Assembly (NCBI GenBank): GCA_951828515.1
Contig: OX639992.1
Coordinates: 3,202,217-3,266,216 of the forward strand
DNA length: 64,000 nt
DNA from: an uncultured Poribacteria bacterium
GTDB taxonomy: Bacteria; Poribacteria; WGA-4E; WGA-3G
Direction of reading: 5' to 3'
Below are positions 1 through 64,000 of this stretch, one piece after another. How positions within the stretch are numbered: the stretch's first letter is position 1; each line of letters begins with the position of its first letter. Made by a program: the position numbers and the translations under genes. The notes under the pieces were generated by a model. It made no database searches, was not told the origin of the DNA, and saw nothing but the letters and a program-made list of their open reading frames with translations.

Positions 1-2
1 CC

Positions 3-3000
3 GATGTGGTCCCTGCAGACCTTGCTAATATTACAGTGCTTGATATAGAGAATAAGGGTGTAACGGCACTGCAAGCAGGGGATTTTGATGGATTCACAGC
101 ATTGGAGACACTCCATCTGGCGAAGCACTCGTTGACGGCGTTGCCAGAGGAGATTTTTGATGGACTCACGGCATTGGAGTGGCTCACTCTGAATTTTGGT
201 ACCCATCTTGAGACGTTGCCAGAGAACATTTTTGACGGGCTCACAGCATTGAAGCGGCTCGATCTGAGTAATGGCGTTTTGATGGCGTTGCCAGAGGAGA
301 TTTTTGATGGACTCACAGCATTGGAGGATCTCAGTCTGACTTATAACGATTTGACGGCGTTGCCAAAAGATCTCTTTGATGGACTCACAGCATTGGAGGA
401 GCTCCGGCTGACTGGTAACGCTTTGACGGAGTTGCCAGAAGATCTCTTTGATGGACTCACAGCATTGGAGTATCTCATTATAGGTAGGCACCCTTTGACG
501 GAGTTGCCAGAAAACATTTTTGATGGACTCACGGCATTGGTGTTCCTCGGTCTGAACGAAAACCCTTTGACGGAGTTGCCAGAAGATCTCTTTGATGGAC
601 TCACGAGCTTGGGGCAGATCGATCTGGGCGATAACGATTTGACGGAGTTGCCAGAAGATCTCTTTGATGGACTCACGAGCTTGTGGCAGATCAATCTGGA
701 CAATAACGATTTGACGGAGTTGCCAGAAGATCTCTTTGATGGACTCACGAACTTGCAGATTCTCCATCTGGACGATAACGCTTTGACGGAGTTGCCAGAA
801 AACATTTTTGATGGACTCACGAAATTGGGGCAGCTCGTGCTGTCAGAGAATACCGTTGATCCATTGCCCGTGACGGTCTCACTAAAGAAGGTTGCAGAAG
901 GGGAGTTCAAAGCCACGGTACACACCGGGGCACCCTTCGCTATAGAGTTACCAGTCACGGTTACCAACGGGACCCTTGATGGGGGTGCCACCACGATTAC
1001 AGTCCCCACGGGTAAAGTGGAAAGTGAATCCCTGACTGTAACGCGCGCAACCGGCACAATGGTTGCTGTCACCGTGGATATTGGCACCTTGCCCGACTTG
1101 CCGTCCGTACCCAGACCCCATGATGGATACGCACTCGTCAAATCCACTGACCCTCCGCTTGAAATCTTCGAGGACGTATCCAATGCTGCGCCAACGTTCA
1201 GTGCTGGAGATAGCACGACGCGTTCAGTTGCGGAGAATACGGCGGCAGGCGAAGACATCGGTAGTGCCGTGGCGGCAACGGATACCGATACCGGGGACAC
1301 CCTAACCTACACGCTCGGTGGCACGGATGCGGCATCGTTTGACATTGTCAGCACAAGCGGGCAGCTGCAAACCAAATCGGCCCTTGACTATGAAACCAAG
1401 ACCTCATACACCGTAACAGTCACCGTCTCTGATAACACGGATACCGATTCTATCACCGTCACTATCAATATCACGAATGTCAACGAGGCACCGACATTCC
1501 CCGGTACCACCGCCACACGTTCCATCGCAGAAAACACCGCAGCATCAACAAATATCGGTGCCGCGGTCTCCGCAACCGACCCCGATGGCACGACAGATGT
1601 TAATCCTGAGGATGATAATGTTGATGCTTTGACGTACACCCTCGGTGGCACGGATGCGTCTTCGTTTGCGATTGTCGGCACAAGTGGGCAGCTGCAAACC
1701 AAAGATGCCCTCGACTATGAGACCGACACCTCATACACCGTGACAGTGAGCGTCTCTGATGGCACGGATACCGATTCTATTACCGTTACTATCAACATCA
1801 CGAATGTCAACGAGGCTCCGAAATTTGCCACAACAACCACGACGCGTTCTATCGCAGAGAACGCCGCAGTAGGCACAAATATCGGTGCCGCAGTCTCCGC
1901 AACCGACCCCGATGGCACGACAGATGTCAATCCTGAGGATGCGACTGTTGATGCTTTGACGTATACGCTCGGTGGCACGGATGCCGCATCGTTTAATATT
2001 GTCGGCACAAGTGGGCAACTGCAAACCAAAGTCGCACTCGATCATGAGACGAAGTCCTCCTACGAGGTGACGGTCACCGCCTCCGATGGTGGCACGGATA
2101 CCGCCTCTATCACCGTTACTATCAACATCTTAGAAACAACACGACCGAACGTTAGTATCACTGTGCCAATGGTCGTGCAAAATGGCGCGTTTGACGTGAC
2201 GGTCGTCTTTGATGAAGAGGTGACAGGGTTTGCGCAGTCAGAACTCGTTGTGACTGGCACATCAGGGTCGAGTATAACGACGTGGTCTCCGCAAACGGGT
2301 GGCACCGACTATAAAGCGACAATCACGCCGACCAGTGATGGCACGGCGATCTTCAATGTCGCTGAAAACGTCGCAGAAGACGCATCGAGTAATGGGAATA
2401 CCGCGGCGACACAGCAAACCGTGCCAGTCGATATGACGCAGCCGACAGTAAGTCTCACCATCCCTTCAGGTCCGCAGAACGACGCGTTTGAGGTAACAGT
2501 CGTTTTTGATGAAGCGGTAACTGGGTTTGTGCAGTCAGAGCTCGTTGTGACAGGCACATCGGGGGCAAGTATAACGGCGTGGAATCCACAGACAGGCGAC
2601 ACCGACTACAAAGCCACGATTACACCGACCAGTAGCGGCACGGCGATCTTTAATGTTGCGGCAAACGTCGCAGAAGACGCAGCGACTAATGGAAATACTG
2701 CTGCGACAGAGCAAACCGTGAATATCCTCATCGCACCGACGTTCAGCGATGGGGAAAGCACAACGCGCGCAGTGGATGAGAATACCGCAGCGGAGGAAAA
2801 CATCGGGGCTCCAGTAGCGGCAACCGACCCCGATAGCGGCGATACTCTAACCTACACGCTCGGTGGTACCGATGCGTCCTCATTTGCGATTGTCAGCACA
2901 AGCGGGCAGCTGCAAACCAAAGCCGCACTCGACTATGAGACCGACGACTCCTATTCCGTGACAGTCTCTGTCTCTGATGGCAACAGCGGCACTGACACTA

Positions 3001-6000
3001 TTGATGTCACCATCGATGTCACGAATGTCAACGAGGCTCCGACATTTGCCACAACCACCGCCACGCGTTCAGTTGCGGAGAACACCGCAGCATCAACAAA
3101 TATCGGCGCAGCGGTATCCGCAACGGATCCGGATGTCGCCGGCACCAATACGGATGTTAATCCTGATGATGCGAATGTTGATGCCTTGACGTACACACTC
3201 GGTGGCACGGATGCGTCTTCGTTTGCGATTGTCGGTACAAGCGGGCAACTCCAAACCAAAGATGCCCTCGACTATGAGACCGACAACTCATACACCGTGA
3301 CAGTCTCCGTCTCTGATGGCACCGACACCGATACCATCACGGTGACTATCAATGTTACGAATATCAACGAGGCACCGACATTCCCTGGTACCACCGCCAC
3401 GCGTTCCATCGCAGAGAACACGGGGACAGGTGAAAACATCGGTGCCGCAGTGTCCGCGACGGATCCGGATGTCGCCGGGACGAACACGGATGTTAATCCT
3501 GAGGATGCGAATGTTGATGCTTTGACATACACGCTCGGTGGCACGAATGCCGCATCGTTTGATATTGTCAGCACAAGTGGGCAACTCCAAACCAAAGTCG
3601 CACTTGACTATGAGACGAAGTCCTCCTACGAGGTGATGGTCACCGTCTCCGATGGTGGCACGGATACCGATTCTATCATCGTTACTATCAACATCTTAGA
3701 CAGAACACCACCGAACGTTAGTATCACGGTGCCAACGGTCGTGCAAAATGGCGCGTTTGAGGTAACAGTCGTCTTTGATGAAGCGGTGATGGAATTTGAG
3801 CAGTCGGAACTCGTTGTGACAGGCACATCAGGATCGAGTATAACGGCATGGAATCCGCAGGACGGTGGCACGGACTATAGAGCCACGATTACACCGACGC
3901 AAACAGGGACAGCGATCTTTAAGGTTGAGGCGGGCGTCGCAGAAGATGCCGCAGAGAATCAGAACACTGCGGCGACGCAGCAAACCGTTCAAGTCAACCT
4001 CACTCGCCCAACGGTAAGTATCATGATCCCTTCAGATGCACAGAATGGCGAGTTTGAAGTGACAGTCGTTTTTGATGAAGCGGTAACTGGGTTTGAACAA
4101 AGTGAGCTCGTTGTGACAGGCACATCAGGGTCGAGTATAACGGCGTGGAATCCGCAAACCGGCGGCACCGACTATAAAGCCACGATCACACCGACCAGTG
4201 GTGGCACGGCAATCTTTAACGTCGCCGCAAATGTCGCAGAAGATACAGGTGGGAATCAGAACACTGTTGCGACACAGCAAACCGTGCAAGTCGATATGAC
4301 GAGTCCGACAGTAAGTATTACCATCCCTTCAAGCGTGCAGAACGCGCCTTTTGACGTGACGGTGGTGTTCAGTGAAGCGGTGACAGATTTCGTTCAGTCG
4401 GAACTCGCCGTCAGTGGGACATCCGGATCGAGTATAACGGCATGGAATCCGCAGGATGGCGGCACCGACTATGAAGCGACGATCACACCGACCAGTAGTG
4501 GCACGGCGATCTTTAACGTTGCCGCAAACGTCGCAGTAGACACAGCAACTAATCAGAACACTGCGGCGACACAGCAAACCGTGCAAGTCAACCTCACCCG
4601 CCCAACGGTAAGTATCACGATCCCTTCAGATCCGCAGAATGGCGCGTTTGAAGTGACAGTCGTTTTTAGTGAAGCGGTGATGGAATTTGAGCAGTCGGAA
4701 CTCGTTGTGACTGGCACATCGGGTGCGAGTATAACGACGTGGGCTCCGCAAACAGGCGGCACGGACTATAAGGCGACGATCACACCGACCAGTGGTGGCA
4801 CGGCAATCTTTAACGTCGCCGCAAATGTCGCAAAAGATACGGGTGGGAATCAGAATACCGCTGCGACACAGCAAACCGTGCAAGTCGATATGACGCGTCC
4901 GACAGTGAGTATTACCATCCCTTCAGGCGTGCAGAACGGTGCATTTGAAGTAACGGTGGTGTTCAGTGAATTGGTGACAGATTTCATTCAGTCGGACCTC
5001 GCTGTGACTGGCACATCAGGATCGAGTATAACGGCATGGAATCCGCAGGACGGTGGCACCGACTATAAAGCAACGATTACACCGACGCAAACAGGGACAG
5101 CGATCTTCAAGGTCGCCGCAAACGTCGCAGTAGACACAGCAACTAATCAGAACACTGCTGCGACGCAGCAAACCGTGCAGGTCAACCTCACTCGCCCAAC
5201 GGTAAGTATCATGATCCCTTCAGATGCACAGAATGGCGAGTTTGAAGTGACAGTGGTTTTTAGTGAAGCGGTGACGGGATTTGTTCAGTCGGAACTCGTT
5301 GTGACTGGCACATCGGGTGCGAGTATAACGACGTGGTCTCCGCAAACCGGCGGCACCGACTATAAAGCAACGATTACACCGACCAGTGGTGGCACGGCGA
5401 TCTTCAATGTTGCTGAAAATGTCGCAGAAGATACGGGTGGGAATCAGAACACTGTTGCGACACAGCAAACCGTACAAGTCGATATGACGAGTCCGACAGT
5501 AAGTATTACCATCCCTTCAAGCGTGCAGAACGCGCCTTTTGACGTGACGGTGGTGTTCAGTGAAGCGGTGACAGATTTCATTCAGTCGGACCTCGTTGTG
5601 ACTGGGACATCAGGGTCGAGTATAACGGCATGGAATCCGCAGGATGGCGGCACCGACTATGAAGCGACGATCACACCGACCAGTAGTGGCACGGCGATCT
5701 TTAACGTTGCCGCAAACGTCGCAGTAGACACAGCAACTAATCAGAACACTGCGGCGACACAGCAAACCGTGCAAGTCAACCTCACCCGCCCAACGGTAAG
5801 TATCACGATCCCTTCAGATCCGCAGAATGGCGCGTTTGAAGTGACAGTCGTTTTTAGTGAAGCGGTGATGGAATTTGAGCAGTCGGACCTCGTTGTGACT
5901 GGCACATCAGGGTCGAGTATAACGGCATGGAATCCGCAAACAGGCGGCACGGACTATAAGGCGACGATCACACCGACGCAAACGGGGACAGCGATCTTCA

Positions 6001-9000
6001 ATGTTGCGGCGAATGTTGCCGAGGACGCCGGGAGTAATGGAAATACCGCGGCGACACAGCAAACCGTGCAAGTCGATATGACGAGTCCGACAGTAAGTAT
6101 TACCATCCCTTCAAGCGTGCAGAACGCGCCTTTTGACGTGACGGTGGTGTTCAGTGAAGCGGTGACAGATTTCATTCAGTCGGAACTCGTTGTGACTGGG
6201 ACATCAGGGTCGAGTATAACGGCATGGAATCCGCAGGATGGCGGCACCGACTACAAAGCCACGATTACACCGACGCAAACGGGGACAGCGATCTTCAACG
6301 TTGCGGCGAGCGTCGCAAAAGATACTGCAGAGAATCAGAACACCGCGGCGACAGAAAAAACCGTGCAAGTCGATAGGACACCCCCGACAGTGAGTATCAC
6401 GGTCCCCTCAGGTGCGCAAAATGGAGCGTTTGACGTGACGGTTGTCTTTGATGAAGCAGTGACAGGATTTGAGCAGTCAGAGCTCGTTGTGACTGGGACA
6501 TCGGGGGCAAGTATAACAGCGTGGAATCCACAGACAGGCGACACCGACTACAAAGCCACGATTACACCGACGCAAACGGGGACAGCAATCTTCAATGTTG
6601 CGGCGAATGTTACCGAGGATGCCGGGAGTAATGGAAATACCGCGGCATCAGAGCAAACCGTGCAAGTCGATAGGACACCCCCGACGGTAAGTATCACCAC
6701 CCCTTCAGGTCCGCAGAATGGCGCATTTGACGTGACGGTGGTATTCAGTGAAGAGGTGACAGATTTCATTCAGTCGGAACTCGCTGTGACTGGGACATCA
6801 GGGTCGAGTATAACGGCATGGAATCCGCAGGATGGCGGCACCGACTACAAAGCCACGATTACACCGACGCAAACGGGGACAGCGATCTTCAACGTTGCGG
6901 CGAGCGTCGCAAAAGATACTGCAGAGAATCAGAACACCGCGGCGACAGAAAAAACCGTGCAAGTCGATAGGACACCCCCGACAGTAAGTATCACGGTCCC
7001 CTCAGGTGCGCAAAACGCGCCTTTTGATGTGACAGTGGTGTTCAGTGAAGCCGTGACCGGGTTTGTGCAGTCAGAACTCGTCGTCAGTGGCACATCGGGG
7101 TCGAGTATAACAAACTGGTCTCCGCAGACCGGTGGCACGGATTATAGAGCCACGATTACGCCGACCAGTAGCGGCACGGCGCTCTTCAATGTTGCGGCGA
7201 ATGTCGCAGAAGACGCAGCAGAGAATCAAAACACTGCGGCGACGCAGCAAACCGTGCAAGTCAACCTCACCCGCCCAACGGTGAGTATTACGACCCCTTC
7301 AGATGCGCAGAATGGTACGTTTGACGTGACAGTGGTGTTCAGTGAAGCAGTGACAGGCTTTGTGCAGTCCGAGCTTGTTGTCAGTGGCACATCGGGGGCA
7401 AGTATAACGGCGTGGAATCCGCAAACCGGTGGCACCGACTACAAAGCGACAATCACGCCGACACAGACAGGGACAGCGATCTTTAACGTTGCGGCGAGCG
7501 TCGCAGTAGACACGGGTGGAAATCAGAACACCGCTGCGACACAGAAAACCGTGCCAGTCGATAAGACGCTTCCAGCGGTAAGTATCACCACCCCTTCAGG
7601 TGCGCAGAATGGTGCGTTTGAAGTGACGGTCATTTTTGATGAAGCCGTGACGGGATTTGTGCAGTCGGAACTCGTTGTCAGTGGGACATCAGGTGCGAGT
7701 ATAACAGCGTGGAATCCGCAAAGTGGCGGCACCGACTATAAAGCCACGATTACACCGACGCAAACAGGGACAGCGATCTTCAATGTTGCGGCGAGCGTCG
7801 CAAAAGATGCTGCAGAGAATCAGAACACCGCGGCGACACAGAAAACCGTGCAAGTCGATAGGACACCCCCGACAGTAAGTATCACGATCCCCTCAGGTGC
7901 GCAAAACGCGCCTTTTGATGTGACAGTGGTGTTCAGTGAAGCCGTGACCGGGTTTGAGCAGTCAGAACTCGTCGTCAGTGGCACATCGGGGTCGAGTATA
8001 ACAAACTGGTCTCCGCAGACCAGTGGCACGGATTATAGAGCCACGATTACGCCGACCAGTAGCGGCACGGCGCTCTTCAATGTTGCGGCGAATGTCGCAG
8101 AAGACGCAGCAGAGAATCAAAACGCTGCGGCGACGCAGCAAACCGTGCAAGTCAACCTCACCCGCCCAACGGTGAGTATTACGACCCCTTCAGATGCGCA
8201 GAAGGGTACGTTTGACGTGACAGTGGTGTTCAGTGAAGCAGTGACGGGATTTGTGCAGTCGGAACTTGCAGTCAGTGGCACATCGGGCGCAAGTATAACG
8301 GCATGGAATCCACAGACGGGCGGCACCGACTATAAAGCCACAATCACGCCGACGCAGACAGGGACAGCGATCTTCAATGTTGCGGAGAATGTTGCCGAGA
8401 ATGCTGGGAGTAATGGAAACACTGCGGCGACGCAGCAAACCGTGCAAGTCGACATGATACGTCCGACAGTGAGTATTACCATCCCTTCAGGCGCGCAGAA
8501 CGCGCCTTTTGAAGTGACGGTGGTGTTCAGTGAAGCGGTGACTGGGTTTGAGCAGTCGGAACTCGCTGTGACTGGCACATCAGGGTCGAGTATAACGGCG
8601 TGGAATCCGCAAACCGGCGGCACCGACTATAAAGCGACGATTATACCGACGCAAACAGGGACAGCGATCTTTAATGTTGCGGAGAATGTTGCCGAGGACG
8701 CAGCGACTAATGGAAATACCGCTGCATCGGAGCAAACCGTGCAAGTCGATAAGACGCGCCCGACGGGCAGTCTCGAACCGCTGATAGCCGTCATCAAAGC
8801 GGATGGGACGCTCTATGATCCTGACGTTGATATATTTACCAGTACCGATCCTGATAACGATCCGGTGACATTCTCTGTGCGCATTGACTTCGGAGAAGCG
8901 GTGTCTGGGTTTGAGCAGGAGGACTTTACGATCCATCGAAGACTGACAGATGATACCTTGATTACACACTGGGAAGCAGACGCTGACGGTGAACGCTACA

Positions 9001-10817
9001 CGGCAACAATTGTCTGTAGGAAGAAAGGGGGCGTGTCGTTTTGGGTGGAGCCAGGTGTCGCACAATCCGTTGCTACCGGTGTATGGAACACGCTATCGGT
9101 CAAGCAGGTCGTGTTAGTCTTTTATGATTTGGGACCGCGAGACGACACGCATCCCTTCGTGACGCTGACGGTGCCTTCGGGGGAACAGACAGACACCTTT
9201 ATTGTGACCGTGAGTTTCGACGAGCCGGTTATCGATTTTACGCAGTCTGACCTGTCTATCGTCCCGCGTTTTCGGCAAAGCGCGCCCCCGGATGCGGTGC
9301 CGGGAAAAGTGGTAGAGATTGCAAAGTGGGAATCGGATGCTGACGGGAGGCGTTACACTGCGACGATCAAGCCACTCGTGGCTCGCCAGTTCGGCGGTAA
9401 AATTCACGATAAATTTTGGGTCGGTTTTATGGTTCAGGCGGATGTTGCCTCGGATGCTTTAGGTAACCTGAATGGTAGCGTAGATGAACAGTTAGTGGCA
9501 GTCACCCTTCCCAAGACAGCGGATACCACGCCGCCGACTGTGGAGATTGTCGTCCCGTCCGGTAATCAGGATGGCGCGTTTGATGCCGAAATCCAGTTCA
9601 GTGAGGTAGTGACCGATTTTACGCAGTCCGATCTCCAAGTCACCGGCACTGCGGGTGCGAGCCTCACGGCGTGGGCAACTTTAGATAATACCACCTACAC
9701 TGCTACACTCACACCGACCCAGGACGGCGATGTGATTCTCAACGTATCTGGCGATGTTGCCAAAGATGCGGCGGGGCTCGGGAATACTGCAGCCACAGAG
9801 AAGACGATCACAGTGGCGGGCTTTGACGCGCGTCCGACTGTCCGTATTCTTGTGTCTGAAGGGGTCAAGCGAGATCCTTTCCAAGTGACAATCGAATTCA
9901 GCGAGGCGGTCACCGGCTTCGCGCAGAACGGCCTTACGCGTTCTAAGACAGTTTTCGTGAGTCCATCAAATTTGAAGGAAGAGATTGTAGAGATTGTGAA
10001 AATCACGGCGTGGGCAACGACAGATAACACCGTCTTTACCGCCACGCTCATACCGGAACGTGGAGGGACGCTGAGACTTGACGTCGCGGAGGCAGTGGCA
10101 TACGCCGGAACCGACGCGAACCTCGCCGCGCCCCGTGTCACGGTGGTCATCCTGCCCGAGGACGTCAACCACGATGGCGTGGTGGATATCCTCGATCTGT
10201 TTGATGTCGCTGCGAATTTTGGGAAAACGGTTGAGGATCCGACAAAAGTTAATCCAGACGTCAATAGAGATGGCATCGTGGATACGGCTGATTTCGACTT
10301 GGTCGAGGGACTGGTAAAATCGGGGACGGATACCCTCGAGGCTGCAAACAATGCGCCTGCGATTGGAGGAATGTTCACCGTGTTGGATCGGGCAACGTTG
10401 GAGAAGTTGGATCCAACAACGCTTAAGGCACAACTCGACAGATTACGTGCCGAAAGCGACGGTTCTCTGAAATATCAGCGTGCGATCGCGTTGCTTGAAA
10501 GTGTGTTGGCGGCACTGCGTCCCGTCGAGACACTGCTTCTCGCCAACTATCCCAACCCGTTCAACCCTGAAACATGGATTCCGTATCACTTAGCGAATGC
10601 CAGCGATGTGGTCATCACGATTTATGATGTGCGTGGCAGCGTCGTCCGCCGGTTGGTGCTCGGACATCAACGTGAAGGCTACTACACGAGTCGGAGCCGT
10701 GCGGCGTATTGGGATGGTAGGAACACTATCGGTGAGCGTGTTGCCAGTGGCATCTATTTCTATCAACTGCAGACGGAGAATATCTCCCTTCTGCGGAAGA
10801 TGGTCATCTTGCAGTAA
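3..10817 (+). CDS. Giant modular cell-surface protein, 5'-truncated by the window edge
   Basis: The frame is open to the left edge, so the N-terminus and any signal peptide lie outside; about 3600 residues are visible. Domains in order (visible residue numbers): 11 leucine-rich repeats (19-285), a beta-rich linker (286-392), three cadherin-like domains (393-712), two Ig-like units (713-910), three more cadherin-like domains (911-1234), 17 tandem 99-residue Ig-like units (1235-2918), four diverged Ig-like units (to about 3380), a dockerin-type pair of calcium loops (DVNHDGVVD and DVNRDGIVD, about 3386-3440), and a C-terminal domain starting at NYPNPFNPETWIPYHL (about 3515-3603). The last domain is the FlgD-like, type IX-like sorting domain common in Poribacteria. 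Family knowledge suggests a secreted, calcium-dependent adhesion or matrix protein; the ligand is unknown. A hairpin 21 bp after the stop may end transcription. Confidence 0.93.
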   Translation, partial: DVVPADLANITVLDIENKGVTALQAGDFDGFTALETLHLAKHSLTALPEEIFDGLTALEWLTLNFGTHLETLPENIFDGLTALKRLDLSNGVLMALPEEIFDGLTALEDLSLTYNDLTALPKDLFDGLTALEELRLTGNALTELPEDLFDGLTALEYLIIGRHPLTELPENIFDGLTALVFLGLNENPLTELPEDLFDGLTSLGQIDLGDNDLTELPEDLFDGLTSLWQINLDNNDLTELPEDLFDGLTNLQILHLDDNALTELPENIFDGLTKLGQLVLSENTVDPLPVTVSLKKVAEGEFKATVHTGAPFAIELPVTVTNGTLDGGATTITVPTGKVESESLTVTRATGTMVAVTVDIGTLPDLPSVPRPHDGYALVKSTDPPLEIFEDVSNAAPTFSAGDSTTRSVAENTAAGEDIGSAVAATDTDTGDTLTYTLGGTDAASFDIVSTSGQLQTKSALDYETKTSYTVTVTVSDNTDTDSITVTINITNVNEAPTFPGTTATRSIAENTAASTNIGAAVSATDPDGTTDVNPEDDNVDALTYTLGGTDASSFAIVGTSGQLQTKDALDYETDTSYTVTVSVSDGTDTDSITVTINITNVNEAPKFATTTTTRSIAENAAVGTNIGAAVSATDPDGTTDVNPEDATVDALTYTLGGTDAASFNIVGTSGQLQTKVALDHETKSSYEVTVTASDGGTDTASITVTINILETTRPNVSITVPMVVQNGAFDVTVVFDEEVTGFAQSELVVTGTSGSSITTWSPQTGGTDYKATITPTSDGTAIFNVAENVAEDASSNGNTAATQQTVPVDMTQPTVSLTIPSGPQNDAFEVTVVFDEAVTGFVQSELVVTGTSGASITAWNPQTGDTDYKATITPTSSGTAIFNVAANVAEDAATNGNTAATEQTVNILIAPTFSDGESTTRAVDENTAAEENIGAPVAATDPDSGDTLTYTLGGTDASSFAIVSTSGQLQTKAALDYETDDSYSVTVSVSDGNSGTDTIDVTIDVTNVNEAPTFATTTATRSVAENTAASTNIGAAVSATDPDVAGTNTDVNPDDANVDALTYTLGGTDASSFAIVGTSGQLQTKDALDYETDNSYTVTVSVSDGTDTDTITVTINVTNINEAPTFPGTTATRSIAENTGTGENIGAAVSATDPDVAGTNTDVNPEDANVDALTYTLGGTNAASFDIVSTSGQLQTKVALDYETKSSYEVMVTVSDGGTDTDSIIVTINILDRTPPNVSITVPTVVQNGAFEVTVVFDEAVMEFEQSELVVTGTSGSSITAWNPQDGGTDYRATITPTQTGTAIFKVEAGVAEDAAENQNTAATQQTVQVNLTRPTVSIMIPSDAQNGEFEVTVVFDEAVTGFEQSELVVTGTSGSSITAWNPQTGGTDYKATITPTSGGTAIFNVAANVAEDTGGNQNTVATQQTVQVDMTSPTVSITIPSSVQNAPFDVTVVFSEAVTDFVQSELAVSGTSGSSITAWNPQDGGTDYEATITPTSSGTAIFNVAANVAVDTATNQNTAATQQTVQVNLTRPTVSITIPSDPQNGAFEVTVVFSEAVMEFEQSELVVTGTSGASITTWAPQTGGTDYKATITPTSGGTAIFNVAANVAKDTGGNQNTAATQQTVQVDMTRPTVSITIPSGVQNGAFEVTVVFSELVTDFIQSDLAVTGTSGSSITAWNPQDGGTDYKATITPTQTGTAIFKVAANVAVDTATNQNTAATQQTVQVNLTRPTVSIMIPSDAQNGEFEVTVVFSEAVTGFVQSELVVTGTSGASITTWSPQTGGTDYKATITPTSGGTAIFNVAENVAEDTGGNQNTVATQQTVQVDMTSPTVSITIPSSVQNAPFDVTVVFSEAVTDFIQSDLVVTGTSGSSITAWNPQDGGTDYEATITPTSSGTAIFNVAANVAVDTATNQNTAATQQTVQVNLTRPTVSITIPSDPQNGAFEVTVVFSEAVMEFEQSDLVVTGTSGSSITAWNPQTGGTDYKATITPTQTGTAIFNVAANVAEDAGSNGNTAATQQTVQVDMTSPTVSITIPSSVQNAPFDVTVVFSEAVTDFIQSELVVTGTSGSSITAWNPQDGGTDYKATITPTQTGTAIFNVAASVAKDTAENQNTAATEKTVQVDRTPPTVSITVPSGAQNGAFDVTVVFDEAVTGFEQSELVVTGTSGASITAWNPQTGDTDYKATITPTQTGTAIFNVAANVTEDAGSNGNTAASEQTVQVDRTPPTVSITTPSGPQNGAFDVTVVFSEEVTDFIQSELAVTGTSGSSITAWNPQDGGTDYKATITPTQTGTAIFNVAASVAKDTAENQNTAATEKTVQVDRTPPTVSITVPSGAQNAPFDVTVVFSEAVTGFVQSELVVSGTSGSSITNWSPQTGGTDYRATITPTSSGTALFNVAANVAEDAAENQNTAATQQTVQVNLTRPTVSITTPSDAQNGTFDVTVVFSEAVTGFVQSELVVSGTSGASITAWNPQTGGTDYKATITPTQTGTAIFNVAASVAVDTGGNQNTAATQKTVPVDKTLPAVSITTPSGAQNGAFEVTVIFDEAVTGFVQSELVVSGTSGASITAWNPQSGGTDYKATITPTQTGTAIFNVAASVAKDAAENQNTAATQKTVQVDRTPPTVSITIPSGAQNAPFDVTVVFSEAVTGFEQSELVVSGTSGSSITNWSPQTSGTDYRATITPTSSGTALFNVAANVAEDAAENQNAAATQQTVQVNLTRPTVSITTPSDAQKGTFDVTVVFSEAVTGFVQSELAVSGTSGASITAWNPQTGGTDYKATITPTQTGTAIFNVAENVAENAGSNGNTAATQQTVQVDMIRPTVSITIPSGAQNAPFEVTVVFSEAVTGFEQSELAVTGTSGSSITAWNPQTGGTDYKATIIPTQTGTAIFNVAENVAEDAATNGNTAASEQTVQVDKTRPTGSLEPLIAVIKADGTLYDPDVDIFTSTDPDNDPVTFSVRIDFGEAVSGFEQEDFTIHRRLTDDTLITHWEADADGERYTATIVCRKKGGVSFWVEPGVAQSVATGVWNTLSVKQVVLVFYDLGPRDDTHPFVTLTVPSGEQTDTFIVTVSFDEPVIDFTQSDLSIVPRFRQSAPPDAVPGKVVEIAKWESDADGRRYTATIKPLVARQFGGKIHDKFWVGFMVQADVASDALGNLNGSVDEQLVAVTLPKTADTTPPTVEIVVPSGNQDGAFDAEIQFSEVVTDFTQSDLQVTGTAGASLTAWATLDNTTYTATLTPTQDGDVILNVSGDVAKDAAGLGNTAATEKTITVAGFDARPTVRILVSEGVKRDPFQVTIEFSEAVTGFAQNGLTRSKTVFVSPSNLKEEIVEIVKITAWATTDNTVFTATLIPERGGTLRLDVAEAVAYAGTDANLAAPRVTVVILPEDVNHDGVVDILDLFDVAANFGKTVEDPTKVNPDVNRDGIVDTADFDLVEGLVKSGTDTLEAANNAPAIGGMFTVLDRATLEKLDPTTLKAQLDRLRAESDGSLKYQRAIALLESVLAALRPVETLLLANYPNPFNPETWIPYHLANASDVVITIYDVRGSVVRRLVLGHQREGYYTSRSRAAYWDGRNTIGERVASGIYFYQLQTENISLLRKMVILQ
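61..860 (+). repeat. Leucine-rich repeat array inside the giant gene
   Basis: Eleven copies of a 23-25 residue unit with the core LPEDLFDGLTALEEL and an xLxxN strand. The LPxxxFxxLxxLxxLxLxxN form is the typical-class LRR frequent in animal extracellular proteins and also in BspA-like bacterial surface proteins. The DNA of neighbouring units is nearly the same, which points to recent expansion. Confidence 0.9.
1183..2144 (+). repeat. First block of three cadherin-like domains
   Basis: Three units of about 105 residues, each with APTF at the start, an AENTAAxxNIG strand, ATDPD, LTYTLGGTDA, SGQLQTKxALDYE and a final VTVTINxTNVNE. These are cadherin and cadherin-like calcium-binding signatures (DxD, LDYE, DxNxNAP-like linker). 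Confidence 0.85.
2145..2738 (+). repeat. First two 297-bp Ig-like units
   Basis: Two 99-codon units of the same family as the main array at 3711-8759, separated from it by the second cadherin block. This suggests that the Ig unit has been copied to a second position in the gene. Confidence 0.85.
2739..3710 (+). repeat. Second block of three cadherin-like domains
   Basis: Three units closely matching the first cadherin block at protein and DNA level. Two of them have a longer insert (DPDVAGTNTDVNP) after ATDPD. A block duplication of the region 1183-2144 is the likely origin. Confidence 0.83.
3711..8759 (+). repeat. 17 tandem 297-bp Ig-like units
   Basis: The array spans 5049 bp, exactly 17 x 297. 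Each 99-residue unit has the core PTVSITIPS, VTVVFSEAVTGF, QSELVVTGTSG, TDYKATITPT and TAIFNVAANVAED. Units also match at higher-order spacing: blocks near 4010 and 5198 are offset by 1188 bp (four units), and blocks near 7010 and 7901 by 891 bp (three units). Four more diverged units follow up to about 10140. Confidence 0.93.
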
Positions 10818-10993
10818 CTCCTAACCCCAAACCCGGTAGGTGCGGTTTGCAACCGCACCATAGGTGTCAATTTAGGGATATTTTACAGCCCTTGGTCGTC
10901 GTCTCGTAGGCTGGGTAGAACGGATGCCACCAAACCCCATAGGGGTGCTATTGCTTCGCAGTGAGAATAGAAAGCGGCGTATGCCAGCAACCG

Positions 10994-11145
10994 CACCCCG
11001 TATGAAGTTTAAGAATTTAATCGGGTAATTTCTGAACGGTTTATCAATAGGACAACGACAAGCAGGAAGGTTCGTAGTCGTGCGATTCATCGCACGTCGT
11101 GTGGTCCAAGATTACCCAATTTATTTGTTAATCCTCATTAGGAGT
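10994..11145. repeat. MITE-like element C, copy 1
   Basis: A 152-bp element that begins CACCCCGTATGAAGTTTAA and ends in the inverse of this motif (imperfect). It contains the hairpin CGTGCGATTCATCGCACG. A second copy with the same interior is at 12810-12962. The matching ends and loss of coding content fit a non-autonomous element. Confidence 0.65.
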
Positions 11146-11262
11146 GCTATGTCTATAGAAAACGCATCAAGAAGACTCCATCATCTTGTAAATCCTTGAA
11201 TCCTGTCAATCCTGATTCAGACGATGAACACCTACATGTCTCCATAACCAAGTCATCTTTTT

Positions 11263-11904
11263 CTAAAATTGGCCCCTATGGCTTCAAAACCCACCCCGCC
11301 GCTGACGAGGTTTCTCACCTCGCCTCTTGAGTCTCGTAGGTTGGGTAGAACGGATGCCACCAAACCCGTAAATATCATAGAAAGCGAAGGTCGGTCCATA
11401 CACACCCCATTGATCAGAAACCGAGAGAAACCCAACGCTTTCGGCGTCAAGTGCCGGCACCTCTGCGGGTATGACGTTGGGTTTCGCTGGGGTATTGAGT
11501 GGGTATGCCGGCATGTCGTATTTGAGGCGTATTTGGCACCGCTACGTCTTCTTTTTGCGTTCCGCTCTACCCAACCTACGGGACTAAAATTGGCCCCTAT
11601 GGCTTCAAAACCCACCCCGCCGCTGACGAGGTTTCTCACCTCGCCTCTTGAGTCTCGTAGGTTGGGTAGAACGGATGCCACCAAACCCGTAAATATCATA
11701 GAAAGCGAAGGTCGGTCCATACACGCCCCATTGATCAGAAACCGAGAGAAACCCAACGCTTTCGGCGTCAAGTGCCGGGACCTCTGCGGGTATGACGTTG
11801 GGTTTCGCTGGGGTATTGAGTGGGTATGCCGGCATGTCGTATTTGAGGCGTATTTGGCACCGCTACGTCTTCTTTTTGCGTTCCGCTCTACCCAACCTAC
11901 GGGA
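11263..11904. repeat. Tandem duplication of a 321-bp unit
   Basis: Copy 1 is 11263-11583 and copy 2 is 11584-11904; I see only about two substitutions between them. Inside each unit is a roughly 250-bp element with inverted ends, GTCTCGTAGGTTGGGTAGAA at one side and its near-complement at the other, plus an inner inverted pair AAACCCAACG and CGTTGGGTTT. The near identity implies a recent duplication or an assembly artefact. Confidence 0.85.
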
Positions 11905-12129
11905 CCCGAAACCGCTAAATTGACACCTATGGTGCGGTTTGCAACCGCACCGAATGCGTCCAAATAGATGAAATTTACTGATTTTGCGTAAGTCCTGTTT
12001 CAATCAGAAATGGTATTATTTTCTGAGTTTAGGGACATGATAGGACACAATGCCAAATAACGAATCCTAAGACTGATTCTGAAAAAGCAAAAGTTTCACT
12101 GTTTGAATAAATGACGGAAATTTGATAGA

Positions 12130-12399
12130 ATGTTTCCTAATCTAAGCAGAATAGGAGAGTTGATTTTGAAGTTTGAAGAACGATTCCCAGGAAGTGCATT
12201 GCCGGTTTGTAAATCGCCGGATCACGATCCAGATATAAAGGTTGGCTATAAAGTGTTTGAGAGTAACAACAATCAACACATGTACTGGTTGTATTGTGGA
12301 ATTTGCAAGGGAAAGAGTCTGGAGTCAGTCTCCAAGAAGGCATTGTCCGAAGATCCGTTAGCAAATGCAGTTGGGTTAGATTCGCTAAAAAATCGATAG
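12130..12399 (+). CDS. Small hypothetical protein, 89 aa
   Basis: I do not recognise the family. The protein has a helical N-terminus, then CKSPDHD and CGICKGK, so two cysteine pairs or a CHCC set could bind zinc. The ribosome site before the ATG is weak; an in-frame TTG eleven codons later follows AGGAGAG and is an alternative start. It lies alone between inverted TAATACCATTTCTGATTGA copies (12001-12018 and 12604-12622), which may mean that it was carried in with a repeat element or is a remnant. Confidence 0.45.
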   Translation: MFPNLSRIGELILKFEERFPGSALPVCKSPDHDPDIKVGYKVFESNNNQHMYWLYCGICKGKSLESVSKKALSEDPLANAVGLDSLKNR

Positions 12400-12603
12400 T
12401 GATCTTTTGATTTCTAAAAACGAAGTTGACTCTGAAAGAATAGGACTTACGCAAGGCGCAATAATGCACATCGCATTTGGGCGAGTACGCCGCAGAATTG
12501 CGCTACTACGAACCGTGGCTCTTTTGAGAAACACGGGTATGCCCAAGAGATATGGGTTTGTAGTGAGGCGATTTATCGCTTGTTTGGGGAAGTCCTAAAG
12601 AAG

Positions 12604-12728
12604 TAATACCATTTCTGATTGAAATTGTAGCATAAACTGTTAGTTTGGGTTTCCCCCTTGTAGCATAGACTGTGAGTCTGTGCGCGAAGGTGCGGTTCAT
12701 GCAATATAAACTTTTAGAAATGGTATAA
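12604..12728. repeat. MITE-like element B, copy 1
   Basis: This 125-bp element starts TAATACCATTTCTGA and ends with the inverse, AGAAATGGTATAA. Its interior has two short hairpins of one pattern, GTAGCATAAACTGTTAGTTT and GTAGCATAGACTGTGAGTCT, whose arms differ in a compensating way. A related element is at 53061-53201. Confidence 0.6.
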
Positions 12729-12809
12729 TAATCCAAGTTGCCAGTTCTTTACCTACGTAGCACTCCGCTGGAGTGCGGGAGACGGAAAACTCCTTTTCTA
12801 TAGACATAG

Positions 12810-12962
12810 CACCCCGTATGAAGTTTAAGTATTTAATCGGGTAATTTCTGAACGGGTTATAAATAGCAATATGACAAGCAAAACCGTTCGTAGTCGTGCG
12901 ATTCATCGCACGTTCTGTAGTCCAAGATTACCCAATTTATTTGTTAATCCTCATACGGGGTG
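12810..12962. repeat. MITE-like element C, copy 2
   Basis: A 153-bp copy of the element at 10994-11145. Here both termini are well kept: CACCCCGTATGAAGTTTAA at the left and ATCCTCATACGGGGTG at the right. The rest of 12400-13045 has only further short palindromes and no supported gene. Confidence 0.65.
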
Positions 12963-13045
12963 ACGAAAGAGGTTGCAAACTTGTTTAAACATCTATAATT
13001 CGTTAGGTAGCAACTTGGGTTATAATAGAAGAAGGAAACATTCAG

Positions 13046-13888
13046 ATGGCGAATAACCAGATTAAAATCGCGGCATGTCAATTGCTCACCAGTGAAGATG
13101 TTTCTGCTAACACCACGAAAGTGCTCCAGCAGATCGAAACGTGTGCAGAGATGGAGATTCAGATTGCGGCGTTTCCCGAAGGATGTCTGTTCGGCTACTG
13201 CTGTCGGACGGATTATTGGGAACGTATCTCGCCACAGGTTTTTAAAGAGGCAGAAGCAAAAATTGCCGAAGCGGCGCGTCAACATGGAATCGCTGTTATT
13301 GTCGGCTCCGCACATCACGATGGGGAGAATTGGCACAATGACTTGGCAATTTTCGATCCGCAAGGGACCCTCAAATACCGTTATGGCAAAACCTTTCTCG
13401 CAGGGGAGCAGTGGTGTACCAACAATCGTGGTCCGCTACCGATTGTGCAGTTGGCAGGCGTTGACTGTTGCTTCATTATCTGCCACGATGTCCGGTATCC
13501 AGAGTTAGTCAAACTGCCTGCGGCGATGGGGGCACAACTCTGCATTTTCTGTTCTTGTGAAGCGGGGTTGCTATCGGAATATAAACTCTCCGCCTACCGC
13601 GCTATGCCGATCTCACGGGCGACAGAAAACGGTATCTATCTCCTAATGGCGAATACACCTGCAAACCCTGACGACATCCGCTCGCCAGGCTCATCGCACG
13701 GGAACTCGAAGATTGTGCATCCAGATGGTAATGTTATCATAGAGGCTGGGTTCTTCGGAGATGACATCGTTTCGGCAACGATAGACCTCTCACAGTCGAC
13801 AGGTTCGCAGGCGAAACGGACCTGCAATGAAGACACAATCCTTCGAGAATGGTTCCGACAAGGATGCGAATTCGTTGTGAAAGTCTGA
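13046..13888 (+). CDS. Carbon-nitrogen hydrolase (nitrilase superfamily)
   Basis: A 280-residue single-domain member of the nitrilase superfamily, which hydrolyses nitriles or amides through a Glu-Lys-Cys triad. The triad is visible as E45 in FPEG, K115 in YRYGKTF and C146 in IICHDVRYPEL. There is no signal peptide, so it is cytoplasmic. Length fits the amidase-like branches (omega-amidase, N-carbamoylase). The start follows GAAGGAAAC. An amidohydrolase gene begins 31 bp downstream and is probably co-transcribed, hinting at stepwise amide breakdown; the substrate cannot be told from sequence. Confidence 0.9.
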   Translation: MANNQIKIAACQLLTSEDVSANTTKVLQQIETCAEMEIQIAAFPEGCLFGYCCRTDYWERISPQVFKEAEAKIAEAARQHGIAVIVGSAHHDGENWHNDLAIFDPQGTLKYRYGKTFLAGEQWCTNNRGPLPIVQLAGVDCCFIICHDVRYPELVKLPAAMGAQLCIFCSCEAGLLSEYKLSAYRAMPISRATENGIYLLMANTPANPDDIRSPGSSHGNSKIVHPDGNVIIEAGFFGDDIVSATIDLSQSTGSQAKRTCNEDTILREWFRQGCEFVVKV

Positions 13889-13919
13889 AATCAGTAGAGT
13901 ATCTGAAGGAGTTAGATAT

Positions 13920-15173
13920 ATGCCAAATCGAACTGTCCAGATCCGTGCCGGTCGGCTCGTCGATGGAATAAGTACATACGCTAAAACCGATCAGGCGATT
14001 CTTGTAACTGACGGTCGGATTGATGCCGTTGGACATCAAGAAGATATTGCAGAGCAGACGCCACCCGATGCAGAAGTTATTGACCTTGGAGAGGCGTACA
14101 TCACGCCGGGACTCATCGATGGTCATACACATCTGAGCCTCGCAGGCGATGGACGAAACTACGTTCAAATGTTCTCGGAAACCGATGAAATGATGGTGCT
14201 GACCGGTGCGATGAATCTGCAACGCCACCTCGCCGCAGGAATTACGACCCTTCGCGAACACGGTGCCAGAAACAGGGTAGGATTCACGCTCAAGGAAGGG
14301 CTTGAACGCGGTTATATTCCGGGTCCCCGCACCTTAGTGAGCGGACGACCGATCACTTGCACAGGCGGACATTTCCACATGTGTAACGAGACAGCGGATG
14401 GTGAAGCTGAAATGCAACGTTCGGTCCGCCGCTTGGTTCACGAAGGCGCAGATTACATCAAGATTATGGCATCCGGTGGAGGGACTGCTGGAACGATTCC
14501 GGGACGCGCCAGCTACTCTGTCGCCGAGCTGCACGCCGCTGTCCACGAAGCGCACCATTTCCATCGACTCACAGTAGCACATTGCCGAGCGAAAGAATCG
14601 ATGGTGCGCGCTGTCGAAGCAGGTATAGATCTGATGGAACATGCGGAATTCCTTGACCCAGACGGTGAACTCCGGTTCGATCCCAAAATTGCAGAGATGA
14701 TGGCAGAATCCGGCATCTGGATTAGTCCAACCCTTCAAGCGTGGACGGGTTATCCTCGTATCGTCGAACTCCGTGCTAAACGTGACACCGATACGATTTC
14801 CTCTGACGAAACAACCGAATTGCAGCGACTTGAGGCGCGAGCAGAAGTACGCTTAGACGTGATGCGACGTATGCTCGACTACGGACTCCGCGAGCGAATT
14901 GTCCCGGGCACGGATTCAGGTGTCGGCAATCTCGCATTCGGTCATCTCGATTATGATTTGCAACTGCTCGTTGAAGTCGGATTTACGCCTGCAGAGGCAC
15001 TTATTTCAGCGACCCGTATTTCCGCCGAGGCGATCGGAATGGCAGACGAAATTGGAACGATCGAAGTGGGAAAAATCGCCGATCTCGTCGCTTTCGAGGG
15101 CGATCCGACAAACGACATAGATGCGTTTAGTCGAGTGACGGCGGTATTTCAAGCGGGGCAACGCGTGAAATGA
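13920..15173 (+). CDS. Metal-dependent amidohydrolase (imidazolonepropionase-like)
   Basis: A 417-residue amidohydrolase-superfamily enzyme. The metal-binding HxH is in DGHTHLS (H69, H71); a lysine for bridging follows in YIKIMASGG; later histidines are in VAHCRAKE and LMEHAEF; and the final aspartate is in PGTDSG. The C-terminal EVGKIADLVAFEGDP is the closing strand typical of this family. Members cleave C-N bonds in cyclic amides, dipeptides (Xaa-Pro-like) or organophosphates; the exact substrate is unknown. GGAG lies before the ATG. Its stop overlaps the start of the Nudix remnant. Confidence 0.92.
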   Translation: MPNRTVQIRAGRLVDGISTYAKTDQAILVTDGRIDAVGHQEDIAEQTPPDAEVIDLGEAYITPGLIDGHTHLSLAGDGRNYVQMFSETDEMMVLTGAMNLQRHLAAGITTLREHGARNRVGFTLKEGLERGYIPGPRTLVSGRPITCTGGHFHMCNETADGEAEMQRSVRRLVHEGADYIKIMASGGGTAGTIPGRASYSVAELHAAVHEAHHFHRLTVAHCRAKESMVRAVEAGIDLMEHAEFLDPDGELRFDPKIAEMMAESGIWISPTLQAWTGYPRIVELRAKRDTDTISSDETTELQRLEARAEVRLDVMRRMLDYGLRERIVPGTDSGVGNLAFGHLDYDLQLLVEVGFTPAEALISATRISAEAIGMADEIGTIEVGKIADLVAFEGDPTNDIDAFSRVTAVFQAGQRVK

Positions 15174-15373
15174 GGCACAATATGCAGTCAAACATTGACT
15201 CTACTATTATTCAGCAGTTGGTTACCGATTCTCAAAAAGATGGCGTGCAAAAATTGGTTGTAGGTGCGGTAATCTGTATAAACAACAAATTCTTGCTCAT
15301 AGAGCGCGTTCTATCTGACTTCATGGGTGGATTTGTTGAAATTCCAAGTGATGAATTGGCAGCCCCCTTTTAA
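15170..15373 (+). pseudogene. Truncated Nudix hydrolase, N-terminal part
   Basis: The 67 codons start inside the stop of the amidohydrolase gene (ATGA overlap). The sequence VVGAVICINNKFLLIERV then GGFVEIPSDE matches the first strands of a Nudix domain up to the start of the Nudix box, whose G-x5-E-x7-REUxEExGU part is missing. The frame ends 6 bp before the antitoxin gene, so a deletion or insertion at the edge of the toxin-antitoxin cassette probably removed the rest. Confidence 0.65.
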
Positions 15374-15379
15374 AGCGGT

Positions 15380-15781
15380 CTACCGGCTCTCCGTAGTGAC
15401 TTCAACCCTGGGGGGCGCGGCTTCTCGCGGTGCAACCGGGTAATTCTTCGTTGTAACCTCAACACTCGGATCCACGGCCTCCAGCGGAACAATTGACAAC
15501 TGCCCTCCGAGGGCGGTAATAATGTTTATGAGCATATCAAGCCGGGGTGCCTCCTTGCTGGAGAGGACTTCCAACAGGACTTCGGCCTCAATCTGGGTTT
15601 GCTTGGCGAGGATTCCAACGCCGCCTTGTGCCTCAATAACATTGCGGAGTCCTTTGAGAAAGAAGGGTGTATCACCATCGATTTGGTATTCCTCTAACGA
15701 TACATCCAGATAACTAATTGCCTTTCCTCTGTCAGCAAGTCGTTCTCTTAGAAACTCTTGTAAAGTTCTCAGTTTTCTCAT
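15380..15781 (-). CDS. Antitoxin with helix-turn-helix (HigA-like)
   Basis: A 133-residue protein. The N-terminal half has LRNVIEAQGGVGILAKQTQI followed by LLEVLSSKEAPRLDMLINII, the helix-turn-helix pattern of addiction-module antidote proteins that pair with HigB/RelE-like toxins. I chose the ATG at 15781, which follows AGGAGG at good spacing, over an upstream alternative. It overlaps the toxin stop by four bases (ATGA), so translation is coupled. The C-terminal tail holds an imperfect duplication of the EVTT motif, unusual for the family. Confidence 0.85.
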   Translation of the reverse strand: MRKLRTLQEFLRERLADRGKAISYLDVSLEEYQIDGDTPFFLKGLRNVIEAQGGVGILAKQTQIEAEVLLEVLSSKEAPRLDMLINIITALGGQLSIVPLEAVDPSVEVTTKNYPVAPREAAPPRVEVTTESR

Positions 15782-16116
15782 TGGTGTGCCTCCTTGTATT
15801 GCAACCAATACTGTTTTGCACGTTCAATGTCCCTATTCTGTGAGTTCTTACCACCACCGCAGAGGAGAAGAACTATTATGTTATCTACTTCACCAAAATA
15901 GACACGATAGCCTGGACCAAAGTCAAGAATCAATTCAAACACACCGGCACCAACAGATTTGTATTCACCCAAATTGCCAGTTTCAACCCGCTCCAGTCGT
16001 CTGTCAATTCTGTTTTGTGTTTTTGGGTCGCGAAGCGAGTCATACCATTCAGTGAAAGGCTCCCGCCCGTTTGCAGTTTGATGGTATCGTATTTCTCTTG
16101 GATGTGCGTCCCGCAT
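15778..16116 (-). CDS. RelE/HigB-like toxin of a type II module
   Basis: The 112 residues fit the phage-Gp49-like/HigB branch of the RelE/ParE superfamily: EWYDSLRDPKTQNRIDRRLERV, LGEYKSVGAGVFELILDFGPG and YRVYFGEVDNIIVLLLCGGGK. Such toxins cleave mRNA at the ribosome. Toxin precedes antitoxin, as in higBA. The positively charged residues of the strand core (R and K around GPGYRVYF and GGGKNSQ) are kept, so it looks intact. A promoter-like sequence lies 70 bp upstream. Confidence 0.87.
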   Translation of the reverse strand: MRDAHPREIRYHQTANGREPFTEWYDSLRDPKTQNRIDRRLERVETGNLGEYKSVGAGVFELILDFGPGYRVYFGEVDNIIVLLLCGGGKNSQNRDIERAKQYWLQYKEAHQ

Positions 16117-16185
16117 TGACGTGCTCTTGTTTGCTGATATACATGGAAATTCGGCATGACCAGTGAACCGATCTGCTGTTTCTCA

Positions 16186-16215
16186 ATTATACGCTATTCT
16201 CTCTTAAAAATACAA
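16186..16215 (-). promoter_or_regulatory. Probable sigma70-type promoter of the toxin-antitoxin operon
   Basis: On the minus strand a -35 TTGTAT (16215-16210) and a perfect -10 TATAAT (16191-16186) are 18 bp apart. Transcription would start near 16179, about 60 nt before the toxin ATG. Confidence 0.5.
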
Positions 16216-16321
16216 CCGAAATTTCGCGTTATAGAGGCAGAGGATTAAAAAATGGAATGGGTTTGCCCCTGCTGAGATACCTATTTCAACAACTCGTACC
16301 ATTTGCGTAGGACGGCACAAC

Positions 16322-17074
16322 TCAAAATTCATAGATGTCCGCACGCCGTTTTGCTACCTTATGTCGGACGAGTGCCTGAAGGTCCTCCGGCATACGCGCA
16401 AACGTCTCTGGAAGAACGGGTTGATGACCGCCTTCGCGCATGAGATTCCACCAAGGCGGGTAGTAGGCGATATTCAACGCCATGCGATGTTGGTCGTCGG
16501 TTGTGTTCGCGCCCTGCCCGTGCCATGTGCCGCCGTGCCACAACAGCACGGAACCGCGTCGTCCACAGACAGGCACTGGATGACTCTCTGCAATATCGGA
16601 TGCCGAAGGTCTACGCCGCGCCCGATGGCTGAATGGCACGACAAGGGTCGCGCCGTTCTCAACAGTAAAATCCGTTATCATCCAGATCGAATTAATCATC
16701 CATGGCGTTTCAGGCAAGCGCGCTGGCAAGTCGTGCGTTGAATCGGAGTGTATACCCCCCTGCGAAGCACGCGGTTTGACCCACTTTGTGCAAGCCTCTC
16801 CGAGTCGAGCGCCGTCGCCGAGGAAATGGCGGACAACCTGTAGCACCCGCGGATGTGCGATGCACTCCCAACACATCTCATCGAGGTTGACTACCCCGAA
16901 AAGGGTTTGATACAGGTCGGCACCCGGATCCTGAAAAGCGTCGCGATTCGCAGGGTTTCGGTGGAGTTGGAAGTATTTCTCCGCCATGGCATCGGCTTGT
17001 GCTGTAGGGATCGCATCTTCAATCAAACAATAACCGAATGTTTCGAGATGTGCTATTGTGTCTTGTTGTGGCAT
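16322..17074 (-). CDS. Phytanoyl-CoA dioxygenase (PhyH) family protein
   Basis: A 250-residue Fe(II)/2-oxoglutarate dioxygenase. The iron site H-x-D is in GGIHSDSTHD (H109, D111), the distal histidine is H185 in GGTWHGQG, and R197 in DQHRMAL would bind 2-oxoglutarate. PhyH proteins hydroxylate small carbon chains or secondary metabolites. Poribacteria carry many copies, and the substrate here is unknown. A GGAG motif precedes the ATG. It stands alone between the toxin-antitoxin module and a divergent methyltransferase gene. Confidence 0.9.
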   Translation of the reverse strand: MPQQDTIAHLETFGYCLIEDAIPTAQADAMAEKYFQLHRNPANRDAFQDPGADLYQTLFGVVNLDEMCWECIAHPRVLQVVRHFLGDGARLGEACTKWVKPRASQGGIHSDSTHDLPARLPETPWMINSIWMITDFTVENGATLVVPFSHRARRRPSASDIAESHPVPVCGRRGSVLLWHGGTWHGQGANTTDDQHRMALNIAYYPPWWNLMREGGHQPVLPETFARMPEDLQALVRHKVAKRRADIYEF

Positions 17075-17187
17075 TTACAGAACTCCTATACTTTCGGATA
17101 ACGCAGTAGTGTGCTGAGATGACGCGTTCCAGTTATTTTGCCACAATTTATCATGTCAGACAAGCGGAAAAATTAAGGATTTACTGA

Positions 17188-17991
17188 ATGCAGAAAAAAA
17201 ATGAAGTCGAAACGGGTGAATGGAATCGGCTTGTGATGGATGCCTATCACTCGCTGGAGTTTTTGGTTACGATGCATTACCTGCGGAAACATCTGCCTGA
17301 GACAGGTAAGGTTTTAGATGCAGGTGGCGGACCCGGGCGTTATACGCTTGAACTTTGTCGGGCAGGCTATGATGTCGTTCTCTTGGATATTGACCGAGCA
17401 TACACGACTTTTGCTGAAGAAAAAATCAGATTAGAACCCAAACACGTTTCGAGCCGACTCATCGCGTCGGTTGTTGGGGATATACGAGACCTTTCACGTT
17501 TTAACACGAATGCCTTTGATGCGGTGCTATGCCTTGGGGGTCCGTTAACGCATATCAGCGATGCAACCGAGCGAATTCAAGCAACCTCTGAATTGGTTCG
17601 GGTCGCCAAACCTGATGCAACTGTTTGCATTTCCGTTATGGGTTACCTGGCGATGCTGCGGACTGTTCTCAGTCGTGTGAGTCAGGAATTGATAACACCG
17701 CAGTATTGGGAACTCATAAAGGAAGGAAAAGGAAATAACCTTGTTGGTGGTAGTCTGTGGCATTTTTTTCGGGCTTCCGAACTTCAGCAACTCGCTGAAT
17801 CATGCGGATTGATTACACTGGAGATGGTAGGTTGCGAGGGACTTTCAACGGGGTTACCCGAAGCGACCAACACGGTGGCAGAAGATTCAGCAAAGTGGGA
17901 ACGTTGGGTCGAGTTAGTCTTGGAAACGGCAACGGAACCCGCCATCGTGGACATGGCTGCGCACATCTTGTACATCGGTCAGGCTGGCTAA
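17188..17991 (+). CDS. Class I SAM-dependent methyltransferase
   Basis: 267 residues with the Rossmann motif VLDAGGGPGRYT (42-53), the acidic residue ending strand 2 in VVLLDIDRAY, and motif II-like FDAVLCLGGPLTH. The acceptor is unknown. AAGGA precedes the ATG by 8 bp. The gene converges on another methyltransferase gene that ends three bases away. Confidence 0.88.
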   Translation: MQKKNEVETGEWNRLVMDAYHSLEFLVTMHYLRKHLPETGKVLDAGGGPGRYTLELCRAGYDVVLLDIDRAYTTFAEEKIRLEPKHVSSRLIASVVGDIRDLSRFNTNAFDAVLCLGGPLTHISDATERIQATSELVRVAKPDATVCISVMGYLAMLRTVLSRVSQELITPQYWELIKEGKGNNLVGGSLWHFFRASELQQLAESCGLITLEMVGCEGLSTGLPEATNTVAEDSAKWERWVELVLETATEPAIVDMAAHILYIGQAG

Positions 17992-17994
17992 CCC

Positions 17995-18675
17995 TCATCC
18001 ATTTTGATTCCGAAACACCAACATAAATCTATTTTCTTCTATTTGCTCTACCTTTTCTAAAGGAAGATGTTTCTCAATGATGTACCTGGTAAAGGCAATT
18101 GTCCAAAAGTACGTTGGATTCGCGTATACACCTTTGTCAGGAATTGCCCTGATTCCTCCTATCAAACCTGTCTGGACATCATATCGTTCTGGAAGGGTTT
18201 CCTCACCCGCTCTCTTAACCAATCCATCATGTATAATGACAACGAAAAGACCGTTATCCGATAGAATCCGTTTAAGTTGAACTGTTAAATTCTCCAGTGC
18301 CTGATACGATAGGTACACATTGTTTTCAGGGAGCAGCGCGAGATCGAAAGCATTCTCTTTGTAAGGTAAAGCCGTTATATCCCCGATATTAAATTGGCAT
18401 CGACTCTTTCTTTTCTGTGCCACCTTTTTAGCGTGGCGGAGTGGAATTTCTGCGAAGTCGATACCAGTGGCTATCGCACCCATCTCTTCCATAGCAAAAG
18501 TGAACCGTCCCGCGTTGCAGCCTAAGTCTAAGGCGCGCATGCTGGGTTTTATGAGTTTAGGCAAATAGTCTTCATATCTCTCAACGGCAAATTGTGATCT
18601 TGGGTTATCAGGATCAGTGGTCGGATGGACACCAGCCGCATTGTAGTGTTTCTGAATCGCATCAAATGTGTTCAT
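17995..18675 (-). CDS. Class I SAM-dependent methyltransferase
   Basis: 226 residues from the ATG at 18675, which has GAAGGA upstream (an in-frame TTG six codons earlier is less likely). The SAM motif is RALDLGCNAGRFT and strand 2 ends in TGIDFAEI; the later FDLALLPENNVYLS is of the Methyltransf_11/25 type. It converges tail to tail with the gene at 17188-17991 with only 3 bp between stops, so no ordinary terminator separates them and the transcripts should overlap. Confidence 0.87.
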   Translation of the reverse strand: MNTFDAIQKHYNAAGVHPTTDPDNPRSQFAVERYEDYLPKLIKPSMRALDLGCNAGRFTFAMEEMGAIATGIDFAEIPLRHAKKVAQKRKSRCQFNIGDITALPYKENAFDLALLPENNVYLSYQALENLTVQLKRILSDNGLFVVIIHDGLVKRAGEETLPERYDVQTGLIGGIRAIPDKGVYANPTYFWTIAFTRYIIEKHLPLEKVEQIEENRFMLVFRNQNG

Positions 18676-18908
18676 GTCTACTTTTTCCTTCAAATATGGC
18701 TTGCACTATACGGTACTATCGTGTAAATTAGCGGAATAGGATGTGTCAAATATTTTTACATAATTCATCATGTTGGACAAGGGAAATTTACTATATTAAC
18801 ATGACTTCCACTTAAATAATTTCGCGTGCTGGAAACCAGCCCGTTACGGCACACGGCGTGTGCCTACTACTTTTAATCGAATTCACGTTATAGTAAGGAG
18901 TCCTGCAA

Positions 18909-19973
18909 ATGCTATCAACCGAAAACATGGGAGGCGTTGTCGTCACGCCAAGCCAATTAAGCGAGATGCAAGCGGATGACTACATCCTACACGCCCGCGA
19001 TGGTGTGCTAAACAAGATGGAAGTGGAGAAAATCCGTATGCCTTTGGACCCACAGGCGCACTACCAAGGATTGAACCTCGTTCTGGCTCCCAATGGCACC
19101 ATCTATACGGTGCAACAGACCATTATCTCCAAGTCCACGGACGGCGGTAAGCGTTGGGAGCATCTCAACAGAGATCCGTCTGCTTTCGGTTTCAACGGAT
19201 GGTTGTTGCAAGCCAATCGCCACGGGCAATTAATCAACGTGAGTCAACAGGGTGAAGACTCGCCAATCACCGTCTGGCTGTCTGATGATGAAGGTCAAAC
19301 GTGGGAGCAGACGAGTGAAATAGATCTCGCGCCGTTTAAGAAAACTGTCGCCGGTTCGAGCCTAACTCGACTCAGCGATGGGACGCTCCTGCTACCGATT
19401 AAAAGACGGGACGATCCATTCTACGAAGGCACTAACCCGACGTATGTCTTTGTTTCGGACGATGATGGGCATACCTTCTCGAACCGCTTTTTCTTGTCGG
19501 ACTACGGCAACGAGGTCAACATTGCTGAATTGTTCCCCGGAAGATTGCTCGCAGTCATCCGATATCAGCCGGGACCGCCAGATCAGCCCCACACGGACAA
19601 GACCGTTTTCCTCGCCGATTCGGTGGACAATGGTGCCACATGGGCAAATCTGCGTCAACTGACGAGTGTGCATGGACAGTGTCACGGGGCTGCCGTTGGG
19701 CTTTCCAATAGTCGCGCCGTTGTGGCATACGATCACCGTTATCCGCGCGAACTCGGTAGTGGTCGCGCGATGGTAAGTGATGACAATGCCGAAAGTTGGT
19801 CCGATGAGGTCTATTATCTCTGTCACGGACACGTCGCTGGTTTCCCACGACACATTAGCCTGGACGGAGAAGAGATACTAACCTTCATCGGCTCTTGCTA
19901 CGGCGATGTCAGCGAATGGGAGAACGCCACGGGAAACTCACACTTCTGTGTCATCCGATGGCAACCGGTTTAG
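18909..19973 (+). CDS. Sialidase-like BNR/Asp-box protein
   Basis: 354 residues with at least five Asp-box motifs (STDGGKRW, LSDDEGQTW, VSDDDGHTF, SVDNGATW and VSDDNAESW) spaced as in six-bladed sialidase propellers. This supports a glycoside hydrolase family 33-like or related neuraminidase fold. No signal peptide is visible, so it may act on imported oligosaccharides. The dehydratase-like gene starts 14 bp later and is probably in the same operon, which would fit catabolism of a released acid sugar. AAGGAG precedes the ATG. Confidence 0.85.
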   Translation: MLSTENMGGVVVTPSQLSEMQADDYILHARDGVLNKMEVEKIRMPLDPQAHYQGLNLVLAPNGTIYTVQQTIISKSTDGGKRWEHLNRDPSAFGFNGWLLQANRHGQLINVSQQGEDSPITVWLSDDEGQTWEQTSEIDLAPFKKTVAGSSLTRLSDGTLLLPIKRRDDPFYEGTNPTYVFVSDDDGHTFSNRFFLSDYGNEVNIAELFPGRLLAVIRYQPGPPDQPHTDKTVFLADSVDNGATWANLRQLTSVHGQCHGAAVGLSNSRAVVAYDHRYPRELGSGRAMVSDDNAESWSDEVYYLCHGHVAGFPRHISLDGEEILTFIGSCYGDVSEWENATGNSHFCVIRWQPV

Positions 19974-19987
19974 TTAGGACGACAATT

Positions 19988-21112
19988 ATGAAGATTACTG
20001 GATTTGAGACGATACCGATCCAAGGTCGCGCAATGGTGCTGAAAATGTTCACCGACGAAGGAGTGATCGGCTACGGTGAACCCATGAACTACGAGCACTG
20101 GCGTGTCGTCGCCCAAGCCGTAGACGACATGGCAGAATACCTTGTCGGCAAAGACCCACTACAGATTGAGGACCATTGGCAGGCGATGTACCGGTCAAGT
20201 TATAGCCGGAACATGCCAGTGTTGGTCGGCGCATTAAGCGGTATTGAGATGGCGATGTGGGATATATTCGGTAAAGTCGTTGGGATGCCGGTGTGGAAAC
20301 TGCTGGGAGGTTCGGTGCGTAAGCGGATCCGTGTCTATACCGGTATAGGTGGTACAACACCTGAGGAATGTGCAGAGAGTGCCAAGAAAGCAGTTGCATC
20401 AGGATTCCGAGCAGTGAAGATGGGAGCTTCATCGCAGCCTGTCCGGTTCGTGGACACACCGAAGACAATTGATGCGATGGTGGCGCGGGTGGCAGCAGTA
20501 CGAACAGCAGTGGGGGACGAGGTTGACATCGCTGTTGATTTACATCGGCGGTTAAGCCCGACGATGGCGATGATTTTGGCGAAAGAATTGGAACCCTTCC
20601 GATTGTTGTTCGCTGAAGAGCCGTGTCATCCAGAAAACAACGAACCTCTGCTGACGCTGTCTCAATCAACAACGGTGCCGATCGCGACCGGTGAACGGCA
20701 TTTGACACGCTGGGGTTTCCGAGAGATCATTGAACGCGAGATGTGCGCGATCTTGCAGCCGGATATCCGGCACTGCGGTGGGATACTGGAACTGAAAAAG
20801 ATTTCAGCGATGGCGGAGATTCACAATATGGCAGTCGCACCGCACAACGCTGCTGGTCCTATCGGGGTTGCAGCATCGGTACATGTAATGGCGACTGTGC
20901 CGAATTTACTAATATGCGAGGGCGGACACCGACGCGGAGAGGGGCTATTTTCGACACCTTTGGTGTTCAAAGACGGGTTCATTGAATTACCAACGGTTCC
21001 CGGTCTCGGTGTGGATATGGACGATGCCGCTATTGAAGCAGTTCGAGATGAGACGTTTCGGTTGCGTGGTATGTTCTGGCACTCAGATGACGGGGCTTTT
21101 GCTGATTTTTAG
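19988..21112 (+). CDS. Enolase-superfamily sugar-acid dehydratase (mandelate racemase/galactonate dehydratase type)
   Basis: 374 residues from the ATG at 19988. The N-terminal capping domain (MKITGFETIPIQ) is followed by the barrel, with the first metal ligand in IAVDLHRR, a second in FAEEPCHPEN, a third around IATGERHLTRW, a D in QPDIRHCGG and the catalytic H in APHNAAGPIG. These fit D-galactonate-dehydratase-like enzymes, which remove water from acid sugars in the cytoplasm. Specificity is not certain. It is coupled with the upstream Asp-box gene. Confidence 0.88.
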   Translation: MKITGFETIPIQGRAMVLKMFTDEGVIGYGEPMNYEHWRVVAQAVDDMAEYLVGKDPLQIEDHWQAMYRSSYSRNMPVLVGALSGIEMAMWDIFGKVVGMPVWKLLGGSVRKRIRVYTGIGGTTPEECAESAKKAVASGFRAVKMGASSQPVRFVDTPKTIDAMVARVAAVRTAVGDEVDIAVDLHRRLSPTMAMILAKELEPFRLLFAEEPCHPENNEPLLTLSQSTTVPIATGERHLTRWGFREIIEREMCAILQPDIRHCGGILELKKISAMAEIHNMAVAPHNAAGPIGVAASVHVMATVPNLLICEGGHRRGEGLFSTPLVFKDGFIELPTVPGLGVDMDDAAIEAVRDETFRLRGMFWHSDDGAFADF

Positions 21113-21134
21113 GCACAGGTCTTAAAACAACGTC

Positions 21135-21431
21135 TCACAGCATCTTATCCGTATCCTGATCGGTGGGACGTGTGGAAAGATTCGTTTTCGGTGGGATGTC
21201 CCATGAGATATACCCACAACGCGGGCAGTGCATCTCAAGTTCAACGAGGTTTCTGACAGTCCCTGTCCTTTCGGGTTTCCGTCGAGTTTGACATTGGGGA
21301 CACCGAACAGCCCGAAATTCATCGGCATCGCTTTTGCCAAAATAGGCACCTATCTTAAAAAGAACAAGCAGTAACACCAGAATAAAAACACATACAAAAC
21401 TAAAGATGAGAAAAGGCAAGAGTGTTGGCAT
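21135..21431 (-). CDS. Small membrane protein with zinc ribbon
   Basis: 98 residues: one transmembrane helix at about 5-27 (LPFLIFSFVCVFILVLLLVL) followed by a cytoplasmic CPQC...CPRCG zinc ribbon separated by about 24 residues. I do not recognise a named family. It is the last gene of a minus-strand run after DUF309 (22 bp gap). Confidence 0.7.
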   Translation of the reverse strand: MPTLLPFLIFSFVCVFILVLLLVLFKIGAYFGKSDADEFRAVRCPQCQTRRKPERTGTVRNLVELEMHCPRCGYISWDIPPKTNLSTRPTDQDTDKML

Positions 21432-21453
21432 GTTGCTTTCCTCAAAATATGCG

Positions 21454-22014
21454 TTAATCTTGTAACAGTATTAGCGGCTTCACCGAGTGCTGACGAAAGG
21501 TCGCTTCTGTAACGGTATCCTCAAAGAATGGATCAAAAAACGCGTCGGCGGTGTCCAAAAACGCTGGTAGGTTGAGTCCCATGTAATTACCCGATGTGTC
21601 GTCACATTCAACCACAACCTGTCGCAATTTATCGCGTCCGGCAGTAGAAAGCGTCCGTAACGGACGCAGCATCCGTGTATGATACTTGATGAAGGCTGCC
21701 GACACCTGAATTAACCCTTGAAGGAACAAGCGATAGGTGTCTTCTGCTTCGTGCCATAACCCTTCCCACGCCTCATGCGCCTCCCACCAATAAGCAAAGT
21801 TGTAGAGATCTACGCCGTACAGGTAATCTTCATTCTGTCTCCACATCTCTGGCGGCAAAGGTTCAGCATCGTGCTCTTCTTCCACCCCGTAACTGTGTCC
21901 AAGTGGATCCCGAATGGGGTGTGGCGTGACACCCGGTATATGGCGATACGGCGGGAACGCCTTTTGCGGACAATATCGCTGCCAATTGACATCAAAAGGT
22001 TCAGGATTTTTAAT
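21454..22014 (-). CDS. DUF309 protein, possibly with an AUU start codon
   Basis: The core YLYGVDLYNFAYWWEAHEAWE matches DUF309 (function unknown, all-helical). The first standard start codon is a GTG at 21885, but upstream codons in the same frame encode FPPYRHIPGVTPHPIRDP and LGHSYG, which is the N-terminal part normally conserved in this family. No ATG, GTG or TTG exists between that stretch and the stop at 22029-22027. An ATT at 22014 lies 5 bp after an AGGG, giving a 186-residue protein. The alternatives are a start-codon mutation or a frameshift near the 5' end. Confidence 0.75.
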   Translation of the reverse strand: MKNPEPFDVNWQRYCPQKAFPPYRHIPGVTPHPIRDPLGHSYGVEEEHDAEPLPPEMWRQNEDYLYGVDLYNFAYWWEAHEAWEGLWHEAEDTYRLFLQGLIQVSAAFIKYHTRMLRPLRTLSTAGRDKLRQVVVECDDTSGNYMGLNLPAFLDTADAFFDPFFEDTVTEATFRQHSVKPLILLQD

Positions 22015-22113
22015 TTTTCCCTGCGGTTAAACAACGTGCGCCTGAGTTATCACGTACGTTCCTTAAACCCGCCCTCCACTTCGTTACGGACTAACGTTTT
22101 TGATGCTTAGGAT

Positions 22114-23493
22114 TTACGCTCTGCCGATTCCGATGTAATGAAAACCTGCCGCTCTCGCTTCTTTCGGGGAATAAACATTGCGTCCATCAATGAGGATCGG
22201 AGTCTTCATCTGCTTCGCGAGCCTACGGAGTTCAAGCTTGTGGTAGAGTTCCCATTCAGTAACGAGCACGAGGGCATCGGCATCGTAAGGAAGTTCGTAA
22301 ACATCTTCCGTGAAAATCACTCTGTTATCGTCGGTTTCGCCGTTCCCACTTAAGGCGCGGTGTGCGTTTGCAATAGCGATCGGATCGTGTGCCCGAACTG
22401 TTGCCTCCGCTTTAATCAGTTCACGGATAATGTCAAGTGCGGGTGCTTCTCGAATGTCATCGGTGTTTGGTTTGAAAGCGAGTCCGAGGATACCAATCGT
22501 CTTACCTTTGAGTGTGCCCAATGTGCTGCGCAATTTTTCGATGACACGTTCCCGTTGACGGAAGTTGATGGTGCGCGCGGCTTTTGTAATCGGCATCTCG
22601 TATCCAGACTGTGCTGCGACCCCTAACAAAGCAGCGGTATCTTTCGGATAACAACTGCCGCCCCATCCAAGACCTGCTTGAAGAAATTGATTCCCAATAC
22701 GTCCGTCAAGTCCGATACCGCGTGCGACTTCTGTTACGTCTGCCTCAACCGCCTCACAGAGCCCCGCAATTTCATTGATAAAACTGATTTTAAGCGCGAG
22801 GAAGGTGTTCGCCGCGTATTTAATCATTTCAGCACTGTTCGGATCCGTTGTCATCATTGGAGGGAGATGGTAAGAAGATGGACGTGGAAACTCGCTCGGC
22901 GGGTCAAACGTCTGTTCGAGGATCGGTTTATAGAGGCGGCGCAAAGTATCAATTGCTTCTTCGCTGTTTGCACCGACGACGATCCGATCCGGATAGAACG
23001 CACCTTGTAACGCCAATCCCTCTTGCAAAAACTCTGGGTTTGAAGCGATGGAAACGTTTCCTCGAATCCCGCGTTCCGAAAATACCTTCTCCACAACTTC
23101 AGCGACACGTTGATTCGTGCCTATCGGGACTGTAGATTTGACAACAAGTGTGTAATGCCTATCAGGTAGACAGACTTGGGCAACCTCTTTGGCGGCTTGT
23201 TCCACGTGTTGCGTATCCGCTTCACCGTTCTTCTTCGGTGGTGTTCCCACAGCAATCAGAATCAGTTCTGCCGCCGGTACAACTTCAGCGACATTCGGTG
23301 TGAAACGGATGGTGTGCTGTACCTCTTCAAGAAGGCTTTGGATGCCGGGTTCATGAATCGGGCTTTTTCCGTCGTGCAAAAGGTTGAGTTTGCTCTCGTC
23401 TTTGTCCACCGCAGCGACATTATGATTCAGATGTGCCAGCACCACAGCCGTGGTCAAGCCGACGTATCCTGTTCCTATAATTGCAATTTTCAT
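22114..23493 (-). CDS. ugd: UDP-glucose 6-dehydrogenase
   Basis: 459 residues of the UDP-glucose/GDP-mannose dehydrogenase family. The NAD-binding MKIAIIGTGYVGLTTA is at the N-terminus, the catalytic cysteine is in GWGGSCYPKD, and the C-terminal domain has GLAFKPNTDDIREAP. It oxidises UDP-glucose to UDP-glucuronate for surface polysaccharide, consistent with the GHMP heptose-kinase-like gene upstream. Its own ribosome site is poor (GGAG about 16 bp away), and it starts one base after the stop of a 29-codon ORF, so coupling is likely. Confidence 0.95.
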   Translation of the reverse strand: MKIAIIGTGYVGLTTAVVLAHLNHNVAAVDKDESKLNLLHDGKSPIHEPGIQSLLEEVQHTIRFTPNVAEVVPAAELILIAVGTPPKKNGEADTQHVEQAAKEVAQVCLPDRHYTLVVKSTVPIGTNQRVAEVVEKVFSERGIRGNVSIASNPEFLQEGLALQGAFYPDRIVVGANSEEAIDTLRRLYKPILEQTFDPPSEFPRPSSYHLPPMMTTDPNSAEMIKYAANTFLALKISFINEIAGLCEAVEADVTEVARGIGLDGRIGNQFLQAGLGWGGSCYPKDTAALLGVAAQSGYEMPITKAARTINFRQRERVIEKLRSTLGTLKGKTIGILGLAFKPNTDDIREAPALDIIRELIKAEATVRAHDPIAIANAHRALSGNGETDDNRVIFTEDVYELPYDADALVLVTEWELYHKLELRRLAKQMKTPILIDGRNVYSPKEARAAGFHYIGIGRA

Positions 23494-23494
23494 T

Positions 23495-23584
23495 TTACTG
23501 TATCTTGATCTCCTCGCCGATCAACTGTTTGGCATTCAGGTTGCTTATAAATTTATCCATTTTAAAAGCGTCAATTGCACGCAT
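23495..23584 (-). CDS. 29-residue ORF between moxR-like gene and ugd
   Basis: An ATG at 23584 follows GGAGGTTTCCT, the best ribosome site in this gene run. The reading frame MRAIDAFKMDKFISNLNAKQ continues to a TAA at 23497-23495, one base before the ugd ATG. It starts 13 bp after the ATPase stop. I do not recognise the peptide. It could be a leader that couples translation of ugd, a real small protein, or the 5' remnant of a lost gene. Confidence 0.5.
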   Translation of the reverse strand: MRAIDAFKMDKFISNLNAKQLIGEEIKIQ

Positions 23585-23597
23585 AGGAAACCTCCAT

Positions 23598-24617
23598 TCA
23601 TTGAACTGCTGGTGGCTGAACATTTTCTAACAGTCTATTGATAATATCCAAGCTTGTGACACCGTCAGCCTCGGCGTTGAAATTCGTCAAAATTCGGTGG
23701 CGTAGCACAGGTATAGCGACTGCCTTAATATCGTCATAAGCGACATGATAACGTCCCTGAAGAATGGCGCGCGCCTTCGCTCCCAGCACGAGATACTGCG
23801 ATGCACGCGGTCCTGCACCCCACTGCACCCAATCCTGAATGAAATCGAGGGCATCTGAAGCAGGTCGCGTCTGCCGGTTCAGTTCCACCGCATAATCCAC
23901 GATTGCTTCAGCAATCGGTACTTTCCGGACAACCTGTTGGATTCGCAAGACCTCTTCTCCTGTGATAACGGGTTCTATCTCCGGTTCATAAGCCGCAGTT
24001 GTTGTCATTACAATCTCTTTTTCAGCGGTTTTATCTGGGTAATCAAGCGTGATATGGAACATAAATCGATCGAGTTGCGCTTCGGGTAGCGGATAGGTGC
24101 CTTCCTGCTCAATCGGATTCTGCGTCGCTAAAACAAAAAACGGACGTTCCAATGGATACGTTCTGCCGCCTGCGGTGACTTGGTACTCCTGCATCGCTTG
24201 TAAGAGTGCGGCTTGCGTTTTAGGGGGTGTTCGGTTAATCTCATCGGCAAGGACGATGTTAGCAAAGACGGGTCCATTAATAAAGCGAAAAGCGCGTTTG
24301 CCTGCCTCACCTTCCTCAATAATATCGGTGCCGATAATGTCCGATGGCATCAGGTCCGGCGTAAATTGGATTCGATTGAAAGGGAGTTCCAGAATCTGCG
24401 CGAATGTGCTAATGAGTAGTGTCTTGGCTAACCCCGGCACACCTACCAGCAAACAGTGTCCCTGCGAAAAGAGTGCGATAAGAAGTTGCTCAATTACTTC
24501 GTCTTGCCCAATGATTCGTTTTCTGAGTTGGTTTAAAATATTGTCCTTCGCCGTTTTCAAGGCTTCGGCGGCTTCTATATCTGTTCCGTTCTGTGTCGTT
24601 GCAATGTCATTTTTCAT
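23598..24617 (-). CDS. MoxR-family AAA+ ATPase
   Basis: 339 residues from the ATG at 24617. RIIGQDEVIEQLLIAL, Walker A GVPGLAKT, Walker B VLADEINR and NPIEQEGTYPLPEAQLDRF are diagnostic of MoxR ATPases, which act as chaperones for metal insertion or assembly, usually beside a DUF58/VWA partner. Here the partner is not adjacent: a DUF58 gene lies alone 16 kb away (40259-41158). No Shine-Dalgarno is clear before this start, only an A-rich tract. Confidence 0.92.
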   Translation of the reverse strand: MKNDIATTQNGTDIEAAEALKTAKDNILNQLRKRIIGQDEVIEQLLIALFSQGHCLLVGVPGLAKTLLISTFAQILELPFNRIQFTPDLMPSDIIGTDIIEEGEAGKRAFRFINGPVFANIVLADEINRTPPKTQAALLQAMQEYQVTAGGRTYPLERPFFVLATQNPIEQEGTYPLPEAQLDRFMFHITLDYPDKTAEKEIVMTTTAAYEPEIEPVITGEEVLRIQQVVRKVPIAEAIVDYAVELNRQTRPASDALDFIQDWVQWGAGPRASQYLVLGAKARAILQGRYHVAYDDIKAVAIPVLRHRILTNFNAEADGVTSLDIINRLLENVQPPAVQ

Positions 24618-24762
24618 TTTTTTTTTACTATCAAATATGGGCGTTGTTCCGCTACAGTTCAGTGAAGAAACACCCAAGCAAACCCTCTCCTCAGGAACGG
24701 GTGGGTCCCCGGTTTTCGGTTAATTCTAATGGAGAATGAAGAGATGAACGGTTATCAAGAGT

Positions 24763-25830
24763 CTATGTGGTCGTTCCACTTGGGGCTTTCCACATTTGGA
24801 GCCCGTCGAAATCAAAGTTAACGTCAATGACCTGTGCTCCTGCTTCTTCAAGTTTTTGACGGACGCGGTGTTCGCGTGTAGGTTCACAGTAAAACAGTAG
24901 GCACCCACCACCACCAGCACCACAAGCTTTCCCACCGATCGCACCGTGCGTCATTGCAATTTTAAAGAGGGATTCTATCTGTTCATTTGTGACGGAGGGG
25001 TGTAACTTCTTCTGATTTTGCCAATTTTGGGTGAGGAGTTCGCCGAATTCGGTCAGACGACCGCGCATCAGTGCTGTTTTTGTTGCCTCAGCGGTGGCTT
25101 TGAGAGCTTCCAGTGCGTCTTGGACACTCGGTTGTCCGCTTTTATAAGCATCGGTCACATTCTGATGTATATTACCAGAGAGACGAGACTTTCCGGTATA
25201 ACAGAGAACAAGGTTCTTTTCAAGTTCACAACGGATGTGGGGTGGAAATTTCAATGGTGAGGTCTTCACCTCTTCCCCCTGAAACTCCATAAAATGAATC
25301 CCACCGATCGCGCTCGCGTACTGATCCTGCTTCCCGCCGAAGATACCGAGTTCATGACGTTCAATATTGCTTGCGAGGTCTGCATACTCATAAGGAAGAT
25401 AGGTGGCTTCCTTAAGTGCCCCCAGCACACCGACGAGTGCGACACCCATTGCTGCGGAAGTGCCCAATCCACTTCCCGGCGGCGCGGTGGACTGCGTAAT
25501 CAGGTCGAAACCGCCGATCTGTATGGACATACGTCGCACAGCTGCCTTGACTAAATCAATGTTCCCATCATATTCAAGTTGACGTATATCGTCGGCTTCG
25601 ATGAATGTATCAAAATCCGCAGAATAAATACGAATGCTTTTATCCAGAACGCGCTGGAGTTCAACAGAATCGTCGTGTGCCACCTGGCGTTCACAGCGGA
25701 GGGTCGCATAGGCGTATCGATTAATTGCCCCGTTAACGACAAGCCCTTTTGAATGTTCAGTAAAAAGAGCTACATCGCTCCATCCGCCAGCAAAGTCGAT
25801 GCGGACTGGGGCTCTCGTTCGGATTAACAT
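24763..25830 (-). CDS. GHMP kinase, probably D-glycero-D-manno-heptose 7-phosphate kinase type
   Basis: 355 residues from the ATG at 25830 (GGAG upstream). RTRAPVRIDFAGGWSDV is the substrate-binding start typical of HddA and related sugar kinases, APPGSGLGTSAA is the GHMP ATP loop, and GKACGAGGGGCLLFY is motif 3. It phosphorylates a sugar for nucleotide-sugar synthesis, here with ugd in the same gene run. HddA is my best guess; fucose-kinase-like activity is possible. Confidence 0.85.
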   Translation of the reverse strand: MLIRTRAPVRIDFAGGWSDVALFTEHSKGLVVNGAINRYAYATLRCERQVAHDDSVELQRVLDKSIRIYSADFDTFIEADDIRQLEYDGNIDLVKAAVRRMSIQIGGFDLITQSTAPPGSGLGTSAAMGVALVGVLGALKEATYLPYEYADLASNIERHELGIFGGKQDQYASAIGGIHFMEFQGEEVKTSPLKFPPHIRCELEKNLVLCYTGKSRLSGNIHQNVTDAYKSGQPSVQDALEALKATAEATKTALMRGRLTEFGELLTQNWQNQKKLHPSVTNEQIESLFKIAMTHGAIGGKACGAGGGGCLLFYCEPTREHRVRQKLEEAGAQVIDVNFDFDGLQMWKAPSGTTT

Positions 25831-26046
25831 GATGAGTCTCCTGACATCAGATTTTAACCAACCCGCTCCGAAGGCGTGCCTATAATATAAATGATGCAAA
25901 CAAAAGAATGGAAAGGGTACCTACAAACAATACGGACAAAGGGTTGTGTCAATAACTGCAGGCGATAGTATAGTGTTGGAATATGTTGTGAAGGTAGTTT
26001 CCGTTATAGAAAAACCCGCAGAGACTTTTGTTATAGGCGTAACATG

Positions 26047-26100
26047 GAAAAGCCGCAGCCATCCCTCAATTAAAAACGAGGCACAGCCCGGCGGCTTTTC
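26047..26100 (-). terminator. Possible terminator after the HU gene
   Basis: Perfect 10-bp arms GAAAAGCCGC and GCGGCTTTTC are separated by a 34-base loop, about 28 bp beyond the HU stop. The T tract is short and the loop long, so it may serve as a bidirectional or 3'-end processing structure. Confidence 0.4.
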
Positions 26101-26128
26101 CAGAAACTGAGCGAAAGGACTGCCGGTT

Positions 26129-26410
26129 TTAGCCGGTAGCGTCGCGAAGTTTCTTACCAGCTTTAAAGACAGGAACCGTCTTCGCTGGAATTTGAAGTGG
26201 TGCGCCAGTCTGCGGGTTGCGACCCGTACGAGCTGGACGGTTTTTGGCTTCAAATGTGCCAAAACCGATTAATCCAACAGAGTCGCCATTACTCAAAGCG
26301 TCGCAAATAGCCGCAGCAAAAGCATCAACAGCAGCGTTTGCATCTTTCTTGCTAAGATCTGTTTGTTCAACGATACTGTCGACCACATCGCTCTTCATTA
26401 ATTTTGCCAT
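26129..26410 (-). CDS. hup: HU/IHF-family DNA-binding protein
   Basis: 93 residues. MAKLMKSDVVDSIVEQTDLS, then VGLIGFGTFEAKNRPARTGRNP and PVFKAGKKLRD are the complete HU signature, including the GRNPQTG arm turn that inserts into the DNA minor groove. It is a nucleoid protein that bends DNA without sequence preference. AGAGGA precedes the ATG. Two consensus-like promoters lie 125 and 290 bp upstream, fitting strong expression. Confidence 0.96.
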   Translation of the reverse strand: MAKLMKSDVVDSIVEQTDLSKKDANAAVDAFAAAICDALSNGDSVGLIGFGTFEAKNRPARTGRNPQTGAPLQIPAKTVPVFKAGKKLRDATG

Positions 26411-26534
26411 GTCAAATGTTCCTCTAATTTTTAGCCCGAATCAGAAAACGCCGAGATTTCCGACACAATTCGGAAGCCGAGGTTCCCAGCCTTCGGACTC
26501 AAAATGGATTTAACAAAAAACTAACAGTAATTAT

Positions 26535-26563
26535 ATTATACTATACAGATATAGATATGTCAA
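26535..26563 (-). promoter_or_regulatory. Consensus sigma70 promoter for the HU gene (P1)
   Basis: On the minus strand TTGACA (26563-26558) and TATAAT (26540-26535) match the consensus in all 12 bases with a 17-bp spacer. Transcription would start near 26528, leaving a leader of about 118 nt. Confidence 0.8.
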
Positions 26564-26695
26564 GATAAAATTTGGTTAACGCCAAAATTAACCTTAAAAT
26601 TACAAGAAAAAGCGAACGCTTGATCCCAAATACCCCTATTAGAAATAGAGAAATCTAATAAGGTTAACTTGACATAGTACATAAATCCCTTAATT

Positions 26696-26724
26696 TTAAT
26701 ACCACAGACTTCACAATTTGTCAA
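26696..26724 (-). promoter_or_regulatory. Second upstream promoter for the HU gene (P2)
   Basis: TTGACA (26724-26719) and TATTAA (26701-26696) have a 17-bp spacer on the minus strand, 161 bp upstream of P1. The rest of 26411-26847 is AT-rich with no supported gene. Confidence 0.55.
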
Positions 26725-26847
26725 GTTTTTTTGTCTTGAAAGTGAAAAATCCCGCTGTAACATGGCATCTTTTACCGAAATATTTGCTTAAAGGGCGTGT
26801 TTGTGGTAAAATTATACAAACTTTACTAAAGTCCTACTTGAATAACA

Positions 26848-26964
26848 TATAGTAAAGCCCGAAAATACTTGCACGCTCTTGAAAACACAAAACCCACATT
26901 GCTGGCGAGGTTTCCTAACCTCGCCGCATTACAGAGTGTAAACTTAATTATGGGTTTTACTATA
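26848..26964. repeat. MITE-like element A, copy 1 (117 bp)
   Basis: The ends are TATAGTAAAGCCC and its inverse GGGTTTTACTATA. The middle has the hairpin GGCGAGGTTTCCTAACCTCGCC. Two more copies, 136 bp long because of extra bases inside the hairpin loop, are at 41327-41462 and 61475-61610. The IS element abuts its right end within two bases. Confidence 0.8.
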
Positions 26965-26966
26965 AT

Positions 26967-28375
26967 ACTAAAGTTTGGACGATATTGTAAGATTCAAGCT
27001 GCTTTGTCGAAAGGCAGCGTGGTATCGTGTTGAGATATAGGATGAATATTCTGTGAGTTAGTCTTTTCTTGGCAACTCGCAGAATATTCCAACGCTCTGA
27101 GGTGCGATTGTAAATAAGCGACCCGTAACCCTTGCGTGAGGTGCCTCGGATGATACCAATGAATACCGAGATGCTCGCAGACCTCCTTGACACTGGGTCT
27201 CTGATCCGAGGCGTGTGGAGCGGGTATCGAGAAGATTAGCTTCGTCAGCGAAGCCGCAACGAAACTCAACTGCACGAACCGATTGATGCTTTTGCGGGAT
27301 TTCACCCGATAGGCATCAAACCCGAAATGCTGCTTGGCATCTCGGAAGGCAGTTTCGATCTGCCATCTGTGTCGATAGTATTCAACGATCTTGGGTATCT
27401 CGAGTGCCACGTCTGTTGTAAAGACACAGAAATACCGATACGGTTTCGAGCGTTTGGGTCGCGTGCGTATCACGACGAGTCGGACATCTGCCGGACACAT
27501 TTTCGTCCGCACGACCTCTGAGGCGACCTGATAGGGTTTCTCGAGGATCGAAAGTTCTTTATACCGTAAGCGGTGGATCTGCAGACGGTCGCCATATTTC
27601 TTCGGACGCCCGCGCCCCGGCCGCTTCGGACGTTTCGGTAAACGATAGAACACCGCATTGGACTTGGCACGACACAAGATATCATGTCCGAGTCCCAAGA
27701 GCATTTCAAAGACGCTGCGGCGGGCGAACCCCCTATCAAAGAGGATCAAGCCCCGGGGGATCTTTGAACAGATACGTTTCAACACCGCATCCCCTTTATC
27801 TCGAACCGTCTGAGGCACGACGAGTTTTACCCAGACGGGAAAAAGGAGCCACTCCTTGGGGGTCGCACACAGTAAACCCAGGGCCCCAAACTCGTGTCCG
27901 AAGTGAAACTTTGATTGATTCACGCGATGCCCTTGATAACTGAAGTTGCGGAAAAAATGTAAACCCCATTGGGTTTTACCCGTCTTCAGGGCTTTGGTGG
28001 TATCATAGACGTAAACCCAGTTAGAAAACACGTCTTGGATCCTTTTGAGAAGGCAGATGGCGATGGCATCGGGATCCCAGTTTCCCCGAGAAAGAAACTT
28101 CGGAAACGACCAATACCGCGTCTGCGAAGCACTCGATTGATAAAGTTCCGTCAGCGTTCCACGCCCGCTTGTGGCGATGAATCCGAAGAGAAACGCTTGG
28201 AAAAGTGCGAAGTTTTGGGAGTTGAACAAATGTCGAAAATCCGATAGAATACCTTCTAAGTGGAGAAGCAGGGGCATTTTTTGCCTTCCTTTCAAAATAG
28301 TGGAATGTTTATGAAAGGATACCTGCTTTTCTGCTTTCAAACATCTTAATTCTTAAAATTGTCCAAACTTTAGTA
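26967..28375 (-). mobile_element. IS4-type insertion sequence, intact, 1409 bp
   Basis: Inverted ends are ACTAAAGTTTGGACGATATT at the left (26967) and the near-identical inverse ending at 28375. The pentamer ATAAT is present on both outer sides (26962-26966 and 28376-28380), a likely target duplication. It contains one transposase gene on the minus strand. The insertion lies only 21 bp before asd. Confidence 0.88.
26994..28277 (-). CDS. IS4-family DDE transposase
   Basis: 427 residues from the ATG at 28277, which follows GGAAGG at good spacing. The catalytic acids are seen in VYVYDTTKALKTG (first D), GLILFDRGFARR (second D) and the C1 region YRHRWQIETAFRDAKQ, which fits the IS4 signature Y-x2-R-x3-E-x6-K. 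An N-terminal helical DNA-binding region precedes. No frameshift or stop interrupts it, so it may be active. Confidence 0.92.
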   Translation of the reverse strand: MPLLLHLEGILSDFRHLFNSQNFALFQAFLFGFIATSGRGTLTELYQSSASQTRYWSFPKFLSRGNWDPDAIAICLLKRIQDVFSNWVYVYDTTKALKTGKTQWGLHFFRNFSYQGHRVNQSKFHFGHEFGALGLLCATPKEWLLFPVWVKLVVPQTVRDKGDAVLKRICSKIPRGLILFDRGFARRSVFEMLLGLGHDILCRAKSNAVFYRLPKRPKRPGRGRPKKYGDRLQIHRLRYKELSILEKPYQVASEVVRTKMCPADVRLVVIRTRPKRSKPYRYFCVFTTDVALEIPKIVEYYRHRWQIETAFRDAKQHFGFDAYRVKSRKSINRFVQLSFVAASLTKLIFSIPAPHASDQRPSVKEVCEHLGIHWYHPRHLTQGLRVAYLQSHLRALEYSASCQEKTNSQNIHPISQHDTTLPFDKAA

Positions 28376-28396
28376 TAATAGAGGAAAACATCAGAA

Positions 28397-29395
28397 ATGA
28401 GTGAGAGTTATCGTGTTGCGGTTGTAGGTGCAACGGGGGCTGTCGGGAATACCATGTTGCAACTTCTTGAAGAGCGATCGTTCCCAATTGCTTCCCTCAA
28501 ACTTTTAGCATCGCATCGCTCTGCCGGTGAAATTCTATCCTTTAAAGATGAGCACATTATCATTGAGGAACTGACACACGACTCGTTTGAAGACGTGGAC
28601 GTCGTGTTTTCATCAGCAGGCGCGTCTGTTAGTCGCGAGTTCATCCCTACTGCGGTAAAAAAAGGCGCGCTTGTCATTGACAATACGAGTGCCTTTCGCA
28701 TGGACCCAGGAACACCTCTCGTTGTCCCAGAAGTCAATATGGATGACGCACGCGCTCACAATGGACTTATTGCCAACCCAAACTGCTCTACCATTCAAAT
28801 GATGGTAGCACTTAAACCTATCTACGACCTTGTCGGCATCAAACGGATCGTTGTCTCCACCTATCAAAGTGTCTCTGGTAAAAGTGGACGTGCTGTGATG
28901 GAACTGGTTCAACAAACAACTGAGGCACTCGAAGGTAAACCGGTCACCTTAGATAAATTCCCGCATCAGATGGCATTCAATGTCGCATTCGATTGGCCCT
29001 TCTTAGACAGCGGCGACAACGAAGAAGAAGTGAAGATGATCAATGAGACCCGGAAGATACTCGCAGACGACACGATCGGTGTCTCTGCTACAACCGTCCG
29101 AGTCCCCGTCTTCTTCGCGCATTCTGAATCCATAAATCTTGAAACACACGAGAAACTCACAGCAGCCCAAGCGAGAGAGTGCCTCGCCACTGCACCCGGT
29201 GTGAAAGTTGTGGACAGTCCCGACAACCAGCAGTATCCGCTCGCCGTTGATGTCGCAGGGGAAGATGAAGTCTATGTAGGTAGAATTCGCGATGATGCTT
29301 CCATAGAAAATGGTTTGAATCTTTGGGTAGTCGCAGACAACCTTCGCAAAGGTGCCGCTCTGAATGCTATCCAAATTGCCGAAAATCTGCTGTAA
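28397..29395 (+). CDS. asd: Aspartate-semialdehyde dehydrogenase
   Basis: 332 residues with YRVAVVGATGAVGNTML for NADP, the catalytic cysteine C130 in ANPNCSTIQ, and the later QSVSGKSGRA. It reduces aspartyl phosphate to the semialdehyde for lysine, threonine, methionine and diaminopimelate. GAGGAA precedes the ATG. The IS element ends 21 bp upstream, so the native promoter has been cut off and the gene must now depend on a promoter in or at the end of the IS. mtnK follows 15 bp later. Confidence 0.96.
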   Translation: MSESYRVAVVGATGAVGNTMLQLLEERSFPIASLKLLASHRSAGEILSFKDEHIIIEELTHDSFEDVDVVFSSAGASVSREFIPTAVKKGALVIDNTSAFRMDPGTPLVVPEVNMDDARAHNGLIANPNCSTIQMMVALKPIYDLVGIKRIVVSTYQSVSGKSGRAVMELVQQTTEALEGKPVTLDKFPHQMAFNVAFDWPFLDSGDNEEEVKMINETRKILADDTIGVSATTVRVPVFFAHSESINLETHEKLTAAQARECLATAPGVKVVDSPDNQQYPLAVDVAGEDEVYVGRIRDDASIENGLNLWVVADNLRKGAALNAIQIAENLL

Positions 29396-29410
29396 GGCTG
29401 CCAGAAAGAT

Positions 29411-30550
29411 ATGGAACTCGACCGTACCACGCTGCCGGACTACCTATATCAACGACGTGCTGAGATCGGCATGTTTGAATTGGGGACGGATCTCCGTATA
29501 GAGGAGATTGGCGATGGTAATCTTAATACAGTCTATCGCGTCTCAGATGCTGTGAATCCGGAGCGTTCGATTGTCCTAAAACACGCGCCACCCTACATTA
29601 AGATATTAGGACCCGAGTATCCATTATCCATCGAGCGTTTGACTTACGAGTCCCGTGCACTGGGTATCTACAACCAGCTCGCAAGTGGGACCGTCCCTGA
29701 ACTATACTACTTTGATGCTGAAACCGCGGTCATAGCAATGGAGGACCTCCGAGATGCCCAGGTCCTGCGCGCCGACCTAATCGCAGGCAAAGTGGACACC
29801 GCTATTGCTGAACAGGTTGGGCGATTTATGGGTGCCGTACATAGCCGTACCTACATCGGGAACCTTGATAGCACAACCGGGCAGCATTATAGACAGCAGT
29901 TTACGAACACTACCATGCAGTCGATAACTGCCGATTACGTGTTCACCTTTCCGTATACCGAACATGAAACGAATTTCTGGACCCAAGGATTAGAGCCCGA
30001 TGTCCAGCGATTAAAATCGGATACGGACTTTCTGCAGCAGGCAGAAGACCTCAAACAGATTTTTCTAACAGCACAGCAAGCCGTAACGCACGGCGATCTG
30101 CACACAGGAAGCGTTCTCGTCCAAAACAACACTGCGAAAGTGATTGATGCCGAGTTTGCCTTTTATGGTCCCGTAGGATTTGACCTCGGATTATATTGGG
30201 CGAACTATCTCTTATCCTATTTTTCGCATCAAGACACCTTGGACGTGCAATCTTCACTCAAAGCAGCGATTGCCAAGACATGGCATGCCTACACGCTCGA
30301 ATTCAAAATAGTTGATGGGACGTTGAAAGAACAAGCGTTACAACAAATTTTCCACGAAGCCGTAGGATTTGCAGGATTGGAAATGCTACGCCGCCTTATC
30401 GGTGCGGCGCACGTCAAAGATATAGAGGGTATTACTGATATACCCAAAAAACGACGCGTAGAAAGAGCCGCACTTCAATTCGGATCAACACTCGTTAAAC
30501 AGTACCAATCCTTACGAGATATATCAGCCGTTCTCGCGATACTTTTTTAA
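29411..30550 (+). CDS. mtnK: S-methyl-5-thioribose kinase
   Basis: 379 residues of the APH/choline-kinase fold. GDGNLNTVYRVSD is the nucleotide loop, HGDLHTGSVLV the catalytic loop, and VIDAEFAFYGPVGFDLG the metal-binding stretch specific to MtnK. It phosphorylates methylthioribose in methionine salvage. No other salvage gene (mtnA, mtnB, mtnC) is in the window. It is coupled to asd, giving a small methionine-related operon. A hairpin terminator follows. Confidence 0.9.
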   Translation: MELDRTTLPDYLYQRRAEIGMFELGTDLRIEEIGDGNLNTVYRVSDAVNPERSIVLKHAPPYIKILGPEYPLSIERLTYESRALGIYNQLASGTVPELYYFDAETAVIAMEDLRDAQVLRADLIAGKVDTAIAEQVGRFMGAVHSRTYIGNLDSTTGQHYRQQFTNTTMQSITADYVFTFPYTEHETNFWTQGLEPDVQRLKSDTDFLQQAEDLKQIFLTAQQAVTHGDLHTGSVLVQNNTAKVIDAEFAFYGPVGFDLGLYWANYLLSYFSHQDTLDVQSSLKAAIAKTWHAYTLEFKIVDGTLKEQALQQIFHEAVGFAGLEMLRRLIGAAHVKDIEGITDIPKKRRVERAALQFGSTLVKQYQSLRDISAVLAILF

Positions 30551-30563
30551 CGGTTGTCGGTTC

Positions 30564-30587
30564 GGTTTTTTCTTGCGAAAAACCTTT
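30564..30587 (+). terminator. Probable terminator after mtnK
   Basis: The arms GGTTTTT and AAAAACC flank a 7-base loop, followed by TTTC, 13 bp after the mtnK stop. Confidence 0.45.
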
Positions 30588-30715
30588 CAGTAGTCAGTTT
30601 TCAGTTAAGAGGTGTTTTCGCTTGGGTGTTTCCCTCGTTTAACAATATCCTCTTTTAAGCGATAACTGACCATTACTGACAACCGATAACCGATAACTGA
30701 CCACTGATAACGATT
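30588..30715. repeat. CAGTTATCGGTTGTCAGT-type repeat stretch
   Basis: Direct and inverted short words (CAGTAGTCAGTTTTCAGTTA and ACTGACAACCGATAACCGAT) make up most of the gap before the DnaJ-like gene. Similar words occur at 46108-46125, 47408-47440 and 61285-61330. No gene is seen here. Confidence 0.55.
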
Positions 30716-30720
30716 AAAAT

Positions 30721-31590
30721 ATGAGAGATTACTACGAAATCCTCGGCGTGGATCGAGGTGCCATTCCAGAAGAAATCAAAAAAGCCTATCGTAAACTCGC
30801 CGTCCAGTATCATCCGGACAAAAATCCGGGCGACAAGGTGGCAGAGGAGAAGTTCAAAGAGGCATCGAACGCGTATTCGGTACTCTCTGATCCTGAAAAG
30901 CGACGTATGTATGATACTCGCGGGCACGCAGGCGTTCACGGTATGGGATTTGAAGGATACCGGAATATGGATGATATTTTCAGGCACATCAACCTCGACG
31001 ATATTTTTGGACGCGGCGGATTTGGTGGGTTCGGTGGATTTGGTGATGCGTTCGGTGATGCGTTCGGACAGCGGCGCACAACTGCTCCGTCTCGTGGACG
31101 CGACATCCGTATGAACGTCAGTGTCCCTTTCGCGGACGCGGTGTTAGGAAGCAAGAAAGAGGTCAACGTCCAAGGAAAACCCCTTAGGCTCACCATTCCG
31201 CCGGGTATTCAGGACGGAAAAACCTTACGTATTCAGGGACATGGAGAATCTCTCGGTAGCGGCATTTCGGGCGACCTGTTGGTGACGGTCTCTGTTCAAC
31301 CGCATCCGACACTGACCCGCGAAGGGGCAGATCTACTGACAGATGCAAAGGTCTCTATGACAACAGCGGCGTTAGGCGGTTCCGTTCGGGTACAGACGCT
31401 AACAGGGGATGTAGACCTGAAAATTCCGTCCGGATCGCAACCGGGACAGCAGTTCCGCTTACGTGGAAGGGGTGGCGTGGATGCCTCTGGTAGAAAAGGC
31501 GACTTGCGGGTGCGGTTGGTTGTGGAAATTCCGAAGTCTTTGTCCCGCAAACAGCGGAACTTGTTGAAGGAACTTGAGAAAGTGCTATGA
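30721..31590 (+). CDS. DnaJ-like co-chaperone without zinc fingers (CbpA type)
   Basis: 289 residues: a J domain (1-67) with HPD at 31-33, a glycine-phenylalanine linker ([15 protein letters not shown]) and two C-terminal substrate-binding beta domains starting at [17 protein letters not shown]. The CxxCxGxG zinc region of DnaJ is absent, as in CbpA. It stimulates a DnaK-type Hsp70. No Shine-Dalgarno is visible. Its stop overlaps the start of the next gene (ATGA). Confidence 0.93.
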
Positions 31591-32522
31591 AAAAAGCATT
31601 CTCTGAATCTGATGCCGCGCAATCGCTGAGTGGACAATACGATACTGTATCAAAACGCGTTATTCAACAAAATCCTGAGGATTGGATCAGATTTACTCTT
31701 GGTATACCGGAGGCTAAGGTAATCGAGATTCTGGATACGGAGCAACCTACTGTCAGAGGACATCGTGCTGATAGTTTCATACATGTGGATATCCTTGGTA
31801 AAGAGGCTATCATGCATTTTGAGTTTCAGACGCGCGACAGTACGCAGCTTCTGATGCCATATCGCGTAGTAGGCTATGCAGGCAGAGGTATTGAGACCTT
31901 TCAAAAACCAGTCTATTCGCATGTTATCTATCTGCATCCGGATGCGGGACGTAATGACCCAGGGCAATACGTCCAAGACATGCCGGGGCATGAGATTACT
32001 ATTAAATACAAGGTAATCAGACTCTCCGAAGTAGAAGGACAAGTTGTTTTAGATGCGAAATTAAAAGGGTTAATTCCTTTCACTCCACTGATGAAGCGAT
32101 CGGGGACGATGGATTCCGGTGAGTGGTTGCGTGAATGTGTCCGGGTGGCTGATGCTTTACCAATGGATGAACCAGACAAGCCCGATTACCTTTCAAACCT
32201 TGCAATTTTGGGTGGTTTAATATTCGACTATCAAACTATTCGTGAGATTATATCGGAGGAAACCATGCACGAATCATCTGTTATTCAACACTTCACGGAA
32301 CAAGGCATTGAACAAGGCATTGAACAGGGCGAAAGAAAGGGCATTTTGGGATCCCTGTTAGATGTATTGGAGAGTCGCTTTCAAACCAACGAGGTGCATG
32401 CGTTAAAACCTACACTTGAAAGCATCGAAGAAATCCAGGATCTTAGGGAGTTGTTGCGCGAGGCAGTTCAAGTGTCGACTCTTGATGAATTCAAGCGCAT
32501 CTTGGCATCAAACGGGAACTGA
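31587..32522 (+). CDS. Rpn/PDDEXK-family nuclease-like protein
   Basis: 311 residues. [13 protein letters not shown] followed by [11 protein letters not shown] gives the D...ExQ core of the PD-(D/E)XK fold found in Rpn (recombination-promoting nuclease) and related proteins. The C-terminus carries the repeat [15 protein letters not shown], a common tail of this family, and a final helical part. Translation is coupled with the DnaJ-like gene, an unusual partner. The real role of these proteins is not settled. Confidence 0.75.
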
Positions 32523-32769
32523 ATCCTATATAGAATTAGAAAATTACTTTGACTTCGTTGAAAAAGATGTCATCCGGATTAAAGGGAATCGCATTGACAT
32601 TGAGATTGTGTTGGAAGATTATCTGGAAGGCGCGAGTCCTGAAGAAATCCTGCTGCGCTACCCGACCTTAAACCTCGAAAAAATACACGCAACTATCCTC
32701 TACTACCTCGCAAAAAAGATCGACTTGATAAGATTACTCGCGCCCAGTTTGAAAGAGAACTCGGTGTAA
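32485..32769 (+). CDS. DUF433-family protein, uncertain start, possible frameshift
   Basis: IRIKGNRIDIEIVLEDYLEG then ASPEEILLRYPTLNLEKIHA is DUF433, a family of small antitoxin-like (VapB45-type) winged-helix proteins. No good start exists near residue 1 of the domain: the ATG at 32485 overlaps the preceding gene by 38 bases. Near 32710 a run of six A occurs; one more A would let the frame continue as KKDRLDKITRAQFEREL into the downstream macrodomain remnant. It is probably a decayed or fused gene. Confidence 0.6.
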   Translation: MNSSASWHQTGTESYIELENYFDFVEKDVIRIKGNRIDIEIVLEDYLEGASPEEILLRYPTLNLEKIHATILYYLAKKIDLIRLLAPSLKENSV

Positions 32770-32783
32770 ATTCAGTATCGGAG

Positions 32784-33044
32784 ATGCCTCCTAATCAAAC
32801 TCGTCTTGAACTTATCCGTGGAAATATAATTGAGACAGAGATTGCTGCGATTGTGATCACAGCAACCTTCAGCCTAAGAGTGGATGAAAAAATTCTGGAA
32901 GTCGTGAGTGGTAAGGAAGCACAACAGAATAACAAGATGGTACCGGAACGCATTCAATTTGTTCTATCTGATGAGGAAACTTATAACTGTTATATCAAGC
33001 AGCTTTCAAATCTCGGATTTGGTTTATCTTGTTTGATTGAATAA
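32784..33044 (+). pseudogene. Internally deleted macrodomain remnant
   Basis: The first part, TRLELIRGNIIETEIAAIVI, matches the start of a macrodomain (compare [20 protein letters not shown] in the intact gene at 39688-40239). The last part, IQFVLSDEETYNCYIKQLSN, matches its end ([18 protein letters not shown]). The central ligand-binding half, including the NAAN and GGGGVDGAI loops, is missing. The 86 codons are therefore a remnant after an internal deletion. Confidence 0.7.
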
Positions 33045-33102
33045 CCTTTCCTTTAACAACTGATGAACTCCATTTTTGTGATACTAAAAGTAAGGAGAAC
33101 GA

Positions 33103-34290
33103 ATGATCTCATTATCAGAACGGAGTCAAAACGTAACGCCATCGTCCACTTTGGCGATCACCGCGAAAATCAACGCGTTGATCGCAGATGGTGTAGATGT
33201 CGTCAAATTCGGTGCAGGCGAACCCGACTTTGACACACCCGATTATATCAAAGATGCCGCAATCGCCGCACTCAATGCGGGATTCACAAAATACACGCCT
33301 GTCCCCGGTACCCCTGAACTCCGTGAGGCGATCACAGAGAAATTCAAACGAGACAACGGGCTGAGTTATAAACCCTCCGACGTCATTGTCTCATGCGGTG
33401 CTAAACACACGATTTATAACATCTTTCAAGCTATCTGTGATCCGGGCGACGAGGTCATCTTCGCTGCCCCGTATTGGGTCAGCTACCCAGAGCAGGTGAA
33501 ACTTGCGGGGGCAGTGCCGCGCGTTATTGAAACAACTCCGGTGCAAAACTTCTGCATGGCACCCGATCAGGTCGAGGCAGCCATCACGCCAAAGACGAAG
33601 GCGATCCTCGTTAACAGCCCGAGCAACCCGACTGGCACGACGTATAATGTGGATACACTCAAGGCAATCGCCGACCTCGCTGTGAAACACCAAGTCTATC
33701 TCATCTCCGATGAAATTTACGAGGCGTTGCTCTACGATGGAGCGACACACCAGAGTCCGGCTTCGTTCAACGAGGAGACGAAAGCGATTACCTTTGTTGT
33801 CAACGGGATGTCCAAAGCCTATTCGATGACAGGGTGGCGGATCGGATACACCGCTGGTCCCGAAGATGTAATCTCGGCGATGTCGCGTATCCAATCACAT
33901 AGCACTTCCAATCCGACATCGATTGCACAAAAAGCCGCCGTTGTCGCGCTCAATGAACCACAGGACGCTGTCGAAGAGATGCGGAAAGCGTTTGAGGAAC
34001 GCCGAGACGTGATCTGTCAACATTTTGATGAGATTGATGGGATCAGCTATGCCAGACCCCAAGGCGCGTTCTATATCTTCCCCGACTTTTCTGCACATTA
34101 TGGTAGAACACTTGGTGGACAGAAGATCGAAAACTCAATGGACATAACCGATTATCTGCTCAATTCGGCAGGGGTCGGTGTAGTACCGGGGGACGGTTTC
34201 GGCGCGGACAACCATTTGCGGCTCTCCTTCGCGACTTCATTGACAGAGATCAACCGCGGATTGGATCGGATCAAAAAGGCGTTAGCATAA
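33103..34290 (+). CDS. aspC: Class I aminotransferase, aspartate aminotransferase type Ib
   Basis: 395 residues. VVKFGAGEPDFDTPDYIK, the NSPSNPTGT loop, SDEIYEALLY and the PLP lysine in NGMSKAYSMTGWRIGY are the markers of Bacillus/Thermus-type aspartate or prephenate aminotransferases. It is cytoplasmic and PLP-dependent. AAGGAGAA precedes the ATG by 4 bp. The symbol is given by family; dual use on prephenate is possible. Confidence 0.92.
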   Translation: MISLSERSQNVTPSSTLAITAKINALIADGVDVVKFGAGEPDFDTPDYIKDAAIAALNAGFTKYTPVPGTPELREAITEKFKRDNGLSYKPSDVIVSCGAKHTIYNIFQAICDPGDEVIFAAPYWVSYPEQVKLAGAVPRVIETTPVQNFCMAPDQVEAAITPKTKAILVNSPSNPTGTTYNVDTLKAIADLAVKHQVYLISDEIYEALLYDGATHQSPASFNEETKAITFVVNGMSKAYSMTGWRIGYTAGPEDVISAMSRIQSHSTSNPTSIAQKAAVVALNEPQDAVEEMRKAFEERRDVICQHFDEIDGISYARPQGAFYIFPDFSAHYGRTLGGQKIENSMDITDYLLNSAGVGVVPGDGFGADNHLRLSFATSLTEINRGLDRIKKALA

Positions 34291-34396
34291 ACATTTTCAA
34301 GTACAACTTATAGCATTGTTGCCATTACATACTCTTTAGACACGCCACCAGACACCTGGTAGGCTTGTCTTTTAAGGACATATAGGAGATATTATC

Positions 34397-36139
34397 GTGG
34401 CAGAACAGACGACACCTAACTTGGTCTTCGTTATTACGGATGACCAGGGTTATGGCGATTTGGGAAGCACTGGAAACCCCGTTATCAATACACCGAATCT
34501 GGACGCACTCGCAGCAGAAAGTGTGCAACTGCAGAATCTACACGTCGGTCCCACCTGTTCACCGACACGAGCGGGGATTATGACGGGGCATTATTGTAAC
34601 TCTACAGGTGTGTGGCATACCATCGGTGGACGTTCACTTCTCCGCAGTGACGAAGTCACGATGGCAGACATCTTCCGACGCAACGGCTATAAGACGGGTA
34701 TGTTCGGAAAATGGCATCTCGGCGACAATTACCCCTTCCGTCCACACGACAGAGGTTTCGATGAAGCGCTCTACCACGGCGGTGGCGGCATCAGCCAAAC
34801 TCCCGATTATTGGGGCAACGACTATTTCGATGATACCTATTTCCGTAACGGTTCCGAACAACCCTTCGACGGTTACTGCACGGATGTATGGTTTCAGGAA
34901 GCAATGGCGTTCATTGCCAGGCAGACTACCAGTCAGGCGGAAGGCGATCAGAACCGTCCGTTCTTCTGTTATCTCTCTACCAATGCGCCGCACGGTCCGT
35001 TTCGTGTCCCGGATGCTTACAGTGAGATATACCGACGGAAAGGTGTGGAGGGGGAGCGCGCGAATTTCTATGGAATGATTACCAATATCGACGACAACAT
35101 GGCGCGGCTACGACACCACCTCCGGGTCTTGGGGCTTGAGGAAAACACGATCCTTATCTTCATGACCGATAACGGGTCCGCCGCTGGCTGCGACTTGGAT
35201 GCACAGCAGTTCGTCACGGCAGGCTACAACGCAGGAATGCGCGGTAGAAAAGGGTCGCCGTATGAGGGCGGTCACCGTGTACCACTCTTTATGCATTGGC
35301 CCGATGGCGGTTTCACTGAAAAGCACGAGGTGCATGAACTCACCGCAAACATCGACCTACTCCCGACGCTGATAGATCTTTGCGATCTTGAGGTCTCTTC
35401 AAACGCACACTTCCACGGCACCAGCGTTGCACCGCTACTGAGGAACGAGACGGAGACATGGGAGGAACGGGTTATCGTCACTGATTCACAACGCGTTGAA
35501 AACCCGATTAAGTGGAAAGACAGCGCAACGATGTCGCACCAGTGGCGACTCATCAACGGAACTGAACTCTACGATATACAAGCCGATCCCGGACAACAGC
35601 ACGATGTCGCTGACGAACATCCGGAGATCGTTGCGGAACTCCGCGAGCATTATGAAGCGTGGTGGAAACTGGTTTCGGAACGGTTTGATGAGGACTGTCC
35701 GATCATCATCGGAACGCAGAACGAACCCGTTACATGCATCACAACCCATGACTGGCACGGGGAAGCACAAGCTTGGAATCACGGAATGATTCGCCGAGGT
35801 TTGGAATGCAATGGCTATTGGGCAATTGAGATCCCTGAGGACGGTGAGTACAGTTTCGAGTTGCGTCGGTGGCCCCTCGCCGAGGACAGAGCAATAACGG
35901 ATGGCATTCCGGGTGAGCATATCGATCTTTACAACGGCGGAAAGGCTTTGGCATTAACAGCAGCGCAAATCCGCATCGGGGATGACGTTGCGACAAAGGT
36001 GATTCCATCAGATGCGAAGGGTGTAACGTTTACGTTCAATCTCACTGCGGGCCAGACGCGTATGCATACCGAATTCACCGACGAAACCGGTGAGTTGGCA
36101 ATTGGGGCGTATTATGTGTATGCGAAACGGGTGATTTGA
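34397..36139 (+). CDS. Sulfatase (formylglycine-dependent)
   Basis: 580 residues starting at a GTG after AGGAGA. TPNLVFVITDDQGYGDLG holds the first metal-binding aspartates, C54-S-P-T-R58 in GPTCSPTRAG is the site converted to formylglycine, and GKWHLG follows. The last 130 residues form an added beta-rich domain (IEIPEDGEYSFELRRWP). Poribacteria carry many sulfatases, thought to act on sulfated sponge or algal glycans. No signal peptide is visible, which is odd for a glycan sulfatase. The activating enzyme is not in the window. Confidence 0.93.
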   Translation: MAEQTTPNLVFVITDDQGYGDLGSTGNPVINTPNLDALAAESVQLQNLHVGPTCSPTRAGIMTGHYCNSTGVWHTIGGRSLLRSDEVTMADIFRRNGYKTGMFGKWHLGDNYPFRPHDRGFDEALYHGGGGISQTPDYWGNDYFDDTYFRNGSEQPFDGYCTDVWFQEAMAFIARQTTSQAEGDQNRPFFCYLSTNAPHGPFRVPDAYSEIYRRKGVEGERANFYGMITNIDDNMARLRHHLRVLGLEENTILIFMTDNGSAAGCDLDAQQFVTAGYNAGMRGRKGSPYEGGHRVPLFMHWPDGGFTEKHEVHELTANIDLLPTLIDLCDLEVSSNAHFHGTSVAPLLRNETETWEERVIVTDSQRVENPIKWKDSATMSHQWRLINGTELYDIQADPGQQHDVADEHPEIVAELREHYEAWWKLVSERFDEDCPIIIGTQNEPVTCITTHDWHGEAQAWNHGMIRRGLECNGYWAIEIPEDGEYSFELRRWPLAEDRAITDGIPGEHIDLYNGGKALALTAAQIRIGDDVATKVIPSDAKGVTFTFNLTAGQTRMHTEFTDETGELAIGAYYVYAKRVI

Positions 36140-36148
36140 GGGGCGGGG

Positions 36149-36640
36149 TTACTGATAGACAGGAGAGGTGGCAACGCGGGAAAATAGCCGTGTGAGTTCA
36201 TCCGTTGACACACCGAGGCTCTCTTCAAGGTCCTTTTGTGCTAACCCAAGATGTTGGACACCGAGGCTCTCTTTAAATTCTTCCTGTGTCAAGCCAAAAT
36301 CACGGTAACCCTGAATGATGGTTTTTAGATACCATTTTGAAGGCGATTCAAAATCCTTCTCATACGACTCCCGCATCCTATAAAACATGACACCGTCTTG
36401 GTAGTACTTGCCGTAATAGTCGGGATAGCCTTCGTAGATATCAAGTGCCTCTTCGTGATCCTCTGTAATTTCCCAGAGTCCGCCGTGGACTGTACACCCT
36501 TCCGCACGGATAATATCGGCGTGGTATTTAAAAACAAGGCGAAATCCGTCAAGTTGGAATTTCTCTATGTGCGTGACACCCGGGCACCGCTGTTGCATGT
36601 GAGAGAGGTTCATGTTGGATCCATAAGCAAAATATATCAT
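36149..36640 (-). CDS. Gamma-glutamylcyclotransferase-like protein
   Basis: 163 residues. FAYGSNMN is the substrate-binding loop and LDIYEGYPDYYGKYY contains the likely catalytic glutamate of the GGCT/AIG2 fold. The C-terminus has two copies of a short unit, LTQEEFKESLGVQ and LAQKDLEESLGVS, which is unusual. The upstream sequence CGCAAGGAATAATTAAAAA before the ATG is shared with two other genes in the window. Confidence 0.85.
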   Translation of the reverse strand: MIYFAYGSNMNLSHMQQRCPGVTHIEKFQLDGFRLVFKYHADIIRAEGCTVHGGLWEITEDHEEALDIYEGYPDYYGKYYQDGVMFYRMRESYEKDFESPSKWYLKTIIQGYRDFGLTQEEFKESLGVQHLGLAQKDLEESLGVSTDELTRLFSRVATSPVYQ

Positions 36641-36852
36641 TTTTTAATTATTCCTTGCGGAGGAATCACGTGCGTTTGAACTTTTACGGGCGTTGTTTAT
36701 ATCCGCTCTCCATTCCATTACAAGCTACGGGTTTTGAGACTATCTTAACGCAAGGTGCCACCTAAAAAACCAAGCACGGAATGAAATGGAGTGCAACTCG
36801 AACACGGGAAACACGCAGATACAAACAGCCGATACTTATCCGCAAGGGATAA

Positions 36853-37602
36853 TTAAAAATGTGACTTCAATCTTCCCCACAGCACCGGGAGTTTACCTGA
36901 TGGCTCGACGGCAAATGCGGTGAACATGATACCGTCGTTCATAATATCCTGAACTTCATCTTCGGTGAGTCCATCGTTGAAGAGACCAACTTCATCCATG
37001 ATAGTGGCAGAGAGAAAACCGGTTCCTTTATCAGTCGCGAGCCACGCCGTCTGATCCTGATCTTGGAGTTGGAACTTCGGCACCTTTTGTGAGACTTCCT
37101 CTTCGCCGTTGACGTAGATTGTGCAGGTTTCTCCGTCATAGACATTGGCGACATGATACCAGGTTCCATCTTTGACGGTCACGCCACTGGCGATATCCCA
37201 AGTATTCGTCCAACTTCGGAGGAGATTTCCACCGTTTTTGTAAGGAACATAGCGGTTGTTGCTCTGATCCCATATCGAGAAATAGTTCTGTTGACCGCCG
37301 ATGTCGGTAAAATTTATCCAGAGGGTGAAGGTCACTTTATCTTCGATAATGCCTTTACCGAGCGGGATGGTGACTGTTCCACCCTTTTTGATTTCAAGGG
37401 CACCATCGACCTTGCCTTTTGCCCATTCCCCCCGCGTAATCGTACCTTTACGTCCGTTTTCAGACGCGTCTTCAGCAACATCGCCCTTGCCTTCGTCCAA
37501 TAACCAAATGCCAACAATCCTGTCTGGATCTATCTCGGCTTGACTATAACCGACGACCAGACTTAGCGCGAGTATCGTGCAGACAAATATTTTTATTTTC
37601 AT
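36853..37602 (-). CDS. Secreted LamG/concanavalin-fold protein with WG C-terminal tail
   Basis: 249 residues: a signal peptide (MKIKIFVCTILALSLVVGYS, cut after SQA), then a jelly-roll domain with VGIWLLDEGKGDVAEDASEN, GALEIKKGGTVTIP, HVANVYDGETCTIYVNGEE and IMDEVGLFNDGLTEDEV. The end reads KLPVLWGRLKSHF, a tail shared with three other secreted proteins here. AAGGAG precedes the ATG. It probably binds a carbohydrate or surface partner. It stands alone upstream of tRNA-Leu. Confidence 0.85.
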   Translation of the reverse strand: MKIKIFVCTILALSLVVGYSQAEIDPDRIVGIWLLDEGKGDVAEDASENGRKGTITRGEWAKGKVDGALEIKKGGTVTIPLGKGIIEDKVTFTLWINFTDIGGQQNYFSIWDQSNNRYVPYKNGGNLLRSWTNTWDIASGVTVKDGTWYHVANVYDGETCTIYVNGEEEVSQKVPKFQLQDQDQTAWLATDKGTGFLSATIMDEVGLFNDGLTEDEVQDIMNDGIMFTAFAVEPSGKLPVLWGRLKSHF

Positions 37603-37861
37603 GGATTTACGCTCCTTTTTTGTTGTTCAAAGAATCATGACCCCAAAACATCTCTACTGGCAGCAATGCAATCGGTATGTTAATTATGTTAGACTGATCA
37701 AGCATATTGTAAGTTTAATCTGATTTCCCATCTGTAAGTGAGTGCATTTATAGTCGTGCGATTCATCGCACGTCCTAAAGGTGTATAAGAGGAAGTTGCG
37801 ATCAGGGGTTAAAAGTCGGGATTCGGAGGTCCCTCCTACAGATGAAACCCCCAAATATAAT

Positions 37862-37890
37862 TTGACAAGGGACGGAAATTACGGTATACT
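37862..37890 (+). promoter_or_regulatory. Promoter of tRNA-Leu
   Basis: TTGACA (37862-37867), a 17-bp spacer and TATACT (37885-37890) end 10 bp before the tRNA. The rest of 37603-37861 has only hairpin repeats such as CGTGCGATTCATCGCACG (37757-37774). Confidence 0.8.
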
Positions 37891-37900
37891 ATAATTGCTT

Positions 37901-37986
37901 GCCGGGATGCTGAAATTTGGTAGACAGGCTAGGTTCAGGGTCTAGTGTGCTTTATGCGCGTAAGGGTTCGAGTCCCTTTCCCGGCA
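37901..37986 (+). tRNA. tRNA-Leu (CAG)
   Basis: An 86-nt class II tRNA: acceptor GCCGGGA pairs with TCCCGGC plus discriminator A, the anticodon loop is TTCAGGG (anticodon CAG), a long variable arm TGTGCTTTATGCGCG follows, and the T arm is AAGGGTTCGAGTCCCTT. CCA is not encoded. Confidence 0.94.
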
Positions 37987-38015
37987 TTCTATCACAAATG
38001 TAGGAGTCAATTGGT

Positions 38016-38036
38016 GGAGAGAACTCCCTTCTCTCC
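38016..38036 (+). terminator. Hairpin after tRNA-Leu
   Basis: Perfect 8-bp arms GGAGAGAA and TTCTCTCC with a 5-base loop, 30 bp after the tRNA. The T-rich tail is weak. Confidence 0.5.
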
Positions 38037-38096
38037 GCTTTCACTGTTCTATTAACAATACTGATTATCGTCTTTTGTAAAGGATTGGAGCGTGTT

Positions 38097-38258
38097 ATGT
38101 ATTATTTAGATGCAAAGCGACTCGCCGATCAAGAGAGACAGCGTGCCGAAAAAGCGGAACAGCGTGCCGAAAAAGAGAGACAACGTGCCGATCAAGAGAA
38201 ACAGCGCGCCGAAAAAGCGGAGCGACTTTTGGAAGAGATGAAAAAAAACGGGTCTTAA
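38097..38258 (+). CDS. 53-residue coiled-coil peptide, probable C-terminal remnant of a Uma2-type protein
   Basis: The frame reads MYYLDAKRLADQERQRAEKA and continues with heptad-like QRAEKE and QRADQE repeats to LLEEMKKNGS. This charged repeat tail is the usual C-terminus of Uma2/DUF820 PDDEXK proteins in Poribacteria and Cyanobacteria, but the nuclease domain is absent. GGAG stands 7 bp before the ATG, so it may still be translated. Confidence 0.5.
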   Translation: MYYLDAKRLADQERQRAEKAEQRAEKERQRADQEKQRAEKAERLLEEMKKNGS

Positions 38259-38405
38259 CCAAACGCGTCGTGCTGTGGCAGGTCTTAGTAATTTTTCCAT
38301 AATCCCTACATCTTAGGCTCGTTATCAGTGGAAAACTCTGCCTCTTAGATAATCCGTCACATTTTCGTCCGTGTAGTGTGTTCTCTTGCCGATAGCTAAA
38401 AACCC

Positions 38406-39584
38406 TCATTCTCTTTGCAACGTTTCTGGGACCAACCACAGGAAAATGCTCACCGCGAGATAACCGATGCCTCCCAACGCAAAACCGGAGTAACCCAACC
38501 CAAATAGATCGGCAAGATTGCCGACAATAACCGGTCCCGCCGAACCGCCGAAATCTCCCGTGAGTCGCCACAAACCTAAGAACTCGCCAGTCCCTTCGCG
38601 AGGTGCCAAGTCTGCGCCGAGTGTCATCATCGTCCCCGAAGCGATGCCATTACCCATACGCATGAAGGCTGCGGCAAGCAGCAACCACGTAAATGTTCCT
38701 GTAAACGGCATCAACACCATCCCCGTGGCAAAAATGAAAACCCCCGGCACCGTCGCATATCTCCGACCGAACCGATCCATCATGTGACCAGCAATTGGAA
38801 ACATTGACATATCTACCGCTGAGGAGATCATGACGACCGAGCGAACCTGTTGCGTCGTTAACCCAACCACCTCATCCGCATAGAGCGGAATAATGATATT
38901 GCACCCGCGGCGCAACGTCTGGACGCACACCTGTCCTACGCCTGCAGTGGCGAGGAGTCGCGCATGCTGGCGCGAGATCTCAAGAAGATGTTTTAGGTAA
39001 GGGGGCTTCTTACCTGCTACCTCAGTTGTGGCGCGTCCCGTCTTGGGAATGAAAAAGAAACAGAGGAGCAGGTTCAGCGTCACAATGCCGGCATAGATGA
39101 AGAAGGGAAAACGGAGATTCATCCCAAGAAAGATAGAACAGAACTGCCCCACGAAGGTGCCCATTCGGTTCACACCACCAAACAGTGCGATCGCTCTCCC
39201 GCGATTTGCTATCGGAATTACATCCGTCATGTAAGCATGCCGGGCGAGCATCCATAGTGCGTGTCCAATGCCTCCGAGAAGTTGCGCACCGATGAGTTGA
39301 AAGAAATTCTCCGCTGTTCCCATACCCAGCGTTGACATACCTATCGTGACCAAACCGAGCAACATCGATGGTTTACGACCGAGTCGTTCCACTAAAATAC
39401 CAGCAGGGATATTTCCAAGCACACCAACAGCAAGGACAACCGTCGTCAACGTATAGGATAACTCAAACGATTTAACATAAATCGAAAGCGTTGGTGAGAC
39501 GATGCCTCCTCCAGTCGCCAACAGAAATGCTGGGATATAAATGGGAAGGATTAGTGAGACTCGACTAAATTTGCGGTCGTTCAA
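38406..39584 (-). CDS. Major facilitator superfamily transporter
   Basis: 392 residues with about 12 hydrophobic helices and the MFS motif VERLGRKPSMLLG between helices 2 and 3. A second copy, MDRFGRRYATVPG, lies in the second half. It is an inner-membrane secondary transporter, best matching drug or sugar efflux types, with unknown cargo. The start is a TTG at 39584; no ATG is available. It may follow the macrodomain and DUF58 genes in one transcript (103 bp gap). Confidence 0.88.
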   Translation of the reverse strand: MNDRKFSRVSLILPIYIPAFLLATGGGIVSPTLSIYVKSFELSYTLTTVVLAVGVLGNIPAGILVERLGRKPSMLLGLVTIGMSTLGMGTAENFFQLIGAQLLGGIGHALWMLARHAYMTDVIPIANRGRAIALFGGVNRMGTFVGQFCSIFLGMNLRFPFFIYAGIVTLNLLLCFFFIPKTGRATTEVAGKKPPYLKHLLEISRQHARLLATAGVGQVCVQTLRRGCNIIIPLYADEVVGLTTQQVRSVVMISSAVDMSMFPIAGHMMDRFGRRYATVPGVFIFATGMVLMPFTGTFTWLLLAAAFMRMGNGIASGTMMTLGADLAPREGTGEFLGLWRLTGDFGGSAGPVIVGNLADLFGLGYSGFALGGIGYLAVSIFLWLVPETLQRE

Positions 39585-39687
39585 TTTGAATAACTTTCAG
39601 CAGCGGATTTCTAAAGATGCAGACATTTCAGGGACCAGTGGGTATTCCCACATTTCACTGGTGGAATTTCTAACCCCACCCATAGCC

Positions 39688-40239
39688 CTATTCGGAAAAA
39701 AGGACGTGTAGTGCGTCCGCATAGCATGTATACGTCGCCTCATCAAATAGAACAAACTGGATGGATGCTGGCGCGGTGTTGCTCTGCTCCACAAAACTTT
39801 GCACAGCGGTCAACGCAACGCGTGCGGCTTTCTCTGTAGGATAGCCAAAGATACCGGTACTAATAGAAGGAAAAGCGATGCTCTGAACGCCATTTTCTAC
39901 AGCAAGTTGGAGGCTCTCCTGATAACAACTCGCAAGCAGTTCAGGTTCACCCGAATTGCCACCCTCCCAAACGGGTCCCACGGTGTGAATCACGTATTTT
40001 GCGTGAAGATCGCCTCCCGTCGTAATAACCGCTTTGCCAGTAGGACAGCCACCTTCACGGGCGCGAATCTCCGCACACGCTTGCTCAATCGCATCACCCC
40101 CAGCGCGCCGTATTGCACCGTCCACACCGCCACCACCGACAAGTGCACTGTTCGCAGCGTTCACGATAGCATCAACCTGCGCTTTGGTTATATCACCTTG
40201 GATGAGTTCCAATTCGGTTTGTGCGATCTGTGTTTCCAT
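39688..40239 (-). CDS. Macrodomain protein (O-acetyl-ADP-ribose deacetylase type)
   Basis: 183 residues. [21 protein letters not shown], then [16 protein letters not shown] and the later [10 protein letters not shown] bind ADP-ribose in MacroD/YmdB-like enzymes. It removes acetyl or ADP-ribosyl groups in the cytoplasm. AAGGAGG precedes the ATG, 19 bp after the DUF58 stop. A deleted paralogue is at 32784-33044. Confidence 0.93.
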
Positions 40240-40258
40240 TCGATTGCCTCCTTATCCT

Positions 40259-41158
40259 TTAGCGATTGCGCTGAATCAAGCCGGTTCTGTGCAGCTCGTG
40301 TAAAATAAAAGGTTCTATTGATGTATCGCTTTTAAGTTGGGCGTAGCCAATTCCTTGGTCGGTACAGAAGCGTTGCAAGGTGTCGCAAAATGTCTGTTGC
40401 TGGTTCTGGTATTGCGAGAGCGTTTCGGGGTTAATTGTAACGGCTCTCGTTTCACCCGTTTCAGCATCTGCTACCAACCAGTCCCCTCCAGTAAGTGTGT
40501 TTTCCAAGTATGCCTGTGGGTTCACCTCTTCTGGACTTGTCAGGTGGATGGCTGTGAGTGAGAAACCGCGTCCTGCGAGCAATTTGAAGCCCTGTTCGTA
40601 ACCATTCGGATCCAAAAAATCGGAAAGGATGACAACCGCGCACGGGTGTCGTTGATACATCGGAAGCTGCCTGAGACATTCCGTCAGCCGCGTCTGCCCA
40701 TCTGCAACAATTGTGGTCAAAACCTTTGTGAGACGTGAAAATTGTGATGTACTCGATGCGGGTGGTAGTGCCGCGGAGAGCCGTTCGGCACAGGTATAGA
40801 CGGCAACACTATCGGCGTGTCCCAAAGCGATATAGCCTAACGCCGCAGCGATCTGTTTGGCGCACGTTAACTTGGTGGGTGAACCAAATGCCATGGAACG
40901 ACTGTTATCAATCAGGAGTGCAAGCGGTAATCCCTCGTCAGCGTGGAAGAGTTTGATAAAGAGTTTCCCCAAACGGGCGTAGATGTTCCAATCGACGTGC
41001 CGTAGGTCGTCGCCGGGTTCATAGACACGATAATCGGCAAATTCCATACCTACACCCCTGTTCAGACTCCGGCGTTCACCTCTGAATTTACCTCGAAATG
41101 AACGGTTTGATCGGATATGGAAGGGTTCAAGTTGCTTCAGGAATTGCGGTGTCAGCAT
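40259..41158 (-). CDS. DUF58 domain protein
   Basis: 299 residues. RGVGMEFADYRVYEPGDDLR, then VDWNIYARLGKLFIK is the DUF58 signature, followed by a VWA-like LALLIDNSRSM with a partial MIDAS motif (DxSxS). DUF58 proteins work with MoxR ATPases in envelope-related assembly. The only MoxR gene here is 16 kb away. It probably forms an operon with the macrodomain gene. Confidence 0.9.
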   Translation of the reverse strand: MLTPQFLKQLEPFHIRSNRSFRGKFRGERRSLNRGVGMEFADYRVYEPGDDLRHVDWNIYARLGKLFIKLFHADEGLPLALLIDNSRSMAFGSPTKLTCAKQIAAALGYIALGHADSVAVYTCAERLSAALPPASSTSQFSRLTKVLTTIVADGQTRLTECLRQLPMYQRHPCAVVILSDFLDPNGYEQGFKLLAGRGFSLTAIHLTSPEEVNPQAYLENTLTGGDWLVADAETGETRAVTINPETLSQYQNQQQTFCDTLQRFCTDQGIGYAQLKSDTSIEPFILHELHRTGLIQRNR

Positions 41159-41160
41159 TC

Positions 41161-41250
41161 TTTTGATTATACCTTGCGGGGGAACAGCAGGATTCGGAAG
41201 TTGACGATTTTTTGATTAGTATCCGCCTGTGCCGGTGTTGCGGGCTTGCG
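41161..41250. repeat. Leader-type repeat L, copy 1
   Basis: About 85 bp upstream of the DUF58 gene resembles 42429-42515 upstream of the nitrilase gene (shared words: ATTATACCTTGCGGG, TTGACG, ATCCGCCTG and CCGTTGTTGC-like). A third, partial copy is at 42546-42597. On the minus strand it ends CGCAAGGTATAATCAAAAGA immediately before the ATG. Confidence 0.6.
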
Positions 41251-41326
41251 TCATTAGTTATTCGTGATACTGGTATGACTCTTTTCCTGTAGGAACGAGT
41301 TGTGCTCGCGCTCTTCACTGGATCTT

Positions 41327-41462
41327 TATAGTAAAGCCCGAAAATACTTGCACGCTCTTGAAAACACAAAACCCACATTGCTGGCGAGGTGTTTTTGATA
41401 GGGCGTTTCCCCCTAACCTCGCCGCATTACAGAGTGTAAACTTAATTATGGGTTTTACTATA
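41327..41462. repeat. MITE-like element A, copy 2 (136 bp)
   Basis: The same ends as at 26848 (TATAGTAAAGCCC and GGGTTTTACTATA). The central hairpin loop is longer: GGCGAGGTG then TTTTTGATAGGGCGTTTCCC before CTAACCTCGCC. It is identical or nearly so to the copy at 61475-61610. No gene lies in 41159-41600. Confidence 0.8.
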
Positions 41463-41600
41463 AATCCCTATAGACTCCATAAAGTATTGGACACAATTAT
41501 CAGAAATAGGTTTATGCAAGTTGGATTTATTCTAAAGATGATTTGACTATTAGTGGGAAGTCGCGACCGGGAGGTCGCTCCTACGGGGAATGCTACCGTG

Positions 41601-42428
41601 TTAGCGTAATCGGTCAATCGTCTTCCGATAGCGGGTTTCCATCTCAGGTCCTTGGGACTGCAAGTACGCCTGTTCCGAATGACGCGCTGCCTCGGTCGAA
41701 GGGAGAGTTGGGATGTCAATGTCTGCCGTACTGATCTGGTCATTGCCCCATTTATATGCGACAATTTCACCTTTGCTGATGATGAGGTTCATGCCGACAT
41801 TCGCTTCCACAATCGGCACGCCATTTTCACGCGCTCTGGCGAGTACGTTCCGATTCTGTGCCTTACCTTTCGAGCCATAGGAGGGAATTAGGAGAAACTG
41901 TGCACCGTCTAAAACCAATGTGCGCGCTATCAGCGGATTCCACCTATCGTTGCAGATTAAAATGCCGGCACGCCCAAAGGGGGTATCAAACGCACGAATC
42001 GTTTCGCCGATGCAATTGAAGTTCCACGACGGATGTGTTCCTTCGGCGAATTGCGTTTTGTGATAGGTGCCGCAAATATCTCCATTGGCATCAATAAACA
42101 CAGCGGAATTATAGACAGAAGCAGTCCCGCACTGTTCAGCGAACCCGAAACAGAGACAGGTTTTGAGCTGGCGTGCCAACCGACGGAAGCGGCGGATATA
42201 CACACCATCAAGTGGCTCCGCGATCTCAAGCATCGCTTCTGGTGTGGCTTTGCCTTCGATGACATCCATCACGACATAACCCTCAAGGACCCCCTCTGTC
42301 GCCAAAATCAGTTGTGGGGTATCCTTGGCAGCCTCAACGAAGAAAGCCTCCAGCTTCTCAGCATTGGAGGCTTTATCCCATTTGGTAGGTTTCAACGAAA
42401 TTGCGGAGACCTTGATTGACGCATACAT
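41601..42428 (-). CDS. Carbon-nitrogen hydrolase (nitrilase superfamily)
   Basis: 275 residues. The triad is seen as E in LATEGVLEG, K in TYHKTQF and C in ILICNDRWNP. It is only distantly similar to the nitrilase-type protein at 13046-13888 and lacks its partner amidohydrolase. Substrate unknown; cytoplasmic. The upstream repeat L supplies either a distant AAGG ribosome site or a TATAAT six bases before the ATG. Confidence 0.88.
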   Translation of the reverse strand: MYASIKVSAISLKPTKWDKASNAEKLEAFFVEAAKDTPQLILATEGVLEGYVVMDVIEGKATPEAMLEIAEPLDGVYIRRFRRLARQLKTCLCFGFAEQCGTASVYNSAVFIDANGDICGTYHKTQFAEGTHPSWNFNCIGETIRAFDTPFGRAGILICNDRWNPLIARTLVLDGAQFLLIPSYGSKGKAQNRNVLARARENGVPIVEANVGMNLIISKGEIVAYKWGNDQISTADIDIPTLPSTEAARHSEQAYLQSQGPEMETRYRKTIDRLR

Positions 42429-42597
42429 TTTTTAATTATACCTTGCGGGAGAACGACGGCGTTAGAAATTTGACGGTTTTCGATCAGCATCCGCCTGCGC
42501 CGTTGTTGCAGGCTCCGTTTTTGGTATCCCTAAGAATACAATCCTGTTATAATTATACCTTGCGGGAGAACAAGGGAATTAGGAATTTGACGGCTTA
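42429..42597. repeat. Leader-type repeat L, copies 2 and 3
   Basis: Copy 2 (42429-42515) is directly upstream of the nitrilase ATG. A shorter copy (42546-42597) begins ATTATACCTTGCGGGAGAAC with no gene start attached. Confidence 0.6.
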
Positions 42598-42602
42598 GCA
42601 AC

Positions 42603-43715
42603 CTATTTCGGGTAAGCAGTATCCAGAGAGAGAACCGCATAACTGGTTGCCAACACAGGAAGTGCCTCCATCCAACGACTCTCCTCATTCGCCCAAGACC
42701 CATCGGGTTTCTGGACCCCAATCAGTTTTTCTGCGAGTTCCTGGTACCAATCGTGTGAGATACCTTTCGCGTCCGTAAGGATGGGTTGACCGTAAAGTCG
42801 TAACGCCTTCGCCATCGTATGATAGTTGTAGTATAGACCCTGTGCGCCCATGCCGTAGTTTTCCTCCGTTGTGAAGTGTTCTTGAACCCACTTGACCGCG
42901 GCTTGTACACGTTCATCGTCTTTAGCGACATTGGCGTAGATGAAACTCAATAACCCGGCATACGTCATGCTCGCGTATGAGCGCGGGCTTCCCGCGGTAT
43001 CTGTGCCGGCTTTGCTTTCACCGTCAGGCGAATAGATAAACCCGCCATCGTTGCCTGCCCACGACTGGTCGTTGCTCTCACTCCGATTCTGTGTGCGTTC
43101 CAGAAACTTAATCGCCTTGTTCCAGACCTCTTGGTCGTCCGAACCGCTCTCTTTTAACGCTTGGATGGCGAGGTTCAGATTGGACAGGTCATGCACAGTC
43201 TCACGACTTCCATAACCGATCCCACCGTGATAGACGCTCTCTTCATCTGTGACCTGTAGACTTTTCAGGAAGCCTTGCGCCTTTTCAATGATAGACGCGT
43301 ATTCTGGGTTACCAGTTGAGGAAAGTGCCATTACTGAGATAGCGGTATTGTAATTAGGAAGTGCAGGCTGCATCTCGATATCATAGATCGCACCATTTGG
43401 CTGTTGCATCGCAACCAACCGCAGGAGCCCCTTTTGGATAAACGGATGTTCTGTCTCCGAGTATTTCTTCTGAGGGTGCCGCAAAAAAGCGGTGAGTGCC
43501 AGAGCTGTTATGCCCGGATGATTGGCAAATAGTCCGTCTTCGGCTTGCTGTCCCTTCAGCCACTCCAACCCGCGGTCAATACTCGCAACGACCTGCTCGT
43601 TTAATTCGTGATAGGCTGATGCGTCCGTCGCGTGCTCCGCCGTTATACCACTCTGGACAACGGTAAGTATGAGGAGCAACGCCAATATGAATCCACACTG
43701 TATTTTCATTTTCAT
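42603..43715 (-). CDS. Secreted prenyltransferase/squalene-oxidase-fold protein
   Basis: 370 residues from the ATG at 43715 (AAGGGAG upstream). The signal peptide MKMKIQCGFILALLLILTVV is followed by alpha/alpha-barrel repeats: GLEWLKGQQAEDGLFANHPG, GFLKSLQ, WVQEHFTTEENYGMG and LIGVQKPDGSWANE, with QW-like motifs. These match the prenyltrans repeat and complement-like toroid folds. Export argues against terpene cyclisation; a binding or surface role is more likely. Poribacteria carry several such genes. Confidence 0.82.
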   Translation of the reverse strand: MKMKIQCGFILALLLILTVVQSGITAEHATDASAYHELNEQVVASIDRGLEWLKGQQAEDGLFANHPGITALALTAFLRHPQKKYSETEHPFIQKGLLRLVAMQQPNGAIYDIEMQPALPNYNTAISVMALSSTGNPEYASIIEKAQGFLKSLQVTDEESVYHGGIGYGSRETVHDLSNLNLAIQALKESGSDDQEVWNKAIKFLERTQNRSESNDQSWAGNDGGFIYSPDGESKAGTDTAGSPRSYASMTYAGLLSFIYANVAKDDERVQAAVKWVQEHFTTEENYGMGAQGLYYNYHTMAKALRLYGQPILTDAKGISHDWYQELAEKLIGVQKPDGSWANEESRWMEALPVLATSYAVLSLDTAYPK

Positions 43716-44030
43716 GCTGTTTCTCCCTTTCGACAAGTTATTTGTTAGTATGATATTAGCAAATACAATGCCAACTCTAAAAGCCTGTTTCGGCGTGAAT
43801 TCTTGGAATTCAACGGGTAATTGCGTCAAAAACTGAACGCTATTGTCCATAATCTGAACATTTTAATTTACCTTGCGGTTAAAAACCGTAGGTCAGCGAT
43901 TCGACGTGCCTTCCTCAAGAGTTGAAGAAATTGGGGAAATACCCTATCAAAAACCCCCAGCAAAAACCCTGCGCCTGCTTCGCAGTGAGAATGCAGGCTT
44001 ACGGTTTTGAAACTAACGAAGAAATCGCGC
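43716..44030. other. Intergenic, repeat fragments only
   Basis: I see no supported gene. Around 43860 there is a partial CCTTGCGGTTAAAAACCG hairpin related to repeat L, and around 43980 a GCTTCGCAGTGAGAAT word also present near 10953. Confidence 0.5.
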
Positions 44031-45065
44031 CTATAGTCGGACGGTTTCTCCTGTTTCAGCAGACTGCATCGCCGCGTCATAGACCTGCATGAGCTTGCGA
44101 ATTTCTTCAGGTTTGACAACCAATTCCTCACCCTTGTTCAGCACATCCGCAATGTTTTGATAGTAAGATTTCCATGTCGTTTGGACACTTTCAACGACGA
44201 GTTCCCTGTTCTCGTCACCCGCCTCGGTCCAGACCTTGGCATAGTTTTCAGGATCCTGCTGCGCGGCATCGATATTGCCGGCTACCATCGGTCCCTCTTG
44301 TGGGTCTAAGCCGTATTTGATTAATCCACCCAAATCGCCGACGATATACCAGCGCGGTTTCTCTGCTTTGGAGAGGTTGCTAATCTCAATCTGATACCGT
44401 ACATCGTTTTCAAACTTAATGATGAGGTTGGCGTAGTTGCCGATATCAATGTCCCATCTCGAAGCGTAGTGAACGTCACAATACACAGATTCAACGGGTG
44501 CCGTTACGAGTTGTAGTGCCTGATCCACGAAGTGTGCGGGCCAATCGTAAAGGATGCCGCCGCTCTGGCTTTTGACACCGCGCCAACCGCGAGGCGGACC
44601 GTATCGCATAATCGCGACCTGAAAGAGGTAAGGCGTTCCGAGCAATCCGTCGTCAATAATCTTTCTAACGGTATTGTAATCCCAATCCCATCGGCGATTA
44701 TGAAAAACGCTAAGCAGAACGTTGTTCCGCTCACTCGCCGCAATCATCGCGTCGGCTTCGGCGGTGTTCATCGCCATGATTTTGTCTGTGACGACGTGCT
44801 TACCGGCGTCCATCGCCTTGATGGAAAGTTCAGCGTGTGTGTCGTGCGGTGTCGCTAATACAACGAGGTCCACAGCGTCATCTGCAATGACTTCGTCAAT
44901 CGTTTGATACATCTGTGTGTTTGGGTATGCCTCGCGTGCCGCTTCACGACGTTCGGCATCCCGTGTCGCAACCGCATAAAGATTAAGCCCATCTGCCAGA
45001 CCGACGAGATAGGTATGAAATGCCCGTCCGGCATATCCGTAGCCAATAACGGCTGTATTTACCAT
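44031..45065 (-). CDS. Gfo/Idh/MocA-family oxidoreductase
   Basis: 344 residues. NTAVIGYGYAGRAFHTYLVG is the Rossmann nucleotide loop, AGKHVVTDKIMAMN corresponds to the EKP region (here TDK, so the usual glutamate is replaced), and the C-terminal domain has GGILYDWPAHFVDQAL. Such enzymes oxidise or reduce sugars and inositols with NAD(P). AAGGAGG lies 14 bp before the ATG. Stand-alone gene. Confidence 0.9.
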   Translation of the reverse strand: MVNTAVIGYGYAGRAFHTYLVGLADGLNLYAVATRDAERREAAREAYPNTQMYQTIDEVIADDAVDLVVLATPHDTHAELSIKAMDAGKHVVTDKIMAMNTAEADAMIAASERNNVLLSVFHNRRWDWDYNTVRKIIDDGLLGTPYLFQVAIMRYGPPRGWRGVKSQSGGILYDWPAHFVDQALQLVTAPVESVYCDVHYASRWDIDIGNYANLIIKFENDVRYQIEISNLSKAEKPRWYIVGDLGGLIKYGLDPQEGPMVAGNIDAAQQDPENYAKVWTEAGDENRELVVESVQTTWKSYYQNIADVLNKGEELVVKPEEIRKLMQVYDAAMQSAETGETVRL

Positions 45066-45270
45066 TTTTTAAACGATTAGCCTCCTTGTTTTTTAAACTA
45101 TCAAATCTGGTTACAGTCGTTCCAGATTTTGGTGCTTTTTTTCTTGATAGTGAATGATGGTAGCCTGCAACAACCGAACCCGATACTCGTGCTTTTAAGT
45201 ATTGTATCGGAGACGAGTTTCGGATTCGGCAGGCGGTCGGTGCCCAAAAACCGTTGTTGAACCAAACCCT

Positions 45271-46089
45271 TCATTTTACGCCTTGCGAATTATTAGAAAA
45301 ATCGTTCAGGGTCCAGTCGTAGTCCAAGTAGCGAACCTTAATATCTGTCGATTCCAAAAAATCTGCGTCTTCAGGCGGTAGGTAGTCGGCGAGGAAATCC
45401 GCTGTACCGTCGTACCCCTCCTTGAAATCATCGTCATACCATTTGAAGATTTTCGAGACGTAGACGTGGCGTTTCGCGCGGTCAATCCTAACCTGCTTAG
45501 GATTCCGAAGAAAGTTGAGCGTTGCAGTCTCAAGACGCTCCTCAATCGTCTCGGCAGAATACGCACGAGTCCACAAAGGCGGGCAACTCTTTGAAGCGCA
45601 TACGAGGACGAAGTGAACACGCGGATCCACAAACTCTGTCCGGATAATGCCGTGTTCAATCTGATCGAGTGTATACATTTTCCCCGCAGCTTGGAACTTC
45701 AGCCGAGAGAAGAAACCGTTGAAGAGTTTAACCTTTCGGACGCTCGTTATCGGGTAGTGGTTGACGACGCCTTTAATGACGAGTGCATTGTAGGCGTTAA
45801 TCCAAAACACCAGTCGTTCATTATAGGACAACTCCTCTGGATCGGCAAAAGCCAATAGATCCAGATACGCTTCCAGTTTTTTAGGGTTCGCCTTCAATTT
45901 TGTATAATTGACCCGTCCCTTTTCATCGACATGTTCTTGCAAAACTTGATCAAACAGTTCATGCGAAAACGAGGTATCATCCATTGATTGTTGGGTGCTC
46001 GAATCCGCCTCAACGCGGAAATGGTAGAGGAAGAGCACGCTACATATAGATAAAAGTAAGAGGCATAGAATTAAGATATGTTTTTTCAT
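45271..46089 (-). CDS. Secreted DUF547 protein
   Basis: 272 residues: an N-terminal signal or anchor (MKKHILILCLLLLSICSVLF), then the DUF547 core RLVFWINAYNALVIKGVVNH, GIIRTEFVDPRVHFVLVCAS and SCPPLW. The pattern (N, H and C near the pocket) suggests a papain-like fold described for this domain, but activity is unproven. Confidence 0.85.
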   Translation of the reverse strand: MKKHILILCLLLLSICSVLFLYHFRVEADSSTQQSMDDTSFSHELFDQVLQEHVDEKGRVNYTKLKANPKKLEAYLDLLAFADPEELSYNERLVFWINAYNALVIKGVVNHYPITSVRKVKLFNGFFSRLKFQAAGKMYTLDQIEHGIIRTEFVDPRVHFVLVCASKSCPPLWTRAYSAETIEERLETATLNFLRNPKQVRIDRAKRHVYVSKIFKWYDDDFKEGYDGTADFLADYLPPEDADFLESTDIKVRYLDYDWTLNDFSNNSQGVK

Positions 46090-46212
46090 TTTTTTTGTGG
46101 TGGTCAGTCGTCAGTTGTCAGTTATAATAAAGCTATGGTTACCAATACATGTAAAAGGGCGAGGTTAAGAAACCTCACCAGCAAAGATGGGGTGTCCTCA
46201 CACTTGGTGTTC

Positions 46213-47292
46213 TCATGCGTACCTTTCTAATACGTCTCTGTCGATGTCAATGCCCAATCCGGGTGCCTGTGGAACGTCAACGTATCCATCAACGGCATTT
46301 ATCGGTTGCTGTGCCAACGCCGTGCGGAGACGGTTTTCGGTCATATCAAATTCCAACAACGAAGGGATCGGGTTGAGTGCTTGGGGCGCATTCGGGAGTG
46401 TGGCTTGCCAGTGCAACGTCGCAGCGAGGCGGATGCTACCACCCCACATGTGAGGCAACACCCGAACGTAGTTCGCACTCGCCATAGCGGCGATTTTTCG
46501 GCACTCCGTGAAACCGCCTGCGATGCTCAGATCGGGTTGCACAATATCCAATCCACGTTCCTGCAGTAGGTCTCGGAACGCCCAGCGTCCTTTCAGCATC
46601 TCACCACCAGCGATTCTCACCTTCAATGCGTGTCGGATCTCCCGATAACCCGTTACATCGTCACTCGTAATCGGCTCCTCATACCAGAAAAGGTCGTAGT
46701 CCAGAAGTTTCTGTCCGACATCAATTGCTGTCCCGACATCGTAGCCACAATTTGCGTCAACGGCGAAGAGCGTATCGTCCCCGATAGCGCGTCGAACCGC
46801 AGCGACGTTCTTCACATCGTAAGCCTCGCCGAAACCGATTTTCATCTTGACAGCGGGAAATCCCGCATCGACGTAGCCTTTCGCTTCGTCCATCAACGCT
46901 TGGGTTATATCGGGTTTGTCTTTCTTGAAAAGTCCGCTTGCGTAAGCCGGAATTTTCAATCGGAACGCGCCACCGAGGAGTTGATAGATTGGCATGTCCA
47001 ATGCTTTGCCCATGATGTCCCAGAGTGCAATATCTATGCCGCTCAGCGCGCCGATATCGCCACGCATCGCCTCCCAAATCCGTTCCGTTTCAAAAGGCGA
47101 CTGTCCGATCAGATGCGCTTCAACCGCAGAAGTGGACGGAGTGCTTACGCCTTCACCCCAACCGGTAATGCCGGCATCTGTGCGAATTTCGACGACGACG
47201 GCAGTTCGCGTGCTCGTCCAACCGCGTGAGTTCGCGAAGGGTTCAACGAGTGGATAGCGTAGATTGTAAGTTTTAACGTCGGTGATTTTCAT
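46213..47292 (-). CDS. Enolase-superfamily enzyme (mandelate racemase/muconate lactonising type)
   Basis: 359 residues. The catalytic KxK is in AVKMKIGFGE, metal ligands are in FAVDANCGYD, WYEEPITSDD and IAGGEMLKG, then IVQPDLSIAGGFTE and the final VLPHMWGG. It differs from the gene at 19988-21112 in having KxK, so it is closer to muconate lactonising or mandelate racemase subgroups. The substrate is not predictable. No Shine-Dalgarno is visible. Confidence 0.88.
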   Translation of the reverse strand: MKITDVKTYNLRYPLVEPFANSRGWTSTRTAVVVEIRTDAGITGWGEGVSTPSTSAVEAHLIGQSPFETERIWEAMRGDIGALSGIDIALWDIMGKALDMPIYQLLGGAFRLKIPAYASGLFKKDKPDITQALMDEAKGYVDAGFPAVKMKIGFGEAYDVKNVAAVRRAIGDDTLFAVDANCGYDVGTAIDVGQKLLDYDLFWYEEPITSDDVTGYREIRHALKVRIAGGEMLKGRWAFRDLLQERGLDIVQPDLSIAGGFTECRKIAAMASANYVRVLPHMWGGSIRLAATLHWQATLPNAPQALNPIPSLLEFDMTENRLRTALAQQPINAVDGYVDVPQAPGLGIDIDRDVLERYA

Positions 47293-47583
47293 GGTTTCAG
47301 TGTTTACGGTGTGGTTTTAGACCGTCCTTTGTGTCGTATTAGGGCTCACAATTTATCTCTATTTTATCACATCTCTACATTTTTTCCAGAAAAAACGGAA
47401 ATAGGATAGCAATCAGCGGTTAGCAGTCGGCGGTCAGCCTCAAAAAGGCGGCAGGTACATCATCCAAGTGAGCGGAATCGGGGTTGGAAACCCGTCCTGC
47501 AGCGGAGGGTTTACAATTTCGGGAGAGTCGCGAGCATGGGGAAACACCCAAGCAAAAACACTCGCTCCTACAGAAGAGGGTTA
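47293..47583. other. Intergenic with short hairpin repeats
   Basis: It holds CAGTCGGCGGTCAG-type words and the hairpins GGGGTTGGAAACCCGTCC and TCGCGAGCATGGGG...CTCGCTCCTACAG. No gene is supported. Confidence 0.5.
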
Positions 47584-48345
47584 TCAGCGGCCGGCAGTCA
47601 GTTTTAAGTTTCCCCATGTTGTTGTGAGTTTTCCGTAGGGGGTTACGGCGAATCCGCCACTATTTGGAACACTGTCACCGGTGACAGTGATGTTATCAAA
47701 GCGTGCTGTATAATTTGCGAGACCGAAGCCGACACCGCCTGTCAGAACGTTAGTAAGTTTACCTGCCTTTACTTCAATTTTTTTCCCGCCATGCACAAAA
47801 GCAAAATCATCACCTGTTTCCACAATTTTCTCACCATTTGACGAAAAAGTGAAGTTTTCACCCTTAACGCTTAACTTTAGATGCGCCCACTTGTTTAATC
47901 TTAAAAGCGGGTGAGGTTCAAAGTAGAGAACTACAAATTCTACATCGTGCAAATCGCCCGTCACACAACTCAACAATGATCCGGCGAGAGGATCGTCCAG
48001 TACCACCGGGTCCGCAAAACTACAGTAGAACAACACACTTCCCTTAACCCGTGCTGCAATCGCTATAGCACCCCTACCGTGTTTTTTTTCTGGCTTGACA
48101 TCAAATTCTAAAGTGTAATCCTCCCACGTTTCATCACCTGTTGTGAGTAAACGCATAGCCGGATCAAGACTTACGGCGTGAAGTTCATCATTGACGATCT
48201 CCCAAGAACCGGGTGCCTCCTTGAGCTGGACAAGCTCCTGCCATCCTTCCAAATCTTTGTCATCAAAGGTTTCCAGAAATGTACCTGACCAGCCGGAAAA
48301 GGGCAAAAGAAAAAGGACAGGGACAATACATATAAATTTCATCAT
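47584..48345 (-). CDS. Secreted beta-jelly-roll protein with WG tail
   Basis: 253 residues with a signal peptide (MMKFICIVPVLFLLPFSGWS). The body, FLETFDDKDLEGWQELVQ, SWEIVNDELHAVS, YTLEFDVKPEKK and VKGENFTFSSNGEKI, is of the DUF1080/concanavalin-like type that binds or cleaves glycans. It ends KLTTTWGNLKLTAGR. AAGGAG precedes the ATG. It starts 54 bp after the sigma-propeller gene at 48400-51297 and is probably its last operon member. Confidence 0.8.
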   Translation of the reverse strand: MMKFICIVPVLFLLPFSGWSGTFLETFDDKDLEGWQELVQLKEAPGSWEIVNDELHAVSLDPAMRLLTTGDETWEDYTLEFDVKPEKKHGRGAIAIAARVKGSVLFYCSFADPVVLDDPLAGSLLSCVTGDLHDVEFVVLYFEPHPLLRLNKWAHLKLSVKGENFTFSSNGEKIVETGDDFAFVHGGKKIEVKAGKLTNVLTGGVGFGLANYTARFDNITVTGDSVPNSGGFAVTPYGKLTTTWGNLKLTAGR

Positions 48346-48399
48346 GCGTCTCCTTCAGTTTGTGATTAGAAAGTAAATTTTGGGTTTCGGAAACCGAAT

Positions 48400-51297
48400 C
48401 TACCACTGTTCTTCAAGGGAGATGTGAAACATTCGGCCATGTTGGGTGGCAATGTAAAGTTTGTTGTTGCTGACGACGAGGGAGTCAACTGCATCTGGAA
48501 CGCTTGGAGAAATCTGATGCCATCCGTGATAGTCGTTCAGACGATAGACCCCAGCATCACCAGCACCATAAACGTTGGTATGATGGACAGCGAATCTATC
48601 TATGACGGGACGCTCACCCATTTCATCGGTGAGCACACGCCAATGTTCGCCGTTCTGTGAAGCCAAGACACCTTCGTCCGTTGCGACGTAAACTGTTGAC
48701 CCCGCAAAAATTATTTCCTTGAAACGGGTAAAGCGAAGCGGAAGGATCGGTGTGACATCTTTCCAACTGTTTCCTTCATCGAGTGATTGGAACAACTTAC
48801 CATCCCGTTTTCCGACGTACACGGTCTCCCCTGAAGCGGCTAACTTGAAACCTTTATCAAATCTGCCGTTAAGGGATCCACTGGTATCTATTAGCCCGGT
48901 ATCTGTCCATTCTGAATCGCCGGGTTTCCACCTGAAAAGCCGGTGCTTCCATTCGGTATAGAACGTTTGTCCGCTGGCTGCAAAGCTACCAATCCTGTCA
49001 TGTTTTATCGTTAAGGATGCCATTTCTGGTGAGTTCCCGTTTTTTTCACGATGATCAGACAAAAGTTCCTGTTTGACTTCTTCTATCCATGTCTCCAACT
49101 CAATATCCATAAGCGAGGATTCCCGTTCAAAAGTGGGTGCCCTCTGAACCGGGACAAGTGTGTTGGCATCTGCAGATAATTGAAAAAGGTGTAGGTTGTC
49201 TGTTCCCGGGGCGATTCCATAAAGAACGTCTCCAGCAATTGCTAACTGTGAAGCGAAAGAAAAATGAAGCGGCGGAAGCTCTTCTTCTGTCCCTTCAAGC
49301 GTATGTTTATCGAAATCAATCCCAATGGTTTCCCACACCTCACCCTCGTCAACTGACTGAACGAGTCCCCTATCGGTACGAGCATAAAGTCTATTGTTGA
49401 CTGCAATCAGGTCCCATATTTTTGTTTCCATTATCCCATTCATAAGTGGCTGCCATGATTTGCCGCCATCGGTTGTGCGATGAATACCGAACGAACTGGC
49501 TGTGTAAAAAGTATTTTTGTCTGCTGCTACAACGCCTTGTGGTAAAAACGTTTCGCCGGTAGTCGTCAGAATTACCGCACCAAGTGCTGTACTCCTAAAA
49601 GGGGATTTATTTCCGTGCGTTATCTCAGTCCATGATGCCCCTAAGTCAATAGAGTGGAAAACCTTCACTGAATTTGGGTTGATCATCACGTTCGTCTGTG
49701 CTATAAGATTTTCGCTTGATTCGAGAGATTTCAATTTTAATGGCTTAGGTCCGATTTCAACATAGAGATTGTTTTCAAAAGCCGCTAAAGATCGGATAGC
49801 ATGTTGGGACGGATGAACCGATAATCGCTCCCACACATCTGAATTGAGGCGGTAGAGCCCTGTGTGTGTGCCAGCAAATACCGTGTTTGCAACCGCAGTT
49901 ACTGCGTAAACATTTTCGTCTATGAGTCCATTCTTCAAGGGCTTCCATTGGCCGCCAGCATCTGTGGATCGGAAAACGCCTTTCGTTTGGAGGGCGAGAT
50001 ACATTATAGGACGTGGTTGTGAGTTATGCGCGCCTGTTTCATTCATGATGATAAGTCCAACGGCATGTCCCTCTGGTCGGGAGCAAAAGACCTTCCACGT
50101 TTCACCATTATTCGTTGAAGCGAATATTTTATCGGTGGAAACAATATAGAGGGTGTCCCCAAACTCAGCCATCGGCATCCGGAACTGCCCCATTGGTATA
50201 CTCGTGTTGATGAGTGTCCATGCGGTTGCGTCCGATGCCAATCTGTAGATACCTGTCGGTGCCGCCGCGTAGAGTGTGCTTGTAGATGTAACAAAGATGT
50301 CGAACACATTACCCCCGTGAGGTCCGTTGGTTCGTGTCCATCGCGAATTATCGAACTTCGCGGAATTCTCCTGTGTATTGGATGCCAAAACCGTCTCGGT
50401 AATTTGTTGACCGATCCCCCTGTTTTCGCTCGGCGTAACGGTACGCCCGACCTGACTCCGGACATCGGGCTCTGAATCAACATCAAGTACAATAAGCGCG
50501 TCAATAATCTCAATCGTGGACTCAGATTGTGCCTCTAAACTGTACGGCTTCTGAAAACGGGTAATGTATTGATTGCTCGCACCCAGTAGCAACAGAACCA
50601 CAATGACAGTCGTTCCAAAAGCCGTCCACGGGAGTAGCGGTTTCCCAACAGGCGGCGGTGTCGGCTTCAGGTCAGCGACTTGCTGCATGATGCTCTCGAT
50701 TAAGTGAGTAGGTAATGACACGCCTCCAAGCACCTCTTGAACCAAGAGTTCCTCTTTCTCTTGCAAACGCTTTCGTGCCCGGTGCAGTCGACTATGAATC
50801 GTCTTCACGGACACACCCAAAAATTTGCCGATTTCCTTCGCGTTCATTTCGCCGAGATAGTAGAGCGTTACCACTGTGCGTTCGCTCTCCGGTAGTCTGG
50901 CAAGAAGTTGTTCGACGATTTCACTGCGCCGTTCGGAGGCTTCTGTCTCGCGATGCTCCGATACATAATGGGCATAGGAGAATTTTTCTATTTCTCCCAC
51001 GGATGTGCCTTCTAATGATTGAATTGCGGGTTTTTTCTTTCGCATCCAGTTAATGCAAAGCCGATTTGCGATGACATAGAGCCACCCGGCAAACTGGTTC
51101 GGATCCTTGAGCGTCGAGAGTTTCTTGTATGCTTTGAGGAAAGTATCTTGCGCAATTTCTTCAGCATAGTGAAAATCGCCAATCTTCCGCCACACCAAGG
51201 CATGAACGCTTTTTTGGTACTTTTTAACTAAAGTGCTAAATGCCTCGTCGTTACCTGACAAGGTGCTGCGAATCAGTTGAGCATCATCTTTTTCCAT
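48400..51297 (-). CDS. ECF sigma factor fused to a transmembrane helix and an Asp-box propeller (copy 1)
   Basis: 965 residues. Region sigma2 spans about 8-92 (DFHYAEEIAQDTFLKAYKKL), and sigma4 spans 128-180 (LPESERTVVTLYYLGEMNAK, then VKTIHSRLHRARKRL). A proline-rich linker (KPTPPP) leads to one helix at 222-241 (LPWTAFGTTVIVVLLLLGAS), then about 700 residues of Ycf48-like propeller with Asp boxes STNNGETW, STDAGGQW, SIDLGASW, TTDGGKSW and SLDEGNSW. The sigma part would be cytoplasmic and the propeller outside. GGAGAATCCTG precedes the ATG. It follows the permease gene by 64 bp. Confidence 0.92.
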   Translation of the reverse strand: MEKDDAQLIRSTLSGNDEAFSTLVKKYQKSVHALVWRKIGDFHYAEEIAQDTFLKAYKKLSTLKDPNQFAGWLYVIANRLCINWMRKKKPAIQSLEGTSVGEIEKFSYAHYVSEHRETEASERRSEIVEQLLARLPESERTVVTLYYLGEMNAKEIGKFLGVSVKTIHSRLHRARKRLQEKEELLVQEVLGGVSLPTHLIESIMQQVADLKPTPPPVGKPLLPWTAFGTTVIVVLLLLGASNQYITRFQKPYSLEAQSESTIEIIDALIVLDVDSEPDVRSQVGRTVTPSENRGIGQQITETVLASNTQENSAKFDNSRWTRTNGPHGGNVFDIFVTSTSTLYAAAPTGIYRLASDATAWTLINTSIPMGQFRMPMAEFGDTLYIVSTDKIFASTNNGETWKVFCSRPEGHAVGLIIMNETGAHNSQPRPIMYLALQTKGVFRSTDAGGQWKPLKNGLIDENVYAVTAVANTVFAGTHTGLYRLNSDVWERLSVHPSQHAIRSLAAFENNLYVEIGPKPLKLKSLESSENLIAQTNVMINPNSVKVFHSIDLGASWTEITHGNKSPFRSTALGAVILTTTGETFLPQGVVAADKNTFYTASSFGIHRTTDGGKSWQPLMNGIMETKIWDLIAVNNRLYARTDRGLVQSVDEGEVWETIGIDFDKHTLEGTEEELPPLHFSFASQLAIAGDVLYGIAPGTDNLHLFQLSADANTLVPVQRAPTFERESSLMDIELETWIEEVKQELLSDHREKNGNSPEMASLTIKHDRIGSFAASGQTFYTEWKHRLFRWKPGDSEWTDTGLIDTSGSLNGRFDKGFKLAASGETVYVGKRDGKLFQSLDEGNSWKDVTPILPLRFTRFKEIIFAGSTVYVATDEGVLASQNGEHWRVLTDEMGERPVIDRFAVHHTNVYGAGDAGVYRLNDYHGWHQISPSVPDAVDSLVVSNNKLYIATQHGRMFHISLEEQW

Positions 51298-51361
51298 CAG
51301 GATTCTCCATGATAATGAATAGTTTAGTCGCCCTGAACATCCGCAATCTAACGATCTCCCC

Positions 51362-52786
51362 TCAAATATCTGTCCGGAAAAATTTCAAAAATGCCCCGAT
51401 TGTTAACACTACTGCAAAAAAACAGAGCAGTAAAATATCCACAGCAGAGTGGCGCAATGTGTCACCTAAGGGAGTTACGACCAAATTTGGCGGTGGATCG
51501 ATTTTTTCCTCACTTGACTGAGATGGGTTCATACGGGTTGCCAATTGTACTATTTGTGCAAAGGGATCATCTGAAATATGAGTGAAATAGTTTGTATTGA
51601 GTTGTGCATAGTAGGATTCACCGGTTTGGAAGTAGGTATCTCTTTTGAGCTTCCCTGTCTGCGTTAAGTTCATGACGAGAAAAGTTAAGGAAGATGTCGG
51701 TGTGATTCGGGAAAGTGTCTCACCCATGGACTCTTGCCTCGCCTTCTCACGTTGGTATGCTCTGTCAATCTTGTTCGCTTGATTCTCGAATTTCAGTCGA
51801 TATTCCGTCTCAATAGGTTCGCGGAGTTCTTGCAAATTATCCTCGCCATCGGGTCTTATCTCAAGGCGGCCTCCTGTGGCTTCCATAATTTTTTTTGTAA
51901 TCTTCTCATCCTTCTCTGCATTGAGATTGTTGCGAACTGCTGTCTTTTCCATATAGACACTCTGGACTGTCCGAGTGGGTGCAATGAGTTTCGCTGTAAC
52001 AAAACCAGCCCGCGGTGCAATCAACACAGCAAATACCCAGACCGTAAAAGCGACGATAAGAGCTGTTTTGGAATCGTCCAGATAGGTGGAGATCATCGTT
52101 CCTATCGAAAAAAACACAGCGATATAGAGCATTGCGGCTCCTGTTAGGCTGAGTACCCGTGGAAAAATATCGGACTCACCCAACGGGAACCCTTGCCAAA
52201 CAAGCACAAGTAAACCGAATAGGAATGAGACTAAGAATGGGATGACGAAGACGATGTATCCGCCAATCAATTTGCTCCAGAGAAAGAGGTCACGCGGTAA
52301 TGCATTTGCTAAGGTAATTCGCAGGGTCCCGGCTTCCCTTTCCCCGGCAACGGCATCAAACGTAAACAGCAACGCAAGCAGACTGAAAACAGTGCTGACC
52401 ACAAACAGAAAGTCAAGGTGTCCTAAAGCATAAGAGAGCGGTGCCTCTGCCAGTGTTGTTGAACCCCGTCGAACGCCATTACGGGTCATTCCAAGATAGG
52501 TGGGGAGTGCTTCCTCTAACCCGTTCGCGAAGACGCTCAACGGCGTTGGGTTAAGATAAAGTTTGGAGACCTCCTTATCTGGATCTTGGGCATTTGGCGG
52601 ATCCTCTTTCGCTTCAGCACTCGAACGTTTAACTGCCTCTTGATAGTCTACCTGATTCTGACGATAGTGTCGATAATTGATAGAAAGCGTGAGTGGGATG
52701 AGCAGGACACACATCAAAAGGAGCGCGACGAACCGGACGCTCAGAATATGATGCATTATCTCTTTTTGAATTAAAGTCATTAACAT
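51362..52786 (-). CDS. ABC-2 type permease subunit (copy 1)
   Basis: 474 residues from the ATG at 52786 (GGAG upstream). A first helix (VRFVALLLMCVLLIPLTL), an extracytoplasmic stretch, then FDAVAGEREAGTLRITLANA with five more helices, another large soluble loop of about 170 residues, and a last helix before FLKFFRTDI. The FDxxxGExExGTLR motif marks ABC-2 permeases of the DUF3526/GldF kind. No ATPase gene is near. A conserved ECF-like promoter lies 47 bp upstream and the sigma-propeller gene follows. Confidence 0.88.
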   Translation of the reverse strand: MLMTLIQKEIMHHILSVRFVALLLMCVLLIPLTLSINYRHYRQNQVDYQEAVKRSSAEAKEDPPNAQDPDKEVSKLYLNPTPLSVFANGLEEALPTYLGMTRNGVRRGSTTLAEAPLSYALGHLDFLFVVSTVFSLLALLFTFDAVAGEREAGTLRITLANALPRDLFLWSKLIGGYIVFVIPFLVSFLFGLLVLVWQGFPLGESDIFPRVLSLTGAAMLYIAVFFSIGTMISTYLDDSKTALIVAFTVWVFAVLIAPRAGFVTAKLIAPTRTVQSVYMEKTAVRNNLNAEKDEKITKKIMEATGGRLEIRPDGEDNLQELREPIETEYRLKFENQANKIDRAYQREKARQESMGETLSRITPTSSLTFLVMNLTQTGKLKRDTYFQTGESYYAQLNTNYFTHISDDPFAQIVQLATRMNPSQSSEEKIDPPPNLVVTPLGDTLRHSAVDILLLCFFAVVLTIGAFLKFFRTDI

Positions 52787-52832
52787 TAAGGTGTCTCCGT
52801 TTCCAAATCGGGATATGATACGCTTCAATTAC

Positions 52833-52863
52833 TAAAGACACAATTTTGGAGGAAAAACTTGCA
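52833..52863 (-). promoter_or_regulatory. ECF-type promoter candidate, copy 1
   Basis: On the minus strand TGCAAG (52863-52858), a 17-bp spacer and TGTCTTTA (52840-52833), inside a conserved block that starts TTTTTTCAGATTATGCAAG. The same block is upstream of the second permease gene and of the protease gene. The rest of 52864-53060 has no supported gene. Confidence 0.55.
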
Positions 52864-53060
52864 TAATCTGAAAAAATCAAGGAAATCAAGATTTTAAGCT
52901 AAAGATTAACCAGGGGCATTCAATTTTCCATTTATGGATTATGGAAACCCACTACTAACATCCATGTAATTCTGAAAATCCTGAGGTAGACCGCAAGTGC
53001 CGATGGTGTTCGACTCCCTATAATCCGCGAAATCTGCGATTCAGACAACTATGGTAGATG

Positions 53061-53201
53061 TTATACCATTTCTGAATAAACGCTCCTCATTAACGAAAAC
53101 CCGGTTTGTAGTAGCGCAATTCATTGCGCTCTTGCGTGCGGAAACTTTTAATGCGTTTCAAAACCACTGAAATGCGAATTTATTTTTCAGATTTGGTATT
53201 A
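53061..53201. repeat. MITE-like element B, copy 2
   Basis: A 141-bp element with ends TTATACCATTTCTGAATAAA and the inverse TTTATTTTTCAGATTTGGTA. Its interior holds the hairpin GTAGTAGCGCAATTCATTGC. It is related to 12604-12728. It is followed at 53270-53298 by the hairpin GCGATTCGGAGATCGCTCC. Confidence 0.6.
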
Positions 53202-53312
53202 GAATTACTTTGACACTTTACAATGACTTTACACTGTGGGAGGGAACTCCGATTCCCGACTCTCAAGACTGGGTCGCGATTCGGAGATCGCTCCTACAGA
53301 AAACGGGTCAAC

Positions 53313-54158
53313 TTATTTATATAATTCACCATAAAACGCCTTCCGCTTAATATTGCCCCACGTCATAGTGACCTTATCTTTCGGCGAAACGGCGAGCAAG
53401 GGACCTCGCATCGCAGCTCTGACCTCATCCTCGCTGAGCACACGATTCCATATCGCGACTTCATCGATGGAACCGCCTTCAAAGGCGTACTGTGGCTTAT
53501 TCTTCACACAGCCAATCCGCAAATCCTCTTTATTCGTGCCTTTGAAGTTGACGTTTTCGTTTAAAGTTTGGACTATAGATTCTCCGTCAAGATAGATTTT
53601 CACGCCATTATCCCCCACAGTCCCCACAATGTGATGCCACTTTCTATCCTTCATTGTATTACTAACCAGGATCATTTGCTGGTGTTGGAGTTCACCCGTT
53701 CCCAATACTATGCCAATACCGGAGCCATCCTCGAACCATCCGGCACCACCAATATCCTTTTCATCGTAGACTGCCATACCGTATGCACTATGGAGGTCTT
53801 TGCTACGAATCCCTTTATCGAACCATTGGGAAGAACGCCCCTTCCAATTCTCGTGATACACCCATGCCATCATCGTTATATCATCGTCGATTTTCAATTT
53901 ATGGGAATCTGGGATATTCACACAATCTTCAGTCTCACGAGTGATACGGATTGCCTTTCCATATTTACCCATGACAAATTGCGTATTTTCGATAACCTTA
54001 GCATCCAGACCGTTGCCGGATTCATCAAGAATTTGCTTGTCCTTAACGTTGTCAAACGTGAAGTAAACAACAAGTCCTTTAGTGAGATCTGCTGTAGTGT
54101 ATCTTGCTGTGATAAGCATCAGAAAAAATAATATAAGTTGGAAAAATACATGTCTCAT
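53313..54158 (-). CDS. Secreted LamG-domain protein with WG tail
   Basis: 281 residues from the ATG at 54158, which follows GGGAGGA (a longer frame to 54296 overlaps the permease gene and lacks a signal peptide at its start). The signal is MRHVFFQLILFFLMLITARY; the LamG domain has LVVYFTFDNVKDKQILDESG, HKLKIDDDITMMAWVYH, IVGTVGDNGVKIYLDGESI and IDEVAIWNRVLSEDEVRAAM. The end is KVTMTWGNIKRKAFYGELYK. It is the gene after permease copy 2 (77 bp gap). Confidence 0.87.
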   Translation of the reverse strand: MRHVFFQLILFFLMLITARYTTADLTKGLVVYFTFDNVKDKQILDESGNGLDAKVIENTQFVMGKYGKAIRITRETEDCVNIPDSHKLKIDDDITMMAWVYHENWKGRSSQWFDKGIRSKDLHSAYGMAVYDEKDIGGAGWFEDGSGIGIVLGTGELQHQQMILVSNTMKDRKWHHIVGTVGDNGVKIYLDGESIVQTLNENVNFKGTNKEDLRIGCVKNKPQYAFEGGSIDEVAIWNRVLSEDEVRAAMRGPLLAVSPKDKVTMTWGNIKRKAFYGELYK

Positions 54159-54235
54159 TTTTGTCCTCCCATAGTAGAATAGTGTTTGCAAGCACTTGGA
54201 TCCATCCACAATTTTCAAACTCTGACGGTTTTCGT

Positions 54236-55666
54236 TCAAATATCTGTGCGGAAGAATTTCAGGAACGCCACGGTTGTTAACACCACCGCAAAGCACCAGA
54301 GCAGTAGCACATCCACAACTGATCGACGAAAGGTCTCTCCTAAAGGGGTTGTCTCTAAAAGGGATGGTTGTGTGATTTTGACACCTGCATGGTGATGTTC
54401 GTTATAAGTATGATCTGAAATTTTACTGAACACATCCGTGTCAAGTCTATCCCAGTAGCGATTTCCTGCTTGCAGGTAGTCGCTTCTTTTCCCTTTTCCA
54501 GTCTGGGTCAAGTTCGTAGCGAGATAGATTAAAGAAGATGTCGGTGTCATTCGGGAGAGTGTCTCACCGATCTGCTCTTGTCGTTCCGTTTCACGTTTGT
54601 AATCTCGGTCGAGTTTATCGGAGTGGTTTTGGAATTTCAAGCGATATTCCTCTTCAAGCGGTCCCATGTGCTCCGCAATTTTTTCGGCATTTTTCCCTCC
54701 CGGTATTATGAGCGTAATCCTGCGTCCCATCTCATCCGTCATCTCGTCCCATTCGAGCTGCGACATTATTTTCATTTTTTCCTTTTCGAGTGTTGCATTG
54801 AAATCTTCTCGCATGGCTGTTTTCTCCATATAGATGCTCTGCGGTGTTCGTGTTGGGGTAATGAGTTTAGCTGCAAGGAACCCGACGCGGGGTGTAATCA
54901 ACACGGCAAACACCCAGACAGTAAAGGCAACGATGAGTGCCGTCTTGGCACTATCCAGGTAGATGGAAATCACCGTCCCTATCGCGAAGAACACAGCAAT
55001 ATAAAGCAAGGAGACGAGGGTTAAACTGAGGACTCGTGGAAAAATGTCGGACGCACCGAGCGGAAACCCTTGCCAAACGATCAAGAGTAAACCGAAGATA
55101 AACGACACCAAGAACGGAACCACAAATACAAGGTATCCGCCAATCAACTTGCTCCATAGGAATAAGTCACGCGGGAGAGCGTTCGCTAAGGTAATCCGCA
55201 GCGTTCCGGCTTCCCTTTCTCCGGCAACGGCATCGAACGTAAACAGCAACGCCAGTAGACTGAAAACTGTGCCTATAACAAAGAGAAAATCGAGATGTCC
55301 CAGCAGATAGGAAAGGGGTGAGGCGATTAAAGCGTCGGGCCCCTGTGTAATCCCATTGCGTGTCATACCGAGATAACTCGGCAGCACGTTTTCGAGTCCG
55401 TTTGCGAAGACGCTCAAAGGTGTCGGTTTGAGAAAGAGTTTGGAAACTTCCTGTTCCGGTTCAGGTGGTGAGTTCGGGTTCACTTCCGCCTCTTCAATAT
55501 TTGCCCGTTTAATGGCTTCTTGATAGTCCACTAAATTTTGGCGATAATTGCCGTAATTGATATGCAAGGTAAGCGGAACAAGCAAGAGACACATCAAAAG
55601 GAGCGCGACAAACCGGACACTTAGAATATGATGCATCATCTCTTTCTGAATCAGAGTTATTAACAT
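54236..55666 (-). CDS. ABC-2 type permease subunit (copy 2)
   Basis: 476 residues from the ATG at 55666 (GAGGGG upstream). It is closely similar to copy 1 along the full length: the same MLxTLIQKExMHHILSVRFV start, FDAVAGEREAGTLRITLANA and FLKFFRTDI end, with the soluble loops most diverged. It lies 538 bp downstream of the second sigma-propeller gene and has its own ECF-like promoter candidate, then a LamG gene. Confidence 0.88.
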   Translation of the reverse strand: MLITLIQKEMMHHILSVRFVALLLMCLLLVPLTLHINYGNYRQNLVDYQEAIKRANIEEAEVNPNSPPEPEQEVSKLFLKPTPLSVFANGLENVLPSYLGMTRNGITQGPDALIASPLSYLLGHLDFLFVIGTVFSLLALLFTFDAVAGEREAGTLRITLANALPRDLFLWSKLIGGYLVFVVPFLVSFIFGLLLIVWQGFPLGASDIFPRVLSLTLVSLLYIAVFFAIGTVISIYLDSAKTALIVAFTVWVFAVLITPRVGFLAAKLITPTRTPQSIYMEKTAMREDFNATLEKEKMKIMSQLEWDEMTDEMGRRITLIIPGGKNAEKIAEHMGPLEEEYRLKFQNHSDKLDRDYKRETERQEQIGETLSRMTPTSSLIYLATNLTQTGKGKRSDYLQAGNRYWDRLDTDVFSKISDHTYNEHHHAGVKITQPSLLETTPLGETFRRSVVDVLLLWCFAVVLTTVAFLKFFRTDI

Positions 55667-55802
55667 TAAAGGACCCCTCATTGACTTGATTGGTATCGGG
55701 TAACAATTTTTGGACGATTCTTTCTTCAATAACACACCGCCGTTTTTGAAAGGTTCCTAAGCGGATTCAACTTGGACGTGATACACGATCTCCTTCAATT
55801 AC

Positions 55803-55833
55803 TAAAGACACAATTTTGAGGCGAAAACTTGCA
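55803..55833 (-). promoter_or_regulatory. ECF-type promoter candidate, copy 2
   Basis: TGCAAG (55833-55828), a 17-bp spacer, and TGTCTTTA (55810-55803) in the same conserved context as copies 1 and 3. The leader to the permease ATG would be about 130 nt. Confidence 0.55.
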
Positions 55834-55859
55834 TAATTTGAAAAAAATCTAAAAATTAG

Positions 55860-56204
55860 GAGTCGGTGGTCGGGATTCGGGGGTCCCTCCTACAGAGGAC
55901 AAAGATACCGCCCTCAGGTTCACCTTTGATTCTCTCCGCATGGATTGGAATAATCGCGAGCATGCGGATACACCCAAGTAAAACACTCCGTCCTACAGAA
56001 GAGGTTGTCAGTGGTTGGTAGGAAATGAAGATCACAGCGATATTTGTCTGGATTACAGAGGCATTGGCTGATGAAAGATGTCGGGATTGCAAATCCCTCC
56101 CACAAAAAACTTCAAGGGCGCGATCGGAAGATCGTAACAGAAAAGGCGAGGTTGGGAAACCTCGCCAGCAGGGGTGAAGATATTTGATGCAGTTTGGAAA
56201 TCAC
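55860..56204. other. Intergenic with hairpin repeats
   Basis: Several short hairpins occur: GGGATTCGGGGGTCCCTCC (55873), GGGATTGCAAATCCCTCC (56082), CGATCGGAAGATCG (56120) and GGCGAGGTTGGGAAACCTCG (56144). No gene is supported. Confidence 0.55.
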
Positions 56205-59200
56205 CTACTGGAGCTTTTCAAGGGGAATATGAAACATTCTGCCTTGCTGGGTGGCAATGTAAAGTTTGTCATTATTAACCACAAGAGAGCTAACGTTATC
56301 TGGAACACTTGGGGAAACCTGATGCCATTTTCCAGGGTCATCTAAACGATAGACCCCGGTATCACCGGCACCATAAACGTTGGTATGATTGACAGTGAGT
56401 CTATCTATAACGGGCCGAACACGTATTTCAGTGGTAAGCACACGCCAGTGTTCGCCGTTCTGTGAAGCCAAAACGCCTTCGTCCGTTGCTATGTAAACCG
56501 TTGACCCCGCAAAAACTATCTCTTTGAAGCAGGTAAAGCGGAGCGGAAGGCTTGGTGTGATGTCTTTCCAACTGTCACCCGCATCAAGCGATTGAAACAG
56601 TGTGCCATCCCGTTTTCCCACGTAGACAGCCTCCTCTGAAGCAGCCAACCTGAACCCTCTTCTCCAAGACGTAGGTCTTGACTGTTCGTCGAGGTCTATC
56701 AATCCCGTATTTTTCCATTCTGAATCGCCGGGTTTCCATTTGAAAAGCACTCGCTGGTATTCCACATAGAACGTCCCATTACTGGTCGCGAATCCACCGG
56801 TTATCGCTTGGGTGACAGTACCACGCAGTGCCTTTACCAAGTTAGGATCCATACTCATTTCATCAGGTAACGAGAGTTTCGCTTCTGCAACAGATTTCCA
56901 CAATTCGGTGGACAGCATTTCTTTGTAAAAAGCGGGTATTCCTTGAACTGGCGCGAATACATTGGCATCCTTAGATAACCGGTAGATACGCAGATTCTCT
57001 TCTTCATCCGCAATCCCATATAGAGTTCCGTCTGCAACCGCCAAGTTTGAATTAGAGGAGAACTTAACGAGAGACTGTTTTTTCCCTGTCGATTTGGAAT
57101 CGATCAGAATACTTTTCCACGATTCACCGGCGTCGGTTGATTGAACAATGTCGGGATAGGTATACGCATAGAGTCGATTGTTGAATGCCACCAAACTTCC
57201 TATACTCGTCCCTATGATCCCATCCATAAACGGGTGCCACGATTCGCCGGCATCAATTGTTCGATAAATCCCGTTCGTTCCAACGACATAAAAAATACTT
57301 CCGTTCACACCTATATGCCGCGAATTAAGACCCGTCAAGGCGCGCGTGTTAACGCCAAGTTTTGTCCAAGTTTTCCCCGCATCCGTTGAACGAAATTGCT
57401 CAACACCTTGTGTGATAAGCGTCTCACCAGCTACCCAAAATTCCATACCAGATCCATTAAAAAAGAGAGATCCACCTTTAGGCGTTATCTCCGTCCATGA
57501 TTCACCCAAGTCATCTGAGTGGAAAATCGAACAATGATGGACGTTTGAATTCGCTTTTATCTGCGCTTTCATTTCAGTCGGATGCCATATAGAGTGAGCC
57601 CGACCCACTCCAACATAAAGATTGTTTTCAAAAGCTGTCAGAAAGTGAATAGCATTGGAGAACGGCACCGGCACCTGTTCCCGCCGTTCTGTGTTGGGAA
57701 GATAGAACCCGTTGGCTGTGTTAGCTAATGTCTCGTCTTCAAAAGATTGGGTAGTTTTGAAAGTTTCCACTCGCACCTGCTTCCAAACATCTGCGTTGAG
57801 ATGGTAGAGTCCCGCGTTTGTGCCAGCAAATACGGTGTTTCCGATTGCCGCCACTGCATGAATGCGTTTGCCCGACAACCCTTCGTTAAGCGAGTCCCAT
57901 TGTGTCCCAGCATCGGTAGATCGGAAAATGCCTTTATCTCGAAACGCAAGATACATTGTAATGCCTGTTCGCGAACCGCTGATTTGCGGCGCATCGGTGA
58001 CTATCAGCCCAACAAGACGACGTCCCTTTGGCCGAGGGCAAAGGATGTTCCATGTCTCGCCATCGTCCCTTGAAGCGAAAATTTCATCAGCAGAAACGAT
58101 ATAGAGAGCACCCTTATGCTCTGCCATAGACATATCCCCGAGAGTTGGAATATTCGTATTGATACGCGTCCAAGCCGGGGTGTCCGCTGTCGATCTGTAG
58201 ATACCCGTTTGTGTGTCAATGTAGAGTGTGCCGTTAGATGCAGCAAAGGTATCAAAGATTGGGGTCCCTTGGGGACCGCTTGCCTGTGTCCACTGTGCTG
58301 TAGAGAATTTAGCGGGGACATCCGCTTCCGTAGCGGTCGTCAGATCCGCTTCAGAAGTCTGTAAACCGGCACTGTTACTTTTTTCCGGGGATACGGCACT
58401 TCCGACCTGATTTCGGACATCTGGCTTTGAATTAACATTAAGCAGAAAAGGCACATCAATGATTTCAATGGTCGGCTCGGATTCTGCCTCGAAGCTATAC
58501 GGGTGTTGAAAACGGGTGAGGTAGGGATGGATCGCGCCTAACAGCAAAGCGATTAGCAGGGTGGCGGTGCCGAAAGCAACCCATGGAAGCAGCGGTTTCG
58601 CAGCCGGAGGCGGTGTCGGTTTCAGGTCGGCGATCTGTTTCATAATGTTGCTTGTTAGATTTTCCGATAACTGGACACCACCGAGAACCTTTTGAACCAA
58701 GTACTCTTGGTCATCGAGTAAACGTTTCCGCGCCCGACGCAGCCGACTCTTAATTGTGTTCACGGATACACCGAGGAATTTGCCAATCTCTTTTGTCGTC
58801 ATATCACCGAGATAGTAGAGCGTCACCACAGTGCGTTCACTCTCCGGTAACTTCTTCAGCAACTTCTTGACGGTTGCATGCTGACGTTCAATCGCCTCTG
58901 TCTCGCGTTGCTCCGATACATAACAGGCGTAAGAAAATTCCTCTATCTCTTTTCTACTTGTTGCGTCCAGTGATTGCACCGCAGGTTTGTGTCTGTTGAA
59001 CCAATTAATGCAGAGTCGATCGACAATGACATAGAGCCATCCGGAAAATTGACTGGGATTTTTAAGGGTTCCAAGTTTCTTGTATACTTGGAGAAAGACG
59101 TCTTGTGTAATTTCTTCAGCGTAGTGAAAATCGCCAATCTTCCGCCATACCAAGGCATGGACACCCTTTCGGTATTTCTGGACTAAGGTGCCAAATGCAT

Positions 59201-59252
59201 CGTCGTCGCCTGATAAAATTCTTTGAATTAATTGGACATCGTCTTTTATCAT
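56205..59252 (-). CDS. ECF sigma factor fused to a transmembrane helix and an Asp-box propeller (copy 2)
   Basis: 1015 residues with the plan of copy 1: sigma2 (8-92, DFHYAEEITQDVFLQVYKKL), sigma4 (128-180, LPESERTVVTLYYLGDMTTK and VNTIKSRLRRARKRL), linker KPTPPP, a helix at 222-241 (LPWVAFGTATLLIALLLGAI) and a propeller with boxes SRDDGETW, STDAGTQW, SDDLGESW, STDAGKTW, TIDAGESW and SLDAGDSW. About 50 extra residues sit in the propeller relative to copy 1. GGAGGATCCTG before the ATG matches copy 1. It starts 56 bp after the protease gene, so the two may share a transcript. Confidence 0.92.
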   Translation of the reverse strand: MIKDDVQLIQRILSGDDDAFGTLVQKYRKGVHALVWRKIGDFHYAEEITQDVFLQVYKKLGTLKNPSQFSGWLYVIVDRLCINWFNRHKPAVQSLDATSRKEIEEFSYACYVSEQRETEAIERQHATVKKLLKKLPESERTVVTLYYLGDMTTKEIGKFLGVSVNTIKSRLRRARKRLLDDQEYLVQKVLGGVQLSENLTSNIMKQIADLKPTPPPAAKPLLPWVAFGTATLLIALLLGAIHPYLTRFQHPYSFEAESEPTIEIIDVPFLLNVNSKPDVRNQVGSAVSPEKSNSAGLQTSEADLTTATEADVPAKFSTAQWTQASGPQGTPIFDTFAASNGTLYIDTQTGIYRSTADTPAWTRINTNIPTLGDMSMAEHKGALYIVSADEIFASRDDGETWNILCPRPKGRRLVGLIVTDAPQISGSRTGITMYLAFRDKGIFRSTDAGTQWDSLNEGLSGKRIHAVAAIGNTVFAGTNAGLYHLNADVWKQVRVETFKTTQSFEDETLANTANGFYLPNTERREQVPVPFSNAIHFLTAFENNLYVGVGRAHSIWHPTEMKAQIKANSNVHHCSIFHSDDLGESWTEITPKGGSLFFNGSGMEFWVAGETLITQGVEQFRSTDAGKTWTKLGVNTRALTGLNSRHIGVNGSIFYVVGTNGIYRTIDAGESWHPFMDGIIGTSIGSLVAFNNRLYAYTYPDIVQSTDAGESWKSILIDSKSTGKKQSLVKFSSNSNLAVADGTLYGIADEEENLRIYRLSKDANVFAPVQGIPAFYKEMLSTELWKSVAEAKLSLPDEMSMDPNLVKALRGTVTQAITGGFATSNGTFYVEYQRVLFKWKPGDSEWKNTGLIDLDEQSRPTSWRRGFRLAASEEAVYVGKRDGTLFQSLDAGDSWKDITPSLPLRFTCFKEIVFAGSTVYIATDEGVLASQNGEHWRVLTTEIRVRPVIDRLTVNHTNVYGAGDTGVYRLDDPGKWHQVSPSVPDNVSSLVVNNDKLYIATQQGRMFHIPLEKLQ

Positions 59253-59308
59253 CAGGATCCTCCATGATGCGCGAACAGACTTGGTTGCGCTTTACATTTT
59301 ACCATCAT

Positions 59309-61162
59309 TCATTTCAAAAGGTGGAGTTTTTCCTCAATGTCTGCCATGAGGACTCGATCGCTCTCCCATTTTGCGAGTTTCAACGCCGTTCGGAGATCTG
59401 CCTTTGCTTCCAAAACATTCCCTATCTCAACCTTTACACAACCTCGTTTATAGTAGGCTTCAGCATAATCAGGTTTTATGTAGACCGCTGTATCATAATC
59501 CTTGGTAGCTCCACTATGGTTTCCCAAATTCGATTGTGCCTCGCCTCGGGTTTTGTAGACTTCAGCAAGCTCAGGGTCAAGCAGAATCGCGGTGTCACAA
59601 TCTTCAATCGCTCCTTTACTGTCGCTGTGTTGCAATTTCACGGCGGCTCGCTTGCTGTAGACATAAGCAACAAAGTCAACATCCTCTGGAGCGAGACGGA
59701 CAGACTCGGCATAGTCTTTGACGGATCCGTCCTTGTCCTCCAATTTAGCCTTTGCGTCAGCACGATGAACGTATGTGCTGGCAAGCACCGCATTTTTTGG
59801 TTTCAGGCGAATCACTTCGTCATAATCTTCAATAGCACTCTGATTATTTCCTACATCAAACTTTGCGATCCCGCGGTTGAGATATGCGACGATGAGGATA
59901 CCCCGGGTGTTTGGTTTCAGACGAATCGCTTCATCATAATCTGTGATTGCTCCGTTCTTATCCCCGGAATCCGATTTTGCGCTGGCTCGTTTAACGTATG
60001 CGAGCGGAAATATAACGCCCTTCGGTTTTAGACGAATTGCGGTATTGTAGTCTTCAATCGCTATTTCATAATCTCCCAAATCCGCCCTTAGATTTCCGCG
60101 GTTAAGGTATGCTTCAACATTCTCTGGATCAAGGCGAATCGCTGTATTATAGTCTTTGATGGCTTCCTTAGGGTGCCGCAAGTTCCTTTTTGCGACACCA
60201 CGATTTACGTAGACAGCCGCATAATCGAGTCCAGTGCCAATAGCGGCATTGTAGTCCTTGATAGCCCCCTTATAGTCTCCTAAATTATACTTTGCCGATC
60301 CTCGTTTGGCATAGACAGCCGCAAAATCGGGGGTTAGACGTATAGCGGCGTCGTAACCCGCGATGGCACCCTTGGCACTTCCTATGACCTTCTCCGCATC
60401 GCCTCGATTAGCAAGTGCGTAGGCACGTATCATGGGTTCGGCTCGCCACTCTTCCAAAGATTTCTCTTGCTCAGACATATTTTCAAGCAATGCTTTAAGA
60501 CGATTTGAAGGGATAATGTATCCTGAACTTTTGGTTTCGCCACCCTCTATACAAATCCCTATTACTTCTCCGGTGCCATTCAGAACGGGACCGCCACTGT
60601 ACCCCGGAAGAAGTGTGGCTTTCACGCGGAAGAATCCATCAGTGATTCGACTTATTGTTCCCTCTATGATTTTACCCAGGGCATTCTTGTGAGGACTCCC
60701 GTGGGTCCCCACGGCGATAACCTTTTCACCAAGTTTCACCGCATCACTATCCCCCAGTTGGAGGACTCCTGCTTCCTTACCTTCAACCTTTAAGATAACC
60801 AAATCATACTCCGGATCGCTTGCCACAACACCTTTAATCGTATATTGCGCTGGTTGGTGAACCGATCTCATCTCCCAAGTATAGGACTTGCCATGAATGC
60901 CGGCAAGGACGTGAACACTGGTGACAATCAGATCCCGTCCAACGAAGAAACCGCTTCCGTTGCCGATTGTCCCATCATCGGCGTTAACAATTAAGATGAC
61001 CGTAGCGGTTTTTCCGATGAGGGCAGTGCGTTGGTTCGGGTTCAGCAATAGAGTGTTTCTTTCGATGTGCGTATCCTGCAGTGCAAGCCCGTCTGCGTAG
61101 GATAACAGGAAACCTAACGCTAAACACCCGATTAACGCCGACACTTTGCCAATAAATTTCAT
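59309..61162 (-). CDS. Exported trypsin-like serine protease with TPR repeats
   Basis: 617 residues: a signal peptide (GKVSALIGCLALGFLLSYAD), an S1C/HtrA-like protease domain (45-225) with H84 in TSVHVLAG, D120 in DPEYDLVILKV and S189 in PGYSGGPV, then about ten tetratricopeptide repeats (240-590, such as AIKDYNTAIRLDPENVEAYL). No PDZ domain is present. It works outside the cytoplasmic membrane. Its position directly before a membrane-tethered sigma factor suggests, as inference only, a role in processing that sensor. An ECF-like promoter candidate is 60 bp upstream. Confidence 0.9.
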   Translation of the reverse strand: MKFIGKVSALIGCLALGFLLSYADGLALQDTHIERNTLLLNPNQRTALIGKTATVILIVNADDGTIGNGSGFFVGRDLIVTSVHVLAGIHGKSYTWEMRSVHQPAQYTIKGVVASDPEYDLVILKVEGKEAGVLQLGDSDAVKLGEKVIAVGTHGSPHKNALGKIIEGTISRITDGFFRVKATLLPGYSGGPVLNGTGEVIGICIEGGETKSSGYIIPSNRLKALLENMSEQEKSLEEWRAEPMIRAYALANRGDAEKVIGSAKGAIAGYDAAIRLTPDFAAVYAKRGSAKYNLGDYKGAIKDYNAAIGTGLDYAAVYVNRGVAKRNLRHPKEAIKDYNTAIRLDPENVEAYLNRGNLRADLGDYEIAIEDYNTAIRLKPKGVIFPLAYVKRASAKSDSGDKNGAITDYDEAIRLKPNTRGILIVAYLNRGIAKFDVGNNQSAIEDYDEVIRLKPKNAVLASTYVHRADAKAKLEDKDGSVKDYAESVRLAPEDVDFVAYVYSKRAAVKLQHSDSKGAIEDCDTAILLDPELAEVYKTRGEAQSNLGNHSGATKDYDTAVYIKPDYAEAYYKRGCVKVEIGNVLEAKADLRTALKLAKWESDRVLMADIEEKLHLLK

Positions 61163-61224
61163 CTAAACATATCCCTGTATCTTAAAGGTCGTTGTGATCA
61201 TAGCCCCCTATTGTTCCCTATTAT

Positions 61225-61256
61225 TAAAGACACATTTTCGGGACGGAAAGGGTGCA
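61225..61256 (-). promoter_or_regulatory. ECF-type promoter candidate, copy 3
   Basis: TGCACC (61256-61251), an 18-bp spacer and TGTCTTTA (61232-61225), preceded by TTTTTTCAAATTATGCA as in the other copies. It differs from copies 1 and 2 in the second half of the -35 and in the spacer. Confidence 0.5.
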
Positions 61257-61474
61257 TAATTTGAAAAAATGTAAAAATTAGGAGTCGGCGGTCAGTGGTC
61301 GGGATTCGGAGATCCCTACTATATAGTTGGCAGTTACCAGTTGTGAGGAATTCCCTAACTCCCTTATTAGGGGGTGTGAGCGTCGCGACCAAGAGGTCGA
61401 TCCTATAGAAGATAGTGTTGTTGGTGGTGATTAGATGCGGGGAGTGGGAGGATTACCGGGCTTATGCCGTAAAT

Positions 61475-61610
61475 TATAGTAAAGCCCGAAAATACTTGCA
61501 CGCTCTTGAAAACACAAAACCCACATTGCTGGCGAGGTGTTTTTGATAGGGCGTTTCCCCCTAACCTCGCCGCATTACAGAGTGTAAACTTAATTATGGG
61601 TTTTACTATA
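61475..61610. repeat. MITE-like element A, copy 3 (136 bp)
   Basis: Ends TATAGTAAAGCCC and GGGTTTTACTATA, same interior as 41327-41462. The surrounding 61260-61740 has only more hairpin words (GGGATTCGGAGATCCCTAC, GCGACCAAGAGGTCGATCC) and no supported gene. Confidence 0.8.
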
Positions 61611-61741
61611 ACAGTTGGCGGTACAAATAGGCTTCAGTGGTTGGTCGTTGAGATTGTCTGAATTGGGATTTAAGGAAAGGGCGAACATGATGTCGCCCCT
61701 CCATTTGCCGTATTGAGATATACATTGATTTCGCGCGATGA

Positions 61742-62821
61742 TTACTTTTTACCTTGCTTAAGTCTACCCCAGAGAGTTGTCTGTTTGCGTGTACTGGGGA
61801 AGACGGAAAAGTATGTTCCCGGCACCCATGCTGGAGATTGATACCAAGCCGCATCCTTTACAAGAGCTTTTCCGTGTCCGTTCCCGCTTGCATCTATGAC
61901 GCGGATATCACTGGTCGCAACTGAGCCCGAATAAACATAGACAATCCATTTACCATTGGGCGACCACGCAGGATATCGAACCTGAGGAAACGGAGATTCT
62001 TTGACGTTCTTGTGTCCCGCTATAGGACCGTCTTGGGTGAGTTGACGAAAATTCTTGCCATCTACATCCATCGTACATAGATGCACCTGCTCGGTCTTGG
62101 GAACACGCATACTAAAAGCGATCTGTTTGCCATCAGGTGACCACGCACATTCACTCTGTAATATGGCATCGAGTGCCTGTACTGCTTTGTCATCAAGACG
62201 TCTCAACCTTCTCCCATCGGCATCCATCACATAAATGCCTTTCCTGTCATTACCCCGATGGTAGGAGACAAACGCAATCCATTGGCTGTCTGGTGACCAA
62301 GCCGGTTTCAAGTTTTTTCCTTGATCTGTCAATTGCACTAAATTTTCACCGTTGATATCCGCTTTGTAGATGTGGCTCGCTATATTTACTTCACCCCATT
62401 CCATCAAGAGAATATCTTCAGGGGCATCAGAGTCAAACGCAATCCATTTCCCATCTGGTGACCAAGCCGGTGCCCATTCTTTCGCGTGGCGTTGTGTGAG
62501 TCGGTGATGTTCCCCTGTTCTAACATTCATCACATAAATTTTGAAGGTCCCATCTCGGTTAGAGGTATACGCCAAAAAACGTCCATCTGGCGACCACGTT
62601 GGGTCTCGATCATGTGCCGGATGGTTTGTGAGTAAGCGGTGGTTCTCGCTGATGGTATCCATGAGATAGATATCAAAGTTCCCGCTTTTGTTGAAAGTAT
62701 AGGAGATATATCTAACGCCATAATCTTCTGCACAGACGCTACTTATGAACAACATGTGGCTTAACAGAAGTACAACAAAAAACACAGACGACATGTATTT
62801 ATTTTTTTTAGTCAATTCCAT
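61742..62821 (-). CDS. Secreted PD40/TolB-type beta-propeller with WG tail
   Basis: 359 residues: a signal peptide (YMSSVFFVVLLLSHMLFISS, cut near VCA), then five or six PD40 units (PTWSPDGRFLAYTSNRDG, PAWSPDGKWIAFDSDA, PAWSPDSQWIAFVSY, CAWSPDGKQIAFSMR and PAWSPNGKWIVYVYS). It ends RKQTTLWGRLKQGKK. Unlike true TolB there is no tol-pal operon around it. It is the gene after sigma-propeller copy 3 (168 bp gap). Confidence 0.87.
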   Translation of the reverse strand: MELTKKNKYMSSVFFVVLLLSHMLFISSVCAEDYGVRYISYTFNKSGNFDIYLMDTISENHRLLTNHPAHDRDPTWSPDGRFLAYTSNRDGTFKIYVMNVRTGEHHRLTQRHAKEWAPAWSPDGKWIAFDSDAPEDILLMEWGEVNIASHIYKADINGENLVQLTDQGKNLKPAWSPDSQWIAFVSYHRGNDRKGIYVMDADGRRLRRLDDKAVQALDAILQSECAWSPDGKQIAFSMRVPKTEQVHLCTMDVDGKNFRQLTQDGPIAGHKNVKESPFPQVRYPAWSPNGKWIVYVYSGSVATSDIRVIDASGNGHGKALVKDAAWYQSPAWVPGTYFSVFPSTRKQTTLWGRLKQGKK

Positions 62822-62990
62822 GATAGATACCCATGCAAACTTCTTGAAGGTCGGTTCTACTGTAAAACAGTGAAAACGGCACCGCTGATATGTTTAGTTT
62901 AACATACGTGCGTAGTTTTAAGAATCGGAAACTAACAGTCTAACGACAAAGTCTTTTTATCAACTCACGTTAGAATTACTCGTTCATTTG

Positions 62991-64000
62991 CTACTGTAGT
63001 TTTTCAAGGGAGATATGAGACATCCCGCCTTGCATAAGATCAATGTAAAGTTTATTATTGCCGACGATAAGCGCGTCAATTCTATGCCGAATACTTGGAG
63101 AAATCTGTTCCCACTTGCTATGAGTATCTAAACGATAGATCCCGGCATTACCGGCACCATAAATGTCGGTATGATCGACTGCGAATCTATCTATGGCTGG
63201 ACGATCCCCCATTTTATCGGTGAGTACGCGCCAGTGTTCGCCGTTCTGTGAAACCAAGACCCCTTCATCCGTTGCGACGTAAACGGTTGCCCCGACAAAG
63301 ACGATCTCTTTGAAGCGGGTAAAGTGGAGTGGAAGGTTCGGTGTAATATTTCTCCAACTGTTCCCTTCGTCAAGCGATTGAAACAGGGTGCCATTTCGTT
63401 TTCCGACGTAGACGGTCTGTCCGGTAGCCGCCAATCTGAATCCTTGTCTCCAGGGTCTACCCCTCCCCGAGTCTTCGGTAAGGTCTACTAATCCGGTATT
63501 CGTCCATTCTGAATCGCCGGTTTTCCATTTGAAAAGCACTCGCTGGTATTCCGCATAGAACGTTCCATCACTGATCGCAAATCCACCGGTTGTCGCACGG
63601 GTTGCGGCCCTACGCAATGCAGTTATCAATCGAGTATCCATTTCCATGCGATTATAGAGAGAGATATATTTCGCTTCCGTAATAGATTTCCATAATTCGG
63701 TGGACAACATTCCTACATGAAAAGTGGGTATACCTTGAACTGGAGCAAAGATATTGGTATCCGTAGATAAGCGGTAAATACGCAGATTCTCTTCTTCAGA
63801 CGCAATCGCATAAAGTGCGCCCTCTGCAACCACCAAGTTTGAATTAGAAGAGAAATCAACGGGAGCCTTTTCTTCCCCTGTCGATTTGGAATCTATCAGA
63901 ACGCTTTTCCACGATTCACCGGCATCGGTTGATTGGGCAATATCACCGTAGGTATACGCATAGAGTCGGTTGTTGAACGCCACCAGACTTCCTATCCTCG
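62991..64000 (-). CDS. Third sigma-propeller paralogue, C-terminal part, cut by the window edge
   Basis: The frame is open to the right edge; about 336 residues are seen. The sequence runs parallel to the last third of copy 2 (AFNNRLYAYTYGDIAQSTDA, SLDEGNSWRNI, SQNGEHWRVL and an end in SHISLEKLQ). The sigma and membrane parts should lie beyond 64000; this is expected from the paralogues and not seen. Confidence 0.75.
   Translation of the reverse strand, partial: RIGSLVAFNNRLYAYTYGDIAQSTDAGESWKSVLIDSKSTGEEKAPVDFSSNSNLVVAEGALYAIASEEENLRIYRLSTDTNIFAPVQGIPTFHVGMLSTELWKSITEAKYISLYNRMEMDTRLITALRRAATRATTGGFAISDGTFYAEYQRVLFKWKTGDSEWTNTGLVDLTEDSGRGRPWRQGFRLAATGQTVYVGKRNGTLFQSLDEGNSWRNITPNLPLHFTRFKEIVFVGATVYVATDEGVLVSQNGEHWRVLTDKMGDRPAIDRFAVDHTDIYGAGNAGIYRLDTHSKWEQISPSIRHRIDALIVGNNKLYIDLMQGGMSHISLEKLQ

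Follow-up and report, generated by a model that had tools for sequence, protein, structure and literature searches.

AUU start codons are described for infC and pcnB of E. coli (the second printed as pncB) and inferred for lepA of B. burgdorferi and B. licheniformis (excerpts of PMC1780047). An AUU start is also given for PncA of B. burgdorferi, encoded by pncA (bbe22) (excerpts of PMC13398362). In S. aureus, cvfC1 starts with AUU, and this start is reported to be conserved among staphylococci; AUA starts are given for infC and ccpN in the same source (excerpts of PMC13009471). Going by these excerpts, AUU is the start of a conserved protein in infC, pcnB, pncA and cvfC1, as it would be in the DUF309 gene considered here. 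For those four genes, however, AUU is treated as a feature of the single gene, whereas here it comes from a dispersed repeat whose tail stands at unrelated genes. The cvfC1 start further differs in that it is said to carry a very strong, extended Shine-Dalgarno motif (excerpts of PMC13009471), whereas that of DUF309 is short and close. Within the excerpts of open-licence literature covered, on Poribacteria and the repeat, on AUU starts and on DUF309, no description was found of this repeat or of any repeat that supplies an AUU start.

The DUF309 gene lies in the window, the whole 64-kb stretch of DNA that was analysed, which is part of a 5.85 Mb genome held on a single contig. Its closest named relatives are in Candidatus Poribacteria MAGs, and the protein matches PF03745 in Pfam over residues 65-114 with 58.9 bits, the cut-off being 27. 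The features of the gene and its start region are as follows.

21454..22014 (-): DUF309 gene (PF03745), read from the ATT, 186 aa plus stop
21883..21885 (-): GTG, the first standard in-frame start of DUF309, rejected as the start
22012..22014 (-): ATT, the proposed start codon of DUF309, on the evidence of sequence, species comparison and selection on the frame
22019..22022 (-): AGGG, a Shine-Dalgarno-like element 4 nt from the ATT, from the sequence
22027..22029 (-): in-frame TAA upstream of DUF309, within the repeat, from the sequence
22009..22026 (-): repeat tail CCGCAGGGAAAAATTAAA (consensus CCGCAAGGNANAATTAAA), found by pattern search
22009..22095 (-): whole repeat copy, made up of a 5' hairpin (GTTAGTCCGTAACGAAGTGGAGGGC), a variable middle and the tail, with an approximate 5' border placed by eye
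22114..23493 (-): upstream gene of the UDP-glucose/GDP-mannose dehydrogenase family, by profile match

On the minus strand the frame runs from TAA (22029-22027) through CCG CAG GGA AAA to ATT (22014-22012), then AAA AAT CCT GAA and onward to GGG GTG (21885-21883). The first-pass annotation had stated that no ATG, GTG or TTG occurs between this TAA and the GTG, and that FPPYRHIPGVTPHPIRDP and GHSYG are encoded before the GTG; reading the frame bears out both statements. It was also right that AGGG precedes the ATT, but the gap is 4 nt rather than the 5 bp that it gave. The ATT is the sole near-cognate codon among the first codons after the TAA. A frame of such length with no start codon is unremarkable taken alone. 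The state stands above chance here because the stretch encodes conserved protein and because the same state recurs across species.

What the first-pass annotation overlooked is the source of the ATT: this codon closes a copy of a dispersed repeat. The repeat unit, as seen in 2.464 Mb of the genome, is about 90 bp long. It consists of a GTAG-type hairpin, for which GTAGCCTGCAACAACGGCGCAGGC and GTAGCCCGTAATGAAATGGAGGGC are common forms, followed by a variable middle and by the tail CCGCAAGG-NANAATTAAA. The same 2.464 Mb hold 141 hairpins of three forms, 125 of which are followed by a tail within 110 nt. Some copies of the repeat are tandem with a period of 21 bp. Genome-wide, CCGCAAGGNANAATTAAA has 412 matches with at most one mismatch and 519 with at most two, against 0 and 8, respectively, for a reversed control. 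The tail was matched in 49 of the 97 genomes examined. Within the genus, 37 of 38 genomes have it, their copy numbers ranging from 1 to 487; of the 59 others, 12 have it, in one to three copies. In the window, the pattern CCGCARGGNAANATTAAA occurs seven times at up to two mismatches, with 0.04 occurrences expected. Besides the copy at DUF309, pattern search gives the following tails.

36643..36660 (-): repeat tail, followed by a 163-codon ORF with its ATG at 36640
36840..36857 (+): repeat tail in divergent orientation to the copy at 36643-36660, with no long ORF after it
41162..41179 (-): repeat tail, followed by a 299-codon ORF with its ATG at 41158
42431..42448 (-): repeat tail, followed by a 275-codon ORF with its ATG at 42428
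42548..42565 (-): repeat tail that no long ORF directly follows
43861..43878 (-): repeat tail, followed by a 415-codon ORF with its ATG at 43850

The two divergent tails lie about 180 bp apart, and only the one on the minus strand is followed by a long ORF. Elsewhere in the genome, a tail on the minus strand at G000:C1:2372169 is embedded, in frame, in a very long open frame, with more than 4.6 kb open upstream. The tail on the plus strand at G000:C1:3767283 is mutated to CCGCATGG, which provides an ORF with an in-frame ATG; this ORF reads MEKLKGVILAGG and is, by eye, like a sugar nucleotidyltransferase. The window also holds repeats of other kinds. Some ten tandem copies of a 72-bp unit, recognised by eye as a leucine-rich repeat, occupy positions 84-836, and a 297-bp unit (99 codons) is repeated in tandem about 17 times at 3743-8764, as part of a strongly repetitive region that runs from about 1.3 kb of the window onward. 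A 321-bp unit occurs twice at 11263-11905 with 99% matches, a recent tandem duplication.

Copies of the repeat tend to stand before genes. An ATG-started ORF of at least 100 codons begins beside the tail at 111 of 206 last copies in the 2.464 Mb, compared with 130 of 4000 random places. For the 157 last copies with a long ORF, the first start lies at +6 to +9 from the A of the ATT in 99 and at exactly +8 in 72. At DUF309 the repeat lies between the UDP-glucose dehydrogenase gene and codon 4 of the frame, as numbered in the species that have no repeat, and it stands where these have their ATG-GAC-ACT-type start, which is missing here.

The consensus fold of the repeat contains the 5' hairpin and a CC-GCAA-GG hairpin only. 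Beyond these, no stem gained firm support in column-pair or permutation tests. Over 191 non-redundant copies, the mean longest helix in the variable middle is 4.16, compared with 4.12 +/- 0.06 on permutation and 4.08 +/- 0.05 on permutation within groups. Rfam gave no match at the gathering score in the window. At 11 further loci with copies, the copies themselves had no Rfam match with an E of up to 1; the one match found there (E 0.56) lies below its gathering score and away from the repeat copies.

REP elements, which are associated with RAYT transposases, have GTAG at the foot of the hairpin as their signature. The present repeat is like them in having GTAG at the hairpin foot, in its dispersal in many copies, and in that the genome has Y1 transposase genes (six Y1_Tnp matches); it differs in its long tail tied to translation starts. 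The hairpin-plus-tail unit was not found in the 1.5 kb flanks of the four Y1_Tnp loci examined, out of the six, where there are loose matches to the first bases of the hairpin only.

The DUF309 gene is present in all 38 genomes of the genus, and its start region was taken from gene-search loci for 30 of them and from contigs of relatives with agreeing coordinates for the other eight. In 19 of the 38 species this codon is ATT, with no in-frame standard start back to the stop. Three more (L002, L003 and L006) have the ATT together with a GTG 13 codons upstream, inside the repeat and preceded by GGAG, and L006 has an additional ATG 9 codons upstream of the ATT. The repeat is absent in 15 species, which start with ATG-GAC-ACT or similar three codons earlier. 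The remaining species, L026, has an ATG exactly at the codon of the ATT. The first-pass annotation had named an ATG at this codon in sister strains as what would speak against its proposal; such an ATG is found in a single one of the 38 species, and half of the species share the ATT with no standard start. The Shine-Dalgarno-like element before the ATT is AAGG in the other 18 AUU species and AGGG in the window.

The stretch between the ATT and the GTG shows the marks of a translated sequence in these 19 species. Counted over codons -17 to +24 of the anchored alignment, from the start region to the position of the GTG, there are 28, 19 and 197 differences from the commonest codon at codon positions 1, 2 and 3. 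Pairwise codon differences in frame are 2248 synonymous and 548 non-synonymous, whereas the two shifted frames of the same species give ratios of 163:2824 and 197:2750. It follows from this in-frame purifying selection that the stretch before the GTG is translated, with AUU as the plausible start. In both a DUF309 tree and a four-gene tree, each midpoint-rooted and with some weak nodes, the AUU species fall in separated clades intermixed with repeat-free ones; the AUU state has therefore been either inherited, passed on through recombination or acquired on more than one occasion.

The protein encoded by this stretch is also conserved more widely. An alignment of 38 DUF309 sequences, mostly from Poribacteria and Nitrospira with a few others, has 24 invariant columns, and 10 of these precede the GTG (residue 44), a modest excess over the share expected from length (p = 0.03). 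In several Nitrospira homologues the codon aligned with the ATT is ATG or GTG. The AlphaFold model gives block-mean pLDDT of 86-94 for residues 1-30 and pLDDT below 50 for residues 35-47. The N-terminal arm that would be made from the ATT is conserved and, for residues 1-30, predicted to be ordered. The DUF309 structures 2ijq and 2cwy/2cxd, whose core is matched by sequence here, are of hypothetical proteins; their matches start at profile positions 62 and 75, and the N-terminal arm lies outside them.

DUF309 probably starts at the AUU of the repeat tail, with the repeat standing in place of the usual ATG-type start. The first-pass annotation had proposed AUU, and the proposal gains from the near-cognate nature of the ATT, from the ATG or GTG of Nitrospira at the aligned codon and from the ATG of L026. 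Translation would start at the ATT of the tail, the AAGG or AGGG of the tail would act as a weak, closely spaced Shine-Dalgarno sequence, and initiation at AUU would give the full-length DUF309 protein, probably at a reduced rate. Expression of DUF309 is probably low, given that a Shine-Dalgarno spacing of 4 nt is short. The same spacing of AAGG and ATT counts against the putative AUU start: in the commonest class of copies (72/157) the distance from AAGG to the start codon is 12 nt, which suits a start later than the ATT. Conservation of the ATT alone is no proof of its use, because the ATT belongs to the repeat consensus.

Since the ATT is constant in the repeat, the identity of the codon is inseparable from its position at the tail. 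This constancy, along with the short spacing, leaves some room for the tail itself to position the ribosome, with initiation at another codon of CCG-CAR-GGN-AAN-ATT-AAA or independent of codon identity. That is improbable, given that L026 has its ATG at exactly this codon, that the codon there is the near-cognate AUU in the other species, and that the variable middle gave no conserved structure in the tests described above. It is less probable still that DUF309 starts at the GTG at 21885 with the preceding stretch untranslated. The GTG is the first standard start codon in frame, but it was rejected on account of the purifying selection and the invariant residues upstream of it; moreover, just six of the 19 AUU species have a standard start at the aligned codon, and 11 have no ATG, GTG or TTG from the ATT through that codon. 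In one species, L030, translation could begin at a GTG that lies nine codons downstream of the ATT, which counts against the AUU there.

Ribosomes might instead begin at a start codon of another frame and slip by -1 on A AAA AAC, or they might read through the TAA. In 11 of the 19 species the +1 frame has a TTG and is open across the ATT, in 14 AAAAAAC follows the ATT, and nine have both. Eight species, however, have no start in the +1 frame that reaches the ATT, the species of the window has no heptamer, and in all 19 the TAA within ATTAAA closes the remaining frame. Read-through is opposed by the codons before the in-frame TAA, which are not conserved, and entry by either route is very unlikely. 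Viewed in one genome alone, the startless ATT could be damage to the gene or an error of assembly, and the first-pass annotation had offered a mutation as the other option and sequencing error as what would overturn its proposal. With the same startless ATT in 19 species from separate assemblies, and with the frame under purifying selection, neither damage nor error is credible to any real degree, and initiation at the AUU of the repeat tail is the preferred reading.

The same question arises at other genes led by the repeat. Among the 157 repeat-led ORFs, 17 lack ATG, GTG and TTG in the stretch that begins 5 nt before the ATT and ends 45 nt after it; 13 of these 17 are in the frame of the ATT. 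This excess is no proof of AUU use, because the tail leaves the ATT frame open, while the TAA within ATTAAA always closes the third frame and the second is often closed. When two of the 13 are set aside (974709, which runs into a stop, and 2372169, inside the long open frame), 8 of the remaining 11 have an in-frame ATG within the upstream open stretch, compared with 19 of 113 other copies (p = 0.0002). The repeat thus often brings an internal ATG, and the frame bias of the startless genes was rejected as proof of AUU use on both grounds.

An in-frame ATG upstream led to the rejection as AUU genes of queG, cobA and a nucleotide-sugar dehydrogenase gene, and of MurQ-, DUF983-, PhyH- and Gfo/Idh-like genes, these last named by eye. 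The trpB gene was rejected too, with an ATG 13 codons upstream in 14 of the 17 species flagged as bearing the repeat. Of the remaining flagged species, one has an ATG 12 codons upstream and two have an ATG at the codon of the ATT, which is also where most repeat-free species have theirs. The internal ATG of trpB is preceded by GGAG in most flagged species but not in this genome. Those of the 11 that have no upstream in-frame ATG are DUF309, era and tsaC, the last of which has an upstream in-frame GTG.

For era, 30 species were inspected of the 36 with a match. The repeat is absent in 27 of these, which have an ATG three codons upstream, and present in three: this genome and L263, neither of which has an in-frame standard start, and L261, with an ATG 12 codons upstream. 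The tail at era in this genome is mutated to CCGCAAAG. A desulfurase-like gene, whose family matches are below curated cut-offs, was likewise inspected in 30 of 36 species. It is outside the 17 because its ATG lies at +39. Seven of the 30 species have the repeat. In this genome, L290 and L292 there is no standard start before an ATG at codon 14, and the residues that precede this ATG are conserved; in the other four an in-frame ATG lies upstream. For most repeat-free species the codon found 12 codons upstream is GTG or TTG, rather than ATG. Judged by their sequences, era and the desulfurase-like gene resemble DUF309 in that the repeat appears to have left an ATT with no standard start upstream. 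Other repeat-bearing genes have apparent solutions other than AUU, either a change of ATT to ATG at the codon itself, as in L026, or a standard start inside the repeat, as with the DUF309 GTG of L002, L003 and L006 and the internal ATG of trpB.

The infC gene of this genome (G000:C1:2683956-2684459, L353) has no ATG, GTG or TTG from the upstream stop to a TTG that lies 16 codons into the conserved match. An ATA follows GGGGGTG, and this ATA may be the infC start. Near-cognate starts of infC are known elsewhere (excerpts of PMC13009471 and PMC1780047), and for that reason control of the DUF309 AUU by IF3 is possible.

A tentative and rather doubtful extension is that the repeat acts as a mobile module for translation initiation. 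Its hundreds of copies would supply ribosome entry sites to genes across the genome and, wherever a copy has taken the place of a gene's own start, would install AUU or an internal AUG as the new one; this would hold even for era, an essential gene in well-studied bacteria. If so, the genus would carry a standing set of AUU-started, possibly IF3-sensitive genes derived from one repeat family. Gene callers restricted to ATG, GTG and TTG would truncate or misplace proteins with AUU starts. Non-AUG starts such as AUU are treated as rare features of single genes; in the present case they seem to be generated at unrelated genes by a dispersed repeat. As the putative AUU of DUF309 is kept in 19 species, the cost and use of an AUU start are open to study through orthologues with and without the repeat.
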